Assembly (NCBI RefSeq): GCF_001675285.1
Contig: NZ_LSGQ01000007.1
Span: 248,001-312,000 of the forward strand
Origin: Elizabethkingia miricola
GTDB taxonomy: Bacteria > Bacteroidota > Bacteroidia > Flavobacteriales > Weeksellaceae
Direction: 5' to 3'
DNA length: 64,000 nucleotides
In this document: positions 1 through 64,000 of the stretch, piece by piece
How positions within the stretch are numbered: position 1 is the stretch's first letter
Layout of the letters: every line of letters begins with the position of its first letter
The notes under the pieces: model-generated
Seen by the model: only the letters and a program-made list of their open reading frames with translations
The model's database searches: none
Told to the model about the DNA's origin: nothing
Translations under genes and position numbers: made by a program

Positions 1-178
1 CTCCGTTTTTCAGACGGGTTAGCAACGGGTAAAGTGTGCCTTCCACAACATCTAGTTTTCCTTTTTTCAGCTCATCAATAAGATCAGATACATACATTTC
101 TTTTTTATTGATAAGACTTAAAATACAGAACTCTAAGATGCCTTTTCGCATTTGCGCTTTGGTATTCTCTGTATTCAT
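1..178 (-). CDS. PadR family transcriptional regulator (partial, C-terminus outside window)
   Basis: The first 59 residues are visible; the rest lies beyond the left edge. They read MNTENTKAQMRKGILEFCIL and continue through DLIDELKKGKLDVVEGTLYP, the standard N-terminal winged-helix of PadR regulators, with the recognition-helix signature EGTLYPLLTRL. PadR proteins are dimeric repressors that often respond to small phenolics, drugs or envelope stress, and in Bacteroidota they commonly precede a membrane protein with a PspC or DUF2807 domain; the downstream partner here cannot be seen. The ATG at 176-178 follows a good -7/-33 promoter pair about 80-110 bases upstream on the same strand. The family call is secure; the target genes are unknown. 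Confidence 0.88.
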   Translation of the reverse strand, partial: MNTENTKAQMRKGILEFCILSLINKKEMYVSDLIDELKKGKLDVVEGTLYPLLTRLKNG

Positions 179-256
179 CTGTGTAATGGTTTGATTTTAA
201 ATTAATATTCGGAATAAACTCTCAGCTGATTTTAAGCCTATTCCAATTTTACATTA

Positions 257-288
257 CAAAGATATATAAACTAAATGGTATTATGCAA
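257..288 (-). promoter_or_regulatory. Putative promoter of the PadR gene
   Basis: On the minus strand TATCTTTG (257-264) matches the Bacteroidota -7 consensus TAnnTTTG exactly, and TTG at 286-288 lies 21 bases upstream, the usual distance for the -33 element. The leader to the PadR ATG is about 75 bases. The rest of 179-520 is AT-rich and shows no gene; TACAAAG occurs twice (255-261 and 290-296), a possible operator pair around the promoter. Confidence 0.6.
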
Positions 289-520
289 TACAAAGTAGTA
301 AAATAATTTCAATACTAAGTATAAGTAACTGTAAATCAGTGATAAAAATTTCAGCTGTGTTTTTGGGGTTATTTTAGATAAAGCAATTTTTAGTGAAAAT
401 TGATGCTAAATAATGAAGCTTGATTAAAAATAAATGTGAAATTTGATTGACTTTACTATATGAAATTGTAATAATAATACGTTTAAGTTTAAAATAATAT
501 TAAATTTGATAAAAAGAATT

Positions 521-1000
521 ATGAAAAAAATGTTTTATTTAGCTTCCTTGCTAATAGGAGGGGCAGCTTTTGCACAAATCACAACAAACGAAATTAACGG
601 AATAAAGGTGAATATGCCTTTAACAGAACTAAATGCTAAGTTCAAACAGAATATTAAACCAAAAGTAGTAGAAAACTTTACAGATGAACCAGAGAACTTT
701 ACTCCGGTAACTATTAATGGAACAAAGTATAGTATCATCTTTGTGAAGGACTTCTACAGTCCTGAGAAAACTTTGGTTTATTCTGTTGCAACAACTGATC
801 CGAAGAGTAAAGGTAAAAATCCGGTTGGAATCGGAAGTACACTGGCAGAACTAAAGAAAGTCTATGCTAAAGAATCAACAGATACTACTGGAGATACTTT
901 TACAGTATATCAGAAAGACAAAGGCGAAAGAATCCTTATCTTCAAATTGAAAAACAATAAAGTTACCCGAATCTTTGCTTCTGTATTCGCAGCGGGTTAA
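521..1000 (+). CDS. Hypothetical secreted protein
   Basis: A 159-residue protein starting MKKMFYLASLLIGGAAFAQ, a clear signal peptide ending in AFAQ, so it is probably periplasmic or exported. The ATG at 521 is preferred over a TTG at 506, because it begins the signal peptide cleanly and the extra residues of the longer form would spoil the N-region. The mature part is lysine-rich and mostly beta-like, with stretches such as GIGSTLAELKKVY that resemble the sequence found in bacterial proteins assessing ligand-dependent stability, but I recognise no family. It stands alone between the divergent PadR gene and the HD-domain gene. A 13-bp palindrome follows it and could serve as its terminator. 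Function unknown. Confidence 0.75.
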   Translation: MKKMFYLASLLIGGAAFAQITTNEINGIKVNMPLTELNAKFKQNIKPKVVENFTDEPENFTPVTINGTKYSIIFVKDFYSPEKTLVYSVATTDPKSKGKNPVGIGSTLAELKKVYAKESTDTTGDTFTVYQKDKGERILIFKLKNNKVTRIFASVFAAG

Positions 1001-1037
1001 TACTACAAATATTCCTGTAATTTAACAGGTAATCATC

Positions 1038-1067
1038 CAAAGGTACTAAATAAGTTTAGTACCTTTG
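1038..1067 (+). promoter_or_regulatory. Perfect palindrome overlapping the promoter of the HD-domain gene
   Basis: A 13-bp perfect inverted repeat (CAAAGGTACTAAA, 1038-1050, and its complement 1055-1067) has a 4-base loop. The right arm contains TACCTTTG (1060-1067), an exact -7 promoter element, ending 4 bases before the ATG at 1072. There is no U-tract after the hairpin, so it looks more like an operator than a simple terminator, although it could end transcription of the upstream gene. Confidence 0.6.
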
Positions 1068-1071
1068 ATAG

Positions 1072-1662
1072 ATGAAATTAGAGAAAGAAATCCAGTTTAT
1101 ACTGGCTGTAGATGCACTGAAAAATGTGCAGCGCAGAAACTACAATGCAGATGATTCCCGCAGAGAAAATACAGCAGAACACAGCTGGCAAATCGTAATA
1201 CTGGCACAAATCCTTTATCCGTACGCTAAAAACAAAGAGCAGGTTGATTTACTAAGAGTCATCCGTATGCTTTCTATTCATGATCTTGTAGAGATAAACG
1301 CCGGAGATACATTCCTTTTTGATGAAGAAATGATGAAAGGTAAGTTTGAACGTGAGAAAATTGCAGCAAAACAGATTTTCGGAATTTTAGATGAACCTTT
1401 GCAATCCGAGTTTTATAATCTGTGGATAGAGTTTGAAGGTGAAGAAACTCCTGATGCTATATTTGCTTGTGCTATAGACAGAATTATGCCTTTTATTCTT
1501 AATTCTAATACCAGCGGGAAAAGTTGGACAGAAGCCGGAATTACAGAAAATCAGGTGCGCAATATGTTGGAAAATGCAATTAAGCGTGCTTCAGATGAAA
1601 TGGGAGAAGCCTTCGATATCCTGCTCCAGAAAAGTATTGATGGGGGCATGTTGAAAAATTAA
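1072..1662 (+). CDS. HD domain-containing phosphohydrolase, HDDC2/YfbR-like
   Basis: A 196-residue HD-superfamily hydrolase. The metal ligands are visible: H37 in RENTAEHSW, H70-D71 in SIHDLVEINAGD and D136 in ACAIDRIMPF. The sequence AEHSW together with IHDLVEI.AGD is typical of the HDDC2/YfbR group, which removes phosphate from deoxynucleoside 5'-monophosphates using a divalent metal, so a cytoplasmic 5'-deoxynucleotidase or nucleotide clean-up role is likely. The length equals that of the family. The ATG follows a -7 element by only 4 bases, suggesting a leaderless transcript. The next gene (Crp/Fnr) begins 18 bases after its stop and may be co-transcribed. Exact substrate is inferred from family only. 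Confidence 0.85.
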   Translation: MKLEKEIQFILAVDALKNVQRRNYNADDSRRENTAEHSWQIVILAQILYPYAKNKEQVDLLRVIRMLSIHDLVEINAGDTFLFDEEMMKGKFEREKIAAKQIFGILDEPLQSEFYNLWIEFEGEETPDAIFACAIDRIMPFILNSNTSGKSWTEAGITENQVRNMLENAIKRASDEMGEAFDILLQKSIDGGMLKN

Positions 1663-1680
1663 TCTTCAATTTCACAGGTT

Positions 1681-2253
1681 ATGCAGGAATTTATAAAACA
1701 GATTAACTCTTATTATCCTTTGTCGGCAGAAACAACTGATGCTCTTCTGGGGATATGTAAAGAGGACTATTTTAAAAAGAATGAATTGCTGCAAAAGTCC
1801 GGTGAAATTGCCAGATATTATTATTTTATAAAATCCGGTCTGGTGGGTTATTATACAATAGATGAAGATGGAGAGCAGGTTTACAAGTTGTTTTTTGCAG
1901 AAAAAAGCTTTCCCGCGGCTACAGTTTCTATTATTAAAAATGAGCCCGGAGATTTTAGTATTATAGCACTTGAAGATTGTACTGTTATAAAATACCCGGC
2001 GAAAGAATATCGGGATTTGCTTACTAAACACCATGACCTGGCCATGTTTCATATCCGCTATCTGGAACAAAATTGGGTGGTAAATAAAGAACCGCTGGAG
2101 ATTTCCTTAAAGCACGAAACAGCAAAACAGCGTTATCTGAAGCTATTGAAAGAGCCAGATTTGTACAACAGACTGAAACAGCATCATATTGCATCTTATT
2201 TGGGGGTGACACCAACCCAGCTCAGTCGCATAAGAAAAGAAATAAAAGATTAA
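1681..2253 (+). CDS. Crp/Fnr family transcriptional regulator
   Basis: A 190-residue regulator with an N-terminal cyclic-nucleotide-binding-like beta-roll (about residues 20-110, including KKNELLQKSGEIARYYYFIKSGLVGYY) and a C-terminal helix-turn-helix whose recognition region is IASYLGVTPTQLSRIRKEI (about 168-186). It lacks the N-terminal cysteine cluster of FNR and the cAMP-contacting arginine-serine signature of Crp, so its ligand is not evident. This is the short Bacteroidota form that typically acts on neighbouring genes. It lies 18 bases after the HD gene and is followed by an esterase with its own start 73 bases downstream. A hairpin overlapping the stop codon ends the unit. Related paralogues occur at 15476 and 49957. 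Confidence 0.88.
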   Translation: MQEFIKQINSYYPLSAETTDALLGICKEDYFKKNELLQKSGEIARYYYFIKSGLVGYYTIDEDGEQVYKLFFAEKSFPAATVSIIKNEPGDFSIIALEDCTVIKYPAKEYRDLLTKHHDLAMFHIRYLEQNWVVNKEPLEISLKHETAKQRYLKLLKEPDLYNRLKQHHIASYLGVTPTQLSRIRKEIKD

Positions 2254-2288
2254 AAGCATTTACATATGTAGATGCTTTTGTTCTTTTT
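2252..2288 (+). terminator. Intrinsic terminator after the Crp/Fnr gene
   Basis: A long imperfect hairpin AAAAGCAT...ATGCTTTT (2252-2279) around the self-complementary TACATATGTA, followed by a T-rich tract. The left arm starts inside the stop codon of the Crp/Fnr gene. Confidence 0.7.
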
Positions 2289-2326
2289 ACATCTCAATTT
2301 TGTCTCATCAATTAATAATAAAAATT

Positions 2327-3139
2327 ATGAAGACATTATTTAATCTCACCCTTTTACTGGTATTCTCACATCCACTTTTTGCACAAAAAGTTATTCGTGA
2401 AAAGATCTTTAGCGCAAAGATGAAAAAAGAGATCAGTACCATTATTGTAACACCAGATATTAAACCTCATCAGCAATACAAAACGGTGTATATTCTGCAT
2501 GGTTATAGCGGGAATCCGGAAAGAACTTTGAAGCAGGATATTCCGGATTTACAAGCTAAAGCAAAAGCCTATAATACTATTTATATTTTACCTGATGGTA
2601 ATTACAATAGCTGGTATGTGGATAGTCCGGTGGATCAGAAATCACAATACAAAACTTTTATAGGTTCAGAATTGGTACGGTATATCGATGAGCACTATCC
2701 AACAAAAGCCGAAAAAACATCCAGAGGAATTTTAGGATGGAGCATGGGTGGTTTTGGATCTCTGTATATCGGGACTTCTTTTCCGGAAGCATTCGGGATT
2801 GTGGGCAGCTCTTGTGGAGCTTTGGATTTCCGGACATTCAATGAAGATTACAACAATTATCAGGTGGATAAAGTTTTAGGTCCGCTGTCTTCTTTAGGTT
2901 CAGAATATATTTTGTCGGATAATACTGATAAAATGCTGAACACAGGACAATACTATATTCTGGACTGTGGAATAAATGATTTTTTTATCAGTAAAAATCA
3001 GAGTTTTCATCAGGATTTGCTCACTAAAAAAGTTGAGCATCTTTACATAGAATCCTTAGGAGAACATAACACTGAATACTGGAGTCGTGCTTTATCTAAT
3101 CAATTATCGTTGTTTGAAAACTATTTTAATCATCGGTAA
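2327..3139 (+). CDS. Secreted alpha/beta-hydrolase esterase (esterase D / tributyrin-esterase type)
   Basis: A 270-residue serine esterase with a signal peptide MKTLFNLTLLLVFSHPLFAQ (cleavage after AQ), so periplasmic or secreted. The nucleophile elbow is GWSMGG with Ser139; an acid is likely in ILDCGINDFF and the catalytic His lies in EHNTEYW, near the C-terminus, the pattern of the Pfam putative-esterase family (PF00756) that includes tributyrin esterase, antigen 85 and S-formylglutathione hydrolase. The oxyanion region is YILHGYSGN. The start is the ATG at 2327; a TTG 27 bases upstream would disrupt the signal peptide. Substrate unknown. It converges on the unknown membrane-protein gene at 3187, with a shared terminator between. 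Confidence 0.85.
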   Translation: MKTLFNLTLLLVFSHPLFAQKVIREKIFSAKMKKEISTIIVTPDIKPHQQYKTVYILHGYSGNPERTLKQDIPDLQAKAKAYNTIYILPDGNYNSWYVDSPVDQKSQYKTFIGSELVRYIDEHYPTKAEKTSRGILGWSMGGFGSLYIGTSFPEAFGIVGSSCGALDFRTFNEDYNNYQVDKVLGPLSSLGSEYILSDNTDKMLNTGQYYILDCGINDFFISKNQSFHQDLLTKKVEHLYIESLGEHNTEYWSRALSNQLSLFENYFNHR

Positions 3140-3144
3140 AAAAT

Positions 3145-3190
3145 AAACCCTGTCAGGATTATATATCATTGATCCTGACAGGGTTTTTAA
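3145..3190. terminator. Bidirectional terminator between convergent genes
   Basis: A 15-bp perfect stem (AAACCCTGTCAGGAT at 3145-3159 with its complement at 3172-3186), 12-base loop, and A/T-rich flanks on both sides. It serves the esterase on the plus strand and the membrane protein on the minus strand; the right flank overlaps that gene's stop codon. Confidence 0.85.
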
Positions 3191-4299
3191 TTAGTCTGTT
3201 GATTGATTTTTATTTTATACCAGAAATCGATAATCCATGCAAAGAGGGTGTAGAAAATCAGGATACATGGGAAAATAACGAATATGGCAAGAAGAACATA
3301 ACCTTGCTTCATGCCTTGTTCGTCGACAACCCATTGGATAAAGTTGAAAGAGAATATGAAAACAAGGGATGTAAGGATAGCAATAATTAAAGAACCTAAA
3401 AGCACAGTATAATTAAACTTTTTAGGCTGTTTTCTTCTGCGGTTAATTATCCATCTGATATGAAAATAGACCATAATCAGAAATCCAATTGCCATAATAC
3501 CGATAGGCTGCAGAAAAAGTAAGATCTTTCCAAACAGAGAGACTTTCTTCGAAAATGTAATTTCCAGCTCTTCCTGTGTTATCTCATTAATCTGTATTTT
3601 GTAATTTCCGTTTTGTACTTCCTGGAGTGTGTTAATATTGGTGCTATTTACTTCCAGACCGGGAGGAATGTGTAAATTAATTTCTATTGGTCCAAAGGAC
3701 TTCCAGTAATTGGAAGGGTATAGGGCATAGGAGATTTTGAATTCTCTTAATAGCCCATATATATTGTATTCCGGGACGCCTTCGTATTCTACAACAATAT
3801 TGTTTTCCCCTTTTTGAAGGTCGGTCTCAAAATAGATGAGTTCATTCAGATTAACATATTTTGGAGAATTCTTCTCAAATCTAATATCATATGAATCTTC
3901 ATTATTCTGATTTTTGTGGATAAATGAAAACTGAGAAATGTTCTGGTTAGTGATTTTCGGAGTATTTATCTTTTTACCGTTGACAGATACCGTGCTTTCA
4001 GAAGCCATGTTTTGTGCAATAAAGAGCAAAGGAAGTTTGGCTTCTTTTTCGGAATATATCTGGTAAGATACTTTGTACTTTACTCTGTAAAATTCAAAAT
4101 AGTCATCATATTTATCTGAAGAGACTACTGTTAAATCCATTTTTTCACTCAGTACTTTACAATCTTTACTACCGAATATAAGCGAACTCGTTGTCCCGTC
4201 AGAATAGGGTTTTGCCATATTTCCGTAAACATGGATACATGTGATTAACATGAAAAGCAACAGAAAGTATTTTGTAAGTATTGTGGAGTGGTGTTTCAT
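3187..4299 (-). CDS. Uncharacterised exported membrane protein
   Basis: A 370-residue protein that I cannot assign to a named family. It opens with a signal peptide or anchor (residues about 10-26, YFLLLFMLITCIHVYG), continues with a beta-rich extracytoplasmic region of about 230 residues containing NNIVVEYEGVPEYN and ALYPSNYWKSFGPIEINLHI, and ends with three hydrophobic helices at roughly 258-282, 300-325 and 340-362, the first two separated by a basic cytoplasmic loop RWIINRRRKQPKK. The layout resembles an envelope sensor or assembly factor with a periplasmic domain, but that is inference. It is a lone minus-strand gene bounded by a terminator on its 3' side and an AT-rich spacer upstream. 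Confidence 0.7.
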   Translation of the reverse strand: MKHHSTILTKYFLLLFMLITCIHVYGNMAKPYSDGTTSSLIFGSKDCKVLSEKMDLTVVSSDKYDDYFEFYRVKYKVSYQIYSEKEAKLPLLFIAQNMASESTVSVNGKKINTPKITNQNISQFSFIHKNQNNEDSYDIRFEKNSPKYVNLNELIYFETDLQKGENNIVVEYEGVPEYNIYGLLREFKISYALYPSNYWKSFGPIEINLHIPPGLEVNSTNINTLQEVQNGNYKIQINEITQEELEITFSKKVSLFGKILLFLQPIGIMAIGFLIMVYFHIRWIINRRRKQPKKFNYTVLLGSLIIAILTSLVFIFSFNFIQWVVDEQGMKQGYVLLAIFVIFPCILIFYTLFAWIIDFWYKIKINQQTN

Positions 4300-4379
4300 A
4301 AAATTATTTCAAAACTGAAAAATAGGCAGAATTTTTATATTTTTTGAAAAGTTACTGAACAAAGAAAAACTAGCAAATA

Positions 4380-4410
4380 AGAAAGCCCTTAAAAAGGGCT
4401 TTCTGTTTTT
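4380..4410. terminator. Intrinsic terminator, bidirectional
   Basis: An 11-bp perfect stem AGAAAGCCCTT / AAGGGCTTTCT (4380-4390 and 4394-4404) with a 3-base loop followed by GTTTTT on the plus strand and a T-rich run on the minus strand. On the minus strand it lies downstream of the small peptide gene and the palindromic repeat, and is its likeliest terminator. Confidence 0.75.
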
Positions 4411-4422
4411 AATATTACTGTT

Positions 4423-4563
4423 AGAGCCTGTTTAAATTTTAATTAAAAAAATATTAGACTTCGACAGGCTCAGTCTGACACTCCTAAAAGTAAGATATCT
4501 TGAATGAGCAATGTCACTCTGAGCCTGTCGAAGAGTATTAACAATAGAATTTTCACAGGCTCT
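4423..4563. repeat. Nested palindromic interspersed repeat
   Basis: The inner arms are a perfect 15-bp inverted repeat, CTTCGACAGGCTCAG at 4459-4473 and its complement at 4519-4533. The outer arms AGAGCCTGT (4423-4431) and ACAGGCTCT (4555-4563) are also inverted and extend imperfectly inwards. The sequence TTCGACAGGCTCAG is familiar as a short repeat in intergenic regions of many Flavobacteriia genomes; this looks like one such non-coding, MITE- or REP-like element. It sits 9 bases beyond the stop codon of the peptide gene at 4572. Confidence 0.7.
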
Positions 4564-4571
4564 TATTACTT

Positions 4572-4748
4572 CTACTGTGGGCAGATTACCGCAGGGCATT
4601 TGTATCCCGGGCAAAGAGGCTTAGGTATTTCCGGACAACACTCATAGGTGCACCAGTTACCAGCACTACCGTTAATACTTTTCATCTGTTCTCTGGACAA
4701 TGCTTTTTGGTTTTTAAGCTTTAAAGCGTTTACTTTTAATGTTTTCAT
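4572..4748 (-). CDS. Small cysteine-rich leader peptide (bacteriocin-like precursor)
   Basis: A 58-residue peptide, MKTLKVNALKLKNQKALSRE continuing QMKSINGSAGNWCTYECCPE. The N-terminal half is a charged leader with the LSREQMKSI motif ending at a Gly-Ser/Ala-Gly site, as in Bacteroidota double-glycine peptide precursors exported by C39-peptidase ABC transporters. The core has six cysteines (WC, ECC, LC, KC, IC) and several prolines. No transporter or modifying enzyme is nearby. It is distinct from the five peptides at 54882-55940, having a longer leader, but has the same logic. ATG at 4746-4748; the gene is followed by a palindromic repeat and terminator. Secretion and function are inferred. 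Confidence 0.72.
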   Translation of the reverse strand: MKTLKVNALKLKNQKALSREQMKSINGSAGNWCTYECCPEIPKPLCPGYKCPAVICPQ

Positions 4749-4856
4749 TTTTCAGTGATTTTGGTTAAAAAAAATATTATAAAAGTTTAGTACATGATTG
4801 TACAATAGCAAGTTAAATATTTTTTCTCAAATGAAAATATGACTTAAATATGCCCG

Positions 4857-5492
4857 TTACAGTGTTGTTTTTGGCTTTTTTGGGCCATATATTGCCTCCG
4901 GATTATTACGCAGGAAATAAACAAATATGCAATGGAATAATAACAATATGGCAAAAAGAAGGGAACATATATAAAATGCACCTCCAAAACCTAGTGTAAT
5001 AGATAAATCGCTTCCAAAGCCAACTTTATAATCTCCCAATCCATCCATTTGAGATTGAAAAGTCCAATAAAAGACGGATAAACAGATTAATGCTATTGCA
5101 GAAAGTACAATATGATAAATATACTTTTTCTTTATACTTCGAATAGCATGCAGAATGATTCCTAAAGCCGCAGACACCAACGGAATAATAATAAATGGGT
5201 TTGGCGGAATATTGCCTTTGGAATTATCCGACTTATCCATTGGGGTGTATCCATTTTCATCAGAAGAGTTGTCATTTCCGAAAGAACCGAAAGGAGAATC
5301 TTTCTTCAACGTTTCTTTCATCTGTCTGTTCATTTTTTCTTTGGAAATACCTGTTACCAAATCGGTTCCTTTAACAGATACTAGTGTTGTGCTGCCACAC
5401 TTTACAAGAAAAAACGGAAAGAAGAAACATATAATAATTATACTGTAACTGGGAATAGGTAATAGATCTGAAATGACTTTTAATGGTTTCAT
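4857..5492 (-). CDS. Uncharacterised four-helix membrane protein
   Basis: A 211-residue protein with hydrophobic segments at about 16-31, 100-117, 125-145 and 168-194. Between the first two helices lies a hydrophilic loop rich in Ser, Asn, Asp and Lys (FGNDNSSDENGYTPMDKSDN). No family is recognised with confidence. The ATG at 5490-5492 gives a sensible N-terminus ahead of the first helix. It stands between mutS2, whose terminator lies upstream of it, and the Cys-rich peptide gene about 110 bases downstream, so the three minus-strand genes may still be transcriptionally separate. The arrangement gives no clue to function. Confidence 0.65.
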   Translation of the reverse strand: MKPLKVISDLLPIPSYSIIIICFFFPFFLVKCGSTTLVSVKGTDLVTGISKEKMNRQMKETLKKDSPFGSFGNDNSSDENGYTPMDKSDNSKGNIPPNPFIIIPLVSAALGIILHAIRSIKKKYIYHIVLSAIALICLSVFYWTFQSQMDGLGDYKVGFGSDLSITLGFGGAFYICSLLFAILLLFHCIFVYFLRNNPEAIYGPKKPKTTL

Positions 5493-5537
5493 AATTGGTA
5501 TTTTGGTAAAAATAGGAATTTAGCTCAAATAATAAAG

Positions 5538-5570
5538 AATCCCTTAACACAGCTGCTAAGGGATTGATAT
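5538..5570 (-). terminator. Terminator of mutS2
   Basis: AATCCCTTA (5538-5546) and TAAGGGATT (5557-5565) form a 9-bp stem with a GC-containing inner loop; on the minus strand the hairpin follows the mutS2 stop by about 33 bases and is followed by CTTTATTATTTG. Confidence 0.65.
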
Positions 5571-5598
5571 AGATTCTATTTGATTTCGGAAATCCGAA

Positions 5599-7746
5599 TT
5601 AGATTCTTTCTAACTCGTCTGCATTTATGGTAGTCTTAAATGTTCCGTAATTTACAATCACTTTATTTTTAGAGATTTTTTCGATCGTACCCACACTTGT
5701 ACTTCCGGAGATCCGTACACGCTGACCCTCTTTTAGCCACAGGGCACGTTCTTTTTGTTTTTTCTCTTCCAGCTTTTCATTTGTTTCAGCGATTTTTTCC
5801 TTCACATCATCCTTTTTCAGCTGTTGGGTAATTTTCCGCTTTACTACTTTTAGTCTGTCATTGGTTGTCTTGTCAGTTTCCTTGCGGCGGTATTTTTCCT
5901 GTTCCAGAATTTTCACAAAATCCTTTACAATGTCTTTTCGGGACTTTCCATTTACATAACCATCTATAAAAGATTCTACACGATTTCCAAACTGTAACTT
6001 CCGGTGCTCCTCTTCATATAGCTTCTGAAAGTTGAAGAGCTTTTGCTGAAGCTGCTCGTTTAGTTTTTGCAGATTATCGCGTTTGTCTTCTACAGATTCC
6101 TTTCTTTCGGTAAGATCAGATTTCAGTTTTTCAACCTCATATTTCTCTTGCTGCAGTTTGACAATTGTCTTATCAAGATTTACAATATCATGTTCTACCT
6201 TTTTCTGGGCATTTTTAATAATAAATCTTGGTATTTTATTTTTCTCGGCAACTTCGAATGTAAATGAACTTCCGGCCTGGCCAATTTCCAGTTTGTACAT
6301 CGGCTCCAGAGTCTCTTCATCAAAAAGCATAGCTGCATTAATAGCATTTGGAAGCTGTTCCACAACCAGCTTTATGTTGGTATAGTGGGTTGTAATAATG
6401 GCAAAGCTATTTTTGTCATAGAAGAATTCCAGAAAAGCCTCTGCCAAAGCACCACCAAGTTCAGGATCGGATCCCGTTCCGAATTCATCAATTAACAATA
6501 ACGTATTATCATCTGCCTCACGGATAATACCAGCCATTTTCTTCAGACGTGAAGAATAGGTAGATAAGTGATTTTCGATAGACTGGTTATCGCCAATATC
6601 CGTACGTATTTTGTCGAAGAAGAACATTTCTGATTTAGGATGTACGGGTACCAGAATTCCGCTCTGAATCATTAATTGTAGTAATCCAACAGTTTTCAAT
6701 GTAATGGATTTTCCTCCTGCATTGGGTCCGGAGATACAGATAATTCTGTTTCTTTCGGAAAGCTCCAGCGTCTGCGAGTAGATAGGCTTTTGCTCTTCCT
6801 GGTTTCTCATCCATAGTAACGGATGGTAAGCATTGATAAGTTTTAGTCTTTTCTTCTCATTGATTTCAGGAAGTACACCATTCACTTTATGTGCGAATCT
6901 GGCTTTAGCCTGTGTAAGGTCAGTATCAAAAATATAAGCCTGATATTCCTCCAGCAGAGGTTGGAATATAGCGATCTCTGCAGTAAGCTGGCGCAGAATT
7001 CTGTCTATTTCTTTTTTCTCTTCTTCTTCATTCTCACGAAGACGGAACTGGTGTTTTACAACACTTTCCGGTTGTATATAAGTAATGGAACCCGTTTTGG
7101 ATACTCCAAGTGTTCTGCCTGGTATTCTTTTCTTAAATCCTGACTTTACGGCTAATACTCTTTGATCGTCTATAATAGTTTCACGAATGTCATCCAAAAG
7201 ATCCGATTGTCCGTACATTGTTAATGCCCGGTTGAAATTTTCCTGAATAGCTTTTCTTGCATGGCTGATCTCCTTACGGATAATTTCCAGATCCGGAGAA
7301 GCATCAGACTTTACCTCACCATAGCGGTTGAATACATTATTAATCTTCTCGATAATTTCTTTAGTCAGTTCAATTTCCTGAGACTCACTAAAAAGGACAG
7401 GGTAATATTCATTGAACTTTTTGAAGTAAACCACCAGTTTTCCTACCATCATGGAGATATTCTTTATCTTCATGAAAGATGCTGCATCCAGGCGATAGTT
7501 TTCTATAGCCATTACCTTTAGCTCAGCTTCTATATCCTCATATTCATTGAAGGGGATTGCGTTGTCATTCTCGTATGACGATGCATATTCCGATACCTTG
7601 GTAAGACTTATTCTGGCCTCATCCAAAGGCATAGGTAGTATATGGGTAATCTGTTCTGCTATTTTCGGAGAAAATGCAAAAGGAACGATTTGTTCTAAGA
7701 GTTGCGGAAATTCTAATTCCGATAAATTGTCTTTTGTTACTTGCAC
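5599..7746 (-). CDS. mutS2: MutS2 family ATPase lacking a C-terminal Smr domain
   Basis: A 715-residue MutS2 homologue. The MutS core and clamp helices are followed by the ABC-type ATPase with Walker A GPNAGGKS, Walker B LLLIDEFGTGSDP and the switch histidine in IITTHYTN; then comes a long coiled coil rich in Lys/Glu/Gln (about 520-650) and a KOW-like end, EGQRVRISGSTSVGTIEKIS. MutS2 acts on recombination intermediates or, in some bacteria, on collided ribosomes. The Smr nuclease domain that ends most MutS2 proteins is absent: the protein stops about 60-80 residues early and a terminator follows. The GTG at 7744-7746 is chosen because VQVTKDNLSELEFPQLL matches the usual N-terminus and the -7 element TATCTTTG ends 4 bases upstream; a TTG at 7794 lies inside or upstream of the promoter. 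Confidence 0.9.
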   Translation of the reverse strand: MQVTKDNLSELEFPQLLEQIVPFAFSPKIAEQITHILPMPLDEARISLTKVSEYASSYENDNAIPFNEYEDIEAELKVMAIENYRLDAASFMKIKNISMMVGKLVVYFKKFNEYYPVLFSESQEIELTKEIIEKINNVFNRYGEVKSDASPDLEIIRKEISHARKAIQENFNRALTMYGQSDLLDDIRETIIDDQRVLAVKSGFKKRIPGRTLGVSKTGSITYIQPESVVKHQFRLRENEEEEKKEIDRILRQLTAEIAIFQPLLEEYQAYIFDTDLTQAKARFAHKVNGVLPEINEKKRLKLINAYHPLLWMRNQEEQKPIYSQTLELSERNRIICISGPNAGGKSITLKTVGLLQLMIQSGILVPVHPKSEMFFFDKIRTDIGDNQSIENHLSTYSSRLKKMAGIIREADDNTLLLIDEFGTGSDPELGGALAEAFLEFFYDKNSFAIITTHYTNIKLVVEQLPNAINAAMLFDEETLEPMYKLEIGQAGSSFTFEVAEKNKIPRFIIKNAQKKVEHDIVNLDKTIVKLQQEKYEVEKLKSDLTERKESVEDKRDNLQKLNEQLQQKLFNFQKLYEEEHRKLQFGNRVESFIDGYVNGKSRKDIVKDFVKILEQEKYRRKETDKTTNDRLKVVKRKITQQLKKDDVKEKIAETNEKLEEKKQKERALWLKEGQRVRISGSTSVGTIEKISKNKVIVNYGTFKTTINADELERI

Positions 7747-7750
7747 AATG

Positions 7751-7758
7751 CAAAGATA
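7751..7758 (-). promoter_or_regulatory. -7 promoter element of mutS2
   Basis: TATCTTTG on the minus strand matches TAnnTTTG and ends 4 bases before the GTG start, implying a leaderless mRNA. The divergent lyase gene starts 60 bases away, so its promoter must overlap this short region. Confidence 0.55.
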
Positions 7759-7817
7759 ATCAATGATAAAAGAAATTTCACTAACTTGCTTCAAACTAAT
7801 TAACCGAAAACCTCAAT

Positions 7818-9911
7818 ATGAGAAAATTATTTTTTTTCATAGCCTGTGTTGTATGTATCAGCATAAGTAAGGCCAATGAAATAGATCTTATTAAACACAG
7901 GATTGCCGAATGGCACTGGGAAAAGGGAGTAGATAAAGCTGCCACAGTACTGAATGCACAAAAATGGGAGCAGACATTACAAAGTAACCAACAATGGAAA
8001 GATGTGGATTATATTGATCCGGCTCCAAATGTATGGAAAGGTTTTGAGCATTTGAAGCGTGTCCATGAAATGACGGTTGCTTATACTGCACCATGGAGCA
8101 GTCTGAAGAATAATCCAAAAGTTTTCAAAGCCATTGAAAATGCTCTTGTCTACTGGAACAGAAATAAGCCTAAAAACAACAACTGGTGGTGGAACGAAAT
8201 AGAAGCGCCAAGAGTATTGGGCGTTATCCTTATTATGCTTAGTGAGAAGGATAACCAAAATAGGCTTTCCGGCGAGCTATTTGGAAATCTGGTAAAGCAA
8301 ATGGAATATAAACGCTATAAAGGTGATACAGGAGTAAATATGGCGGATTACGATACGCATATTTTCTACAGTGGATTAATCAATAATGATGAATCTCAAA
8401 TCCAAAGCGGACTGAATAATATTTTTTCTATTAGTAAACCAACGGTAAAAGAAGGAATTCAGTTCGATAATTCCTACGCACAGCACGATATCATGTTGCA
8501 CATCTTTGGTTATGGAACAGAATATCTGAAAGTAGAAACCTATATCGGTGCCATGGTGGCCGATACAAAGTTTGCCATGAAAGGAGAACAGTTACAGGTA
8601 TTCACAGACTTTATTACCAAAACTCTGATTCCTCAGATCAGAGGTCGTTATACCAATTCAACATCTTTTGGCAGGCAGATCTCACGGGAAAGCTTTACCG
8701 ATCTGGAATGGCTGGTTCCTTATCTGGAAAGTCTTATTGTAATGGACAAAATCAATACTCGAATTTATAAAGATGCTATATTACGTCTTGAAGGCAAGAA
8801 GAAACCGAATTATCGTATTGCAGAATTTCAGAAACATTATTGGAATACAGATTTTTCGTTTTATCAGGATAAAAAATATCAGTTCTCAGTTCGGATGTCT
8901 TCTAAATTTACAGAACAGGCAGAGACCAATCTAAACGGAGAAAACAAACTTGGCGGTTACCGTTCTATAGGCTCTTATTCAATATTACAGGACGGCACGG
9001 AGTATTTCAACATATACCCCGTATGGGACTGGAAGAAAATTCCGGGAACAACTACTTTGGATCAGTTACCGATTCCTGATACTTATTGTCTTACTCCCGG
9101 AGTGTCTGGTTTTGCTGGCGGAGTAAGTAACGGTAAGATAGGTGCATCTGCATTTATGCAAAATCAGTTTGGGGTAAAAGCTGAAAAATCATGGTTTATG
9201 TTTGAAGGTGCGGTTATTTGCTTGGGCAATAATATTTCAGCTGAAAGAGAAGGGAAAGTCTTCACAACTGTAGAGCAAAGTTTTTTCAAAGACCAAATGG
9301 CTTATCAGAATAATGAAGAAACTAAAAATATTGCAGCCGGACAGCTTATGAATAATACCGGAGAGCAGATGCTTATTCACAATAATACGGCTTATATTTT
9401 TCCGCAAAAGACAAATCTGAATATTAGTACACAGATTCAAAAAGGTCGCTGGAAAGATATTAATGACGTAGGCAGTGTTGAAGAAAAGAAAAATGCAGTA
9501 TTTAAAGTGTGGATAGATCATGGAGAAAAAGTGGATAAAGCATCTTATCAGTATATCATTATTCCGGGGGTACACCAACCTGCAAAAGCTAGAAAACTGG
9601 CAGATAATTTTATAATACAAAATCAGGAAAATGTGCAGTCTGTATATAATAAATCTGCTAATAAATTAATGGTGGTTTTCTTCAGACCTTCGGAAACAGA
9701 GATCAAAGGAATAAGAATAAAAGCAGATCAGGCCTGTGTTATATTAATTGAAAATCCGGGATCCAATAATCCGGAACTATATATAGCAGATCCCTCCCGA
9801 AAGGCCAGGGAAATTAATCTACAGTTAGGCGGAGATAAGATTAATCTACAGCTCCCTGTAGCCCTAGATTATGCAGGATCATCCGTTCACTATAAAAAAA
9901 CTAATCCATAA
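7818..9911 (+). CDS. Polysaccharide lyase family 8 (chondroitin AC lyase-like), first copy
   Basis: A 697-residue secreted lyase starting with signal peptide MRKLFFFIACVVCISISKAN. It aligns from memory along its length with Pedobacter heparinus chondroitinase AC (700 residues): an N-terminal alpha/alpha toroid with NNWWWNEIEAPR at about 115-126, then beta-sandwich domains. The catalytic set is conserved with a constant two-residue offset: H223, Y232, R286, R290 and E369, corresponding to H225, Y234, R288, R292 and E371. PL8 enzymes cleave chondroitin, hyaluronan or xanthan by beta-elimination; the aromatic NWWWNE patch and catalytic residues favour a glycosaminoglycan. It is followed 12 bases later by a paralogue and then ung, and faces mutS2. 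Exact specificity is not decided by sequence. Confidence 0.9.
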   Translation: MRKLFFFIACVVCISISKANEIDLIKHRIAEWHWEKGVDKAATVLNAQKWEQTLQSNQQWKDVDYIDPAPNVWKGFEHLKRVHEMTVAYTAPWSSLKNNPKVFKAIENALVYWNRNKPKNNNWWWNEIEAPRVLGVILIMLSEKDNQNRLSGELFGNLVKQMEYKRYKGDTGVNMADYDTHIFYSGLINNDESQIQSGLNNIFSISKPTVKEGIQFDNSYAQHDIMLHIFGYGTEYLKVETYIGAMVADTKFAMKGEQLQVFTDFITKTLIPQIRGRYTNSTSFGRQISRESFTDLEWLVPYLESLIVMDKINTRIYKDAILRLEGKKKPNYRIAEFQKHYWNTDFSFYQDKKYQFSVRMSSKFTEQAETNLNGENKLGGYRSIGSYSILQDGTEYFNIYPVWDWKKIPGTTTLDQLPIPDTYCLTPGVSGFAGGVSNGKIGASAFMQNQFGVKAEKSWFMFEGAVICLGNNISAEREGKVFTTVEQSFFKDQMAYQNNEETKNIAAGQLMNNTGEQMLIHNNTAYIFPQKTNLNISTQIQKGRWKDINDVGSVEEKKNAVFKVWIDHGEKVDKASYQYIIIPGVHQPAKARKLADNFIIQNQENVQSVYNKSANKLMVVFFRPSETEIKGIRIKADQACVILIENPGSNNPELYIADPSRKAREINLQLGGDKINLQLPVALDYAGSSVHYKKTNP

Positions 9912-9923
9912 TTATAACTCAAC

Positions 9924-12008
9924 ATGAAAAAACTCTTACTAATACTATGCTGCTTTATTTTTGTGGGATTTTATAAAGCTGATGAAATAGAGGTGATAAA
10001 ACAAAGAATTGCGGAATGGAACTGGTCTAATGATATCAATAGAACTGAAATTATTAAGAATGCACAGAAATGGGAGCAGATGTTACAGGCGGATCAACAA
10101 TGGCAGGATGTAGATTATAAAAATCCTACCCGTACAACATGGACTGCATTTCAGCATCTGAAAAGAGTAAAAGAGATGACCATTGCCTATACAGCTCCCT
10201 GGAGCTCGTTAAGAAATAATGAAAAAGTTTTTAAAGCTATTCAAAATGGATTACAATTCTGGAATACGGCTAAACTAAAAAATATCAATTGGTGGTGGAA
10301 CGAGATAGAGGCTCCTAGAACCATTGGTGTAATATTGATTATGCTGGAAAGCAATAATGGAAAACAATTGCCTGGAGAGCTTTTTAGCGGTTTGGTAAAA
10401 CAGATGGATTACAAGCGCACGAACGGGGTTACTGGTGTTAACCTTGCCGATTTTGATACTCATATTTTTTATAGTGGCTTGTTGAATAAGAATGAAGAAG
10501 AAATTCGGAAAGGATTAGAAAATATATTCTCTATTAATAAAGCAACGGTAAAAGAAGGAGTACAGTTTGATAACTCGTATGCCCAGCACGAAATTATGCT
10601 GCATATTTTTGGTTATGGAACAGAATACCTGAAAGTGGAAACTTACATTGGTGCTATGGTGACTGATACCAAATTCGCGATGAAAGGCGAACAGTTAAAA
10701 ACCTTTACCAATTTCATTACAAAAACATTGATTCCGCAAATCAGAGGACGTTATACCAACTGGACATCATTTGGGCGGCAGATTGCCCGTGAAGATTTTA
10801 CAGATATGAAATGGCTGGTTCCTTATTTTGAAAAGCTTATCTTAATGGATACGATGAATACAGGTGTTTATCAGGATGCTATTGAGAGAATTAACCAAAA
10901 GAAAAAATCAGATTTCCATATCACAGAACTTCAAAAGCACTATTGGAATACCGATTTTACCTTTTATCAGAACCCTGTTTATCAGTTTTCTGTAAGAATG
11001 TCATCCAGATATACCCAGCAAGCGGAAACAGATCTGAATGGTGAAAATAAAAAGGGAGGGAACCGTTCCATTGGTTCTTATGCATTATTGCAGGATGGTA
11101 CAGAATACTATAATATCTATCCGGTATGGGACTGGAAAAAAATCCCGGGAACGACTACACTGGAAAATTCCCCTTTACCGGATACTAAATATTTAACTCC
11201 CGGAAAATCTGTATTTGCAGGCGGGGTAAGTGATGGTAAAACCGGAGTGTCTGCATTTATGCAGGATCAGTTTGAAGTAAAAGCCCAGAAATCGTGGTTT
11301 ATGTTTGGAAGAGAAGTTGTTTGCGTAGGTAGCCAGATTTCTACGGATAAAGATGATGAGGTACTAACAACAGTAGAACAGAATTTCTTTAAAGATAAAG
11401 TTACTTACCGGAACTCTGTTGATAAATACGAAGTAAAAGAAGGACAGTTGGTAAATAGCAATGATCAACAGATTCTTTTACATCGGAATACAGCTTATAT
11501 ATTCCCGGAGAAAACTAATCTTACTATTTCTTCTCAGATACAGAAAGGAACCTGGAAAGAGCTGACTGAACTGGGGAGTACAGAAGAGAAACAATCAGCC
11601 GTATTCAAATTATGGATTAATCATGGCAAAAAAATAAATAATGGCAGTTATCAGTATTTTATTATACCTGGCATTCGTAATATGAACAGAGCTAAGAAGA
11701 CTGCTGCTGATTTTAACATATGGAACCAGAAAGATGTACATGCTGTGTATCAGGCATCGTCTAAAAAGCTAATGTTAGTTTTCTTCAGGCCGGCAGAGAT
11801 TGATGTGATGGGAAAGGTGATTAAGGCTGACCGTGCTTGTACATTACTGATCGAAAATTTGGAAGCACAAAACCCTGAAGTTTTCGTTTCCGACCCTTCA
11901 AGAAAAGAAAAAGAAGTAAATTTGGGGATCGGAAAAGAGAATATTCATATTAATCTGCCTACCGACAGAGCTTTTGCAGGCTCTTCGGTACATTATAAAA
12001 ATAAATAA
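9924..12008 (+). CDS. Polysaccharide lyase family 8 (chondroitin AC lyase-like), second copy
   Basis: A 694-residue paralogue of the preceding gene, alike along its whole length and clearly from a tandem duplication that has since diverged. Signal peptide MKKLLLILCCFIFVGFYKAD; the toroid motif INWWWNEIEAPR and catalytic residues H222, Y231, R285, R289 are kept, as is the QAETDLNGEN segment with the catalytic-site Glu. The C-terminal beta-domains end with DRAFAGSSVHYKNK. Both copies therefore look active. The differences are spread throughout rather than clustered, so a split in substrate preference (for example hyaluronan versus chondroitin sulfate) is possible but cannot be read directly. 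The 12-base gap before it and 5-base gap to ung suggest one transcript. Confidence 0.9.
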   Translation: MKKLLLILCCFIFVGFYKADEIEVIKQRIAEWNWSNDINRTEIIKNAQKWEQMLQADQQWQDVDYKNPTRTTWTAFQHLKRVKEMTIAYTAPWSSLRNNEKVFKAIQNGLQFWNTAKLKNINWWWNEIEAPRTIGVILIMLESNNGKQLPGELFSGLVKQMDYKRTNGVTGVNLADFDTHIFYSGLLNKNEEEIRKGLENIFSINKATVKEGVQFDNSYAQHEIMLHIFGYGTEYLKVETYIGAMVTDTKFAMKGEQLKTFTNFITKTLIPQIRGRYTNWTSFGRQIAREDFTDMKWLVPYFEKLILMDTMNTGVYQDAIERINQKKKSDFHITELQKHYWNTDFTFYQNPVYQFSVRMSSRYTQQAETDLNGENKKGGNRSIGSYALLQDGTEYYNIYPVWDWKKIPGTTTLENSPLPDTKYLTPGKSVFAGGVSDGKTGVSAFMQDQFEVKAQKSWFMFGREVVCVGSQISTDKDDEVLTTVEQNFFKDKVTYRNSVDKYEVKEGQLVNSNDQQILLHRNTAYIFPEKTNLTISSQIQKGTWKELTELGSTEEKQSAVFKLWINHGKKINNGSYQYFIIPGIRNMNRAKKTAADFNIWNQKDVHAVYQASSKKLMLVFFRPAEIDVMGKVIKADRACTLLIENLEAQNPEVFVSDPSRKEKEVNLGIGKENIHINLPTDRAFAGSSVHYKNK

Positions 12009-12013
12009 GAAAA

Positions 12014-12658
12014 ATGACGTGGTCTGAGGTTTTAGCTCCTATTAAAAGTTCTGAATACTTTGAAGCCTTATGGAAAAAGGTTAACGAACAGTATAAAACA
12101 CAAAAATGCTTTCCGCCAAAGAACCAGATCTTCCGGGCGTTGGAGCTTACTCCGTTCGATGATGTAGAAGTGGTAATTATAGGGCAGGATCCTTATCATA
12201 ATGATGGTCAGGCAAATGGTTTGTGCTTTTCTGTATCCGAAAGTGTAACGGCACCTCCCTCTCTAAAAAATATATTTACGGAGCTGAAAGATGATCTTAG
12301 TATTACCAGAACTAAAAAAGAACTGGATGACTGGGGGCAGCAAGGTGTTTTATTGCTCAATGCAACACTTACTGTACAAGCTCATCAGCCTAACTCGCAT
12401 AAAGATTTAGGATGGGAGAAATTCACAGACTATGTAATCCGTCAGATTTCTGAGAAAAAAGAAAATGTGGTTTTTGTACTCTGGGGAGCATTTGCACAGA
12501 AAAAAGCCGCGCTGATAGATACTTCAAAACATCATATTCTGGCATCGGCACACCCTTCGCCTTTTTCAGTATACAGAGGTTTTTACGGAAGCAAGCCTTT
12601 TTCTAAAATCAATGAATATCTGGAGACAAAAGGAAAGAAACCTATTGTTTGGGGATAA
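12014..12658 (+). CDS. ung: Uracil-DNA glycosylase, family 1
   Basis: A 214-residue UDG, normal length. The water-activating loop GQDPYH (57-62, catalytic Asp59), the uracil-recognition segment LLLNATLTV (around Asn116) and the minor-groove intercalation loop HPSPFS (180-185, catalytic His180) are all intact. The enzyme excises uracil from DNA arising by dUMP incorporation or cytosine deamination, starting base excision repair. The ATG is 5 bases after the second lyase stop, so it probably shares that transcript although its role is unrelated; a second promoter is possible. A strong hairpin terminator follows. Confidence 0.97.
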   Translation: MTWSEVLAPIKSSEYFEALWKKVNEQYKTQKCFPPKNQIFRALELTPFDDVEVVIIGQDPYHNDGQANGLCFSVSESVTAPPSLKNIFTELKDDLSITRTKKELDDWGQQGVLLLNATLTVQAHQPNSHKDLGWEKFTDYVIRQISEKKENVVFVLWGAFAQKKAALIDTSKHHILASAHPSPFSVYRGFYGSKPFSKINEYLETKGKKPIVWG

Positions 12659-12687
12659 TAATCCGTAATTTTCTGAACTTGATATAT

Positions 12688-12724
12688 AAACCTCATAGAT
12701 TTCTAAGATCTATGAGGTTTTTTA
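12688..12724. terminator. Bidirectional terminator between ung and the heparinase-like gene
   Basis: A 13-bp perfect stem AAACCTCATAGAT / ATCTATGAGGTTT (12688-12700, 12708-12720), 7-base loop, followed by a run of T; the minus-strand side is also T-rich, so it can serve both convergent genes. Confidence 0.85.
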
Positions 12725-12734
12725 ATGTTTGAAT

Positions 12735-14609
12735 TTATTTCCACTCTTCTAATGGTTGTACTTTCATTTCGAAGCGTTTTTTCATTTTACCTCTCGGAAT
12801 GAGTTGTACGGCAAAAGTACTTTTAGTATTAGCAGGCAACTCGGTTTCAAATCCTACAAGCACAGTTCCCGGATTAGGTGCGTCGTATGAATTTGTTGGA
12901 GCTGTACTCCATGTTTTAAGTGTAACAGGAGTGGCGGAATTAATCTTTAAGAGTAATTTCTTATTGTCTTTTTTTAATAAAATTTCAGTTGGAGAAATAA
13001 TTTCTGCATTGGCAGGAGTCAGCATTCTCCAGCGTACTATTGTAGGTACGCTTCCTGTCTGAACTTCATCCTGAATAAGGGCATAGGCCTGATCTTTGAG
13101 TGCAATACCCCGGACAACTTTTGGGACTTTGGTTTTGTACAGGTCAGAAAGATCTGAGGTTGCAAAGCTGAAGTCCTTATTATCTGATTTTTTTAGAAAT
13201 GTAGCTTTTCCTTTTGAATATTGTTGATCGTTGTCAAACGTAAGCATGTTATGTGACAGACTGTTGTAACGGAAGACTGTCCAGCGTTGTGCATTCTGGC
13301 CATAACTCCAGAGATCAATGTTTTTAGATTCAAGGGATTCATACTCCTGTTGTCCAAAATCCATAGCCCATCTTACACCATCGGCATCAAAAACAAAAGA
13401 ACCAACATCCATATGACCATGTTCAACACTTGGAGATCCTAATTTGAAACCTACAAATAAAGCATTGGGATCTGTCCAGCTGCTGCGCATCATAGCTACA
13501 GGATTATCGCCCTCTCCGGACCAGAATAATTTTTCAGGACACTGAGGTGACAGTTTTTGAATGTCTTTTCCCCATATAGGAATAAGAGGAAGAAAACGAT
13601 CAGAAGAAAGTTGTTTAGCTTTATCAGGATTTCTTATGTATTGAAGATCGTTCCATACCAGTGAAGGATTGTTAAGATTTTTAGCGAACCAGAAAGTTGC
13701 GGAGCTCATTTCCGGAGAAGACATGCTGTCGGAATAATTGAAAGATAATCCGGATGTACCCATTAAATGCTGGAAATATTCTGCTGTAGCTGTAAAGCCG
13801 GGAGTGTGTCCTAAGCCAAAATCGTTGTTGGTTAATTTTTTCAGAGCATCCAGAAATATAACATTGTATGTCGTTCCGTAAGCCCAATAAGAATAACCTT
13901 CGGGATAAGTTCCGTTAGGTTCATATCTTTTCATCGGAACCTTGATAGATTCTATTGCCCTTGAAATAATTTGAGAAGCCATTGCCGGATCATTTTCATA
14001 TACTGCCATAGCACCTAAAGAAACTCCGGCATTGCAAACCTGATTCCAATTGTTTTGTACTTTTAACCAACTGTTATATTTTTTATCCAGTGAAGGATTT
14101 AATCCTTTTTCAATAATTGCAGTTCTGATTTTCTCACGCGAGCTGTCCGACAATTTATCATACAACCAGTCATAGCCTATAGATACAGCAAGTGTCATTT
14201 CTGCTACATCCAGAAAATGAGTAGGATTCCAATCTGTAAATGATGATAACTGTAACAACTCTTTTTCAGCAGCATCAAAATACTTTTGTTCTTTAGTTGT
14301 ACGGTATAAATAAGAAAGAACAAAAACCCTTCTCAATGCTTCTCTGGAAATATGTAATAGCCTTTTTCCTATTTTTTTGTGTTCCAGAAGGGGAAGGTTT
14401 ATTATTGAATTTCCGGATTTTTTCAGGGCAAGATCTACTGTTCTTAAATCGGAATTGTGAGTAATAGCGCTGATTAATGTTTTTTCTTCATCCTTTTGCA
14501 TAAATAGCCGTGGATGAGAAACAGAAGCAATTGCGTCAAAGCTTTGTTGTGCATTTACACAGCTAAAAGACATTAACAATGTAAATACAATGGAAGTAAT
14601 ATATTTCAT
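12735..14609 (-). CDS. Heparinase II/III family polysaccharide lyase
   Basis: A 624-residue secreted protein with signal peptide ending SCVNAQ. The N-terminal half is an alpha/alpha toroid with NNWNQVCNAG (186-195) and PEGYSYWAYGTTY (236-248), the latter carrying the likely catalytic Tyr; the C-terminal half is a beta-sandwich with HGHMDVGSFVFDADGVRWAMD (397 onward), where H397, H399 and D401 match the metal/catalytic histidine motif of heparinase II. Family members split heparin, heparan sulfate or alginate by beta-elimination. Its position beside two PL8 lyases suggests a glycosaminoglycan-degrading role, although it is transcribed towards them and is probably regulated separately. It lacks a SusC/SusD neighbour. 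Exact substrate uncertain. Confidence 0.83.
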   Translation of the reverse strand: MKYITSIVFTLLMSFSCVNAQQSFDAIASVSHPRLFMQKDEEKTLISAITHNSDLRTVDLALKKSGNSIINLPLLEHKKIGKRLLHISREALRRVFVLSYLYRTTKEQKYFDAAEKELLQLSSFTDWNPTHFLDVAEMTLAVSIGYDWLYDKLSDSSREKIRTAIIEKGLNPSLDKKYNSWLKVQNNWNQVCNAGVSLGAMAVYENDPAMASQIISRAIESIKVPMKRYEPNGTYPEGYSYWAYGTTYNVIFLDALKKLTNNDFGLGHTPGFTATAEYFQHLMGTSGLSFNYSDSMSSPEMSSATFWFAKNLNNPSLVWNDLQYIRNPDKAKQLSSDRFLPLIPIWGKDIQKLSPQCPEKLFWSGEGDNPVAMMRSSWTDPNALFVGFKLGSPSVEHGHMDVGSFVFDADGVRWAMDFGQQEYESLESKNIDLWSYGQNAQRWTVFRYNSLSHNMLTFDNDQQYSKGKATFLKKSDNKDFSFATSDLSDLYKTKVPKVVRGIALKDQAYALIQDEVQTGSVPTIVRWRMLTPANAEIISPTEILLKKDNKKLLLKINSATPVTLKTWSTAPTNSYDAPNPGTVLVGFETELPANTKSTFAVQLIPRGKMKKRFEMKVQPLEEWK

Positions 14610-14701
14610 GATTAATTAGTTTAAAGTAAAAATAATTAAAAAGAAAATTGATACTCATTTTTAACGGAAACTATAGCGAAAACGTTTTCACTGATAAGCA
14701 T

Positions 14702-15256
14702 TTATACTCTAATATTGCCGGTAGCTTTTATCGCTTGCTGAAGATGTCTTTCGTTATGGTAAATAAAAAAGCGAAAAGTGTCACCCAGTTTTAATCTTAA
14801 ATATTTGGAGATACTGATAGAAACCCTGGTTTTGTTTAAGCTTACTGCTTTTGATTGCTCCAGCAAGGTTAATGTTTGATGAAGTTGTTTAAGAAAAGTT
14901 TCCAGAGTAAAACTATCCAGCTTACTATCCAATGGGTTCATATTTTTAGGAGATTTCATTTTATTAAGCTTCTCCTTAGGTTTTATAAGATTAGTAAAAT
15001 AGTTGCCTAATTTTCCACTTTTGAATGTGTCTTCAGGAGGATATGAAGCGTTTTTTACTCTATTCTCAATTTCAAGTAAATAGAAGTTACCATAACGATT
15101 CAGATGTTCAATACATTCCAGGGCACTCCAGCTGTCAGCAGAAGCTTTCTGATTTAGCTTCGTTTCTGTTTTCGATTTTAGCTCTTCTGTAATCTTGATA
15201 TGCGACTGTACCAATGTGGTTAATTCATTGTAAAACTGATCAAACTGAATTTTCAT
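14702..15256 (-). CDS. DinB family protein (putative metal-dependent, DinB_2 type)
   Basis: A 184-residue four-helix-bundle protein of the DinB/YfiT superfamily. The three predicted metal ligands are visible: H51 in CIEHLNRYGNFYL and H167/H171 in the C-terminal HNERHLQQ motif. In this superfamily the residues bind a divalent metal, and characterised members transfer or conjugate small thiols such as bacillithiol; the role of most is unknown. It has no signal peptide, so it is cytoplasmic. It is downstream of a Crp/Fnr gene on the same strand, but about 220 bases of AT-rich DNA with no gene separates them, so it is probably transcribed alone. Confidence 0.85.
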   Translation of the reverse strand: MKIQFDQFYNELTTLVQSHIKITEELKSKTETKLNQKASADSWSALECIEHLNRYGNFYLLEIENRVKNASYPPEDTFKSGKLGNYFTNLIKPKEKLNKMKSPKNMNPLDSKLDSFTLETFLKQLHQTLTLLEQSKAVSLNKTRVSISISKYLRLKLGDTFRFFIYHNERHLQQAIKATGNIRV

Positions 15257-15475
15257 TTCTTATTTTTTTTAACGCGATTTTAGATTAACACAAAGCCACA
15301 AAATAATGTATATTATACGGACTGTTTTTAAGCCACGAAAGGATTAATTTTCTATACTAACTGTACCATTGTGCTAATTGATTTAACGGCAGTATGTAGA
15401 AAAAAAAGATCTTATCAGGGCTTCGATACTTTTAGCAAAATTCAGCAATTGGTTCTTTTAAACCCTTGATTGAGA

Positions 15476-16012
15476 TCAAGATTTTTTAATGCGGGAGAGC
15501 GTCTCCGGGGTCATGCGCAAATAATTGGCAATATGCTTATTCGGAATTTGTTGGAAAACCTGTGGACTTCTTTTTAATAGGCGATGATAACGCTCGCGGG
15601 GTGATTGGGTGAGAAGATCTATTTCTCTTTCAAACTGCTGTAGGTTCAAATCTTCCAGAATACTATTCCATAGTTGAAGGTGTTGCGGATCTTTATTCAT
15701 TAACTGCATAAAAGAGCCCTTGGAAGCGACAAGGATTTTAGTTTTTTTTAGAGCCTGAATATAGAGTTGTGAAGGTTTATTGCTTAAAAAAGAATCAAGG
15801 GAAACCATAATATTTCCCGAATAACCAAAACGAATGTTGCGTTCTTCGGTATTGTCAGAGATAAAGATTCTTACACTGCCTTCCTGTATGAAGTATATAT
15901 TGGTGTCGGTACTGCCTGCCTCTTTCAGGTACTCATTTCTGTTTAGAATAATAGCCTTCTCAAACAGATTTTCATCTTTGAGAAGGCTATTAATATCTGG
16001 TCGGGATGACAT
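15476..16012 (-). CDS. Crp/Fnr family transcriptional regulator
   Basis: A 178-residue regulator: an N-terminal cyclic-nucleotide-like fold (about 15-115, with YLKEAGSTDTNIYFIQEGSVR) and a C-terminal helix-turn-helix, HIANYLRMTPETLSRIKKS, that ends the protein. Slightly shorter than usual, because the last helix is cut close. No cysteine cluster of the FNR type and no cAMP-binding signature. It lies 8 bases after the lipoprotein gene, so the order on the minus strand is DUF456, lipoprotein, regulator, and these may form one unit. No terminator of good quality is visible downstream in 15257-15475, where I see only AT-rich sequence with no gene. Confidence 0.87.
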   Translation of the reverse strand: MSSRPDINSLLKDENLFEKAIILNRNEYLKEAGSTDTNIYFIQEGSVRIFISDNTEERNIRFGYSGNIMVSLDSFLSNKPSQLYIQALKKTKILVASKGSFMQLMNKDPQHLQLWNSILEDLNLQQFEREIDLLTQSPRERYHRLLKRSPQVFQQIPNKHIANYLRMTPETLSRIKKS

Positions 16013-16020
16013 TTATATCG

Positions 16021-16440
16021 TTAGTTTTTTTTAGAAACTTTTTCGACTCTTACGCTAATGCTATAATCACTCTTTTTAAGTTCAATATTGGTTACTCTGT
16101 CGGGCTGAATGCTCTCCAATGTGTACTGATACCCACCCAAAATCTGTGTTTTCGCATATTTTCTGTCCGGCATATCCTGAGTGTCCAGTATAAGAGTCTG
16201 ATTATTGACTTTCAGCTTTATTCTGGCATTGCCAATCCATACACATCTGGCATTCATAGGGCAGCGGGAATCTTCCGGAACGTCCACAAATTTTATTTTT
16301 AATTTCTCCTTTTGCAGAGATTTTTCCTCACCCATTTTCAGAGTGATAACCGGCCCTTCTGTATAGCTGGTATTAGATGTTGCTTTACAGGATGACAATG
16401 CACTTAGCCCTAATAAAGCGGTGAAAAGATAAGCTTTCAT
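16021..16440 (-). CDS. Hypothetical lipoprotein
   Basis: A 139-residue protein that starts MKAYLFTALLGLSALSSC; the lipobox LSSC makes it a probable lipoprotein. The ATG at 16438-16440 is taken rather than an upstream ATG at 16471-16473, whose extra residues MIYFKQTKLHY would push the signal peptide inwards. The mature part has a CPMNARCVWIGNARI stretch with two cysteines that could form a disulfide and a following beta-rich segment ending ISVRVEKVSKKN. This resembles small Bacteroidota periplasmic lipoproteins of unknown function. Close spacing to the genes on both sides suggests co-transcription. Confidence 0.75.
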   Translation of the reverse strand: MKAYLFTALLGLSALSSCKATSNTSYTEGPVITLKMGEEKSLQKEKLKIKFVDVPEDSRCPMNARCVWIGNARIKLKVNNQTLILDTQDMPDRKYAKTQILGGYQYTLESIQPDRVTNIELKKSDYSISVRVEKVSKKN

Positions 16441-16459
16441 ATAATGTAATTTGGTTTGT

Positions 16460-16945
16460 TTAAAATAAATCAATTATTACTACAATAAGCATAGCGCAGC
16501 CTACTACAAAATTAAACCCGGTTCCGTAAAGAAAACCGATTAAAGCTCCTTTAGTAGAGTTCCATGCTTTTTTATGATCTTTACGATCGTGGAGTAATTC
16601 ACCAACAAAAACACCGATTAGCATTCCTATTAAAAATCCGAATATTACCGGTATAAAAAACATACCCAATATAGTGCCAATAAATGAGCCAATGCTTCCC
16701 CAGCGGGTACCGCCATATTTTTTATTGGTTTTGGCAGGAATGACATAGTTCAGTATAGCAGATAGAAGGGTTAGTATCCCGAAAATCCAGATATATCCCA
16801 TGGACATATCAGAATTGGTGCCGAATTTATAAATCAGAAGTCCGGCATAACTAACAATAAGTCCGGGTAATACCGGAAGGAATGTACCCAATATTCCTAT
16901 GATCAGTAAAATAATGCAAACAAGCGTTACAAGCCCCTCTTCCAT
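16460..16945 (-). CDS. DUF456 domain-containing membrane protein
   Basis: A 161-residue integral membrane protein of the DUF456 family, composed of Gly-rich hydrophobic helices: about 5-45 (two segments, LVTLVCIILLIIGILGTFLP and LPGLIVSYAGLLIY), 50-70, 80-120 (GSIGSFIGTILGMFFIPVIF) and 135-158. The basic, glycine-rich loop KTNKKYGGTRWGSIGSFIG is the most conserved part of the family. Function is unknown. The ATG at 16943-16945 lies about 90 bases from the divergent MscS gene, so this spacer must hold two promoters. Confidence 0.88.
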   Translation of the reverse strand: MEEGLVTLVCIILLIIGILGTFLPVLPGLIVSYAGLLIYKFGTNSDMSMGYIWIFGILTLLSAILNYVIPAKTNKKYGGTRWGSIGSFIGTILGMFFIPVIFGFLIGMLIGVFVGELLHDRKDHKKAWNSTKGALIGFLYGTGFNFVVGCAMLIVVIIDLF

Positions 16946-17001
16946 ATTGTAAATATCTGGTTTAAATGTAAGGAATTTAAAGAAAGTGAAGAATAAATTG
17001 T

Positions 17002-17009
17002 TAATTTTG
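17002..17009 (+). promoter_or_regulatory. -7 element before the mechanosensitive channel gene
   Basis: TAATTTTG matches TAnnTTTG and lies 29 bases before the ATG at 17039. No clear -33 TTG is found at the right distance. Confidence 0.45.
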
Positions 17010-17038
17010 TGTATTAAACGAAATTTACATCCCGCTAC

Positions 17039-18301
17039 ATGAATAATGATTTACAGGAAACAAGAGATTTTCTACAGCAAATCAGTTATGACATTAATGT
17101 ATTCTTTGCAAAGTACTTTGATGGCAGTATTGCGTGGATATTTCAGGTCACCAGTAAGATTTTAGTTCTTCTTGCATTTTACTTTATTGTAGACTTGGGG
17201 ATAAGACTTTTCTTCAACTTTCTCTATAAGATTATAAAGAAAGATAAGTATCCGTTTGTAGAAGCACTTTATCAGTCAAAGTTTCCCCGTGCTATGGCAC
17301 ATGTTATTGCATTAGGTTTATGCAGTTTTGCTTTGGATTCTATTTTCTATAAAAATATGCATCCGGCAACCAAATCTATACTGGATGTAATTGTTCAGAT
17401 AGGGCAGTTAATTGTAATAGGGAGTGCCGGACTTCGATTGTATAAATCTGTGGAGATTTACTACATTCTGATTAAAGAAAATTATAAGCTTATTGCTTTC
17501 AAAGCAGTATCCCAGACGCTGAAAATATTTGGTGGTGTTATTCTGTTTTTTATCGCCATTAAAATTGTTTTTAAAATCAATAGTGGTACTATTCTGGGTA
17601 GTTTAGGAGCCATAACTGCCGTGATGGTATTGGTTTTCAGGGATACCATTTTGGGATTTGTTACCGGAATTCATGTGGCTACATCCAAGAATCTGAAAGT
17701 AGGCGACTGGATTGGTATTCCAAAGTATAACATAGAAGGAAACATTACCGATATTAGCTTGTTGACAACAAAAATTGTAAATTTTGATAAAACGGTATCC
17801 ACAATTCCTACCTATGATCTGATGTCTACAGAAATCAGGAACTATCAGGTGATGACGGAAGGCAATCTAAGGAGAATAAAGCGTTCCATGATTTTCAATA
17901 TCAAATCCTTCAGATTTTTAAACAAGGAGGATTATGAAAAGTTAGAAAAGGTAAATCTGATATCGGATTACATCATTACCAAAAAGAATGAAATTGATTC
18001 CGAGAAGCTGGAACTTCACAATGCAGATAATATGCTGAATGGTCAGCAGTTAACCAATATTGGAGTTTTTCGGAAATATGCTGAAAACTATCTGCGCAAC
18101 AATCCTAATATCGAACAAAAAGAGATTATACTGGTTCGTCAACTAGAGATCACACCACAGGGAATGCCTCTGGAAATTTATTGTTTTACCATCTATTCTA
18201 ATCTTGGTGATTATGAAAGAGTACAGTCCGATATTTTTGACCATTTGCTTGTAGCAACACAAGATTTTGGACTGGAAGTAATACAGGTAAACAAAGTTTA
18301 A
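17039..18301 (+). CDS. Mechanosensitive ion channel family protein (MscS-like)
   Basis: A 420-residue MscS-superfamily channel. N-terminal hydrophobic helices (about 25-60, 85-110 and 115-140) precede the pore-lining helix GTILGSLGAITAVMVLVFRD (about 188-207, the Gly/Ala-rich TM3) and the beta-domain opening with GFVTGIHVATSKNLKVGDWI. A large soluble C-terminal domain follows, longer than in E. coli MscS (286 residues). Such channels release solutes upon hypo-osmotic shock; the long C-terminal portion resembles YbdG/YnaI-type members. It stands at the head of a plus-strand run; pdxJ begins 30 bases downstream. Confidence 0.9.
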   Translation: MNNDLQETRDFLQQISYDINVFFAKYFDGSIAWIFQVTSKILVLLAFYFIVDLGIRLFFNFLYKIIKKDKYPFVEALYQSKFPRAMAHVIALGLCSFALDSIFYKNMHPATKSILDVIVQIGQLIVIGSAGLRLYKSVEIYYILIKENYKLIAFKAVSQTLKIFGGVILFFIAIKIVFKINSGTILGSLGAITAVMVLVFRDTILGFVTGIHVATSKNLKVGDWIGIPKYNIEGNITDISLLTTKIVNFDKTVSTIPTYDLMSTEIRNYQVMTEGNLRRIKRSMIFNIKSFRFLNKEDYEKLEKVNLISDYIITKKNEIDSEKLELHNADNMLNGQQLTNIGVFRKYAENYLRNNPNIEQKEIILVRQLEITPQGMPLEIYCFTIYSNLGDYERVQSDIFDHLLVATQDFGLEVIQVNKV

Positions 18302-18331
18302 TAAAGTAAATTATATACAATAATAAAGAAC

Positions 18332-19072
18332 ATGACTAAATTAAGTGTCAATATTAATAAAATAGCAACATTACGAAACGCAAGAGGGGGAGATGTACCG
18401 AGTGTAACACAAATAGCTATTGATGCACAAAAATTTGGAGCGCAGGGAATAACAATACATCCGAGACCGGATGAAAGGCATATTACCAGAAAAGATGTTT
18501 ATGATCTGAAACCTTTGGTAACCACAGAATTTAATATAGAAGGAAACCCACACCGTTCATTTATCGATATGGTACTGGATGTAAAGCCCGAGCAGGTAAC
18601 ATTAGTACCGGATGCTGATAATGCTATAACTTCTAATGCTGGCTGGGATTGTAAAACCTATCTGGATAAACTAACAGATATTATTGCTGAATTTAAAAAT
18701 GCCGGTATCAGAACTTCTATCTTCTTAGATCCTGATCCTGCAATGGTAGAATATGCTGCTAAAACAGGAACAGACAGAATAGAGTTGTATACCGAAGCTT
18801 ATGCTACAAACTATCCTAAAGATAAAGATGCAGCTATAAAACCTTACTATGAAACGGCATTAAAAGCTACAGAATTTGGTTTAGGCATCAATGCCGGACA
18901 CGATCTTAGTTTGGATAATCTGAAATATTTTGCAGACAAGATTCCTAATTTACTGGAAGTTTCTATTGGGCATGCACTAATTTCTGAAGCCTTATATTTG
19001 GGACTGGAAAATACTATTCAGTCTTACCTGAAGCGCTTAGCACAGTGGCAGGTTTTGAATACTGAAGGTTAG
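18332..19072 (+). CDS. pdxJ: Pyridoxine 5'-phosphate synthase
   Basis: A 246-residue TIM-barrel enzyme that joins 3-amino-2-oxopropyl phosphate with 1-deoxyxylulose 5-phosphate to form pyridoxine 5'-phosphate, the last step of DXP-dependent vitamin B6 synthesis. Family signatures are complete: [16 protein letters not shown] at the start, the phosphate/active-site loop [13 protein letters not shown], the glutamate-containing EGNPH, and [15 protein letters not shown] with the essential His. Length is usual. It follows the MscS gene by 30 bases but the two are functionally unrelated; the hydrolase gene lies 43 bases downstream. Confidence 0.97.
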
Positions 19073-19115
19073 AATAATGTTGAGAATTTAAATTTTATTA
19101 TTTAAAATTAAAGAA

Positions 19116-19892
19116 GTGGAAATTTTACATTCAAAAATATACGGACAAGATAAAACCGGAACACCATTATTGGTGTTTCATGGTTTATTTGGAATGCTGG
19201 ACAATTGGGGATCTTTCGGACGTGAATTTGGCGAATTAATGCCGGTACACCTTATCGATCTTCGTAATCATGGAAAAAGCTTCCATTCCGATGAGATGAC
19301 CATAGATGCAATGGTGAATGATATTCAGGCTTATATGGATCATTACGGACTAGGGAAAGTATACCTGCTAGGTCATTCTCTTGGTGGGAAAGTGGTAATG
19401 CAGTATGCTATTACCAATCCTGAAAAAGTAGAAAAACTTATCGTAGCCGATATGGCACCAAAAGCATACCCGCCACATCACCAGGGAATTTTTAAAGCTC
19501 TGAATACTGTAGATTTGAATCAGGTAACCAGCAGACAGGAAGTAGAAGAAGAACTGAAAAAGTATATTCCGGAAATCGGCGTTATACAGTTCCTTCTGAA
19601 AAACTTATACTGGACAGAAGATAAGAAGTTAAGCTGGAAATTTAATCTTCCTGTACTTACAGATAAGTACACTACTTTTGTAACAAATGCAGTAAAATAC
19701 GGAGTCTATAACGGACCTGTTTTATTTTTAGCAGGAGCAAATTCCAATTATATATTACCACAGGATGGGCTTCTGATCAGACAGCAATTCCCGAACTCTG
19801 AGGTTAAGAAAATTGTAAATGCCGGACATTGGGTGCAAGCAGAAAATCCAAAAGATTTTAACGCGGCTGTCAAAGAATTTTTAACACAATAA
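19116..19892 (+). CDS. Alpha/beta-fold hydrolase (YbfF-like esterase)
   Basis: A 258-residue hydrolase with the oxyanion motif FHGLFGMLDNWG (21-32), nucleophile elbow GHSLGG (Ser88), an acidic residue after the beta strand VLFLAGANSNYI, and a C-terminal catalytic His in NAGHWVQAENP. This pattern and length match YbfF-type esterases, which hydrolyse short acyl esters or acyl-CoA. The start is GTG at 19116, giving MEILHSKIYG; no ATG of suitable position exists before the conserved first strand. The next gene starts one base after its stop, so the two are translationally coupled. Physiological substrate unknown. Confidence 0.87.
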   Translation: MEILHSKIYGQDKTGTPLLVFHGLFGMLDNWGSFGREFGELMPVHLIDLRNHGKSFHSDEMTIDAMVNDIQAYMDHYGLGKVYLLGHSLGGKVVMQYAITNPEKVEKLIVADMAPKAYPPHHQGIFKALNTVDLNQVTSRQEVEEELKKYIPEIGVIQFLLKNLYWTEDKKLSWKFNLPVLTDKYTTFVTNAVKYGVYNGPVLFLAGANSNYILPQDGLLIRQQFPNSEVKKIVNAGHWVQAENPKDFNAAVKEFLTQ

Positions 19893-19893
19893 G

Positions 19894-20904
19894 ATGGTTT
19901 TAGTTACCGGAGCAACAGGAATATTAGGAAGAGTCATTGCACTGAAACTTTTAGAAAAGGGTTTCAATGTAAAGGCTACAAAACGTCCGTCGAGTAATAT
20001 CAACGATGTGAAACATTCCTGGCATGCCTATACAGATAAAGCGGAAGAGTATTTTAATAAAATAGAATGGGTAGATGCTGATTTTGATGATACAGATTCC
20101 TTGCAACGAGCATTGGAAGGTGTTACAGAAGTATATCATTGTGCCGCAAGAGTAAGCTTTAATCCCAAATTCAGAAAAGAATTGTACCATACCAATATTG
20201 ATGGTACCAAAAATTTGCTTTATGCCTGTGAAGGATCTTCGGTAAATAAATTCTGCTTTATAAGTTCTATAGCTGTTTTAGACGGATTTAACGAAAGCGG
20301 AGAATTGGATGAAGATTCCGATTTCAAGCATGCCTTAGAGCATTCAGCGTATGCCAAGTCCAAACATTTTTCAGAAATGGAGGTTTGGCGTGCTTCTGCA
20401 GAAGGACTTAATACTGTAATTGTACTTCCGGGGATTATTCTGGGAACAGGAAATTGGGAGGCAAGTAGCGGTAAGTTGTTCAATTCTTTTGAAGTAACAC
20501 CTTATACATTTTCCGGTAGTTCTGCTTATGTAGATGCAAGAGATGTAGCCGATATATCCATAGCCCTTATGGAAAAGAATATTTTTGGAGAACGTTTTAT
20601 TACGATAAGCGAAACCCGAACTTATAAAAGCTTTTCCGAGAAAGTACGCAGCAAATTAGGACTTTCTGTTCCTAAGATTATTCCGGATGGTTTGTTACAT
20701 TTTTCCAGGATTTTCGGAAAATTAGGGTTCCTTATTCCTCCTCTTAAAATGCTTAACAAAGCCAATATAGAGGCTATAACGGCACATAATAAAATATCTA
20801 ATAAAAAGATAAAAGATCAGCTGGGTTATCAGTTTATCCCGCTTGACGAAAGTATAGACTTTCACCTGAACAATTATATTAAAGACAAAAAACTGAAGTC
20901 TTAA
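19894..20904 (+). CDS. NAD-dependent epimerase/dehydratase family protein (extended SDR)
   Basis: A 336-residue extended short-chain dehydrogenase with the glycine-rich nucleotide motif TGATGILG (5-12), the mid-domain HCAARVSF, catalytic Ser124/125 region FISSIAVLDG and YAKSK (Tyr153, Lys157). Family members of this type reduce dihydroflavonol-like or 3-beta-hydroxy sterol-like substrates, so a keto-reductase on lipid-derived or sugar-nucleotide compounds is possible; no specific role can be read. It is coupled to the upstream hydrolase (one-base gap) and is 3 bases before the acyl-CoA ligase gene, which suggests the three act together on acyl substrates. Confidence 0.87.
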   Translation: MVLVTGATGILGRVIALKLLEKGFNVKATKRPSSNINDVKHSWHAYTDKAEEYFNKIEWVDADFDDTDSLQRALEGVTEVYHCAARVSFNPKFRKELYHTNIDGTKNLLYACEGSSVNKFCFISSIAVLDGFNESGELDEDSDFKHALEHSAYAKSKHFSEMEVWRASAEGLNTVIVLPGIILGTGNWEASSGKLFNSFEVTPYTFSGSSAYVDARDVADISIALMEKNIFGERFITISETRTYKSFSEKVRSKLGLSVPKIIPDGLLHFSRIFGKLGFLIPPLKMLNKANIEAITAHNKISNKKIKDQLGYQFIPLDESIDFHLNNYIKDKKLKS

Positions 20905-20907
20905 CGA

Positions 20908-22671
20908 ATGAATTTAGCACAATCAATTATAACCCGAAACCTGGAAAAGCATGCGCTGAAAGCTGCTGTTGGTTTTAAAAAAGAAAACCAGTGGAAAGAA
21001 CTTAGCTGGAAAAAATTTAGCGAAATGATTGCTAAAACAGCTAATGCACTTAAAGCAGCCGGGATTCAGGAAAATGACAGAGTAGCTATTTATTCAGAAA
21101 ATTCCGCTGAATGGATAACTTTTGATCTGGCTATTTTATCCTTAGGTGCTATTACCGTTCCTATTTACTCTACGAATAATGCCGAACAGGCCGAATATAT
21201 TATCAACGACTCACAATCCAAAATAATTCTGGCAGGTAATCAGGAGCAGTATAACACTTGTTATGAGTTATTACAGCGCAATGAATATTTGAAAACCATT
21301 GTTGTTGCTAAGAATAAAGTAATAGGGAAAAAGGAAAATACAGTTTTTCTTCGCGAATTTATTGCAAATCAGCCTTCAACATTTGAATTCTGTCCAAAGG
21401 AAGATGATGATACAGCAACATTGATATATACTTCCGGAACAACAGGAATACCAAAAGGTGTAATGATTACACACGGAAATTTCCGTAAGGAGTTCGATGC
21501 TCATTTTGAGTTTTTTAAATTTAAAAACTTTGAAGACGAACTTTCACTAGCCTTTCTTCCACTGACGCACGTTTTTGAAAGAAGCTGGTCGCTTCTGAGT
21601 TTATACGGAGGTGCAAAAGTTTATTTTCTGGAAGACCCTAAAAATATTGCACATGCACTAATCGAGGTAAAGCCTACGATGATGTGTACCGTTCCAAGAT
21701 TTTTCCAGAAAGTATATGCCGGTATCCACGACGTAGTAGAGAAAAGTTCTCCGACCAAGAAAAAAATATTTAATTGGTCATTGGGAATAGGGAAACAATA
21801 TGCGGAACTGAAGAGAACTGAAAAAGAAATTCCTTTTGGATTAAAAGCTAAGCACGGATTAGCAGACCTTCTGGTATTTAGTAAAATGAAAGAAAAATTA
21901 GGCGGTAGACTATGGTTTACACCTTGTGGTGGAGCTTCAATTTCACCGGAGGTTACAGAATTTTTCGATGCTATAGGACTTCACCTTACCGTAGGTTATG
22001 GTCTTACAGAGACTACAGCTACGCTCTCGCTTTTCCCTTTTACAAAATACAAGTATGGAAGCTGTGGTAAAATATTACCAGGAGTAGAGATAAGAATCGG
22101 AGCCGATAATGAAATACAGGCCAGAGGAAGTGGCATTATGAAAGGCTATTTCAACAAGCCGGAAGAAACAAAAGCTGTTTTTACGGAAGATGGCTGGTTC
22201 AAAACTGGTGATGCCGGAAATATTGATGATCAGGGTAACCTGACTATTACAGAAAGAATAAAGGATTTATTAAAAACGTCAAACGGAAAATATATAGCGC
22301 CCCAGCAAGTGGAAAATATATTGTCCAATAACAATTACATCCAACAGGTAATGGTTGTGGCAGAAGGAAGACAGTTTGTTTCTGCTTTAATTGTACCCAA
22401 TTTTGAATTCCTGAAAGGAGAACTGGGTAAAATGAATATTCCTTTTACAAGTTGGAATGAAATCGTAAAAAATGAAGCAGTAAATAAACTGTACAAAACT
22501 AAAATAGAAGAATTTCAGACTTCTTTGGCATCATTTGAAAAAGTGAAGAAATTTATTCTGATGCCTGCAGAATTTGAAATCGGAAGTGGTGAGATTACAC
22601 CAACTTTAAAAATTAAAAGAAAGGTTGTTTCCGAGAAATACAAAGACCTTATTGAACAGATGTACAGTTAA
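20908..22671 (+). CDS. Long-chain acyl-CoA ligase (AMP-dependent synthetase)
   Basis: A 587-residue adenylate-forming ligase. Visible motifs: the P-loop TSGTTGIPKG (175-184), the A4/A5 region GYGLTETTATLS around residue 365, and DGWFKTGDAG near 430, with the C-terminal catalytic Lys region GEITPTLKIKRK. Such enzymes activate long-chain fatty acids as acyl-adenylates and then acyl-CoA thioesters, in beta-oxidation or lipid recycling. The length fits the FadD15/FACL group. It starts 3 bases after the dehydrogenase gene, in an apparent operon, and mvaD follows 12 bases later. Confidence 0.92.
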   Translation: MNLAQSIITRNLEKHALKAAVGFKKENQWKELSWKKFSEMIAKTANALKAAGIQENDRVAIYSENSAEWITFDLAILSLGAITVPIYSTNNAEQAEYIINDSQSKIILAGNQEQYNTCYELLQRNEYLKTIVVAKNKVIGKKENTVFLREFIANQPSTFEFCPKEDDDTATLIYTSGTTGIPKGVMITHGNFRKEFDAHFEFFKFKNFEDELSLAFLPLTHVFERSWSLLSLYGGAKVYFLEDPKNIAHALIEVKPTMMCTVPRFFQKVYAGIHDVVEKSSPTKKKIFNWSLGIGKQYAELKRTEKEIPFGLKAKHGLADLLVFSKMKEKLGGRLWFTPCGGASISPEVTEFFDAIGLHLTVGYGLTETTATLSLFPFTKYKYGSCGKILPGVEIRIGADNEIQARGSGIMKGYFNKPEETKAVFTEDGWFKTGDAGNIDDQGNLTITERIKDLLKTSNGKYIAPQQVENILSNNNYIQQVMVVAEGRQFVSALIVPNFEFLKGELGKMNIPFTSWNEIVKNEAVNKLYKTKIEEFQTSLASFEKVKKFILMPAEFEIGSGEITPTLKIKRKVVSEKYKDLIEQMYS

Positions 22672-22683
22672 AATGTAGTAATT

Positions 22684-23739
22684 ATGGAAAAAGAATTTTT
22701 AGGAAATATAAATTTTAATATCAGCAGTCAGACGGTTGCAGAAAGCTGTCCGTCTAATATTGCTCTGATTAAGTATTGGGGGAAATATGAGAATCAGATT
22801 CCTGCCAATCCAAGTATCAGTTATACGCTGAACCATTGCAGAACAAATACGACAATGGAGTTTTCAGAAGGAGAAAACTTCTCTGTACAAACATTTCTGG
22901 CCGGAAATGAAGAGTTGAAGTTTGCTGAGAAAATTGAAAAATATTTCAAAAATATAGAACAATATTTACCATGGATTCTGAAAGGTAAATATGTAATCAG
23001 AACCGAAAATACTTTTCCACACAGTTCTGGTATTGCAAGCTCAGCTTCAGGATTTGGTGCTATTGCAAAATGCCTGATGCAACTGGATGCAATTTTTTTG
23101 GGAAATACAAGTGAAGAAGAATCATTGAAAAAAGCTTCATTCCTGGCAAGGCTGGGAAGTGGAAGCGCTTGCCGCAGTCTGTACAATGGATTAGTGGTAT
23201 GGGGTAATACAAGAGAAGTAGAAGGAAGTTCAGATTTATATGCTGTACAATATCCAAATGATGAAATTCATCCGGTATTCAAAAATTTTAACGACTGGGT
23301 GCTATTGATCCATGAAGGAGAGAAAAGTGTTTCTTCTACAGTAGGACATGGACTAATGAAAACAAACCCATATGCAGAAAGACGTTTTCAGGAAGCACAT
23401 GAAAACTTTGCTAAGCTTAAAAATATTCTGAAAACCGGAGACCTGGAAGGTTTTATAAAACTTACGGAACACGAAGCACTTACACTGCATGCAATGATGA
23501 TGATGAGTGATCCTGCTTTTATTCTAATGAAAACCGGAACTCTTGAAGTGATTAACAAAATATGGGATTTCCGTAGAATTACCGGATTACCTCTATTCTT
23601 TACACTGGACGCAGGGGCTAATGTCCATCTGTTGTTCCCGAATGATATTGAAAGTGATAAAATAAAAATATTTATTCAGCAGGAGCTTTTACCTTTCACC
23701 CAGAAAGGTGGAGTGGTAAAAGATGAAATGCGCTTCTAA
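22684..23739 (+). CDS. mvaD: Diphosphomevalonate decarboxylase
   Basis: A 351-residue GHMP-superfamily decarboxylase that converts mevalonate 5-diphosphate to isopentenyl diphosphate with ATP hydrolysis and CO2 loss. Visible are SCPSNIALIKYWGKYENQIP (21-40), NPSISYTLN (42-50), the ATP phosphate loop PHSSGIASSASG (112-123), and TLDAGANVHLL with the probable catalytic Asp309. With the HMG-CoA synthase at 32717 this shows that isoprenoids here come from the mevalonate route, as in many Flavobacteriia. It lies 12 bases after the ligase gene and 11 bases before the GOB lactamase. Confidence 0.95.
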   Translation: MEKEFLGNINFNISSQTVAESCPSNIALIKYWGKYENQIPANPSISYTLNHCRTNTTMEFSEGENFSVQTFLAGNEELKFAEKIEKYFKNIEQYLPWILKGKYVIRTENTFPHSSGIASSASGFGAIAKCLMQLDAIFLGNTSEEESLKKASFLARLGSGSACRSLYNGLVVWGNTREVEGSSDLYAVQYPNDEIHPVFKNFNDWVLLIHEGEKSVSSTVGHGLMKTNPYAERRFQEAHENFAKLKNILKTGDLEGFIKLTEHEALTLHAMMMMSDPAFILMKTGTLEVINKIWDFRRITGLPLFFTLDAGANVHLLFPNDIESDKIKIFIQQELLPFTQKGGVVKDEMRF

Positions 23740-23750
23740 AACGTATTGCT

Positions 23751-24629
23751 ATGAGAAATTTTGCTACACTGTTTTTTCTGTCAGTTTGTTTGAGTTTGAA
23801 TTTGAATGCTCAGATAGTAAAAGAACCTGAGAATATGCCTAAAGAATGGAATCAGGCTTATGAACCATTCAGAATTGCAGGTAACCTGTATTACGTAGGA
23901 ACTTATGATTTGGCTTCTTACCTTATTGTGACGGACAAAGGCAATATTCTCATTAATACAGGAACGGCAGAATCGCTTCCAATAATAAAAGACAATATTC
24001 AAAAGCTGGGGTTTAATTATAAAGACATTAAGATCTTGCTGCTTACCCAGGCTCATTATGACCATACAGGTGCGTTAGAGGATTTTAAAACAGAAACCGG
24101 TGCAAAATTCTATGCAGATAAAGCAGATGCTGATGTCCTGAGAACAGGGGGTAAGTCCGATTATGAATTGGGAAAATATGGTGTGACATTTAAACCTATT
24201 ACTCCGGATAGAACGTTAAAAGATCAGGATAAAATAACACTGGGAAATACAACCCTGACTTTGCTTCATCACCCGGGACATACAAAAGGTTCCTGCAGTT
24301 TTATTTTTGAAACAAAAGATGAGAAGAGAAAGTATAGAGTTCTGATAGCTAATATGCCCTCTATTATTGTTGATAAGAAATTTTCTGAAGTTACAGCATA
24401 TCCGAATATTCAGTCCGATTATGCTTATACCTTTGGTGCAATGAAAAAGCTTGATTTTGACCTTTGGGTGGCATCGCATGCAAGTCAGTTCGATCTGCAT
24501 GAAAAACGTAAAGAAGGAGATCCGTACAATCCACAATTGTTTATGGATAAGCAAAGCTATTTCCAAAACCTTAATGATTTGGAGAAAAGCTATCTCGACA
24601 AAATAAAAAAAGATTCACAAGATAAATAA
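23751..24629 (+). CDS. blaGOB: Subclass B3 metallo-beta-lactamase, GOB family
   Basis: A 292-residue secreted enzyme (signal peptide ending LNLNAQ) that hydrolyses the beta-lactam ring, including carbapenems, in the periplasm. The zinc motif reads TQAHYDHTG: Gln100 replaces the first His of the canonical HxHxDH (standard number 116), the hallmark of GOB enzymes. His102, Asp104, His105, His177 (HPGHTKG) and His243 (SHASQF) supply the other ligands. GOB is a chromosomal lactamase of Elizabethkingia. It lies directly in the mvaD run and precedes a DUF2867 gene by 1 base, so it is probably expressed from housekeeping promoters rather than an inducible one. Nothing suggests recent transfer. Confidence 0.96.
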   Translation: MRNFATLFFLSVCLSLNLNAQIVKEPENMPKEWNQAYEPFRIAGNLYYVGTYDLASYLIVTDKGNILINTGTAESLPIIKDNIQKLGFNYKDIKILLLTQAHYDHTGALEDFKTETGAKFYADKADADVLRTGGKSDYELGKYGVTFKPITPDRTLKDQDKITLGNTTLTLLHHPGHTKGSCSFIFETKDEKRKYRVLIANMPSIIVDKKFSEVTAYPNIQSDYAYTFGAMKKLDFDLWVASHASQFDLHEKRKEGDPYNPQLFMDKQSYFQNLNDLEKSYLDKIKKDSQDK

Positions 24630-24630
24630 T

Positions 24631-25128
24631 ATGAAAACAATACCTTCTTTCTCAGTATTAATTAAGCAGAAATTTGATTATACCGATGTTTATTTTCAGG
24701 AGGTGAAAACTGAAAGAAATATCCGCCCGGAAGATTTAGGAAAAGCTTTCTTTACGAGTAACATTCCATGGGTGAAAAAACTTTTTACATTACGCAATAA
24801 ACTGGTTGCAATGTTCGGATTAAAAGGATCTGATAAAAAAAGTAAAATTATGAAGCAGGCTGAGCAATCAGATTTTGCTATAGGTGAAAGGTTTGGGTTG
24901 TTTAAAGTCCTGGATAAAAAAGAAAAAGAAATTATTCTGGGTGAAGATGATAAACATCTTGATTTTAAAGTATCCTTGCTCTATGCTCAACCAGAAAACA
25001 AAATTTATATTTCTACAGGTGTACAATACCATAACTTTTTTGGCAAACTGTATTTTTTCTTCGTTAAACCTTTCCATAGATTAGTAGTAAGATCCATGTT
25101 GAATTCTATGGTAGCAAGTTTTGCCTGA
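24631..25128 (+). CDS. DUF2867 family protein
   Basis: A 165-residue cytoplasmic protein assigned to DUF2867, a family in which short proteins share an alpha/beta fold with conserved GERFGLF and HLDFKVSLLY segments and a hydrophobic C-terminal helix. Here the terminal region KLYFFFVKPFHRLVVRSMLN is partly hydrophobic and could touch the membrane. Function unknown. It begins one base after the GOB stop, which points to co-transcription, and its own stop overlaps the TTG start of the next gene. Confidence 0.75.
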   Translation: MKTIPSFSVLIKQKFDYTDVYFQEVKTERNIRPEDLGKAFFTSNIPWVKKLFTLRNKLVAMFGLKGSDKKSKIMKQAEQSDFAIGERFGLFKVLDKKEKEIILGEDDKHLDFKVSLLYAQPENKIYISTGVQYHNFFGKLYFFFVKPFHRLVVRSMLNSMVASFA

Positions 25129-25699
25129 TTTTAATAACATCTGTAATTATCCTCCGCTACCAGATAAAAAATGGAGGAAAGAAGCTATAACGGAAAGGAG
25201 GTTCTTACGTAAATTTAGATTTGGTTCAATAGATCAGATCCCAGAAAAAGCTATATTCAGAAAAACGAATATTCAAATATGGTTTATTTTGATTCTGGCT
25301 ATAATTGTTGTTCCTGCTATAATAATGATGGAGAAGAACAACCAGAAATATATATTAACTCTAAGACTTTTTATGGCTGCTGTTTTTGTTATTGGAGCTC
25401 TTATAAAATTGATTCTTGGCTATATATTTCCTGAATTGACATTGAGTGATAAAGGTGTGAAAATCTTCGGCAGAGAACTAATTGTCTGGAATGATATCAA
25501 AAGAATTAAAACTGTCGGACTTTATGCTGGAGATGCACAGCTAATTATTGTAAAGAAAAATAATAAAAAAATTACGGAGGACTTTAAACGTCTTAATACA
25601 AATAGCTACAAGCTGGCATTGATAGTCCGTTCTTTTGCTAAGAAGTACAAAACAAGAGATATTCTTTTGCCACTAAATAATATTAAACAACCTGTCTGA
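25121..25699 (+). CDS. Hypothetical membrane protein
   Basis: A 192-residue protein with two adjacent hydrophobic segments at about 49-70 (IWFILILAIIVVPAIIMM) and 80-105 (LRLFMAAVFVIGALIKLILG), and a beta-rich C-terminal domain with LTLSDKGVKIFGRELIVWND that resembles a PH-like or bPH2 fold. No family is identified confidently. The TTG at 25121 overlaps the previous gene's end by 8 bases and no ATG gives a full protein, so translation coupling is likely. The terminator stem begins within its last codons and includes its stop. Confidence 0.62.
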   Translation: MPDFNNICNYPPLPDKKWRKEAITERRFLRKFRFGSIDQIPEKAIFRKTNIQIWFILILAIIVVPAIIMMEKNNQKYILTLRLFMAAVFVIGALIKLILGYIFPELTLSDKGVKIFGRELIVWNDIKRIKTVGLYAGDAQLIIVKKNNKKITEDFKRLNTNSYKLALIVRSFAKKYKTRDILLPLNNIKQPV

Positions 25700-25752
25700 A
25701 GACTTATAAGATGACACCAAAAAACATCTCATCGTTTCAGACAGGTTTTCTC
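25689..25752. terminator. Terminator ending the plus-strand run, bidirectional
   Basis: AACCTGTCTGAA (25689-25700) pairs with TTCAGACAGGTT (25736-25747); a second inner stem AGATG/CATCT lies in the loop, and TTTTC follows. The left arm contains the TGA stop of the preceding gene. It also faces the end of endOF1. Confidence 0.75.
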
Positions 25753-25779
25753 ATTTTATATTAGGCTTTGTATAGCTGT

Positions 25780-26796
25780 CTACCAGTCCTTAGAATAAGG
25801 TGTATTGGAATATACCAGTTCATCACCATATAGCTCTTTTGCAATAAGCTTAAGTGCAGGAAGCTGACCAGAAGTGAAATTACTGCGGTTAGGATCCATT
25901 GCAAATATCATATGACCTCCATAACCTTTTGTAACAATATTTCTCAGTGCCTGAGCTGTAGCATAGATACCACGATTAAATTCTTGGGAAGACATAACCA
26001 TACCTGATTTTGCAAGCCCTGGATAATTTGTAGCCAAATCATAACTGCCGCCATAATCATGAATGGCATAGTCTACATAGCTGCCGGCATTTACACCATC
26101 AACAGCATTAGGGAAAGAAGACGTCCTGCTGTATACATAAACAGTTACCAGTTTATTTGGCATTGCTTGTTTGGTTTCGTAGGCCAGACGTGCAGCTGCA
26201 TTATTGGATGGCGTTACAAAACCAGCTGGAGGTGGCGTTTGATAAGCAGAATATTCATCATCGAAAAATACACCATCCAGATTATACAGATCACAAGTAT
26301 TTTTAAGCTCCTGCGCAAATGCTTTTGCACGTGTTGTTGAAAGATTAGCAATACCCGATCTGTCATGGTTTCCTAAAATGCTCAGTATAACTTTTATACC
26401 TTTATCCTGTAAAGGTTTCAGGTATTTAGCACGATTGGTCAGCAGATGTTGCACATTGGGATTATTGCTTACAAACACTTTATCATTAGCAGCGTCATAA
26501 TTAATATTAGCAGAAAACAGAACAACCATATCTACCAAAGGTTTTCCACTGTTCTTTAGTGTAAAATTCAGATTGTTGAGCGGATTAGTATCATTAACCT
26601 CTGTAAAGCTGAATAATTTAATATTTGCTTTTGTTGTAGCTGCAGCTCTTGCGGTAGCCGCATTCGGTGAAATATTGTTATTTTCAGAAGCTATTGTGTT
26701 GTCTCTGGAACAGGATGTCCATAGAAAAGGAAAGGCCAGGAATACTAACAGATTATTCTTCAGGCTGGCTGAAAATTGGTGGATAAATTTTTTCAT
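25780..26796 (-). CDS. endOF1: Endo-beta-N-acetylglucosaminidase F1 (GH18)
   Basis: A 338-residue secreted GH18 endoglycosidase that cuts between the two core GlcNAc residues of high-mannose and hybrid N-glycans. From memory it matches EndoF1 of Elizabethkingia meningoseptica nearly end to end, e.g. TKANIKLFSFTEVNDTNPLN and SILGNHDRSG. The catalytic segment LDGVFFDDEYS carries D174, D180 and E181; E181 equals Glu132 of the mature enzyme. The roughly 50-residue leader before the mature start at ATTKANIKL includes a hydrophobic stretch with a Cys (WTSC), fitting the known precursor. EndoF1 is a marker of this genus. It is alone on the minus strand, with no Sus genes. Confidence 0.95.
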   Translation of the reverse strand: MKKFIHQFSASLKNNLLVFLAFPFLWTSCSRDNTIASENNNISPNAATARAAATTKANIKLFSFTEVNDTNPLNNLNFTLKNSGKPLVDMVVLFSANINYDAANDKVFVSNNPNVQHLLTNRAKYLKPLQDKGIKVILSILGNHDRSGIANLSTTRAKAFAQELKNTCDLYNLDGVFFDDEYSAYQTPPPAGFVTPSNNAAARLAYETKQAMPNKLVTVYVYSRTSSFPNAVDGVNAGSYVDYAIHDYGGSYDLATNYPGLAKSGMVMSSQEFNRGIYATAQALRNIVTKGYGGHMIFAMDPNRSNFTSGQLPALKLIAKELYGDELVYSNTPYSKDW

Positions 26797-27036
26797 AGTG
26801 ATATATTTTATGTTAATTTGGTTTTTATATTTTGACGGGTGTCATAATATTTATTCCCCTGTTTGGGAATTTTGATATAGATTCACAAGTGTTTCATGTA
26901 AAATTATAAATTAATCGTAATATTGAATATGAATCAGTGTTAATTTTTTAATCAAAATGAATCTTTATTGAATTTGTAGTATCTGTGTAGGATGTGGTTC
27001 CCGTAAATAAACAGAATAAATCATAAAAAATTTAAA

Positions 27037-27414
27037 ATGTACATTCATCATATTGCTATTATTTGTTCGGACTATCAGGTTTCCAAAAAGTTTTATACCG
27101 AAATTTTAGGACTTAATATCATTCGTGAAGTTTATAGAGAGGAAAGACAATCTTATAAGTTGGATCTTGCAATCGGGGATCATTATGTTATAGAATTATT
27201 TTCCTTTCCGAATCCACCTGAACGTCCGTCCAGACCAGAGTCTTGTGGATTAAGACATTTGGCTTTCGCTGTAGAGGATATAAATTCCAAAAGAGAAGAA
27301 TTGATAAAAAAAGGATTAGCGTGTGAAGACGTCCGTATTGACGAATTTACCGATAAAGAATTCTTTTTCACCCAAGATCCGGATCAGCTGCCGCTGGAAT
27401 TTTATCAGATCTGA
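27037..27414 (+). CDS. VOC family protein (glyoxalase-like)
   Basis: A 125-residue vicinal-oxygen-chelate protein of the YaeR/SMU1112c type. Likely metal ligands are His4/His5 (YIHHIAI), a Glu in VIELFSF, His in LRHLAFAV and Glu in LPLEFYQI. The fold is a pair of beta-alpha-beta-beta-beta units, used for dioxygenases, glyoxalase and thiol transferases; which reaction this one performs is not known. It starts 240 bases from the endOF1 start in a divergent arrangement and the DUF1543 gene follows 46 bases later. Confidence 0.85.
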   Translation: MYIHHIAIICSDYQVSKKFYTEILGLNIIREVYREERQSYKLDLAIGDHYVIELFSFPNPPERPSRPESCGLRHLAFAVEDINSKREELIKKGLACEDVRIDEFTDKEFFFTQDPDQLPLEFYQI

Positions 27415-27439
27415 TTTTCAGGGAAGCATAATATTTCAC

Positions 27440-27447
27440 TATTTTTG
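27440..27447 (+). promoter_or_regulatory. -7 element before the DUF1543 gene
   Basis: TATTTTTG matches TAnnTTTG and ends 13 bases before the ATG at 27461, supporting that start over an upstream in-frame extension. Confidence 0.5.
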
Positions 27448-27460
27448 CAAAGAAAGAGCT

Positions 27461-27997
27461 ATGAAATTATTCTATGTAATCCTTGGTGCTACTCCTGAAG
27501 GAAGAAATATCGAACAACACGACGTATTTTTTGGAATTGCAGAGACGCTGGATGACCTTATTCCGGATATGAAAGAATTCTGGAAAGAAGCCAAAATTCA
27601 TATTGACTGTCATCAGGAAGTGAAATTTGCAGATGGTTATGAAGTGAAAATTGTAGAAAGAGGAACACAGAAATCGGAAGACCAATTATATTTCATCAAT
27701 CTGGGCGGTTATAAGCCTGGCTTCTTTGAAGAATTTCACGAACAGCATTTGATGGTAGGAACCTCAATGGGAGAAATTGTAAAAAGAGTAAAGCAAACAG
27801 AATTTTATCAGCAAATGGGATTTGAAGGAGCGGTAAGTCACATCGATGATAAGCATGGTGTGGATATCGACGATATCTTTAATGTCAGCGACATTCTTCC
27901 AAAGAAAATGAAAGAGAAATATACTATCGTTCTCGAAAAGAGTAATGTTGAGGTTCAGGAAAATGAAATGCATTTAGGCTATTTTAAACTTAAATAA
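27461..27997 (+). CDS. DUF1543 domain-containing protein
   Basis: A 178-residue cytoplasmic protein of the DUF1543 family, starting MKLFYVILGATPEGRNIEQH and containing FFGIAETLDDLIP, YFINLGGYKPGFFEEFHEQH and, towards the end, KHGVDIDDIFNVSDILP. The two-repeat nature of the domain is consistent with the length. The upstream extension in the same frame to 27323 lacks start support and lies within the VOC gene. Function unknown; members occur widely in Bacteroidota and are predicted to bind nucleic acid or protein. It is probably transcribed on its own from the -7 element at 27440. Confidence 0.85.
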   Translation: MKLFYVILGATPEGRNIEQHDVFFGIAETLDDLIPDMKEFWKEAKIHIDCHQEVKFADGYEVKIVERGTQKSEDQLYFINLGGYKPGFFEEFHEQHLMVGTSMGEIVKRVKQTEFYQQMGFEGAVSHIDDKHGVDIDDIFNVSDILPKKMKEKYTIVLEKSNVEVQENEMHLGYFKLK

Positions 27998-28001
27998 TAT
28001 T

Positions 28002-28469
28002 ATGCGAAGCAGCTTCATACTTATACTGGGATTAAGTTTTAATTTATTTTTCTCTCAGGTTTCAGAAACCGAAGCTGTAAAAGCAGGAGTTAACAAGCTC
28101 TTTACAGCGATGAAGGACTCCGATTCGGCAGGTATTAAATCAAGTTTTACCAAGCAGGCAATTTTGCAGACAATAATGAAGACCGGTGAAGTAAAGACAG
28201 AGAATATTCCTGCATTTACCAGAACTATTGCAAAAGCTGTAAAGAATACACTGGAAGAAAGAATTTCTTTTTCTGCTATTCATATTGATGGAAATCTGGC
28301 ATCTGTATGGACACCGTACCAGTTTTATTTTCAGGGGAAATTTTCACATTGTGGTGTGAATAGTTTTCAAATGGTTAAAGAAAATGGAGAGTGGAAAATA
28401 CAGTATATTATCGATACCCGCAGGAAAGATAACTGTGTTGATGATAGTAAAAATGAATTGGTAAAATAA
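28002..28469 (+). CDS. Secreted nuclear transport factor 2-like (SnoaL/DUF4440) protein
   Basis: A 155-residue protein with a signal peptide (MRSSFILILGLSFNLFFSQ) and an NTF2-like fold: about 60-residue helical start GVNKLFTAMKDSDSAGIKSS and beta strands ISFSAIHIDGNLASVWTPYQ, FYFQGKFSHCGVNSFQMVKE. The family is used as ligand-binding or enzyme scaffolds; none of its members' catalytic residues is clearly present. It begins 4 bases after the DUF1543 stop, so the two may be co-transcribed. Function unknown. Confidence 0.78.
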   Translation: MRSSFILILGLSFNLFFSQVSETEAVKAGVNKLFTAMKDSDSAGIKSSFTKQAILQTIMKTGEVKTENIPAFTRTIAKAVKNTLEERISFSAIHIDGNLASVWTPYQFYFQGKFSHCGVNSFQMVKENGEWKIQYIIDTRRKDNCVDDSKNELVK

Positions 28470-28527
28470 AATAGTGGTCTTTACTTGCTGAAGGCTCGAA
28501 ATAAAAATAAATCTAATAAAGTAAATA

Positions 28528-29637
28528 ATGAAAATAGGAATTTTAGGAGGTGGACAGCTTGGAAGAATGTTGATCCAAAGTGCTCTGAAATACGATGACG
28601 AATTTTATACACTAGATCCGGCAGCCGATGCTCCATGCCATAATATATCCTACTTTACACAAGGAAATTTCAATGATTATCAGACAGTACTGGATTTTGG
28701 AAAAGATAAAGATGTTGTAACCATTGAAATTGAACATGTAAATGCAGATGCTCTAGAAACATTGGAGAATGAAGGTGTAAAAGTGGTTCCAAATTCCAGA
28801 ATTATTAAAATTATTCAACAGAAAATTCTTCAGAAAGAATTTTACAAAGAAAATAATATCCCTAGTCCGGATTTTCAGACCGTACAAAGTAAATCGGAAA
28901 TAAGCTTTCCTCTTCCTTTTGTACAAAAAATGAATACCGGCGGTTATGACGGAAAAGGAGTACAGGTAATCCGTACAGAAGATGATCTTCAAAAGCTGTG
29001 GGATGCTCCATCTGTATTGGAAAGTCTGGTAGATATAGATAAAGAGCTGGCAGTAATTGTAGCCAGAAATGAAGATGGTGAAACCAAAACTTTCCCGGTA
29101 ACCGAAATGGTGGCAGATCCTAAACTTAATTTATTAGACTTTAATATTTGTCCGACGATACTAAGTGAAGATATACAAAATCAGATCTCAGCAATTACAG
29201 ACAAGTTCTTGCAGACAGTTAATTCTCCTGGCTTATTTGCTATAGAATTATTTTTGGATAAAGAAGGTAAGGTTTGGGTAAACGAGACGGCTCCAAGGTT
29301 GCACAATTCCGGACACCAAAGTCAGGAAGGAAATGCTAACTCCCAGTTCGAGCAAATGTACAGAGTTGTAAAAAACTTACCATTAGCAGATACAGATGCT
29401 GTTATCTTTAGTGGAATGCTAAATTTGGTAGGAGCAGAAGGCTTTTCCGGAAAAGTAGTATATGCAGGGTTGGACGAAGTACTGAGGCTACCTAAAACAT
29501 ATATCCACCTGTATGGTAAAACTGAAACCAAACCAGGAAGAAAAATGGGACATATTAACGTATTAGCTGAATCCCGTGAGGAACTGATGGAGAAGTTGGT
29601 GAAGATAAAAGAAATGGTGCAGGTAATTGCAGAATAA
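28528..29637 (+). CDS. purK: 5-(carboxyamino)imidazole ribonucleotide synthase
   Basis: A 369-residue ATP-grasp enzyme of purine synthesis that carboxylates aminoimidazole ribonucleotide with bicarbonate and ATP to give N5-CAIR, the substrate for PurE. The N-terminal MKIGILGGGQLGRMLIQSAL motif, the ATP-grasp lid FVQKMNTGGYDGKGVQV and the metal-binding region LFLDKEGKVWVNETAPRLHNSG are intact, as is the HQSQEGNANSQFEQ segment near the C-terminus of the ATP-grasp domain. PurE lies about 2 kb downstream (31646), separated by rluF and a transporter, an unusual arrangement for genes commonly adjacent. Confidence 0.96.
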   Translation: MKIGILGGGQLGRMLIQSALKYDDEFYTLDPAADAPCHNISYFTQGNFNDYQTVLDFGKDKDVVTIEIEHVNADALETLENEGVKVVPNSRIIKIIQQKILQKEFYKENNIPSPDFQTVQSKSEISFPLPFVQKMNTGGYDGKGVQVIRTEDDLQKLWDAPSVLESLVDIDKELAVIVARNEDGETKTFPVTEMVADPKLNLLDFNICPTILSEDIQNQISAITDKFLQTVNSPGLFAIELFLDKEGKVWVNETAPRLHNSGHQSQEGNANSQFEQMYRVVKNLPLADTDAVIFSGMLNLVGAEGFSGKVVYAGLDEVLRLPKTYIHLYGKTETKPGRKMGHINVLAESREELMEKLVKIKEMVQVIAE

Positions 29638-29654
29638 TACAGAAAACTAAAGAT

Positions 29655-30377
29655 TTGGAAAAAACACGCATCAATAAATACCTGTCAGAAGTAGGTTATT
29701 GCTCCAGAAGAGCAGCAGATAAACTACTGGAAGAAGGCAGAATCACAATAAACGGAAAGCTTCCGGAGATGGGGACTAAGGTCTCGGATGAGGATGAAAT
29801 CTTTGTGGATGGGGTTTCTATTCGCAAAACGGATGAAGAGCATGTTTATATAGCTTTCAATAAGCCTGTGGGTATTGTTTGTACAACCGATACCAAGCGT
29901 GAGAAGAATAATATTATTGATTATATCAACCACCCTAAACGTATTTTCCCAATTGGACGACTGGATAAGCCTAGTGAAGGATTAATCTTGCTGACATCGG
30001 ACGGTGATATTGTTAATAAAATCCTCCGTTCCCGGAATAATCATGGTAAAGAATACCTGGTAAGAGTAAACCAGCCGATAACACCGAAGTTTCTGGATAA
30101 AATGAGAAACGGAGTGCCTATCCTGGATACGGTTACTAAGAAATGTGAAGTAGAACAGATTGATAATTTTACATTCAAAATTGTTCTTACACAGGGACTT
30201 AATCGTCAGATTAGGAGAATGTGCGAGTTTCTGGGGTATGAAGTGAAAAAACTGAAACGTATCCGTATTATGAATATCAGACTGGATTTACCAATTGGTA
30301 AATGGCGGGATCTAAGTATACAGGAATTGGCAGCACTCAATAACCTGCTGGAAGATTCACAAAAAACAACAGATTAA
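29655..30377 (+). CDS. rluF: 23S rRNA pseudouridine synthase, RluF type
   Basis: A 240-residue RsuA/RluB-family synthase with an N-terminal S4 RNA-binding domain (INKYLSEVGYCSRRAADKLL) and a catalytic core with GRLDKPSEGL, where Asp104 is the nucleophile. The match to E. coli RluF is close: EKNNIIDYINHPKRIFPIGR, GVPILDTVTKKC and LNRQIRRMCEFLGYEVKKL. RluF modifies U2604 (and U2605) in 23S rRNA and residue 35 of tRNA-Tyr. Starts at a TTG (29655), with no ATG near; the predicted N-terminus MEKTRINKYLS agrees with the family. A terminator hairpin follows within 5 bases of the stop. Confidence 0.92.
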   Translation: MEKTRINKYLSEVGYCSRRAADKLLEEGRITINGKLPEMGTKVSDEDEIFVDGVSIRKTDEEHVYIAFNKPVGIVCTTDTKREKNNIIDYINHPKRIFPIGRLDKPSEGLILLTSDGDIVNKILRSRNNHGKEYLVRVNQPITPKFLDKMRNGVPILDTVTKKCEVEQIDNFTFKIVLTQGLNRQIRRMCEFLGYEVKKLKRIRIMNIRLDLPIGKWRDLSIQELAALNNLLEDSQKTTD

Positions 30378-30381
30378 TGAT

Positions 30382-30425
30382 AAAAGAGCACTTGCGGAAT
30401 TAGACGCAAGTGCTCTTTTTATTTT
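30382..30425 (+). terminator. Intrinsic terminator of rluF
   Basis: A 15-bp perfect stem AAAAGAGCACTTGCG / CGCAAGTGCTCTTTT (30382-30396, 30405-30419) with an 8-base loop and a following T-tract. It lies between rluF and the convergent transporter gene. Confidence 0.85.
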
Positions 30426-30514
30426 GCTCATACCGAAAGTATTAATATTGCGAAGAAATTTATGCCCTAAAACCAAAAGAAATTGAATATAATTTGTGTC
30501 TTGGTGTTAATATA

Positions 30515-31414
30515 TTATGCCAATCTGCGTTCAGATTTTGGTTTGTAGTTCGTAATAAATACACCGCAGATAATAAGACATGCTGCTATAATAAATTTCA
30601 CAGAAATTTCTTCGTCCAAAAGTAACCAGCCTAAAAATATGGCAATAATAGTATTGATATAAGCCAGTATGGAAACCTGTATCGGTGTGATTTTGGTGAG
30701 TGCATAGTGAAAAGCAAAAAAAGCAGTCACAGACCCAAAAACCGCAAGATAGATCATAGCCGATATACTTTTTAAGGTCCAGTTTCCAAAATTGTAATTG
30801 TCTGAAAATATAAAGGCCAGTATAATCTGCACAACTCCGGCAAAAGCAAATTGGTAAAATAAGTTCAATGAGATATTACCGCTTTGTATATTCATTTTTT
30901 TAGTAAAAATCGTTCCTGATGCCCATCCGGAAATGGCACAAAACATCAGAAGAATACCATTTCTGTAGTTAGGGTTAGCCAGGTCTTTTAATCCGTCCCA
31001 GAAAATGAAGATAATCCCAAAGAAACAAATCAGAATTCCTGTCATTGCCCGAAAACTGAACTTCTGTAATCCTACAGCCAAACTTCCCAGAAAAACCAGA
31101 ATAGGGGCACAGGCACTAATCAGAGAAGCAAGACTACTTGTTACATTTTCCTCAGCAACTGTAGTTAATCCATTAGCACCTACAAGCATTAGGGTAGAGA
31201 AAATAATCTGATATCTTAAATTTTTCCAGCCAATCCATTTCAGTTCTTTACGGAATATAAGAATTGTACCCATAATAATTGCGGCCAGAAGCTGGCGTAT
31301 GCCTGCTACAAACCATCCGGGAATGCTTTCCACTGCAACACGTATCCCCATAAAAGTGGTTCCCCAGACGATAGCCACCGTCAGAATAGCAAATAGTAAT
31401 TTATAGTCTCTCAA
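30515..31414 (-). CDS. EamA/DMT-superfamily transporter
   Basis: A 299-residue inner-membrane protein with ten predicted helices arranged as two EamA repeats (about 10-140 and 150-285). Motifs include AIVWGTTFMGIRVAVESIPG in the first helices, ISGWASGTIFTKKM in the second repeat and a C-terminal YINTIIAIFLGWLLLDEEI. EamA proteins export small metabolites, amino acids or drugs; the substrate is unknown. The ATG at 31412-31414 lies about 230 bases from the divergent purE start; in that spacer I see only the purE -7 element. The gene converges on rluF. Confidence 0.88.
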   Translation of the reverse strand: MRDYKLLFAILTVAIVWGTTFMGIRVAVESIPGWFVAGIRQLLAAIIMGTILIFRKELKWIGWKNLRYQIIFSTLMLVGANGLTTVAEENVTSSLASLISACAPILVFLGSLAVGLQKFSFRAMTGILICFFGIIFIFWDGLKDLANPNYRNGILLMFCAISGWASGTIFTKKMNIQSGNISLNLFYQFAFAGVVQIILAFIFSDNYNFGNWTLKSISAMIYLAVFGSVTAFFAFHYALTKITPIQVSILAYINTIIAIFLGWLLLDEEISVKFIIAACLIICGVFITNYKPKSERRLA

Positions 31415-31617
31415 AATGGATTGGAATAAAGTATTGCAAAGATATTATTAGTTTTTATATTTTAGCCTGTAGCAAGGAAATACAAGTGCTGAAAAAAAGA
31501 TAATTTAATATGTGGAATCCTTTTCGAAAAAAGAAAGTGTAGCACCTCTGCTTAATCTTTCTGCTAAAATGGCTTTAGGAATAGAGCAATTACGATAGGC
31601 TTTCCTTTCAATTTCAT

Positions 31618-31625
31618 TATCTTTG
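31618..31625 (+). promoter_or_regulatory. -7 element before purE
   Basis: TATCTTTG matches TAnnTTTG exactly, 20 bases before the ATG at 31646. Confidence 0.5.
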
Positions 31626-31645
31626 ACCATCTAAAAAAAGTAAAC

Positions 31646-32149
31646 ATGATCGGAATTATTATGGGAAGTCAGAGCGACTTACCAATTATGGAACAGGCAG
31701 CCAATTTCCTTAATGACTTAGGTATTCCGTATGAACTCACGGTTGTTTCTGCACACAGAACACCAGAACGTATGTTCGAATATGCTAAGTCTGCAAAACA
31801 GAGAGGACTGAAAGTTATTATTGCCGGGGCAGGAGGAGCAGCTCACCTTCCGGGAATGGTAGCAAGTTGTACAACCCTTCCGGTAATTGGAGTTCCAATT
31901 TTATCCAGTAATTCTATAGACGGATGGGATTCAGTATTGTCTATTCTGCAAATGCCGGGTGGTATTCCGGTAGCAACTGTTGCATTGAATGGAGCTTTAA
32001 ATGCGGGTATCTTAGCCGCTAAGATAATAGGGAGTGCAGATGAGCAGGTAGCAGAAAAATTACAGCAATATCAGGATACATTAAAAGATAAAGTTTTAGG
32101 AACTGTGGATGTGATTAAAGCACAGCATCCTAACCACTACGATCTGTAA
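31646..32149 (+). CDS. purE: 5-(carboxyamino)imidazole ribonucleotide mutase
   Basis: A 167-residue PurE class I mutase that moves the carboxyl group of N5-CAIR to C4, giving CAIR in purine synthesis. The family motifs are clear: GSQSDLP, SAHRTP (catalytic-loop His37) and AGAGGAAHLPGMVA near 70-83, with the downstream PVIGVPI. Length is standard for the octameric bacterial enzyme. It is downstream of the divergent transporter start and upstream of a DUF4377 lipoprotein, not next to purK (28528). Confidence 0.96.
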   Translation: MIGIIMGSQSDLPIMEQAANFLNDLGIPYELTVVSAHRTPERMFEYAKSAKQRGLKVIIAGAGGAAHLPGMVASCTTLPVIGVPILSSNSIDGWDSVLSILQMPGGIPVATVALNGALNAGILAAKIIGSADEQVAEKLQQYQDTLKDKVLGTVDVIKAQHPNHYDL

Positions 32150-32232
32150 TTTTTTATCCTTTTTCGAAAAAAATAATCCAAATTAGACTTTTTAGCACGG
32201 TTCTTGTCTTTAAGGCCGGAAATATAAATTCT

Positions 32233-32601
32233 ATGAAAAAAATACTTGCAGTTAGTAAACTATTTGTAGCCGGATTAGGACTTTTTGTACTTCAGCAGTG
32301 TAACGTACAAAAGACAGCTAAAGAAAACAATGCCGAAACATTTGTAGTGGCTTCAAAACAAATTGACTGTACTGGTGTAGGAAAGCAAAAATGCTATTTG
32401 GTAAAAGAAGGAGAAGCTAAAATCTGGAGTTATATGTATCAGTCTGTTGAAGGCTTTACTTATGAGCCTGGATACGAATATGTATTGAAAGTGAAAAAAG
32501 AAAAAGTAGCTAATCCACCTGCGGATGCTTCTTCTATAAGATATATTCTGGAGAAAGTAGTTTCGAAAAAACAGAAAATATCAGAGGATTTACCTCAATA
32601 A
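32233..32601 (+). CDS. DUF4377 domain-containing lipoprotein
   Basis: A 122-residue protein with signal peptide and lipobox LFVLQQC, so it is likely anchored as a lipoprotein. The DUF4377 features are visible: DCTGVGKQKCYLV, KIWSYMYQSVEGFTYEPGYE and PPADASSIRYILEKVV. Two cysteines in CTGVGKQKC are conserved and could be oxidised. The function of this small domain is unknown; it is common in secreted Bacteroidota proteins and often fused to META or other domains. It starts 83 bases after purE and ends before a strong hairpin. Confidence 0.82.
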   Translation: MKKILAVSKLFVAGLGLFVLQQCNVQKTAKENNAETFVVASKQIDCTGVGKQKCYLVKEGEAKIWSYMYQSVEGFTYEPGYEYVLKVKKEKVANPPADASSIRYILEKVVSKKQKISEDLPQ

Positions 32602-32623
32602 ACAGAAAAACAACATCAATAAT

Positions 32624-32662
32624 TATGGCGTACTGTGATAAAATAGTACGCCATATTTTTTT
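32624..32662 (+). terminator. Intrinsic terminator of the DUF4377 gene
   Basis: An 11-bp perfect stem TATGGCGTACT / AGTACGCCATA (32624-32634, 32645-32655) with a 10-base loop and seven T after it. Confidence 0.85.
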
Positions 32663-32716
32663 CTTTTTAAATTCAACTCCCTAACTTCGTAGGGTTTTTT
32701 ACAAAAACTAATATTT

Positions 32717-34048
32717 ATGAAAGTTGGAGTTGAGGCGGCTTCTTATTATGTGCCGCATTTGTATTTGGAAATTAAAGAGTTAGCAGAGAATAGAGGAATT
32801 GATCCGTTAAAATTAGAAAAAGGCTTAGGTCTCCATAAAATGGCTTTTCCAGATGTACATGAAGATGCCGCGACATTTGCCGCAGAAGCTTTGTTTAGAT
32901 TGATCAATGATTACAATATCAATCCAAAAGAGATCAGCAGAGTATATCTGGGAACAGAAAGTGCTCTGGATGCTGCAAAACCTACAGCAACTCTTGCTGT
33001 ACAAATGGTAGAACAGGCTTTAGAAGAAAAATATGGAAGCCGTAGTTTCAAAAACTGTGATGCTTTAGATATGACCTTTGCTTGTATTGGTGGGGTAGAT
33101 GCTTTGCAAAATGCTATTGACTTTGTAAGAGTAAATCCTGGTAAGAAAGCAGTAGTTATAGCATCGGATTATGCGAAATATGAACTGGCTTCAGGTGGAG
33201 AGTATACACAGGGAGGCGGAGCTGTAGCTTTATTAGTCTCTTCTCAACCAAATTTACTGGAAATAGAAAATCATTGGGGAATAGGAATGGAAAGTGTTTT
33301 TGATTTCTTCAAACCAAGAAGACACTATAATAAAGCAGATCTGAATAATGCTCCGGCAAGTTTTCCTGATAAAATTGAAGTATTCTCCGATGAACCTGTT
33401 TTCGACGGACAATATTCAAATGAATGTTTTAAAGACAGGATCCGTGAAGCTTACCAGCACTTTAAAGAAGAGAAAGGTGTTTCCGGTAATGCATTTGCAG
33501 ATTGGAGATTTTTGATATTTCACTTGCCTTATGCATTCCATGGTAAAAGAATTTTTAGTGAAATTTTCGCTATTGAAAACAACCTGCCTCATGCTACAAA
33601 TGAGGATCTGAAAGCTATTGCCGGAAGTGATGCTTACAAGGCTCTGGTAAATGAAAAAATAGAAACTTCTCAGCGTGCATCTTCAGAAATTGGTAATATG
33701 TATACTGCTTCAGTATTTATGGCATTACTGTCTGCACTGCAGGTATCTGCTAATGAAGGTGAAGATCTTAGCGGAAAGAAAATAGGTTTCTTTGCTTACG
33801 GGAGCGGTTCTAAGTCAAAAGTTTTCGAAGCTACAATAGGCACTAACTGGAAAAGTGTTGTTGAAAAATGGAATCTCTTCGAAAATCTGAAGGAACGTCA
33901 ATCCATTGATTTTGCTACTTATGAAAAGCTTCACCGCAAACAGGCAGAAAATTCAGTTGTAGCTGATAAGAAAGGTTTCGGACTGGATTATACAGAAACA
34001 GAAAATCCGGTTCTGAAAGGAGCTAGATATTATAAATATAATAATTAG
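32717..34048 (+). CDS. Hydroxymethylglutaryl-CoA synthase family protein
   Basis: A 443-residue thiolase-fold enzyme that condenses acetyl-CoA with acetoacetyl-CoA to HMG-CoA, the entry to the mevalonate pathway. The catalytic residues are visible: Glu81 (GTESALDAAKPTA), Cys123 in ALDMTFACIGGVDALQ and His269 in FHLPYAFHGKR, matching the E-C-H triad of bacterial HMGS. Length is close to the family's. It is separate from mvaD (22684) by about 9 kb. The start MKVGVEAASYYVP is typical. It is flanked by terminators on both sides, so it is probably monocistronic. Confidence 0.9.
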   Translation: MKVGVEAASYYVPHLYLEIKELAENRGIDPLKLEKGLGLHKMAFPDVHEDAATFAAEALFRLINDYNINPKEISRVYLGTESALDAAKPTATLAVQMVEQALEEKYGSRSFKNCDALDMTFACIGGVDALQNAIDFVRVNPGKKAVVIASDYAKYELASGGEYTQGGGAVALLVSSQPNLLEIENHWGIGMESVFDFFKPRRHYNKADLNNAPASFPDKIEVFSDEPVFDGQYSNECFKDRIREAYQHFKEEKGVSGNAFADWRFLIFHLPYAFHGKRIFSEIFAIENNLPHATNEDLKAIAGSDAYKALVNEKIETSQRASSEIGNMYTASVFMALLSALQVSANEGEDLSGKKIGFFAYGSGSKSKVFEATIGTNWKSVVEKWNLFENLKERQSIDFATYEKLHRKQAENSVVADKKGFGLDYTETENPVLKGARYYKYNN

Positions 34049-34051
34049 TTA

Positions 34052-34081
34052 AAAAAACCGCGGTTTATCTGCGGTTTTTTT
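34052..34081 (+). terminator. Intrinsic terminator after the HMG-CoA synthase
   Basis: AAAAAACCGC (34052-34061) and GCGGTTTTTT (34071-34080) form a 10-bp stem with a 9-base loop ending in a T-run. A near-identical hairpin follows the M16 peptidase at 37046. Confidence 0.85.
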
Positions 34082-34185
34082 AATTTTATTACAATTAACT
34101 TTATTTTAACTATATTGTTTTGAAGTAAATTTTATGTAATTGAAAAATATTAATACTTTTAGTTTTCAAATTAAAAAGTATTTAC

Positions 34186-37035
34186 ATGAAAAAAAATTTA
34201 CTATCATTTGCTGTCATTTTTTTAGCGGGAGCAAATATTTTTGCACAAAACATTCCGGTTGATCCTTCTGTAAGGACAGGAACGCTTCCGAACGGTATGA
34301 AGTATTATATTAAAAAGAATACAATGCCTGAGAAGAAAGTGGATTTCCGATTGGCAATTAATGCAGGTTCTATTCTTGAAGATGAAAATCAAAGAGGACT
34401 TGCTCACTTTATGGAACACATGAACTTCAACGGTACCAAAAATTTCCCAGATAACAAGCTGGTAGATTTCTTACAATCTATTGGAGTGAAATTTGGACAG
34501 CATCTTAATGCCTATACAAGTTTTGACGAAACAGTATACATGTTGCCTGTGCCGTTAGATAAACCCGGAAATCTGGATTCAGGTTTAAAAGTAATGGAAG
34601 ACTGGGCATTTAATGCAACTCTTTCGGATGAACAGATCAATAAAGAAAGAGGAGTTGTATTAGAAGAGCTAAGACTAGGATTAGGAGCAGATAAGAGAAT
34701 GATGGACAGGTATCTTCCTAAAATGCTTTACAAGTCCCAATACGCAGAAAGGCTGCCCATTGGTAAAAAAGAAGTTTTGGAAAACTTTAAGCCAGATGTA
34801 ATCAGGAAGTTTCATAAAGACTGGTACAGACCAGATCTTATGGCTATAGTTGTAGTAGGGGATATTAACGTAGACGAAGTTGAACAAAAGATTAAAACAA
34901 ACTTTGGTAAATATCCGAATCCTAAAAATGTAAGAGAAAGAAAATCTTTTGACCTTCCTAATCATGCAGAAACATTAGTAGCTATTGAAACAGATCCGGA
35001 TGCTACAAGCTCCATGGTAAGATTTATCATAAAAGATAAAGAAACCTATAAGCCCGATGTTACTATAGAGCAGTATGACCAAAGTCTGGTTGAAAATATA
35101 TCAGCTGCCATGCTGAATAACAGGTTGAGAGAGCTTGTAAACTCAACCAATCCTCCATTTACCTATGGTTCTGTTTACCACGGCGGAACATATGCAAGGA
35201 GTAAAGAAGCTTTTCAGGGGTTTGCAATGACAAAAGAAGGTGGTCAGGTTAGTGCGTTGAAAGTTCTTCTGGAAGAAGTAGAAAGAGCAAAAAGATTTGG
35301 TTTTACCCAATCGGAATTGGATAGGGCTAAAGCACAAACTCTATCCAACCTTGAAAGATCCTATAACAACCGTGATAAAACAGAAAGCGGAATGCTGGTT
35401 GATGAATATGTAAGAAATTTTCTGGAACATGAACCAATACCGGGAATTGTATGGGAATATGAATATACCAAGAAAAGCCTGCCTGCTGTAACACTTGCTC
35501 AGACAAATGAAGTTATCAAAAAACTTGTAAAGGATGACAGTCGTGTTATTGTGATTACCGGACCTAAAAAAGATAACGTTACAATGCCTACAGAAGCAAT
35601 GGTGTTGAAAACTTTTGATGATGTAAAAGTTGCAGACCTTAAACCTTATGAAGAGAAGGCAACGATTAAAAACCTGGTAAAGCCATTTAAATCCGAAGGA
35701 AAAATAGCGAAAACTGACACTGATGCTAAGCTGGGGACGACTACATGGACACTGAGTAACGGTGCCAAGGTTACCTTTAAGAAGACAGATTTTAAAGATG
35801 ACGAAATTGTATTTACAGCCAGAAGTTTAGGTGGAAGCTCTCTTATTCCGGACTCAGACTATAACAAAACCCAGTTTGCTTTTTCTGCATTGTCAGAGGC
35901 AGGAGTGAATGGGCTGAACAAAACAGAACTAACTAATTATCTGGCAGGCAAACAGGTGAGTGTAAACCCTTTTATTAGCAATTATACTGAAGGGATTTCA
36001 GGAAGAACAACCCAAAAGGATCTGGGCACCACAATGGAACTTATTTATGCTTATTTTACAGGACTAAACTATAATCCGGCAGCATTCAATGCATATAAAG
36101 AAAAGCAGTCTGCTATGCTGAATAACCTGCTGTCCAATCCCCAATTCTATTTTTCCAGCGAACATGCTAAGTTTATGAACCAGAAGAATCCAAGATTTAT
36201 TGGTATAATTCCAATGGAAAAAGACTGGGCAAATACGGACTATAAGAAGGCTTATGATATTTATAAAGACAAGTTTTCGAATGCCGGTAATTTCCAATTC
36301 TATTTCGTAGGTAATATAGATGAAGCTAAATTCAAAAATGAAGTTTTACAATATATTGCAAGTCTTCCTTCTGCCGGAAAACCAACAACATATAAAGATT
36401 CCGGTTACAGACAGATTACTGGAGATTATAATAAAGTGTACAAAAAAGGAAAAGATCCTAAAAGTTTAGTAACAATCTCTTATAGTGGTGAGGCTCCATA
36501 TAGCGAAAAAGATGCACTGGCATTATCTGCGCTGGGAGAAGTAGCAACGATAAAAGTAATTGAAAAATTAAGAGAGGATGAAAGTGGTATTTATGGTGGT
36601 GGTGCCAGAGGTGGGATGAGCAAAGTTCCATACGGGTCCTTTAACTTCAGTATAAGTTTCCCTTGTGGACCGGAAAATGCAGAGAAACTGACTAAAAGTG
36701 CTTTGACCGAACTTCAGAAACTTATAGATAACGGACCGGAGCAAAAAGATCTGGATAAGTATAAAGAAGGAGAGTATAACGATGATAAGACCAATATGAA
36801 AGACAATATGTACTGGATGAATGCTCTTACTAAAAACCAATATGATGGTAGTGATAAATATGAGATTCTGAACTATCAGGAGAAGGTAAAAGCACTGACT
36901 ACAAAAGACCTGCAGGCTGTAGCTAAAAAATATCTTACAAAAGATAAAATTGTAGCAATGCTAATGCCGGAAGACGGATGGCAGGAAAATGTAAAAAAGA
37001 AAGATGAAAAACCGGCAACGGTTAAACAGAACTAA
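34186..37035 (+). CDS. M16 family metallopeptidase (insulinase/pitrilysin type)
   Basis: A 949-residue secreted peptidase, signal peptide ending IFAQ. The inverted zinc motif HFMEH (His74, Glu77, His78) lies in GLAHFMEHMNFNGT, and the distal Glu is in ERGVVLEEL (Glu161 or its neighbour). The second half is the usual non-catalytic M16_C repeat with WTLSNGAKVTFKKTDF. As in other pitrilysins, two homologous halves close around peptide substrates. The protein is likely periplasmic and degrades short peptides. It is flanked by terminators and probably monocistronic; the gene follows the HMG-CoA synthase by 137 bases. Confidence 0.93.
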   Translation: MKKNLLSFAVIFLAGANIFAQNIPVDPSVRTGTLPNGMKYYIKKNTMPEKKVDFRLAINAGSILEDENQRGLAHFMEHMNFNGTKNFPDNKLVDFLQSIGVKFGQHLNAYTSFDETVYMLPVPLDKPGNLDSGLKVMEDWAFNATLSDEQINKERGVVLEELRLGLGADKRMMDRYLPKMLYKSQYAERLPIGKKEVLENFKPDVIRKFHKDWYRPDLMAIVVVGDINVDEVEQKIKTNFGKYPNPKNVRERKSFDLPNHAETLVAIETDPDATSSMVRFIIKDKETYKPDVTIEQYDQSLVENISAAMLNNRLRELVNSTNPPFTYGSVYHGGTYARSKEAFQGFAMTKEGGQVSALKVLLEEVERAKRFGFTQSELDRAKAQTLSNLERSYNNRDKTESGMLVDEYVRNFLEHEPIPGIVWEYEYTKKSLPAVTLAQTNEVIKKLVKDDSRVIVITGPKKDNVTMPTEAMVLKTFDDVKVADLKPYEEKATIKNLVKPFKSEGKIAKTDTDAKLGTTTWTLSNGAKVTFKKTDFKDDEIVFTARSLGGSSLIPDSDYNKTQFAFSALSEAGVNGLNKTELTNYLAGKQVSVNPFISNYTEGISGRTTQKDLGTTMELIYAYFTGLNYNPAAFNAYKEKQSAMLNNLLSNPQFYFSSEHAKFMNQKNPRFIGIIPMEKDWANTDYKKAYDIYKDKFSNAGNFQFYFVGNIDEAKFKNEVLQYIASLPSAGKPTTYKDSGYRQITGDYNKVYKKGKDPKSLVTISYSGEAPYSEKDALALSALGEVATIKVIEKLREDESGIYGGGARGGMSKVPYGSFNFSISFPCGPENAEKLTKSALTELQKLIDNGPEQKDLDKYKEGEYNDDKTNMKDNMYWMNALTKNQYDGSDKYEILNYQEKVKALTTKDLQAVAKKYLTKDKIVAMLMPEDGWQENVKKKDEKPATVKQN

Positions 37036-37045
37036 TCAATGTAAG

Positions 37046-37074
37046 AAAAACCGCAGTTTATCTGCGGTTTTTTA
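37046..37074 (+). terminator. Intrinsic terminator after the M16 peptidase
   Basis: AAAAACCGCAG / CTGCGGTTTTT (37046-37056, 37062-37072), an 11-bp stem with a 5-base loop and T-run. Confidence 0.85.
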
Positions 37075-37075
37075 T

Positions 37076-37108
37076 TTGCCTATTCTGTAAAGTATTTAGC
37101 TATATTTG
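37076..37108 (+). promoter_or_regulatory. Putative promoter of the DUF5009 gene
   Basis: TATATTTG (37101-37108) matches the -7 consensus; TTG at 37076-37078 lies 22 bases upstream, partly within the preceding terminator tail. Confidence 0.5.
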
Positions 37109-37150
37109 TTAGAATATAGAAATATTATAGTTAAATTTTATTACTTCTGA

Positions 37151-38353
37151 ATGAAATCAGCCCGTTATTACTCCTTAGATGTATTTCGTGGTGCCACGGT
37201 AGCACTAATGATTTTAGTAAACAATCCCGGAACCTGGTCTGCTATATATCCACCTTTAGAACATGCTAAATGGAATGGCTGTACCCCTACGGATCTGGTT
37301 TTTCCGTTTTTTCTTTTTGCAGTAGGAAACGCTATGACTTTTGTGATACCTAAATTTCAACAACAGAATAGCTCCGTTTTTTGGAAAAAGGTGATTAAAA
37401 GAACATTATTAATCTTTGGTATAGGCCTGTTTCTTAATTGGTGTCCGTTTTTTAAATGGGATCATGATAATTTAAATTTCATAAGCTGGGAAAGCTCTGG
37501 TGAAAGCGGAGTCCGCATTATGGGAGTACTGCAAAGGATTGCCATTGCCTACTTTTTTGCATCGGTTATTGCTTATTATTTCAAAGAGAAAATGGTTTTG
37601 TGGATTAGCGGTGCATTATTGGTTGTTTACTGGTTGCTAACCCTGTTTCTTGGTGGAGCAGATCCATACAGTATAGAAGGTTTTATTGGTGTGCCAATAG
37701 ACCACAGCATATTGGGAATTGCTCATGAATATAAAGGAGAAGGAGTTCCTTTTGATCCTGAAGGTCTGTTTAGCACTATTCCTGCAATTTCACAGGTTTT
37801 ATTTGGTTATCTGATAGGTAATTATATTCAGAAAAAAGGCAATATTCAATGGTTTGGTAAATCCCTGAAAGAAAACAGTATCTACTCTATGTTGTCGGGG
37901 CTTTTTATTCTGGGGATTATAGCATTATTTATTTCTTATGTATGGCAATTAGACTTTCCATACAATAAGAAGATATGGAGTAGTTCCTATACTTTGCTGA
38001 CTACAGGATTGGCAATAATGGTTCTGGGAGTGTTAATCTGGTTTATTGAAATTCTTGAAATAAGAAATAGATTAATGAAATTCTTTGATGTATTTGGGAA
38101 GAACCCTTTATTTATATATGTTATCAGTGGAGTAGTACCTAGATTATTCAGTCTCATCAGGCTTGAAAATGGAATGGATGATAAAGGAAAAATAAAATAT
38201 TTCTCGCCATTGGGGTGGTTTCATAAGCATGTATGTGAGCCGATATCCTATTCACCAGAGTTTGGGTCTTTTCTATATGCACTTATTTTTCTTGGATTCT
38301 GTTGGCTATTGGCCTACTGTCTGGATAAAAAGAAGATCTATATTAAAGTGTAA
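37151..38353 (+). CDS. DUF5009 / heparan-alpha-glucosaminide N-acetyltransferase-like membrane protein
   Basis: A 400-residue polytopic membrane protein. The N-terminus RYYSLDVFRGATVALMILVN and the loop THE-like ...WNGCTPTDLVFPFFLFAVGN are the recognisable features of the NagX/HGSNAT group, which carry an acyltransferase-like fold with about ten helices; human HGSNAT acetylates heparan sulfate terminal glucosamine and bacterial NagX accompanies N-acetylglucosamine uptake. Here its role is unproven; the presence of glycan lyases in the window is suggestive only. No nag genes are adjacent. It is transcribed alone, ending 5 bases before the convergent AraC gene's stop. Confidence 0.82.
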   Translation: MKSARYYSLDVFRGATVALMILVNNPGTWSAIYPPLEHAKWNGCTPTDLVFPFFLFAVGNAMTFVIPKFQQQNSSVFWKKVIKRTLLIFGIGLFLNWCPFFKWDHDNLNFISWESSGESGVRIMGVLQRIAIAYFFASVIAYYFKEKMVLWISGALLVVYWLLTLFLGGADPYSIEGFIGVPIDHSILGIAHEYKGEGVPFDPEGLFSTIPAISQVLFGYLIGNYIQKKGNIQWFGKSLKENSIYSMLSGLFILGIIALFISYVWQLDFPYNKKIWSSSYTLLTTGLAIMVLGVLIWFIEILEIRNRLMKFFDVFGKNPLFIYVISGVVPRLFSLIRLENGMDDKGKIKYFSPLGWFHKHVCEPISYSPEFGSFLYALIFLGFCWLLAYCLDKKKIYIKV

Positions 38354-38357
38354 AATA

Positions 38358-39284
38358 TTAGTAAGCTCCTAATATCACAGAATCCTGAAATATTTTAGGA
38401 GTGATTCCTTCATGCTGTCGGAAAATTCGGGTAAAGTAATTAGTGTCCGAAAAACCAGTCTGGAAAGCAACCTCTTTTATGCTTTCGTGTCTCGCCAAAA
38501 GCTCTTTTGCTTTTTTTATACGCTCAGCCAGAATAAATCTGTTAGGTGAAATTCCCAACTCTTCTTTAAACATTTTGAAGAAGTTAGATTTGCTTACATA
38601 GGCCACATTTGCAATCTGATCTATTGTAAGTTTTTGGTGCAGATTCTTTTTTATAAATTCAATAGCAAATCCTATATGAGACTTGCTTTTCATAAGGCAC
38701 TTTTCAACAAGGTTTCGGCCTTGCGTCTGCATTAACCGGATTAATAATTCTTTCAGTGCGAAATCAGCCATAACATCCTTCTGAGGATTGTCATCCATAG
38801 CTATACGGATAATATTATTGGTTGTAAGTGCCAAAGCGGGAGTATTAAAGAGATAGAATTCATCCATAGAAATATTCCAGTTAGAAGCTTCATCCACTTT
38901 TGGCGTCCGGAAGTTAAGCTCATTCAGAGAGTTTTCTACAAAGTCAGGATTAAAGCTTAGGGTAATACACTGCGATGGCGTCTCATCAGCTTCCGGAAAA
39001 TCAATAATCATCGTTTCGCCAGGGGCTACCAAAACGCTTTCCCCCGGAAGATATTCAAAATAATCTGTTTTCCCGTCCAGTTTCATTCGTTTTTTTCCCT
39101 GAAGCATTCCGGTAAAAGTAAGATTTTCAAAATTCAACTTCACATCAGAAGCACTTCTATGGGTTTCATAAATACTAAACTCACAGTTTTGCATACCAAA
39201 TGTTGTCTTATTTTCTATAAAATTAGAAAGCTGATCTTCTTGTAAGAGTGTAAGCGTATTTACTAAAGACTTTGCATTTTTCAT
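38358..39284 (-). CDS. AraC family transcriptional regulator
   Basis: A 308-residue regulator with an N-terminal AraC-type ligand/regulatory portion and a C-terminal double helix-turn-helix domain (about 205-300): FIKKNLHQKLTIDQIANVAY and GFSDTNYFTRIFRQHEGITP. The N-terminal part is of the type that accompanies aldehyde dehydrogenase genes. It faces the aldehyde dehydrogenase at 39470 across a 185-base divergent region, and is therefore the likely activator of that gene and, further on, the alcohol dehydrogenase and DUF779 genes. Ligand unknown. Confidence 0.9.
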   Translation of the reverse strand: MKNAKSLVNTLTLLQEDQLSNFIENKTTFGMQNCEFSIYETHRSASDVKLNFENLTFTGMLQGKKRMKLDGKTDYFEYLPGESVLVAPGETMIIDFPEADETPSQCITLSFNPDFVENSLNELNFRTPKVDEASNWNISMDEFYLFNTPALALTTNNIIRIAMDDNPQKDVMADFALKELLIRLMQTQGRNLVEKCLMKSKSHIGFAIEFIKKNLHQKLTIDQIANVAYVSKSNFFKMFKEELGISPNRFILAERIKKAKELLARHESIKEVAFQTGFSDTNYFTRIFRQHEGITPKIFQDSVILGAY

Positions 39285-39469
39285 GACTTCTTTTTTAACT
39301 GTGACTTATAAAAGTATTAAATAAAAATCAAACAGATCCATAAAGTACTGTTAATGAAATGATAAAATTATCCGGTGAAGATTATTTTGCTATAAAAATG
39401 GAATATTATGCTATGTGTTTGGTCTTAGAGTAGATAACTTCGGTTGAAGGAGATTTTAAAAAAATAATT

Positions 39470-41002
39470 ATGAGTACTACAGAAGCTGTGCTTGCAGAAG
39501 ATAAAGCACTAAAAAGACCTGAGTTCAAGGCAAAATATGATAATTATATCGGTGGTAAATTTACAGCCCCGGTATTAGGTGGTTATTTCGATGTGGTTTC
39601 ACCAATAGATGGAAAAGTTTTTACTAAAGTAGCGCACTCTACTAAAGAAGATACTGCGCTGGCAGTTGATACAGCTTATGAAGCTTTTAAATCGTGGAAA
39701 AATACATCTGCTACAGAGCGCAGTATTATGCTGAACAAAATTGCAGATCGTATAGAACAAAATCTGGATTATATTGCCGCTGTGGAAACAGTAGATAATG
39801 GAAAAGCTGTTCGAGAAACACTGGCTGCAGATATTCCGTTGGCAATTGATCATTTCAGATATTTTGCAAGTGTTATAAGAGCGGAGGAAGGTTCGCATAA
39901 CGAATTGGATAAAGATACCGTTTCATTAATAGTGAATGAACCTTTAGGAGTTATTGCTCAGATTATTCCGTGGAATTTTCCGATTCTTATGGCAGTGTGG
40001 AAATTGGCACCGGCATTGGCTGCAGGGAATTGTGTAGTTCTGAAACCTGCAGAAAGTACACCTGTATCTATTATGGTTTTAATGGAGCTAATCGGAGATC
40101 TTATTCCTGCCGGAGTGGTTAATATTGTCAATGGTTTCGGTGCAGAACTGGGCCGTGTACTGGTTACCAATCCTAAAGTATCTAAAGCCGCATTTACAGG
40201 ATCTACAGCAACAGGCCGTATGGTAATGCAGTATGCTACGGAAAACATTATTCCTGTAACACTGGAATTAGGAGGTAAATCGCCAAATATATTCTTTAAT
40301 TCAGTAATGGATGCGGATGATGAGTTCCTAGATAAAGCTATTGAAGGAGCTGTTCTATTTGCTCTTAATCAGGGTGAAATCTGTACCTGTCCGTCCAGAT
40401 TACTGGTTCAGGAGGATATCTATGATGCATTTATTGAAAGAGTAATAGACCGTGTGAACAAAATTAAAGTGGGAAATCCGTTGGATCCGACTGTAATGAT
40501 GGGAGCACAGGCTTCTCAGATTCAGAAAGATAAGATATTGTCTTATATCAACCTTGGAAAAGAAGAGGGAGCAGAAGTATTAACAGGCGGAGATGTGAAT
40601 AATGTGGGTGAAGGTCTGGAAGATGGATTCTATATCCAGCCAACACTATTCAGAGGAAATAATAAGATGAGAATTTTCCAGGAAGAGATCTTTGGACCGG
40701 TACTGGCGGTTACAACTTTTAAAGATGAAGAAGAGGCTATTGCTATTGCAAACGATACCATCTATGGACTAGGAGCAGGTGTATGGACACGGGATGCTCA
40801 TCAGTTATACCGTATTCCGAGAGCTGTTGAAGCTGGTAGGGTATGGGTGAATCAGTATCATTCTTATCCGGCAGGAGCACCGTTTGGAGGATATAAACAA
40901 TCCGGAATCGGAAGAGAAAATCATAAAATGATGCTAGATCATTATCGCCAGACCAAAAATATGCTGATCTCTTATAATAAAAACAAATTAGGCTTTTTTT
41001 AA
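39470..41002 (+). CDS. Aldehyde dehydrogenase (AldB/ExaC type)
   Basis: A 510-residue NAD(P)-dependent dehydrogenase that oxidises aldehydes to acids. Catalytic residues are visible: Asn169 in IPWNFP, Lys192 in LKPAEST, Glu266 in LELGGKSP and Cys305 in GEICTCPSR. The adjacent Cys307 and the surrounding QGEICTCPSR segment resemble E. coli AldB, an acetaldehyde-oxidising enzyme. Its position between an AraC regulator and an alcohol dehydrogenase plus DUF779 suggests oxidation of small alcohols to acids. A hairpin ends the transcript at 41017-41059, so the alcohol dehydrogenase may have its own promoter. Confidence 0.93.
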   Translation: MSTTEAVLAEDKALKRPEFKAKYDNYIGGKFTAPVLGGYFDVVSPIDGKVFTKVAHSTKEDTALAVDTAYEAFKSWKNTSATERSIMLNKIADRIEQNLDYIAAVETVDNGKAVRETLAADIPLAIDHFRYFASVIRAEEGSHNELDKDTVSLIVNEPLGVIAQIIPWNFPILMAVWKLAPALAAGNCVVLKPAESTPVSIMVLMELIGDLIPAGVVNIVNGFGAELGRVLVTNPKVSKAAFTGSTATGRMVMQYATENIIPVTLELGGKSPNIFFNSVMDADDEFLDKAIEGAVLFALNQGEICTCPSRLLVQEDIYDAFIERVIDRVNKIKVGNPLDPTVMMGAQASQIQKDKILSYINLGKEEGAEVLTGGDVNNVGEGLEDGFYIQPTLFRGNNKMRIFQEEIFGPVLAVTTFKDEEEAIAIANDTIYGLGAGVWTRDAHQLYRIPRAVEAGRVWVNQYHSYPAGAPFGGYKQSGIGRENHKMMLDHYRQTKNMLISYNKNKLGFF

Positions 41003-41016
41003 ATAGTGTGTTTGAG

Positions 41017-41065
41017 CAACTAAACCCGGAAGATATAAATATTCTGAAAGGTTTAGTTGTTTATT
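41017..41065 (+). terminator. Possible terminator after the aldehyde dehydrogenase
   Basis: CAACTAAACC (41017-41026) pairs with GGTTTAGTTG (41050-41059) around a 23-base loop; T-rich sequence follows. Confidence 0.6.
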
Positions 41066-41204
41066 ATCCGTTAGTATAATCCGAGTATGATGTAAGAATT
41101 TCGGTGCTTTAAAAACAGTATTATACAAATGAATATTTTGTGTTCTTGTATTGATTATGAATTTTTGAATTTTATATAGAATTCAAACTAAAATAAAAGT
41201 AAAT

Positions 41205-42242
41205 ATGATTCCAAAAACAATGAAAGCAGCGGTTGTCCAGGGTTATGGAGAACCATTAAAGATTCAGGAAGTACCGGTAAGAGAACCCGGCCGTTATGAA
41301 GTATTGGTAAAAGTAATGGCGTGCGGAGTCTGTCATACCGATCTACATGCTGTGGACGGAGACTGGCCTGCTAAACCCAAAATGCCATTGATTCCGGGAC
41401 ATGAAGGTGTTGGTATCGTCGTTGCTTGTGGTCCGGATGCTATGGTAAAAGAAGGTGATGCTGTTGGAGTTCCTTGGTTATATAGCGCTTGTGGATGTTG
41501 TGATTATTGTATAACAGGCTGGGAAACGCTTTGTGAAGCCCAACAGAATGGAGGATATAGTGTAGATGGTGGATTTGCTGAATATGTAATTGCTGATTCC
41601 CGATATGTAGGACATCTGAAATCTAATGTCAATTTTCTAGAGATTGCACCAATTTTGTGTGCTGGTGTTACCGTATATAAAGGATTAAAAGAAACAGAAA
41701 CCAAACCTGGTGAATGGGTTGCTATTTCCGGAATTGGCGGATTGGGTCATGTTGCCGTACAATATGCAAAGGCAATGGGAATGCATGTCGCAGCTATAGA
41801 TGTTGCAGATGATAAACTGGAACTTGCAAAAAAGTTAGGTGCAGATCTTACGATAAATGCAAAAACAACCGATCCGGGTACCTACTTGCATAAAGAAGTG
41901 GGGGGAATGCATGGTGCTTTGATAACAGCTGTTTCCCCGATTGCCTTTAAACAAGGAATCGATGTGCTTAGAAGAAAAGGAACTATTGCGCTGAATGGGC
42001 TTCCTCCGGGATCATTTGAATTGCCAATTTTTGAAACGGTACTAAAGAGGATTACAGTAAGAGGCTCTATTGTAGGGACAAGAAAAGATTTGCAGGAGGC
42101 ATTGGACTTTGCGAATGAAGGTTTAGTAAAAGCTACAGTAACCTCAGCAAAATTGGAAGATATTAATGATGTTTTTGACAAAATGAAAAAAGGCCAGATC
42201 GACGGAAGAATAGTTCTGGATATTGCAGGAAGTCAAAATTAA
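41205..42242 (+). CDS. adhP: Zinc-dependent alcohol dehydrogenase
   Basis: A 345-residue medium-chain dehydrogenase that oxidises primary alcohols such as ethanol with NAD. The catalytic zinc is held by Cys43 (ACGVCHTD), His66-Glu67 (PGHEGVG) and a later Cys; the structural zinc by Cys96, Cys99, Cys102 and Cys110 in [17 protein letters not shown]. The nucleotide motif is [18 protein letters not shown]. The length is that of bacterial AdhP. Its two zinc sites are intact, so it should be active. It lies with the aldehyde dehydrogenase and DUF779 gene as an alcohol-to-acid route. Confidence 0.93.
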
Positions 42243-42283
42243 CAGATAAGTATTTAGATTTTTTAATGAGGTAAAAATAGGTT

Positions 42284-42661
42284 ATGATTTCCAGACTGGA
42301 TATAACAGATAAAGCATTGTCTGTAGTAAATGAGTTAGAAGAAAAATATGGCCCGTTAATGTTTTATCAGGCTGGCGGGTGCTGTGAAGGAACTCAGCCT
42401 CAGTGTTTTGAAAAAGGAGGTTTTTTTCCACGGATGAATGATGTTCTGCTTGGTCATATTAAAGAATATGAATTCTGGGTAGACAGAGATTTATTTGAAT
42501 ATTGGCAGTATTCACATTTTACGCTGGATGTTCTGGATGGCTTTGGCCCGGGAGGATTTTCTCTGGAAACACCATTGGGGAAAACTTTTAAAATACATTA
42601 CAGGTTATTTACTCCTGAAGAACTTGAAAATCTGGAGCCTGTAAAAAGAAATGATGCTTAG
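42284..42661 (+). CDS. DUF779 domain-containing protein
   Basis: A 125-residue cytoplasmic protein assigned to DUF779, which commonly travels with aldehyde or alcohol dehydrogenase genes. The N-terminal segment LMFYQAGGCCEGTQPQCFEK carries three cysteines, probably a metal or redox site, and VDRDLFEYWQYSHFTLDVLD and GGFSLETPLGKTFKI follow. Function is unknown but the gene neighbourhood suggests support for the nearby dehydrogenases, perhaps in metal handling or aldehyde detoxification. It is 41 bases after adhP and is followed by a strong terminator. Confidence 0.83.
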   Translation: MISRLDITDKALSVVNELEEKYGPLMFYQAGGCCEGTQPQCFEKGGFFPRMNDVLLGHIKEYEFWVDRDLFEYWQYSHFTLDVLDGFGPGGFSLETPLGKTFKIHYRLFTPEELENLEPVKRNDA

Positions 42662-42665
42662 ATAT

Positions 42666-42699
42666 AAAAAAAAGTGAACCACTTGGTTCACTTTTTTTT
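42666..42699. terminator. Bidirectional terminator between DUF779 and the M28 peptidase
   Basis: AAAAGTGAACC pairs with GGTTCACTTTT (42670-42680, 42685-42695) in an A-rich and T-rich setting on both strands. Confidence 0.85.
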
Positions 42700-42705
42700 A
42701 TAGTA

Positions 42706-44250
42706 TTAGTTAGTTCCTTTGCGTTTAGGTTCCTTTACCTCAGGCCAGGTTTGTCCTGCAGGCATAGTACGTTTCTGTCTGCTTACCAGTTCGGGTTCTT
42801 CCGAAGCCATATAAGCCATAACTGCAGCTGCAATTACATTGTTCTTTACCTCATCAAACATAATTTTGTCGTAAGTATCTCTGTTGGTATGCCATGTATA
42901 GCCAAAATAACCCCAGTTAAGAGAACTTAATGAAATCCCCGGTACACCAGCTGCTACAAAAGAAGCATGGTCGGATCCACCGCCACCAGGCATTCCCGGA
43001 AACGAAGTTTCAATATGTTTACCCACATTTTTAGGAAGAGCTGTCATCCAACGGGTAAGGTAATCATATGAATCTACAAAACCTTGTCCCTGAATATTAA
43101 CAACACGGCCTGTTCCGTTATCCTGATTAAATGCTACCTGTGTATTTTTGATAATTTCAGGATTATCTACTACAAATGCTCTTGAACCGTTTAGTCCCTG
43201 TTCTTCACTTCCCCAATGCCCTATAATAATAGTTCTTTTGTTGTTAGGGTAGTATTTTTTTAGGATTCTTGCAGCCTCCATCATGGTAATAGTACCTGTT
43301 CCGTTGTCTGTAGCTCCCTGTGCTCCGTCCCACGAATCGAAGTGAGCAGAAAGGATTACATATTCGTTTGGTTTTTCTTTTCCTTCAATTCTTGCAATGG
43401 TATTGAAAGACTTGGCTGTTCCAAGATTTTTAGATTGTGCATTTACTTTGATTGTCGGTTTTTTACCATTCAAAGCAAGACGATAAAGCATTCCGTAATC
43501 TTCAACAGCAATATCTATCATCGGAATGTTTTTGGTTTTAGCTCCAAAAATTCTGTTAGCTCCCATAATACCAGTCCAGTTAGAAATAGCAATACCAGCT
43601 GCACCTGCTTTTTCTAATGCTTCGGGAAGAGTATTGTTATCGTAGCCTGTATTTTTAATTAAAGCCCTGAAATCTTCAGCATCTTTATCTCTTTGTGCTT
43701 TAAACTTTTCGTACAATTCCGGAGTAGCAAATTCTTTTAGTTGATAGTCAGGGCGGCCAGATCTTTGGTATTGTGCCATCAATACAAATTTGCCCTTAAT
43801 TCCTTTTAACCATTCCGTGAATTCGGAGGGATTATTCACTTTAGGAAGTATGACCACCTCAGCATCTATTGCTTTTTTGGTGGCAGGAGACCATGCCAAC
43901 TGCATCGATTCCAGGCTTTTTACACGCGGCGAAGTCATTTCTACCTGTGTAATTCCTCTTTGCCAAGAAGCCCATTCACCAAACTGTTGGTTTTGTGCAT
44001 CGATTCCCCAGCCTTTATATTTTTCTACAGCCCAGTCGTTAGCTTGCTTCATTGCAGGCGAGCCAACCAAACGTGGACCAATAACATCTAATAATTCAAA
44101 AGCCAAATTTTCTAACTGAGAATTATTATTAGCTTCATTTACAATGTTTTGAACTACAGGATTTAACTTTTCCTGTGAGGTTTGCTGGGCCGACCAGAAT
44201 TGCGCCGAAATAACTAACGCAGAAAGCGTAATTTTTTTGTACATATTCAT
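42706..44250 (-). CDS. M28 family zinc peptidase with PA-like insert
   Basis: A 514-residue secreted metallopeptidase, signal peptide ending FWSAQQ. The zinc ligands are seen in SAHFDSWDGAQGATDNGTG: His303 and Asp315, with the general base Glu349/Glu350 in GHWGSEEQGLNGS; a later Asp lies in AFNQDNGTG and a His in WHTNRDTYD. An insert of about 100 residues (155-260, with ALEKAGAAGIAISNW) corresponds to a protease-associated domain. These enzymes remove N-terminal amino acids from peptides in the periplasm or outside the cell. It is the only gene in its transcript, with AT-rich DNA upstream (44251-44407) and no clear promoter. Confidence 0.92.
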   Translation of the reverse strand: MNMYKKITLSALVISAQFWSAQQTSQEKLNPVVQNIVNEANNNSQLENLAFELLDVIGPRLVGSPAMKQANDWAVEKYKGWGIDAQNQQFGEWASWQRGITQVEMTSPRVKSLESMQLAWSPATKKAIDAEVVILPKVNNPSEFTEWLKGIKGKFVLMAQYQRSGRPDYQLKEFATPELYEKFKAQRDKDAEDFRALIKNTGYDNNTLPEALEKAGAAGIAISNWTGIMGANRIFGAKTKNIPMIDIAVEDYGMLYRLALNGKKPTIKVNAQSKNLGTAKSFNTIARIEGKEKPNEYVILSAHFDSWDGAQGATDNGTGTITMMEAARILKKYYPNNKRTIIIGHWGSEEQGLNGSRAFVVDNPEIIKNTQVAFNQDNGTGRVVNIQGQGFVDSYDYLTRWMTALPKNVGKHIETSFPGMPGGGGSDHASFVAAGVPGISLSSLNWGYFGYTWHTNRDTYDKIMFDEVKNNVIAAAVMAYMASEEPELVSRQKRTMPAGQTWPEVKEPKRKGTN

Positions 44251-44407
44251 ACTCTTTTCATTTATATATTTCGGAGTCTAAATTAACGAATAATAAAAGT
44301 TTTACCAAGTTTATGATGTTTTGTTTTAAAATTATTTTTGATATGGTTAATAAATTATAGTTATTTTTGTTTAAACTTTATAAAATAGATAAAAATAGTA
44401 GTGGTTT

Positions 44408-44941
44408 ATGTTTCCAATATTAGTTACCAACAGGTTATTGCTTAATCAGCTTGAAGACACAGATGCAAAAAGCGTTTTATTTCTTCGGTCTAATGAAGAA
44501 GTAATACGCTATATCAAAAGAGAGCCCGATCAGAATATTCAGCAGGCTTATGATTTTATCCGGTTGATCAGAGATCGATATGAAAATAAAAGCGCAATAA
44601 ACTGGGCTATCCGTAAAAAAGAAAACCCTGAGTTAATCGGAGGAATATGTCTGTGGAAAATATCCGCAGATCGTAAGACGGCTGAGGTTGGCTATGATTT
44701 AAAGCCCCATTACCATGGTAAAGGAATTATGTCAGAAGCCCTGGTTGCAGTAATTGAATATGGTTTTTCAATACTTGGTCTGGATAACATCGAAGCTTTT
44801 ACAAGCCGGTACAATGAGGCTTCCAAAAGCTTATTGTTAAAACATAATTTTATACTGAATCCTGAACGTACTGACGAGGATAATCTGGATAATCTTATTT
44901 TTGAGCTTCAAAGAAATACTACTCTTCAACAGGCGGATTAA
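44408..44941 (+). CDS. GNAT family N-acetyltransferase (RimJ/RimL-like)
   Basis: A 177-residue acetyltransferase of the RimJ/RimL type. The acetyl-CoA pyrophosphate motif is GYDLKPHYHGKGIMSEALV (about 98-116), with the N-terminal TNRLLLNQLEDTDAKS and EVIRYIKREPDQ and the C-terminal ASKSLLLKHNF. It acetylates a protein N-terminus or small amine; the substrate is unknown. Its 3' end overlaps that of the convergent symporter by 23 bases, with the last seven codons shared on opposite strands and no terminator visible between them. Confidence 0.88.
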   Translation: MFPILVTNRLLLNQLEDTDAKSVLFLRSNEEVIRYIKREPDQNIQQAYDFIRLIRDRYENKSAINWAIRKKENPELIGGICLWKISADRKTAEVGYDLKPHYHGKGIMSEALVAVIEYGFSILGLDNIEAFTSRYNEASKSLLLKHNFILNPERTDEDNLDNLIFELQRNTTLQQAD

Positions 44942-46163
44942 ATTTTTCTCCGACTAGCCGGGTAACAACCATTGCTGCTACAGTATCTCCGGTTGAGTTA
45001 AGTATTGTAGCCAATGGATCTACAAGTGTACCAATAATAATAACTGCCGGAATAGCTTCTTGCGGAAGGTTATAAGCGGATATCATCAGCATTTCTCCAA
45101 TGTAGCCTCCGTTGGGAATGCCTCCGGCAACAACACTTACAAAGACTGTGATTCCTAAGGCTATAATAAGGTTATTGAAATCGAAAAAATCCCATCCCAA
45201 CAAGAGAAAAGCAACATATATTTTTACAATAGAAGAAATAGATGATCCGTTTTTATGAATGGTTGTTCCGATAGGAATAACAACATTGGCAACCGAATCG
45301 GGGATTCCAATTTTTCTGGCAGCATCCAGATTGGCTGGCATAGTTGCCAGACTGCTGCAGGTACTGATGGCTGTAAATGAAGGCACAATATTATTCTTCC
45401 AGAAAAGCTTAATGCCTTTGGTTCCGTTAGCTACGAAAGCATACAAACTGAAAAATACAAAGAAGTAAACAATTCCAGCTCCATAATAAACACCCAAGGG
45501 TTTTGCATAGAATCCAAAAAGCTGAGGTCCTAATGTACCGACTTGGTATGCGATATAAGCGCCGAGTCCTATAGGTGCAGCTTTCATAATTAATATTAGT
45601 AATTCCTTCATTACTTCGTTTCCGCCTGCCATAAACTTGCGGAAAGTATCTGTTTTTTCCGGAGCCGACTTACGGATAGCAATACCCAAAAGGAAAGAAA
45701 ATATCAACATAGCCAGCATGTTCTGCCGGGAAAGCAACATGTAAAATTCTCCAACAGTAAAGAAACGTACAATCCGGTCACTCCAGGTTTCGGTACTGGT
45801 AATGTTTTCTGCAATTGTTACGGCTGCATCGGTTGAAGGTCTCGCAGTAGGAAAAAGATATACAGCTCCGATACTAAAAATAGCAGCAATAATGACAAAA
45901 CACAGAAAGGTAAACATCATGGCGAAAAGTATCTTACCCAGTTTCCCTTTTTGCTCAATAGCCGATACCGAAGTTACAATGGCAAAGAATACCAAAGGAA
46001 TAACGGTAACGAAAAGCAGGTTAAGAAAAATATCTCCGACAGGCTTAAGATAGTTTACAACATTTGGAAAAAAAATACCGATTATGCTGCCAACAGTAAT
46101 ACCTATCAGAAGGAGAATAATATTGGAATAACTCTGCCAGAAAGAGTGTTGAGTTGTTGTCAT
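44919..46163 (-). CDS. Dicarboxylate/amino acid:cation symporter (DAACS family)
   Basis: A 414-residue glutamate/aspartate/C4-dicarboxylate symporter related to GltP and DctA. The signature regions are the serine-rich HP1 loop TAISTCSSLATMPANLDAA (about 271-290) and HP2 with GGIPNGGYIGEMLMISAYN, plus the final helix SGDTVAAMVVTRL with the conserved Asp. About eight helices and two hairpins are seen, the normal pattern. It probably takes up acidic amino acids or dicarboxylates with H+ or Na+. It shares its end with the GNAT gene and stands 107 bases from the divergent chaperone genes. Confidence 0.93.
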   Translation of the reverse strand: MTTTQHSFWQSYSNIILLLIGITVGSIIGIFFPNVVNYLKPVGDIFLNLLFVTVIPLVFFAIVTSVSAIEQKGKLGKILFAMMFTFLCFVIIAAIFSIGAVYLFPTARPSTDAAVTIAENITSTETWSDRIVRFFTVGEFYMLLSRQNMLAMLIFSFLLGIAIRKSAPEKTDTFRKFMAGGNEVMKELLILIMKAAPIGLGAYIAYQVGTLGPQLFGFYAKPLGVYYGAGIVYFFVFFSLYAFVANGTKGIKLFWKNNIVPSFTAISTCSSLATMPANLDAARKIGIPDSVANVVIPIGTTIHKNGSSISSIVKIYVAFLLLGWDFFDFNNLIIALGITVFVSVVAGGIPNGGYIGEMLMISAYNLPQEAIPAVIIIGTLVDPLATILNSTGDTVAAMVVTRLVGEKFNPPVEE

Positions 46164-46246
46164 CCGAAAAAATATAAAAGTAAAAATACAAATTAATAGG
46201 ATTGTTTTTTAACAAATAATTGGCCATACTTTTCTTTCATATTCAT

Positions 46247-46254
46247 TAAATTTG
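46247..46254 (+). promoter_or_regulatory. -7 element before the CbpA-like gene
   Basis: TAAATTTG matches TAnnTTTG, 16 bases before the ATG at 46271; TTG at 46220-46222 lies 24 bases upstream. Confidence 0.5.
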
Positions 46255-46270
46255 AGAAAACATATGTTCT

Positions 46271-47191
46271 ATGGCATTTATTGATTATTATAAAACTCTG
46301 GGAGTCAATAAAAATGCGACCCAGGATGACATAAAAAAAGCTTATCGGAAACTTGCCCGAAAAATGCATCCGGATCTTAATCCGGATGATAAAGAGGCAC
46401 ATCATAAATTTCAGGAACTGAATGAAGCTAATGAAGTGCTGAGTGATCCTGAGAAACGTGCAAAGTATGACAAGTATGGTGAGCACTGGAAAAATGGTGA
46501 GGAATATGAGAAGTATGAACAAGCCAGACAACAACAGCAAAACTCACAACGGGCTTATTCATCGGGAGGCTTTTCAGGTTCTGATTTTGGTGAGGGAGAA
46601 GATTTCTCGGATTTCTTCCAGTCAATGTTTGGAGGTGGCGGCGGTGGATTTAGCTCATCTTCCAGAGGGAGAAGCTCAGGTAAATTCAAAGGTCAGGATC
46701 TGCATGCAGAATTACAGCTTTCTTTACATGAAGCAGCCGAAACACACCAGCGTACACTGGATGTAAATAATAAGAAAGTAAGAATTACAATTCCGGCAGG
46801 AGTCTATGACGGTCAACAGATAAAACTGAAAGGCTATGGAATGGAAGGACATAATGGAGGGCCAAACGGAGATCTGTATATTACGTTTATTATTCCTGAA
46901 GACAGTCATCTTAAACGATCTGGTGATGATCTGAAAACAACTGTAAATATTGATATGTATACTGCTTTACTGGGGGGAGATGTTGAGGTGAAGACCTTAA
47001 ATGGAAGCGTAAAACTGAAAGTAAAACCGGAAACGGCTAGTGCTTCAACGGTAAGGTTGAAAGGAAAGGGATTCCCAGTGTATAAAAAGGAAGGACAGTC
47101 CGGAGATTTGTATGTTACTTTTAATGTACAGTTGCCAAAGAATCTTACAGACAGACAAAAAGAATTACTAAAAGAAATGCAAAAATCCTAA
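46271..47191 (+). CDS. cbpA: CbpA-like J-domain co-chaperone
   Basis: A 306-residue DnaJ-type protein. The J-domain (1-70) has [20 protein letters not shown] and the HPD motif at 33-35; a Gly/Ser-rich linker with [18 protein letters not shown] follows (about 117-137), then two DnaJ_C beta-sandwich domains with [21 protein letters not shown] and [20 protein letters not shown]. The zinc-finger repeats of DnaJ (CxxCxGxG) are absent, which places it with CbpA, the DnaK co-chaperone and nucleoid-associated J protein. The partner CbpM begins 3 bases after its stop, so the pair is an operon. Confidence 0.93.
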
Positions 47192-47194
47192 GTT

Positions 47195-47503
47195 ATGGAA
47201 GAGAGAATTTCACGCGAAGAACTGATTAAGCTTTACAATATAGAAATGTCATTTTTAGAGTCTTTGGAAGATTCAGGTTTACTACATATCCAGATAGAAA
47301 ATGAGGTTAAATATGTTTCATACAGCGATCTTCCTGATTTGGAGCGCTTTACCAACTGGCACTATGATTTGGATGTTAATCTGCCGGGGATAGAGATTAT
47401 CAGCAATCTGCTTCAGAAAATAGAAATGATGCAGCAGGAAAGAAAGAAAATGATTGAACAGTTCCATTTCAGAGGAATTGTATGGGAGGATATTGAATTG
47501 TAA
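47195..47503 (+). CDS. cbpM: Chaperone modulator CbpM
   Basis: A 102-residue MerR-like helical protein corresponding to CbpM, which binds the J-domain of CbpA and blocks its co-chaperone and DNA-binding activities. ISREELIKLYNIEMSFLESL at the start resembles the winged-helix recognition region, and NLLQKIEMMQQERKKMIEQF near the end is a coiled-coil region. The three-base spacing from cbpA strongly supports the identification, since the two genes are adjacent in many bacteria. Without the neighbour, the sequence alone would be a weak match. Confidence 0.86.
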   Translation: MEERISREELIKLYNIEMSFLESLEDSGLLHIQIENEVKYVSYSDLPDLERFTNWHYDLDVNLPGIEIISNLLQKIEMMQQERKKMIEQFHFRGIVWEDIEL

Positions 47504-47559
47504 ATATACCTTCTGAAATATTTTTTTAGAGTTTTACATTAAGTGATATTTCGTGAAAC

Positions 47560-47603
47560 CCTTGTCAAGGTTAATTCAGCACTCATCATTAACCTTGACA
47601 AGG
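47560..47603. repeat. 15-bp inverted repeat downstream of cbpM
   Basis: CCTTGTCAAGGTTAA (47560-47574) and its complement (47589-47603) enclose a 14-base loop. There is no U-tract on the plus strand after it, so it is not a typical intrinsic terminator, though it lies where one would be expected for cbpA-cbpM. The rest of 47504-47692 is AT-rich with no gene seen. Confidence 0.6.
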
Positions 47604-47692
47604 ATTGTAAACTAAATCTAAATTCATATTATATTAATGTGTTAACAGATAAAATTAATAAGAATCACTGCAGGGTAGACCGGGCTTTACCT

Positions 47693-47700
47693 TAATTTTG
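47693..47700 (+). promoter_or_regulatory. -7 element of the YpdA-like gene
   Basis: TAATTTTG matches TAnnTTTG and ends 4 bases before the ATG at 47705, implying a leaderless mRNA. Confidence 0.5.
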
Positions 47701-47704
47701 CTTT

Positions 47705-48682
47705 ATGAATATTTATGACCTTGTAATTATTGGTGGTGGGCCTATAGGATTGGCATGTGCACTGGAAGCAGAGAAAAAGAAACTTTCCTATGTTATTCTG
47801 GAAAAAGGCACAATAGCCAACAGTCTTTATCACTATCCATTGTATATGCGTTTCTTTTCGTCGGCAGACAGACTGGAAATAGACGGAGTTCCGTTTATTA
47901 CCACGGCTCCAAAACCTGGAAGACAGGAAGCTCTGGAATACTATCAGGGAATTACAAGACAAAGAAATATCAATATCCGTCTTTACGAAAAAGTAACGGA
48001 TGTAGTGAAGGAAGGTACATTATTTAAAGTCACTTCTTCTAAATATGAATATATAGCAAGTAACGTTATTCTGGCAACCGGCTTTTATGATATACCTAAC
48101 CGAATCCATGTGAAAGGAGAGGAACTGTCTAAAGTGAAACACTATTACTCTGAACCTTATCCCTATGCAAAACAGAAAGTTGTCGTAGTAGGAGCGAGTA
48201 ATTCTTCTGTTGATGCTGCATTAGAAATTTATCGAAAGGGAGGAGATGTTACCATGATTGTCAGAGGTCCGGAAATCGGAAAGAGAGTAAAATATTGGGT
48301 ACGTCCCGATATTGAAAACCGAATTGCTGAAGGCAGCATCAAAGCTTATTTTAATGCTGAGCTAACCGAAATTAAAGAGGGAAGTATAATCTTCAGAGAT
48401 GGTAATGGGAACATTAATGAAATAGAAAATGATTTTGTACTGGCTTTAACTGGTTATTTGCCGGATTTTGAATTCCTTGGTAAGGCGGGTGTTTTATTAG
48501 AAGGAGAAAGTCTGGTTCCGCATCATAATGATCACACAATGGAAACCAATGTGCCAGGACTTTATCTGGCGGGCGTGGTCTGTGGTGGGAAAAATACCCA
48601 TTTGTGGTTTATAGAAAATTCCAGAATTCACGCCCAAATAATAATGAATGCTATTGTTGCTAAGAAATTGGGTGTTGCCTGA
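47705..48682 (+). CDS. ypdA: YpdA-family putative bacillithiol disulfide reductase
   Basis: A 325-residue flavoprotein. The FAD motif VIIGGGPIGLACALEAEKKK starts at residue 7, and the second Rossmann motif VVVVGASNSSVDAALEIYRK at about 160 binds NADPH. The segment HYPLYMRFFSSADRLEIDGV and AGVVCGGKNTHLWFIENSRI near the C-terminus are shared with YpdA/Bdr, which reduces oxidised bacillithiol in low-GC Gram-positives and is also found in Bacteroidota. It implies bacillithiol chemistry in this organism, although no other bsh gene is in the window. It lacks the CxxC of thioredoxin reductases. It is downstream of cbpM across a 200-base spacer and ends at a terminator shared with a convergent gene. 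Confidence 0.88.
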   Translation: MNIYDLVIIGGGPIGLACALEAEKKKLSYVILEKGTIANSLYHYPLYMRFFSSADRLEIDGVPFITTAPKPGRQEALEYYQGITRQRNINIRLYEKVTDVVKEGTLFKVTSSKYEYIASNVILATGFYDIPNRIHVKGEELSKVKHYYSEPYPYAKQKVVVVGASNSSVDAALEIYRKGGDVTMIVRGPEIGKRVKYWVRPDIENRIAEGSIKAYFNAELTEIKEGSIIFRDGNGNINEIENDFVLALTGYLPDFEFLGKAGVLLEGESLVPHHNDHTMETNVPGLYLAGVVCGGKNTHLWFIENSRIHAQIIMNAIVAKKLGVA

Positions 48683-48722
48683 AAAATAAAAACTTAATTC
48701 TTCTGTGGAGAAGAGATAAAAT

Positions 48723-48757
48723 AAAAGACTGACCGGAAAACCCGATCAGTCTTTTTT
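48723..48757. terminator. Bidirectional terminator between the YpdA gene and the FAD monooxygenase
   Basis: AAAAGACTGA (48723-48732) pairs with TCAGTCTTTT (48746-48755), with a partly paired GC centre and T-runs on both sides. Confidence 0.8.
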
Positions 48758-48764
48758 CGTTATT

Positions 48765-49895
48765 TTAATTAACCAGATCTAAGGTAAATAAACGTTCGAA
48801 ATTTTTAGCCTGTGTGGATTTAGGTGTTTTGCGCAGCATAAGATTTCTTATTCGCATCAGGAGTTTGTTTTCTAATTGCGAGATCTTTCCGATTTTCCAG
48901 CTGGTATTTACAACATGATGGGCTTTTTCTCTTCTTATAGAAGGGTAGTTTTCAAAAGCCTGCTCCAGATTGTACCTTTCCATTAATCTGAATAAAACAT
49001 AAGCATCCTCTATTGCCTGGCAGGCACCTTGTCCCATATTCGGCGTAGTAGCATGGGCTGCATCACCCAGTAATATAACCTGGTCTTTCTGCCATTCTGT
49101 AATGGGTTTCAGATCCTGTAAATTTGCGGTAAACCAGTTATCTTTTGGCGTATTTATAATCATTTCTCTTACAAATTCCGGCGCATCCTGAAGGTAAACC
49201 CTTAAGTCATTCTGCTTTTGATATAGATTCTGATTAACCAGAAAATACCAATAGACATTAGCCTCTGAAATTTCGACAAAGCCAAATCTTTTTCCTTGTC
49301 CCCATCCCTCTATTAGCTCATTCTTATATATCGGTGGTAAATTAAAATGGGTAACACCGCGAAAACAAATCTGATGCGCAGCTCTAAGTTGTGTATCGGG
49401 AAAAAATATTTTTCTGACTTTCGAATTAATGCCATCGGCTCCGATTATAAAAGTATGATTTGCTTTATTTCCGTTTTCAAAGCTTAGCTCATAGTGTTTA
49501 TTCTCAATTTTTACAGCGTTCGAAAGTTTGCTGTTTAAAACTATATTTTCTTTGCCTACTTCGTCTGTCAGGATGTGATGTAATTCAGCACGGTGTACGG
49601 CAATACTTTTGTGACCAAATTTTTGTTCAAAAGGCAGTAATAGCGTTTCAGTGATTGGAGATAATTTAAAATCGGTTACATTAATACTGTCTACTTTCTT
49701 TCCGGCAGCCAATATCTTATTTTCTATCTGTAACTGATGGTATACCTGCATGGCATTAATGCCCAGAATAATCCCTGTTCCAACAGGTTTTAATTCTTCA
49801 GCAGCTTCATAAACTTTAAACGGTATATTTCTTCTTTTTAGAGCCAAAGCGGTTGTTAATCCACCAATCCCTGCTCCTATAATAGCGATATCCAT
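48765..49895 (-). CDS. FAD-dependent monooxygenase
   Basis: A 376-residue group A flavoprotein hydroxylase. It shows IIGAGIGGLTTALAL (4-18), the second FAD-contacting motif IIGADGINSKVRKIFFP (about 158-174) and LLGDAAHATTPNMGQGACQA (about 283-302), which is the GD motif joined to the pyrophosphate site. These enzymes hydroxylate aromatic or polyphenolic substrates with NAD(P)H and oxygen; the substrate is unknown. It is related in fold, but not in detail, to TetX and zeaxanthin epoxidase. A Crp/Fnr gene lies 61 bases upstream on the same strand and may regulate it. Confidence 0.88.
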   Translation of the reverse strand: MDIAIIGAGIGGLTTALALKRRNIPFKVYEAAEELKPVGTGIILGINAMQVYHQLQIENKILAAGKKVDSINVTDFKLSPITETLLLPFEQKFGHKSIAVHRAELHHILTDEVGKENIVLNSKLSNAVKIENKHYELSFENGNKANHTFIIGADGINSKVRKIFFPDTQLRAAHQICFRGVTHFNLPPIYKNELIEGWGQGKRFGFVEISEANVYWYFLVNQNLYQKQNDLRVYLQDAPEFVREMIINTPKDNWFTANLQDLKPITEWQKDQVILLGDAAHATTPNMGQGACQAIEDAYVLFRLMERYNLEQAFENYPSIRREKAHHVVNTSWKIGKISQLENKLLMRIRNLMLRKTPKSTQAKNFERLFTLDLVN

Positions 49896-49956
49896 AATGC
49901 TTTTGTATTAAATTAATACAGCAAATTTCGCTGCTATAGATAGCAAAAACGTTCAC

Positions 49957-50532
49957 TTATGTTAACAAAATGCGGCTTTTTATCCGGGACAAAGATTGTG
50001 TTGTCACACCAAGATAGCTGGCTATATATTTTTGAGGTATTTTTTCAATAACTTTAGGTCTGTTGGTAAGTAAATTCAGGTAGCGTTGTTCGTACGTGTA
50101 GAATAAAAGCTCCTCAATTCTGCGTTTAGCTTCCAGAAAGCATATATCTGCAACTTGCTTATAGAAACCAATCCAAAAAGGATCTCTTTCCATAAGAAAA
50201 TGCAAATGCTGTTTTTCTATCAAAACAACTTCTGTTCTCGTTGTTGTCTGTAATTGCCAGTTTGATTTCGTGCCGCTAAGAAAACACTCATAGTCACCAA
50301 AAAAATCACTGTCAACTTGTAACAGGAAGCTGATATCTTCTCCTTCCTGATTAATGGTAAAGGTCCTCAGTGCTCCTTTAATAATAAACCCCAGCTGATG
50401 AGAGAGTTCACCGTTCTGCATTAAGAAACTTCCTTTTTTGTATTTAACAATCGAAGAATCCTGCATTAATTCCTGCAGACGCTCGGTAGATAAATTGAGT
50501 TTTGTTGCCAGTACCTGCAATTTTTCGTTCAT
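49957..50532 (-). CDS. Crp/Fnr family transcriptional regulator
   Basis: A 191-residue regulator of the same short type as those at 1681 and 15476. The N-terminal cyclic-nucleotide-like fold contains SIVKYKKGSFLMQNGELSHQ and GEDISFLLQVDSDFFGDYEC; the helix-turn-helix is YIASYLGVTTQSLSRIKSRI (about 167-186). Ligand not recognised. It sits between the FAD monooxygenase (61 bases downstream) and the glnS terminator, so the regulator-monooxygenase pair probably forms one unit in which the regulator controls the monooxygenase. Confidence 0.87.
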   Translation of the reverse strand: MNEKLQVLATKLNLSTERLQELMQDSSIVKYKKGSFLMQNGELSHQLGFIIKGALRTFTINQEGEDISFLLQVDSDFFGDYECFLSGTKSNWQLQTTTRTEVVLIEKQHLHFLMERDPFWIGFYKQVADICFLEAKRRIEELLFYTYEQRYLNLLTNRPKVIEKIPQKYIASYLGVTTQSLSRIKSRILLT

Positions 50533-50624
50533 ATAGTTTCCCTGTTAATTGACTAAAAGAAAGGATTAATCAGTATTTATTGACGAAGATAAGACAGAAA
50601 AACAGATAATTCTTTTTCTAATGT

Positions 50625-50655
50625 AAAAAAGGCTACCCCACGGGTAGCCTTTTTT
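50625..50655. terminator. Terminator of glnS
   Basis: AAAAAAGGCTACCC (50625-50638) with its complement (50642-50655), a 14-bp stem with a 3-base loop; on the minus strand it follows the glnS stop by about 20 bases and ends in a T-run. Confidence 0.85.
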
Positions 50656-50675
50656 ATTATTCTTTATTCTGGTTC

Positions 50676-52346
50676 TTATGGTTTGTAAGAATCTTTTAAA
50701 GTTACTGTTCTGTTGAAAACAAGTTTTTCATCTGAAGAATCACGATCTTTAGTGAAATAACCAATTCTCTGGAATTGTAAAGGTTCTCCGATTTCTACAT
50801 CTTTCAGGCTTGGTTCAGCAAAACCATGAGCTGTATTTAATGACTCAGGGTTAATGTATTGTAAGAAATCTGCATCCTTTTCTGCATCCGGCTGTTCCAC
50901 AGTAAACAAGCGTTCATATAAACGAGCTTCTACAGGAATAGCATGAGGTGCAGATACCCAGTGTAGCGTACCTTTTACTTTTCTAAGGCTTTCTTCAGTA
51001 CCACTGCCAGATTTACTCTTATCATCGTAAGTTGCATAGATTGTAGTGATTTCGCCATTATCATCCTTCTCTACACGCTCCGCTTTAATAATGTAAGCAG
51101 ACTTTAGACGAACCTCTCCACCTAGTTTCAGACGGAAGAATTTATTATTAGCTTCTTCTTTAAAATCTTCTCTTTCAATATATATTTCTCTGGAGAAAGG
51201 AATTTGTCTGGTTCCTGCATTTTCATCCTCCGGATTATTTTCAGTCTCCACCCATTCTTCCTGTCCTTCCGGATAGTTTTCAATGATCAGTTTTACGGGA
51301 TCTACAACAGCCATTACTCTTTTAGCCTTTTTGTTCAGATCTTCACGTACGAAGAATTCCAGTAACTGAATATCGATAAGGTTTTCGCGCTTTGCAACAC
51401 CAATACGCTCGATAAAGTTACGGATAGCTTCCGCAGTATAACCTTTTCTTCTCAATCCGGAAACAGTAGGCATTCTTGGGTCATCCCATCCAGTGACTAC
51501 ATTTTCTGCGATAAGCTTCTGTAGTTTTCTTTTAGAGGTAATCATATAAGTAACGTTCATTCTGGCAAATTCTCTTTGCTTTGGTGCTACTTTATTTTCA
51601 TCTCTTACCTGTTCAAGATACCAGTTGTATAATGGTCTGTGATTTTCGAATTCCAATGAACAAAGTGAGTGTGATACCTGCTCCAGATAATCGGATTCAC
51701 CATGTGCCCAGTCGTACATCGGATAAATTTTCCATGTAGTTCCTGTTCTATGGTGTGGTTTATTCAGAATACGATACATAACAGGGTCACGCATGTTCAT
51801 ATTTGGCGAAATCATATCGATTTTAGCACGAAGTGACATTGATCCGCTTTCGAATTCTCCGTTTTTCATTTTTTCAAATAAATCCAGAGACTCTTCTACA
51901 GGTCTGTTTCTATATGGTGATTCCACTCCTGGTTCAGCAGGATTTTTACGTTGTTCAGTGATTACCTCAGAAGGCTGCTCGTCTACATAAGCTTTTCCTT
52001 CTTTAATCATTTGTACAGCCCAGTCATATAACTGTTGGAAATAGTCGGACGCATAAAGTTCCTTGTCCCACTTAAAGCCAAGCCACTCTACATCCTTCTT
52101 AATAGAATCTACAAATTCCTGCTCTTCCTTTTCAGGGTTCGTGTCATCAAAACGCAGGTTAACCGGAGCATTATATTTTTCACCCAAACCAAAGTTGATA
52201 CAAATAGCCTTTGTGTGGCCAATGTGTAAATAACCATTCGGTTCTGGCGGGAAACGGAAACGGATTTTATCTTTTTCAAGACCGTTTGCCAGATCTTCCT
52301 CTATAATTTGCTCAATAAAATTGAGAGATTTTTTTTCTTCTTCCAT
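50676..52346 (-). CDS. glnS: Glutaminyl-tRNA synthetase
   Basis: A 556-residue class I synthetase that charges tRNA-Gln. It contains HIGH as LHIGHTKA at residues 40-47 in the numbering used here, the tRNA-acceptor region DDTNPEKEEQEF, and ITSKRKLQKL as the KMSKS equivalent. The C-terminal beta-barrel anticodon domains are complete to DSYKP. The start is the ATG at 52344-52346 (MEEEKKSLNFIEQ); an ATG 33 bases upstream would overlap the -7 promoter element TAAATTTG. Like other Flavobacteriia, this organism therefore does not need the Gln amidotransferase route for tRNA-Gln. Length is normal for the bacterial enzyme. Confidence 0.96.
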   Translation of the reverse strand: MEEEKKSLNFIEQIIEEDLANGLEKDKIRFRFPPEPNGYLHIGHTKAICINFGLGEKYNAPVNLRFDDTNPEKEEQEFVDSIKKDVEWLGFKWDKELYASDYFQQLYDWAVQMIKEGKAYVDEQPSEVITEQRKNPAEPGVESPYRNRPVEESLDLFEKMKNGEFESGSMSLRAKIDMISPNMNMRDPVMYRILNKPHHRTGTTWKIYPMYDWAHGESDYLEQVSHSLCSLEFENHRPLYNWYLEQVRDENKVAPKQREFARMNVTYMITSKRKLQKLIAENVVTGWDDPRMPTVSGLRRKGYTAEAIRNFIERIGVAKRENLIDIQLLEFFVREDLNKKAKRVMAVVDPVKLIIENYPEGQEEWVETENNPEDENAGTRQIPFSREIYIEREDFKEEANNKFFRLKLGGEVRLKSAYIIKAERVEKDDNGEITTIYATYDDKSKSGSGTEESLRKVKGTLHWVSAPHAIPVEARLYERLFTVEQPDAEKDADFLQYINPESLNTAHGFAEPSLKDVEIGEPLQFQRIGYFTKDRDSSDEKLVFNRTVTLKDSYKP

Positions 52347-52366
52347 TGAGATATATTCTAAGAGTG

Positions 52367-52374
52367 CAAATTTA
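52367..52374 (-). promoter_or_regulatory. -7 element of glnS
   Basis: TAAATTTG on the minus strand (52367-52374) matches the consensus, 20 bases before the glnS ATG, and supports that start. Confidence 0.5.
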
Positions 52375-52408
52375 ACCATTTTAATCGGTTCTTCCGAATC
52401 TTTATAAA

Positions 52409-52446
52409 GTGTCCGATTCTGAACAAAGCGTGTCTGATACCGAACA
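52409..52446. promoter_or_regulatory. Tandem 17-bp direct repeats, possible regulator binding site
   Basis: GTGTCCGATTCTGAACA (52409-52425) and GTGTCTGATACCGAACA (52430-52446) share 14 of 17 bases and start 21 bases apart, two turns of the helix. Each is also partly palindromic (GTGT...ACAC). They lie 210 bases before the beta-barrel gene and 63 bases upstream of the glnS start, in a 309-base region with no gene; the only other signal seen there is the -7 element at 52599. Confidence 0.55.
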
Positions 52447-52598
52447 CTTATTTTCTGTGTCTTATTTTATAACAAGCTGTTAATTAGCGGTTTATGTATT
52501 GTTTGTTTTTTGGTACTCCTTAGGATAGTGTATAAGCAAGAAAATAGAGCTGAAAAATTTTTATCACTAATATTTTAGTTTTAAAAGGATTTTTAGAA

Positions 52599-52606
52599 TA
52601 TATTTG
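52599..52606 (+). promoter_or_regulatory. -7 element before the beta-barrel gene
   Basis: TATATTTG matches TAnnTTTG, 50 bases before the ATG at 52656. Confidence 0.45.
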
Positions 52607-52655
52607 TATTACTAAATTTTTAGTTATAAAAAGTTACAAGTAAAACTAATTCAAT

Positions 52656-54797
52656 ATGAAAAATAGATCAGGCATTTGGGCAGTTGTGATTCTGAGCACA
52701 TTATGTTCAATAGTACACGCACAGAATACATCGGGCAAAAATTCCGAGAAAGAAATACAAACCGTAAATCTTAACGGTAAAAAGAAGCTTGTAGAAAGGA
52801 AGATAGACCGTATGGTATTTAATGTGGAAAACTCAATTGCATCACAAGGAATGGATGGAGTAGAAGCGCTAAGAAATACACCGCTTGTAAAAGTAGATGA
52901 AACCAGCGGTATATCTATTGTTGGTAAAAGTAACGTATCAGTAATGATTAATGACAGAATTGTACAGATGTCCGGTTCTGAACTATTGAATTATTTGAAG
53001 TCGGTAAGATCCGAGAATATTGCCAAAATAGAAGTAATAACAACACCTCCGGCTAAATATGATGCCCAGGGAAATAGTGGTATCATTAATATCGTTCTGA
53101 AGAAAAATTCCAATCTGGGCTGGAGTGGAAATCTGACTACGGCATATATAAGAAAGTCACGGGATGGGTTTGTAAATAACATTGGCTTGAATTATCAGTC
53201 CGGTAAGATCAGCAGCTCACTAAAGCTAAGGCATTATGATACCAAAAAGAATTCTACAGAGCAGAATGAGATTATTGCAAATAAAGGACTGAAAAGCCTT
53301 GACAGAAGAGTAGACATGCCTAATGGTCTTGGATTGAATTATAGTCTGGATTATAAAATATCAGAAAAGTCTAATGCCGGTGTTGTATACGACTTTGGTT
53401 CCGGACATATGAACATGGATATTAATAATAGCTCAGAATATTTTACCGGAAATAAGCAGGATTCGCTTCTGACGACTTATGCTGAACATCGCCAGAAAAT
53501 TCCTACCCATACCCTGAATGTTTATTACGATCTGAAACTGGATACTCTTGGAAAAAAAATGTCGATAGGGGGAAATTATTTTTCTAATATTCCTGTGAAT
53601 AATATTGGTTTCAGAACTATTAATCATAATATCAACAAAACAGAAGATTACAGAAGCTATAGTAAAATCAATTATAGTATATGGTCCGGACAGCTTGACT
53701 TTACTTTACCTTATAAATTTGCCAATATAGAAACAGGGGCTAAAATGGCTTATTTTCAGAATACTTCAGATTTGGAGTATTTCAGAATAGCGAATGGTAA
53801 CTCTTTTTTGATGCCCGATGGAAAGAATCTTTTTGAATACAAAGAACAAAATTATGCCAGTTATTTTAGTATTGATAAGAAAATAGATGAACAGTGGTCT
53901 GTAAAAGCAGGTATACGTTACGAGTATTCTGTAATAGATGGTTTTAATCCTGTTTCAGGGGGAAGGAACAAGTATAATTATGGCAGATTTTTTCCTACAG
54001 CATATGTGGCTTATAAAGCTGATGATGAAAATACTTTTACAGCTAATTATTCAAGAAGGATCAACAGACCTTTCTTCAGAGCTATCAATCCTTACAGATG
54101 GTATATTAATCCATATTCTTTTGCGAAGGGAAATCCTTATCTGAGACCTTCTTATAATGATAATATAGAATTGGGATATTCTTACAAAAATAAATTTACG
54201 GCTACATTATATTATCAACAGATTAAAGACTCTTATTCACAGTTAGTAACTTTTAATGATGGGATTAAGATTATTGATTATGCTAATATGTTTGATCAGA
54301 CAAACTATGGAATGAATCTGGGGTATAATGATATTTTATTTAAATTCTGGGAACTAAGCGCAAGTGCTAATCTGTATTATTCCAAAAGTAACGGAATTAT
54401 TCCGGAAGTGGTAGGACAAAAAGCATTCAATATGTATTACAATATCAATAATACCTTTACCCTGAACACGCAAAAGACTATCGCTTTGTTTGCCAATTTT
54501 ACCCAACAACTTCCGGGAAGTTCCGGAAATTTCAGATCGGATGGTTATTCTTTTCTGAGCCTGGGAGCCAAGCTGTTTTTAATGGATAAAAAGTTGCAGA
54601 TCAATGCTTCGGTGGACGATGTTTTCAAAAAAGCCTTCAGCAAAGGCGAATCGATTTTTACAGATTCTGTTATGAAGTATAGAAACTATTATGATTACAG
54701 AGGGCTTAATCTTAGTGTGAGTTATACGTTTGGAAATAATAAAGTAAAAGGAGCCAGCCGCAGTGTGAAATTCGATGATAAAAGCAGGGCTAATTAA
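52656..54797 (+). CDS. Outer membrane beta-barrel family protein (TonB-receptor-like, OMP_b-brl_3)
   Basis: A 713-residue outer-membrane protein. Signal peptide MKNRSGIWAVVILSTLCSIV continuing to VHAQ, then a plug-like domain at about 60-150 (ALRNTPLVKVDETSGISIVG, KIEVITTPPAKYDAQGNSGI) and a large beta-barrel with many aromatic-ended strands, such as NYSRRINRPFFRAINPYRWY. This is the typical form of the Bacteroidota outer-membrane beta-barrel family, PF14905, related to SusC but without a SusD partner. It lacks the N-terminal carboxypeptidase-like domain often present. Ligand unknown. Five small leader-peptide genes follow from 84 bases downstream, so this receptor could import or sense one of them or their parent compounds; that is inference. 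Confidence 0.88.
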   Translation: MKNRSGIWAVVILSTLCSIVHAQNTSGKNSEKEIQTVNLNGKKKLVERKIDRMVFNVENSIASQGMDGVEALRNTPLVKVDETSGISIVGKSNVSVMINDRIVQMSGSELLNYLKSVRSENIAKIEVITTPPAKYDAQGNSGIINIVLKKNSNLGWSGNLTTAYIRKSRDGFVNNIGLNYQSGKISSSLKLRHYDTKKNSTEQNEIIANKGLKSLDRRVDMPNGLGLNYSLDYKISEKSNAGVVYDFGSGHMNMDINNSSEYFTGNKQDSLLTTYAEHRQKIPTHTLNVYYDLKLDTLGKKMSIGGNYFSNIPVNNIGFRTINHNINKTEDYRSYSKINYSIWSGQLDFTLPYKFANIETGAKMAYFQNTSDLEYFRIANGNSFLMPDGKNLFEYKEQNYASYFSIDKKIDEQWSVKAGIRYEYSVIDGFNPVSGGRNKYNYGRFFPTAYVAYKADDENTFTANYSRRINRPFFRAINPYRWYINPYSFAKGNPYLRPSYNDNIELGYSYKNKFTATLYYQQIKDSYSQLVTFNDGIKIIDYANMFDQTNYGMNLGYNDILFKFWELSASANLYYSKSNGIIPEVVGQKAFNMYYNINNTFTLNTQKTIALFANFTQQLPGSSGNFRSDGYSFLSLGAKLFLMDKKLQINASVDDVFKKAFSKGESIFTDSVMKYRNYYDYRGLNLSVSYTFGNNKVKGASRSVKFDDKSRAN

Positions 54798-54881
54798 AAA
54801 TATAAGTTAAATAAAAGTTAAAAATCTCCAGTATGTGATTTAAAAATGTAATTTAACTAACACTAAATAAATCAAAATATT

Positions 54882-55040
54882 ATGAAAAAATTACTTAAGA
54901 AAGACTTGAAAAAAGTCAATGGTGGCGGCCCGCCTTTAGGAGGAATGGCATGTGTTTATTACGATCCGTATCTGAATAAGACAGTGGAAGGTATAACAGA
55001 CAGCAATGGTGTTTGTCAATGCGTAGTATGTGAATATTAA
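54882..55040 (+). CDS. Double-glycine leader peptide 1 of 5
   Basis: A 52-residue peptide MKKLLKKDLKKVNGGGPPLG continuing to MACVYYDPYLNKTVEGITDS and ending VCQCVVCEY. The leader MKKLxxxxLKxV ends with Gly14-Gly15, the classic double-glycine cleavage site used by C39-type bacteriocin ABC exporters. The core has four cysteines. It has no similarity to known antimicrobial peptides that I can see. It is the first of five tandem genes on the same strand; the spacer to the next is 10 bases. It is too short for the ORF track and was found by reading the sequence. Confidence 0.75.
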   Translation: MKKLLKKDLKKVNGGGPPLGGMACVYYDPYLNKTVEGITDSNGVCQCVVCEY

Positions 55041-55050
55041 ATAATTTGTC

Positions 55051-55215
55051 ATGAAAAAACTTCAAAGATCACATTTAAAAACAGTAAAAGGTGGCGGGAA
55101 TGTTTGTGATGAATTTCCAAAAAAATATCAGCACGTTTCATGTAGCGAATATTTTAATATTCCACCTAAGTATTCACATTGTGTACTTGTTGATGTAGAA
55201 TGCTTTCCTGAATAA
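55051..55215 (+). CDS. Double-glycine leader peptide 2 of 5
   Basis: A 54-residue peptide, MKKLQRSHLKTVKGGGNVCD then EFPKKYQHVSCSEYFNIPPK and on to HCVLVDVECFPE. Leader and Gly14-Gly15 as in the other four; the core has four cysteines with loose spacing and two Pro-rich turns. The core differs from its neighbours, as often found in arrays of precursor peptides that share an exporter but have different products. Start ATG 55051; stop TAA 55213-55215, followed by 21 bases to the next ATG. Function unknown. Confidence 0.75.
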   Translation: MKKLQRSHLKTVKGGGNVCDEFPKKYQHVSCSEYFNIPPKYSHCVLVDVECFPE

Positions 55216-55236
55216 TCAACCCAAATCTTAATTATT

Positions 55237-55479
55237 ATGAAAAAATTAAATCGTAGCTTACTCAAGCATGTAAGTGGCGGCGGCCGTGTTGCATATGCGT
55301 TCTGTCTAATTGATCAACCTTGTCCACGTCCTCCAGGCTTAAGAAATGTAGGTTATTGTGAAGGTGATTATTGTTATTATAATACTCCAGATGGTCCTGG
55401 TAATCCAGGTGGCGGATGCAATGAGCCTACAAGATTCTGTACAGATGGAGAGGTGGGTTGTGGATGTGTTTATGTATAA
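55237..55479 (+). CDS. Double-glycine leader peptide 3 of 5, eight-cysteine type
   Basis: An 80-residue peptide, MKKLNRSLLKHVSGGGRVAY, with Gly14-Gly15-Gly16 ending the leader and a core with eight cysteines, finishing CNEPTRFCTDGEVGCGCVYV. Pro- and Gly-rich segments (PCPRPPGLRNVG, GPGNPGGGCNEP) lie between. It is paralogous to the next peptide: the leader is almost identical and the last 20 residues are similar. Eight cysteines suggest four disulfides or metal binding. The function is not known. Preceded by AATCTTAATTATTATG, a weak A/T-rich leader similar to those before the other four. Confidence 0.78.
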   Translation: MKKLNRSLLKHVSGGGRVAYAFCLIDQPCPRPPGLRNVGYCEGDYCYYNTPDGPGNPGGGCNEPTRFCTDGEVGCGCVYV

Positions 55480-55499
55480 ATCTTATAATCTAAATCATT

Positions 55500-55745
55500 A
55501 TGAAAAAACTAAATCGTAGTTTATTAAAATATATTAGCGGTGGGCAACGTATTAGTTATGCAATTTGTCTGGAAGGCTATTGTCCGCCACCTCCTGTACC
55601 AGGTAAAAAGAGCTATTGTGTTGGACGAAATTGTTATTACGAGTTGCTACCAGGGAACGGAAATGGCGGTGGTGGTGGAACTTGTAATGAACCTACAAGG
55701 ATCTGTGCAGAAGGAGAAACAGGTTGCGGATGTGTCTACTCCTAA
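55500..55745 (+). CDS. Double-glycine leader peptide 4 of 5, eight-cysteine type
   Basis: An 81-residue paralogue of the previous gene: MKKLNRSLLKYISGGQRISY, core with eight cysteines and tail CNEPTRICAEGETGCGCVYS, which matches CNEPTRFCTDGEVGCGCVYV closely. The central part has diverged and carries GNGNGGGGGTCNEPT. Conservation of the leader and the terminal cysteine block indicates a recent duplication and selection on both. A frame-shifted overlapping ORF at 55540 is spurious. The spacer to the fifth peptide is 45 bases. Confidence 0.78.
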   Translation: MKKLNRSLLKYISGGQRISYAICLEGYCPPPPVPGKKSYCVGRNCYYELLPGNGNGGGGGTCNEPTRICAEGETGCGCVYS

Positions 55746-55790
55746 CCTATTTTCCAATTTTTAAATGAAAACCAAATAAAAAATATCATT

Positions 55791-55940
55791 ATGAAAAAGT
55801 TAGAAAGAAGCTCATTAAAAGCATTAAAAGGAGGTAATCCAAGACCTTCACCAGACGGAAACTGCCCTCCGGGATGGGGATACTGTAGTAACGGGATGTG
55901 CTATAGTGCTTCACAATACTGGATGTGCAAAGATAATTAG
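55791..55940 (+). CDS. Double-glycine leader peptide 5 of 5
   Basis: A 49-residue peptide, MKKLERSSLKALKGGNPRPS with a core PDGNCPPGWGYCSNGMCYSA and a fourth cysteine in QYWMCKDN. Leader ending Gly14-Gly15 as in the other four. The spacing C-P-P-G-W-G-Y-C-S-N-G-M-C is similar to knottin-like or defensin-like loops but the identity is not established. It ends the array; the menC gene converges 48 bases downstream. Function unknown. Confidence 0.75.
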   Translation: MKKLERSSLKALKGGNPRPSPDGNCPPGWGYCSNGMCYSASQYWMCKDN

Positions 55941-55988
55941 TATTATCTTTGAAAACAGATAGTTATTAAATCAATTTTTAGAATAAGA

Positions 55989-56993
55989 TCAGTCTGCAAA
56001 CCACAGCTGGTCGCCTTCTAGTATCAGGCTGGATGGTGTATTATTCGTATATAAAGCTCCGGTGCCCAAACCTTGAGGCATCGGATTTTTTTTTGTGTAG
56101 GTATACTGTGCAATAGCATTAAGCCCGATATTGCTTTCCAGAGCCGAGGTAATCCACCAGCCAATATTTTGCTTTTCGGCTAAAGCTATCCACTCATCGG
56201 AACCAGATATTCCACCAACCAATGAAGGTTTCAGAATAATATACTGCGGCTTTATGGCTTTCAAAAGTTTTTGTTTTTCTTCCAATTCAGTAATTCCGAT
56301 AAGTTCTTCATCCAATGCTATCGGGGTAGGAGCGCTGGCACACAGTAAAGCCATTTCTTCAGGATTTCCGGCTTTTATAGGCTGCTCAATAGAATGTATA
56401 CCCAAGGCAGCTAATTCTTTCAGTACAATTTTGGCTTTTTCAATAGAAAATGCGCCGTTGGCATCTACACGAAGTTCAAGCTGATTTTTAGGGAATGTTT
56501 TGCGGAGTTCTTCCAGTACTTTTTTTTCTTCATCCCAGCTAACACCAATCTTTAGTTTTATACAATGGAATTTTTCCTGGAGTTTTAAAGCAATCTGCTC
56601 TTTCATAAAATCTACATTCCCCATCCATATTAATCCATTGATGGTAATGCTCTTTTTCCCTTTTGTAAATTCTCCCGGAAAATAAATATGACCACCATAT
56701 TTCAGATTCAGTATCGCTTGTTCGTAACCGAACCATATAGAAGGGTAGTGCAATAATTGTTGCTGCAGAAAATTGTATTCAGCATTAATATTATCACAAA
56801 GCCATTTTAGCTTTTCCTCATAATCCGGAACATCATCATAACTTAAACCCCGAAAAATTCCGCATTCCCCTGTTCCTTTCTTTTCTCCGTCAGAGATATG
56901 TAAAAAGTAAGTTTCTTTTTCGGTTAATACACCTCTGGAAGTCCCGCCGGGGCGTTTGAAAATAAGATTGTAACGCTGATATTCTGCCTGCAT
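55989..56993 (-). CDS. menC: o-Succinylbenzoate synthase (enolase superfamily)
   Basis: A 334-residue enolase-superfamily enzyme that dehydrates SHCHC to o-succinylbenzoate in menaquinone synthesis. Catalytic residues are visible: Lys146/Lys148 in CIKLKIG, Asp177 in LRVDANGAF, Glu203 in SIEQPI, Asp228 in ALDEEL and Lys255 in ILKPSLVGG, the latter with the GG that marks MenC-type proteins. L-Ala-D/L-Glu epimerase is a related possibility, but the residue set and the Flavobacteriia setting favour MenC. No other men gene is adjacent. It converges on the peptide array and is divergent from nothing nearby; fbp lies about 80 bases upstream on the same strand. Confidence 0.85.
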   Translation of the reverse strand: MQAEYQRYNLIFKRPGGTSRGVLTEKETYFLHISDGEKKGTGECGIFRGLSYDDVPDYEEKLKWLCDNINAEYNFLQQQLLHYPSIWFGYEQAILNLKYGGHIYFPGEFTKGKKSITINGLIWMGNVDFMKEQIALKLQEKFHCIKLKIGVSWDEEKKVLEELRKTFPKNQLELRVDANGAFSIEKAKIVLKELAALGIHSIEQPIKAGNPEEMALLCASAPTPIALDEELIGITELEEKQKLLKAIKPQYIILKPSLVGGISGSDEWIALAEKQNIGWWITSALESNIGLNAIAQYTYTKKNPMPQGLGTGALYTNNTPSSLILEGDQLWFAD

Positions 56994-57010
56994 GATGATA
57001 GATTAATGAA

Positions 57011-57051
57011 AACCTCAGCTTTACTCAGTTGATTCTGATAAAGCTGAGGTT
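57011..57051 (-). terminator. Terminator of fbp
   Basis: AACCTCAGCTTTA / TAAAGCTGAGGTT (57011-57023, 57039-57051), a 13-bp stem with 15-base loop. On the minus strand it follows the fbp stop and is followed by a short T-run, separating fbp from menC. Confidence 0.8.
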
Positions 57052-57074
57052 ATATGTTTAAAGAAATTAATGTC

Positions 57075-58097
57075 TTATATATTTACTTCAATAGCATTTT
57101 TCATAAACTCTTCCGCCTTTGTTACCATAGCTGCACTACCGCAGAAGAATGGTACACGCTGATGAAGCTCAGTCGGTTCTATTTCCATAATTCTTTTGAA
57201 TCCATCAGAAGCTTTTCCTCCAGCTTGTTCTGCTAAAAATGCCATTGGATTACATTCATAAAGCAAACGTAGTTTTCCCTGTGGAGATTGTGATGTTGAA
57301 GGGTAGATGTAAATGCCGCCTTTCAGCATGTTTCTGTGGAAATCGGCTACAAGCGAACCTATATAACGGGAAGTATAAGGACGGTCGTCTTCTTCTTTCT
57401 GACAATATTTAAGATAATCTTTCACACCTTGAGGGAACTTGACATAATTTCCTTCATTGATGGAATATATTTTTCCTTTTGTTGGGAACTTAATATTAGG
57501 ATGAGACAGATAATAAGTTCCTAATGAAGGATCCAATGTAAATCCGTTAACTCCGTTTCCGGTTGTATAAACAATCATAGTGGAAGATCCGTAGATAACA
57601 TAACCTGCTGCAATTTGATTAACTCCTTTTTGCAAGAAATCTTTTGGCTGAACAGGCGTTCCCGGTTCGGTTACTCTTCTGTATATAGAGAAAATAGTTC
57701 CGACAGAAACATTTACATCTATATTGGAAGAACCATCTAAAGGATCAATAAGTACCACATATTTGCTCATATGTGCATTTTCGCTGGCTTTGATTTCTAT
57801 GAAATCATCGTTTTCTTCGGATGCAATACCACAAACGACTTCACGTTGTGACAAAGAGTTGATAAAAATATCATTTGCCAGTACATCTAGTTTTTGCTGA
57901 TCTTCGCCTTGTACATTTGTATTCCCGGCATGTCCTATAATATTGGCAATTCCGGCTTTATTTACTTCACGGTTTACCATTTTAGAGGCCAGTCTTATGG
58001 CACTTAACAGACGGGACAATTCACCTGTAGAGTATCTGAAATCCTCCTGTTTTTCAATAATAAACTCTCCAAGTGTACGAAATGATTGTTCAGACAT
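57075..58097 (-). CDS. fbp: Class 1 fructose-1,6-bisphosphatase
   Basis: A 340-residue class I FBPase that removes the 1-phosphate of fructose 1,6-bisphosphate in gluconeogenesis. The metal-binding motif [17 protein letters not shown] includes Asp118 and Asp121, and Glu94/Glu95 lie in [10 protein letters not shown]. Later [19 protein letters not shown] and [16 protein letters not shown] are the sugar-phosphate-binding segments. The ATG at 58095-58097 begins [13 protein letters not shown]. Upstream, an 8-bp inverted repeat (58114-58136) lies between this gene and the divergent aspartate kinase start. Confidence 0.95.
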
Positions 58098-58177
58098 TAT
58101 ATATTGGGTTTAGATTTTTCCAAATTTCGGAAAAATATAGCACATATACATTTTTTTTATTTTTGATTGATTTTTAA

Positions 58178-58185
58178 TACTTTTG
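58178..58185 (+). promoter_or_regulatory. -7 element before the aspartate kinase gene
   Basis: TACTTTTG matches TAnnTTTG, 63 bases before the ATG at 58249. No good -33 element. Confidence 0.4.
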
Positions 58186-58248
58186 ACAAATTTTACAGCA
58201 AAAAATAAACAGAAAAATATTCAATAATTTATTAATACCTGAGAGTCA

Positions 58249-59487
58249 ATGAAAGTTTTCAAATTTGGAGGTGCTTCGGTTAAGGATGCCGAGGGTGTAA
58301 TGAATGTTGCCAGAGTTTTGAAAAACCAAGGTTTTGAGCAATGTATGCTTATCGTTTCGGCAATGGGGAAAACAACAAATGCATTAGAAGTTGTTGTGGA
58401 AAACTATTTTGCAAAGGAAGATTATAAAGCAGAAACTGCAAAGATAAAACAGAACCATATTGACATCGCCAAGGGACTTTTTAAAGAAGATCATAAAATT
58501 TATGAAGAAATTGAAGAATTTTTCTACGATATAGAATCTTTCCTCAGAAGAAATAAATCGCCTAACTATAGCTTTGTTTATGATCAGGTAGTAAGCTGTG
58601 GTGAGATGATCTCTTCTAAAATATTATCAGAGTATCTGGTACAGGAAAAACTGGCCAATACATGGTTAGATGCAAGGGATTATATCAAAACTGATGCAAG
58701 CTACAGAGAGGGTAATGTAGACTGGAAGCTTACAGAAGAAAATTTTAAGAAATTAAATTCCAATGAATCTTTTGTTACACAGGGTTTCATTGGTTCCGAT
58801 GATAATAATTTTACAGTAACACTAGGTCGTGAAGGTTCCGACTATTCAGCGGCTATTTTTGCTTATTGTCTGAATGCTGAACAAATGACGATCTGGAAAG
58901 ATGTACCTGGTGTAATGACAGGGGATCCACGTAAGTTTGAAGATGTGGAGCTGCTGGATAATATTTCATATGAGGAGGCTATAGAAATGGCTTATTACGG
59001 AGCTTCGGTTATTCACCCGAAAACTCTGCAGCCACTAAAACAAAAATCTATTCCTTTCTTCGTAAAATCATTCGTAGAAGATGATAAACCCGGAACAAAG
59101 GTTTCCGGAGATGAAAACTATCCGAGAAAGGAAAGTTACATTCTGAAAGAAAACCAGACTCTAATGACTATTGCGACACGTGACTTCTCCTTTATAGCGG
59201 AAGATCACATGAGTTATATTTTTGCAGAGCTGGCTAAATTCAAAATTAAAGTATCTTTAATTCAGAATACTGCAATCTCTCTGGCTTTATGTCTGGAAGA
59301 TAAATTTAAAAATAGTGAGAAACTGAATGTAACATTAAACGAAAAATTCGACACATCATTAATAACAGATGTTGCGCTCTTTACAATAAGAAATGCAAAC
59401 ATGAATGATGCTGAGAAATTTTACAAAGACAAAAATGTATTAATGGAGCAGCTTGCTGCTAATACATTGCAAATGGTAACGAAATAA
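58249..59487 (+). CDS. Aspartate kinase
   Basis: A 412-residue monofunctional aspartokinase that phosphorylates L-aspartate, the first step to lysine, threonine, methionine and diaminopimelate. The kinase domain starts with VFKFGGASVKDAEGV (2-16); QGFIGSDDNNFTVTLGREGS and YGASVIHPKTLQPL carry the substrate and ATP sites. A C-terminal regulatory part shows ACT-like segments. It is shorter than the bifunctional ThrA and MetL forms. The next gene, an acyltransferase, begins 6 bases after its stop, suggesting a common transcript. Confidence 0.93.
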   Translation: MKVFKFGGASVKDAEGVMNVARVLKNQGFEQCMLIVSAMGKTTNALEVVVENYFAKEDYKAETAKIKQNHIDIAKGLFKEDHKIYEEIEEFFYDIESFLRRNKSPNYSFVYDQVVSCGEMISSKILSEYLVQEKLANTWLDARDYIKTDASYREGNVDWKLTEENFKKLNSNESFVTQGFIGSDDNNFTVTLGREGSDYSAAIFAYCLNAEQMTIWKDVPGVMTGDPRKFEDVELLDNISYEEAIEMAYYGASVIHPKTLQPLKQKSIPFFVKSFVEDDKPGTKVSGDENYPRKESYILKENQTLMTIATRDFSFIAEDHMSYIFAELAKFKIKVSLIQNTAISLALCLEDKFKNSEKLNVTLNEKFDTSLITDVALFTIRNANMNDAEKFYKDKNVLMEQLAANTLQMVTK

Positions 59488-59493
59488 AAAAGA

Positions 59494-61338
59494 ATGAGCT
59501 TAGTAAGCAGGGAAGACCTTATTAAGGCCGTCGGACTGGATAAAATCGGATTTCTGAAGAAACCGGTGGCATCCACTATGATGAATATTGTCCAAATCAA
59601 TAAACTGAATAAACTATACGATAAATTAAAAGACAAGGAAGGAAAAGATTTTTTTGAATCTTATCTGAATGAACTGAATGTAAAATATCTGGTGTTTGCT
59701 GAAGATTTGGCTAAAGTACCAAAAACAGGACCTTTTATACTAGTGTCGAACCACCCGCTGGGAGCACTGGATGGAATCCTGATGACTAAGATTATTTCCG
59801 AAATCAGACCTGATTTCAAAATTATGGGGAACTTCCTGCTGTCTAAAATTCAGCCGATGAGTCCTTTTGTAATTCCTGTTAACCCTTTTGAAGGCCGTAA
59901 AGAAGCTTTCAGCAGTTTAAACGGAATGCGTGCAGCGATGAAGCATCTGGAAGAAGGTGGCTGTTTTGGTGTATTTCCTGCAGGTGAGGTTTCCAACAGA
60001 AACAACAGATACAATGAAATTTTGGATAAGGACTGGGAGTCTCCAATCCTTAAACTGATTCAGCGAATGAATGTACCGGTAATTCCGATGTACTTTCATG
60101 CTAAAAACAGCCGTATGTTCTATAATATGGCGAAAATTCATCCTGATCTGCAGACTGTAATGCTGCCGTCAGAGATGATGAATAAAAGAGAAAAACCTAT
60201 TAAAATAAGAATAGGGAAACCTATTTTGTCGAAGATACTGAAGGAGTATGATACACCCGAAGAATTGGGTGAGTTTCTGAAAAATAAGGTTTACATGATG
60301 AAATCTTATTTTGATAAGAGAAAACGTGTAACAGATTATCTGAAAATACCTAATCTAAGCAGTAAATTCCAATTGAACCAGGATGAACATGTTGTTCATA
60401 ATATTATCTCTGAAACGAGCAAAGAACATCTGGTAGACGAGATAAAGCATCTGAGGAATATTGACGGAAAGTTGCTTTTTGCTAATGGTGATTATGAAAT
60501 CTACTTTGCCAATGCCGATGAGATTCCTTTTGTAATGAGAGAGATTGGCCGACAAAGAGAACTTACCTTCCGTGATGTCGGTGAGGGAACTAATATGCCA
60601 TTTGACCTGGACGAATATGACAAACATTACCACCATTTATTCCTTTGGGATAAAGGAGAGGAAAAACTTGCGGGTGCTTACCGTATGGCACTGGGAGTTG
60701 AGGTAATGAAGAAATATGGGATAAACGGATTCTATACCAGCTCACTTTTCGATTTTGATCAGGAATTACAGCCTTTCTTCCGTAAGGTAATTGAAATGGG
60801 AAGGGCTTATGTAATGAAAGATTACCAACAAAAACCTTTACCACTTTTCTTATTATGGCGTGGTATTGTCCATGTATGTCTTAGAAATCCTGAACATAAA
60901 TTTTTGATGGGAGGTGTAAGTATCAGTAATAAATTCTCTGATTTCAGTAAAACACTGATGATAGAATTTATGCGTTCCCATTATTATGACTCTGTAGTAG
61001 CGCAATATATTCATCCTAAAAACGAGTATAAGGTAAGACTTAAAGAGCGTGATAAGCTAATGTTCTTTGAGGGTCTGGATAATGACCTGAACAAGTTCGA
61101 TAAGCTTATGGACGATTTTGAACCGGAAATGCGTATGCCTGTATTAATCAAGAAATACATCAAGCAGAATGCGAAGGTTATATCTTTCAATGTAGACCCT
61201 AACTTCAATGATGCTATAGATGGGCTAATGTATATCCGAATCAGCGATCTTCCGGAAAGCACGATTAAGCCTGTTTTGGAGGAAATGAGTGAATATTATA
61301 AAAATTTGGGAGAAAAAAAATGTACTGATAATCAGTAA
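59494..61338 (+). CDS. olsF: Two-domain acyltransferase, OlsF-like (ornithine lipid synthesis)
   Basis: A 614-residue protein with an N-terminal PlsC acyltransferase domain (about 70-260: VSNHPLGALDG at 85-94 with His87 and Asp93, and FPAGEVS at 161-167) and a C-terminal GNAT/OlsB-like domain (about 360-560, with EEKLAGAYRMALG). This fusion matches the Serratia and Flavobacterium OlsF, in which the GNAT half forms lyso-ornithine lipid and the PlsC half completes ornithine lipid. The acyltransferase motif here has five residues between His and Asp, not four, as is common in the OlsF/hemolysin group. It is translated soon after aspartate kinase. Ornithine lipid formation is inferred, not shown. 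Confidence 0.78.
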   Translation: MSLVSREDLIKAVGLDKIGFLKKPVASTMMNIVQINKLNKLYDKLKDKEGKDFFESYLNELNVKYLVFAEDLAKVPKTGPFILVSNHPLGALDGILMTKIISEIRPDFKIMGNFLLSKIQPMSPFVIPVNPFEGRKEAFSSLNGMRAAMKHLEEGGCFGVFPAGEVSNRNNRYNEILDKDWESPILKLIQRMNVPVIPMYFHAKNSRMFYNMAKIHPDLQTVMLPSEMMNKREKPIKIRIGKPILSKILKEYDTPEELGEFLKNKVYMMKSYFDKRKRVTDYLKIPNLSSKFQLNQDEHVVHNIISETSKEHLVDEIKHLRNIDGKLLFANGDYEIYFANADEIPFVMREIGRQRELTFRDVGEGTNMPFDLDEYDKHYHHLFLWDKGEEKLAGAYRMALGVEVMKKYGINGFYTSSLFDFDQELQPFFRKVIEMGRAYVMKDYQQKPLPLFLLWRGIVHVCLRNPEHKFLMGGVSISNKFSDFSKTLMIEFMRSHYYDSVVAQYIHPKNEYKVRLKERDKLMFFEGLDNDLNKFDKLMDDFEPEMRMPVLIKKYIKQNAKVISFNVDPNFNDAIDGLMYIRISDLPESTIKPVLEEMSEYYKNLGEKKCTDNQ

Positions 61339-61374
61339 TGTCATACATCTCTTCAAAAAAAGTAATAAAAAAAC

Positions 61375-61405
61375 TTGCATGGTATATATAATGTATGTAC
61401 TTTTG
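61375..61405 (+). promoter_or_regulatory. Promoter of tRNA-Phe copy 1
   Basis: TTG (61375-61377), 20 bases, then TACTTTTG (61398-61405): a complete Bacteroidota promoter 43 bases before the tRNA. Confidence 0.8.
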
Positions 61406-61448
61406 CAACACTAAAAAACAACGATATAATCGGGGTTTTAAAGTGAAT

Positions 61449-61521
61449 GGTTTCTTAGCTCAGTTGGTAGAGCAATGGATTGAAAATCCATGTGTCCCTG
61501 GTTCGATTCCTGGAGAAACCA
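61449..61521 (+). tRNA. tRNA-Phe (GAA), copy 1
   Basis: A 73-base tRNA. Acceptor stem GGTTTCT/AGAAACC, D-arm GCTC/GAGC, anticodon stem ATGGA/TCCAT with loop TTGAAAA (anticodon GAA), T-loop TTCGATT. The discriminator is A and CCA is not encoded (CA follows). The T-stem is CCTGG/CCTGG, giving a U-U mismatch at position 51-63 and four Watson-Crick pairs. A short hairpin terminator follows. It is identical to copy 2. Confidence 0.97.
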
Positions 61522-61550
61522 CAAAACCATCTGAAAAGGTGGTTTTTTTG
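61522..61550 (+). terminator. Terminator of tRNA-Phe copy 1
   Basis: AAACCATCT pairs with AGGTGGTTT with one G-U pair, then a run of seven T. Confidence 0.75.
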
Positions 61551-61713
61551 TTTTTAATAGTACATACTCCATTCGGGTAATTTTATTAAAAATATTCCAT
61601 GAATATTTTCGGTTATATATTGCTAATGTTTTCACTTACAGTTGAATATTGGAAATTCGATAAATATTTAAAGCTTATTTGATTAATTTAGATCAACTAA
61701 TTGAAATAAAAGC

Positions 61714-61744
61714 TTGCGTAATATGGATAATATGTGTATTTTTG
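61714..61744 (+). promoter_or_regulatory. Promoter of tRNA-Phe copy 2
   Basis: TTG (61714-61716), 20 bases, then TATTTTTG (61737-61744): the same architecture and spacing as copy 1, 39 bases before the tRNA. Confidence 0.8.
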
Positions 61745-61783
61745 CACCACTTTAAAAACGAAATTATACGTTTTTGTAGTAAT

Positions 61784-61856
61784 GGTTTCTTAGCTCAGTT
61801 GGTAGAGCAATGGATTGAAAATCCATGTGTCCCTGGTTCGATTCCTGGAGAAACCA
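61784..61856 (+). tRNA. tRNA-Phe (GAA), copy 2
   Basis: Identical to copy 1 across all 73 bases, including the U-U mismatch in the T-stem and lack of an encoded CCA. The promoter, distance to the tRNA and terminator are all similar to those of copy 1, so the whole 330-base unit was probably duplicated. The upstream 61522-61783 region between copies holds no gene. The ORFs overlapping both tRNAs are spurious. Confidence 0.97.
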
Positions 61857-61890
61857 CAAAACCACCTAAAAAGGTGGTTTTTTTGTTTTT
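61857..61890 (+). terminator. Terminator of tRNA-Phe copy 2
   Basis: AAACCACCT pairs perfectly with AGGTGGTTT around a 4-A loop, followed by a T-run. Confidence 0.8.
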
Positions 61891-62037
61891 ATGTAATTTG
61901 CATTTGGTGAATGCAAAAAGATGGTTAAATAGAGATGGATAGTAATATGTTTGTTATTTAAAATAGTTCTAAATAAATTACTTTTATTTCACTTTTGTAT
62001 CTTAAAAATTAATACCTTAGCACTTAAATTAAATTAA

Positions 62038-62919
62038 ATGGGAATAATCCTCAAGCCGATTGATGTTGTAGACGACATTTCTCAGGAAGATTTTCGTGAA
62101 AAATACCTGAAGCCGCGTAAGCCTGTGGTTATAAAAAATATGGCTAAAAAATGGCCCGCATACCAAAAGTGGACCATGGATTATGTAAAAGAAGTAGTAG
62201 GGGATGTAACAGTTCCTTTATATGATAGCTCTAAAGCGGATCCTGCAGCTCCAATCAATGCATCTGCTGCAGAAATGAAGTTTGGTGATTATATAGATCT
62301 TATTCAGCGTGAACCAACAGATCTTAGAATCTTCTTCTTTGATCCTATAAAATTTGCCCCGAAACTACTGAACGATTATATCTCTCCTAAAGATCTTATG
62401 GGAGGTTTTCTGGATAAATATCCGAGCATGTTCTTCGGTGGTAAAGGATCGGTAACTTTCCTGCATTATGATATTGATATGCCGCATATTTTCCATACGC
62501 ATTTTAACGGAAGAAAACATGTGATGCTTTTTGAATACAAATGGAAAGATCGTTTGTATCAGATTCCGTATGCAACTTATGCATTGGAAGATTATGATAT
62601 AGAAAATCCTGATTTTGAAAAATTCCCGGCATTAGATGGTATTGAAGGAATAGAGTGTTTCCTGGAACATGGTGATACCTTATTTATGCCAACCGGATGG
62701 TGGCATTGGATGAAATATCTGGATGGATCTTTCTCTATTTCACTTCGTGCATGGGATAAGAGTTGGGCTATAAAAGCGCATTCTCTGTGGAATCTTACCG
62801 TACAGCGTAAATTTGATAACTTTATGAAGTCCCGCTACAAAAAGAGGTATATGGACTGGAAAGAAAAGAAAGCAGTTAAAAGAGCTAATGAGGCACTGAG
62901 AAAAGGATTGCCAAAATAG
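62038..62919 (+). CDS. Cupin-like (JmjC-type) domain protein
   Basis: A 293-residue protein with a cupin_8/JmjC-like double-stranded beta-helix. Probable Fe(II) ligands are His143 and Asp145 in FLHYDIDMPHIFHTHFNGRK and a distal His in PTGWWHWMKYLDGSFSIS, matching an HxD...H triad that also uses 2-oxoglutarate. The terminal segment RYKKRYMDWKEKKAVKRANE is basic and helical. Such proteins hydroxylate proteins or small molecules, but no substrate is evident. The gene starts with ATG 62038 in AT-rich DNA with no clear promoter, and is followed by a strong hairpin. Confidence 0.83.
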   Translation: MGIILKPIDVVDDISQEDFREKYLKPRKPVVIKNMAKKWPAYQKWTMDYVKEVVGDVTVPLYDSSKADPAAPINASAAEMKFGDYIDLIQREPTDLRIFFFDPIKFAPKLLNDYISPKDLMGGFLDKYPSMFFGGKGSVTFLHYDIDMPHIFHTHFNGRKHVMLFEYKWKDRLYQIPYATYALEDYDIENPDFEKFPALDGIEGIECFLEHGDTLFMPTGWWHWMKYLDGSFSISLRAWDKSWAIKAHSLWNLTVQRKFDNFMKSRYKKRYMDWKEKKAVKRANEALRKGLPK

Positions 62920-62930
62920 AAAAAAATAAT

Positions 62931-62971
62931 AAATAAACAGACCGGAAGAATTTCTTCCGGTCTGTTTATTT
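62931..62971 (+). terminator. Terminator after the cupin-like gene
   Basis: A 20-bp perfect inverted repeat (62931-62950 and 62952-62971) with only one base between the arms; GACCGGAAGAA and its complement form the GC-rich core, and T-rich sequence follows. Confidence 0.85.
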
Positions 62972-63024
62972 ATATTCCTTATTAAGTTTATTTTATCGAA
63001 ATTAGACAAACAAAAAGACAATAA

Positions 63025-63393
63025 ATGAAAACTAGCCGACCGGAAGAAATAGTTGCCCAATTCAATCAGCTTATTCAAAATAATCTGAATGAATTAATAA
63101 ATGGTGTTACTGATGAATACCTGGATATTCATAAAATAGCAGACAAAATACACATCAATGCAACTCATTTGAGTAATACAGTTAAAGAAACTACCGGAAA
63201 ATCGCCATGTGATATATGCAATGAAAAAACCATAGATCTTATAAAAGAATTGCTGGCAACAACTGATTTGTCAATTGCTGACATTGCATTCAAACTTACC
63301 TATGAGCCTACAAATTTTACAAAATATTTTAAAAAGCACACCGGAATGCTGCCATCGGTATATCGTTCCAAGTTTAGACAGAAAAATACTTAA
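63025..63393 (+). CDS. AraC-type helix-turn-helix protein, DNA-binding domain only
   Basis: A 122-residue protein made only of the AraC/XylS DNA-binding domain: two helix-turn-helix motifs, DIHKIADKIHINATHLSNTV and DIAFKLTYEPTNFTKYFKKH followed by GMLPSVYRSKF. There is no ligand-binding N-terminal domain, so the protein may act as a constitutive or small-response regulator. It lies directly upstream of the short-chain dehydrogenase gene at 63458, with a 64-base gap, and probably regulates it. This stand-alone type is common in Bacteroidota and regulates oxidoreductases in several genera. Confidence 0.85.
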   Translation: MKTSRPEEIVAQFNQLIQNNLNELINGVTDEYLDIHKIADKIHINATHLSNTVKETTGKSPCDICNEKTIDLIKELLATTDLSIADIAFKLTYEPTNFTKYFKKHTGMLPSVYRSKFRQKNT

Positions 63394-63457
63394 ACGTTCA
63401 CCATATCACGAGGTATATACTTCTGTAATTTTGTTTCACTAATCAAAAAATATAAAA

Positions 63458-64000
63458 ATGGCACAAAGTAAAATAGCTTTAATAACAGGCGGAAGCAGAG
63501 GCTTAGGGCGTAATGCTGCTATAAAAATTGCACAAAAAGGTATTGATGTAATTATCACTTATATCCACAATGAAGAGAAGGCTAATGAAGTTGTTGAAGA
63601 GATACAAAAACTTGGAAGAAAAGCAAAGGCATTAAAAATTGATACAGGAAATACAAAAGAGTTTGATGCTTTTGTAACTGAATTAACCACATATCTTCAA
63701 AATGAATATGGTCTTGCTAAATTTGATTTCCTGATAAATAATGCCGGGACAGGCGGACATACTGCATTTGTAGATGCTACAGAAGATGAGTTTGACACAA
63801 TGGTAAATATTCATTTTAAGGGTGTTTATTTCCTTACACAGAAACTTTTGCCATATCTGAATGATGGTGGCAGTATTATCAATATCTCATCGGGGCTTGC
63901 ACGTTTCTCTCATCCAAATACATCTATGTATGCAAGTGTGAAAGGTGCTATGGAAGTGGTTACCAGAATTTGGGCCCTGGAACTTGGGCAAAGACAAATA
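63458..64000 (+). CDS. Short-chain dehydrogenase/reductase (partial, cut by right edge)
   Basis: 181 residues are visible; the C-terminus lies outside. Classical SDR features are present: TGGSRGLGRNAA (9-20) for NAD(P) binding, NNAG at about 97-100, INISSG with the catalytic Ser, and MYASVKGA giving Tyr and Lys in the YxxxK motif. The family reduces or oxidises a wide range of ketones and alcohols, and the substrate is not predictable. It follows an AraC-type regulator on the same strand. The missing part is about 60 residues by comparison to the usual 245-250. Confidence 0.9.
   Translation, partial: MAQSKIALITGGSRGLGRNAAIKIAQKGIDVIITYIHNEEKANEVVEEIQKLGRKAKALKIDTGNTKEFDAFVTELTTYLQNEYGLAKFDFLINNAGTGGHTAFVDATEDEFDTMVNIHFKGVYFLTQKLLPYLNDGGSIINISSGLARFSHPNTSMYASVKGAMEVVTRIWALELGQRQI

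Follow-up and report, generated by a model that had tools for sequence, protein, structure and literature searches.

A tandem array of five double-glycine leader peptide genes in Elizabethkingia miricola and its probable route of export and oxidation

Five consecutive short genes of Elizabethkingia miricola encode peptides with double-glycine (GG) leaders and cores containing four or eight cysteines. On balance, we favor the reading that these are precursors of unmodified (non-RiPP), bacteriocin-like peptides, which would be exported by a C39 transporter encoded on contig C1, oxidized by a VKOR-thioredoxin fusion, and probably directed against competitors. In the proposed mechanism, the array peptides would be made in the cytoplasm, each with a 15-residue leader; the C1 transporter together with its HlyD adaptor would cut after Gly14-Gly15 and export the peptide in one step; and the fusion would oxidize the peptide outside the cytoplasm, with every core cysteine paired. 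A single constant exporter and oxidase would thereby serve at least 40 dispersed and changing precursors, the array included, and the mature peptides, like bacteroidetocins, would probably target bacteria that compete with the producer and are likely related. The order of these steps is taken from what is known of peptidase-containing ABC transporters and bacteroidetocins.

The array lies in a window of 64,000 nucleotides, the whole stretch of DNA that was analyzed (positions 248001-312000 of contig C7; the genome totals 4.29 Mb on 33 contigs). The five small ORFs claimed by a first-pass annotation were reproduced at the same coordinates, each on the plus strand and each with an ATG start (Table 1). 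The leader pattern MKKL...L9K10...G14G15 was present in all five peptides, and the reported cysteine counts of 4, 4, 8, 8 and 4 were also recovered. A third glycine occurs in the leaders of genes 1-3, and precursors 3 and 4 are 62% identical in alignment. The annotation had considered three of the five genes too short for ordinary ORF calls; this was mistaken, because common gene callers accept ORFs of 49-54 aa. No core family was found for the array peptides in Pfam and NCBIfam, and AlphaFold models of precursors 3 and 5 were of low confidence (pLDDT 62 and 45). An Rfam scan of the array gave no credible match, and scans for sigma-70 promoters and terminators gave no signals above those of shuffled sequences.

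Table 1. Features of the array and of the export triad (window positions, except those marked L033, which refer to the stretch of contig C1 holding the triad)
Feature	Position	Strand	Remarks
OMP_b-brl_3/TonB-type beta-barrel, 713 aa	52656..54797	+	ends 84 nt upstream of array
GG-leader precursor 1, 52 aa	54882..55040	+	ATG; leader 1-15, core 4 Cys
GG-leader precursor 2, 54 aa	55051..55215	+	ATG; core 4 Cys
GG-leader precursor 3, 80 aa	55237..55479	+	ATG; core 8 Cys; tandem paralog of precursor 4
GG-leader precursor 4, 81 aa	55500..55745	+	ATG; core 8 Cys
ACCAAATAAA 5' element	55771..55780	+	before precursor 5; common to dispersed precursor genes
GG-leader precursor 5, 49 aa	55791..55940	+	ATG; core 4 Cys
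VKOR + thioredoxin fusion, 504 aa	L033 7304-8815	-	
HlyD adaptor	L033 8881-10182	-	
C39 + ABC transporter	L033 11044-13242	-	

Sequence comparison confirmed the five ORFs as real genes. Genes 1, 2 and 5 were intact at the same site in all three congeneric genomes, and gene 3 was present at the array site in two of the three. Gene 4 was found as a decayed remnant in one congener (G069) and was absent from the other two; a contig search with precursor 4 matched a single relative. The related genomes keep the leaders, whose loss the first-pass annotation had named as a sign against its reading. In the congener comparison, dN/dS of the array genes was 0.02-0.19 where it was computable and above zero: 0-0.10 for precursor 1, 0.02-0.04 for precursor 2 where dS was above zero, and 0.08-0.19 for precursor 5 (three congeners each). 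Pooled pN/pS values for array genes were 0.041/0.355, 0.019/0.100 and 0.097/0.407. These values argue strongly for purifying selection on the array genes. Between species, precursors 1 and 2 were nearly invariant, and turnover was seen in the 8-Cys pair 3/4. The idea that the ORFs are chance or decayed sequences, for which their shortness and the remnant of gene 4 in one relative might speak, is contradicted by the strong purifying selection, the conserved leaders and the even cysteine counts; dN/dS refutes it for genes 1, 2, 3 and 5, and we give it practically no credence.

As the annotation had noted, a beta-barrel gene precedes the array on the same strand, separated by a gap of 84 nt. The barrel was intact beside the array in the one congener that was fully read, and its 3' end aligned directly before the array in the other two. 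Such adjacency, conserved in congeners, would suit a single unit of barrel and array, for example a ligand or immunity pair, but when 20 other stretches of the same genome were searched by tblastn, one barrel homolog was found, about 1.5 kb from a precursor group, and it was the only one near another precursor locus; we regard a common unit as improbable. On the same search, the barrel was rejected as a general partner of precursors, and neighbors at the other precursor loci examined were unrelated. The barrel is a conserved neighbor of the array and probably not a functional part of it. The listed ORFs of the window included no recognizable exporter, modifying enzyme or immunity gene, in agreement with the first reading. 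Elsewhere in the window, two similar tandem proteins of 697 and 694 aa (7818-12008) looked like polysaccharide lyases by eye, and two tRNA genes with identical Rfam scores (61449-61521 and 61784-61856) lie near the window end.

About 36 more genes of the same kind occur in the genome, so the array does not stand alone. Under a permissive threshold, the NCBIfam leader model NF047798 (leader_Chryseo) matched the genome at 44 places, and 15 of these passed its cut-off. Reading precursors from the DNA gave 41 GG-leader, cysteine-containing precursors, namely 40 from the census, from which one chance ORF with 2 Cys (L044) had been removed, and one at L033 7101-7244. The cysteine count was even in all 41 cores (4, 6 or 8); an apparent 7-Cys precursor has one of its cysteines in the leader. 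Among the precursors of relatives, 2 of 50 had an odd count, and one of these was the decayed precursor 4. From their sequences, the array peptides are predicted to form disulfides.

The genome encodes two C39 (PF03412) transporters, so that a C39 exporter, which the annotation had expected, does exist. One of them, the C39-ABC transporter of 733 aa on contig C1 (553.9 kb), is unlinked to the array. An HlyD adaptor, for which a search had been proposed, adjoins it, and a VKOR-thioredoxin fusion completes a triad (Table 1). GG precursors were located before, between and after the triad genes; the 20-kb stretch around the triad contained seven GG-leader cysteine peptides, of which six lie within the triad or next to it. 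The annotation's expectation of double-glycine precursors for a C39 exporter was supported by a C39/HlyD/VKOR-thioredoxin cluster with GG precursors and by leaders kept in relatives. In the four Elizabethkingia genomes, an M20-family peptidase gene (L033 5375-6904) also adjoins the triad; it was not found in the loci of other genera.

In the whole genome, PF07884 (VKOR) matches this fusion alone. The six cysteines of the fusion (178/192, 259/262 and 371/374) were invariant in all nine homologs compared, and relatives of 24-43% identity were found across Bacteroidota. In relatives, PF03412 matches that begin at position 26-28 correspond to the N-termini of VKOR fusions (G100, G050, G093 and G002); because the match begins there, the N-terminal domain of the fusion is C39-like without the catalytic cysteine region. 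In a PDB sequence search with the fusion, no chain matched at E 0.1 or below. Of 18 loci examined across several genera, 17 yielded the triad, and the remaining one (L108) is truncated by a contig end. Outside the genus, identity of the C39 transporter was 79-89%, mostly 86-88%, compared with 81-88% for glutaminyl-tRNA synthetase. Against genomes of genus g17, which we infer to be Chryseobacterium from the name of the leader model, the transporter showed 86-89% and the synthetase 87-88%, whereas HlyD (63-68%) and the VKOR fusion (37-42%) drifted faster. By this comparison, the C1 transporter appears about as conserved as a housekeeping protein, glutaminyl-tRNA synthetase.

Of 119 genomes of the family, 21 carry a close VKOR fusion (E below 1e-100), and the leader was found in every one of these; it was found in 5 of the remaining 98 (Fisher 5.7e-19). 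These counts ignore phylogeny and use a leader model evidently built on this clade. Fusion-bearing genomes contained 359 of the 369 leader matches, and none of the 35 genomes in which some C39 occurs without a close fusion has the leader. Of the five exceptions with a leader, two (G003 and G117) hold fragments of the fusion and one (G052) a distant fusion. Contrasts were also seen within genera: leader and fusion are both missing from two reduced genomes of the same genus, and G118 has both while the other C39-bearing genomes of its genus (g7) have neither the leader nor a close fusion.

The second C39 transporter, on contig C27 (about 102-110 kb; L034 8291-16011), is encoded in a lanthipeptide-type cluster together with LanB N- and C-terminal proteins and LanC. 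It adjoins LanB/LanC and thus belongs to a lanthipeptide system; judging from this setting, it is probably dedicated to a lanthipeptide. No GG cysteine precursor was found in that stretch. Since the C27 transporter has a C39 domain too, the array might be exported by it as part of the lanthipeptide cluster, but LanB and LanC are encoded beside it, few Ser/Thr are available for dehydration in array cores 1 and 5, and the presence of the leader follows that of the VKOR fusion and not that of C39 transporters in general. We consider this route very improbable, even more so than a unit with the barrel. No lanthionine synthetase linked to the array was recognized among the window ORFs, LanB/LanC being at C27. 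RiPP modification, at which the annotation had hinted, found no backing: an MNIO partner was rejected, as PF05114 had no match in the genome, and so was a GG_samocin radical-SAM partner, whose model TIGR04148 reached 25.9 bits against a cut-off of 300, on another contig.

Because the C1 exporter is unlinked to the array, its pairing with the five array substrates is inferred, from the co-occurrence, the similarity of the leaders and the elimination of the lanthipeptide transporter.

The Elizabethkingia precursors have a common 5' element, CCAAATAAA. Among 40 precursors, 17 have CCAA(A/T)TAAA no more than 32 nt from the start, compared with 1 of 144 larger ORFs (p 3e-12) and 1 of 103 AT-rich controls (p 3e-10), although the enrichment test is not independent because the motif was first noticed in the same upstream regions. 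Genome-wide, ACCAAATAAA-N3-14-ATGA had 15 matches, of which 13 lay before GG precursors, one before a longer unrelated protein and one before a 4-codon ORF; a reversed-pattern control gave 3 matches. The CCAAATAAA element was absent from the loci of other genera (0 of 19), and a TAnnTTTG promoter box showed no enrichment. The Rfam cis-regulatory RNA DUF805b (RF02914) is a second element: in a scan of loci that had been selected for precursors, a GG precursor starts 17-21 nt downstream of each of the 11 matches; at one match a closer out-of-frame ATG is also present. These matches lie before precursors of Chryseobacterium-type relatives (L100, L101, L102, L107, L109, L110, L111 and L112) and before one precursor of the E. 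miricola genome (L047 2891-2923). A functional link between DUF805b RNA and GG-leader peptide genes is possible.

The main alternative keeps the route of export and oxidation unchanged and takes the peptides as signals or as structural or protective products, such as quorum signals or protease inhibitors. It would fit an exporter conserved like a housekeeping enzyme, the near invariance of precursors 1 and 2 between species (bacteriocins usually diversify), the very many peptides per genome with no immunity gene, and the common 5' element, which suggests a regulon. However, no receptor or two-component system was evident beside the precursors, and the way in which the 8-Cys genes diverge and change in copy number looks like an arms race. 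We judge this alternative unlikely, while giving it far more weight than the others. For the bacteriocin-like reading, housekeeping-like conservation of the exporter is unusual and may hint at a core role. The array has no evident immunity gene, which fits bacteroidetocins, likewise without an evident one. By analogy with these, the array products may be antagonistic.

A broader proposal, to which we attach slightly less than an even chance, is that dozens of dispersed disulfide-rich peptides form a regulon with one housekeeping-conserved exporter/oxidase, common 5' elements (CCAAATAAA, DUF805b) and a core role. Dozens of anonymous short ORFs per genome would fall into one testable pathway, with the clean prediction that a single exporter knockout abolishes the whole secreted set. 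The VKOR-thioredoxin fusion would gain a likely role and the orphan DUF805b RNA a peptide context. The precursors would also supply many candidates for disulfide-rich antibacterial peptides of Gram-negative origin, and the array peptides themselves are candidate weapons or signals between bacteria.

The class is already known but poorly described, since NCBI models its leader as "bacteriocin-like protein"; no description of the system was found in the openly accessible papers searched. NF047798 is an 18-position leader model with a GG end that matches precursors throughout the relatives. Against its curated cut-off of 23.5 bits (whole-protein score), array peptides 2 (20.3 bits, E 4.6e-4) and 5 (14.1 bits) both fell below, and peptides 1, 3 and 4 gave no match; the array leaders are a short form of 15 residues. 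The model covers the leader alone and is silent on exporter, oxidase, cysteine rule and 5' element. The features of class II bacteriocin-like systems found here are the GG leader in all five peptides (G14-G15), a C39 exporter, albeit unlinked, and a thiol oxidoreductase beside the exporter.

Among tested systems, that of the bacteroidetocins comes closest, a likeness judged by organization. Their production requires a region with a C39 transporter and a thiol oxidoreductase, whose deletion attenuates toxin activity; the peptides are cut after GG, contain 4 Cys and kill relatives, with no evident immunity gene (PMC6671954). BamA is the target of bacteroidetocins (PMC8546649). Both systems have a 15-residue GG leader, a C39 ABC exporter and a Bacteroidota host, and the mature bacteroidetocins, with 4 Cys, have the cysteine number of the predicted mature array cores 1, 2 and 5. 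The dedicated thiol oxidoreductase of bacteroidetocins has its counterpart in the VKOR-thioredoxin fusion beside the exporter. Bacteroidetocin loci, however, are compact four-gene units with one peptide, whereas the array system includes an HlyD adaptor, and its precursors, which have 4, 6 or 8 Cys, are dispersed and number in the dozens.

Two other systems share single features. The VKOR-thioredoxin fusion of Synechococcus combines both domains in one membrane protein with paired cysteines, as does the Elizabethkingia fusion, which has in addition an N-terminal degenerate C39-like domain and a gene linked to a peptide exporter. Prochlorosins, which are lanthipeptides of a LanM enzyme, come from many diverse, unlinked precursors that have their leader in common and share one processing system. 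The array system would resemble them in having one system for many cargos and differs in that no modifying enzyme is linked and only oxidation is predicted.
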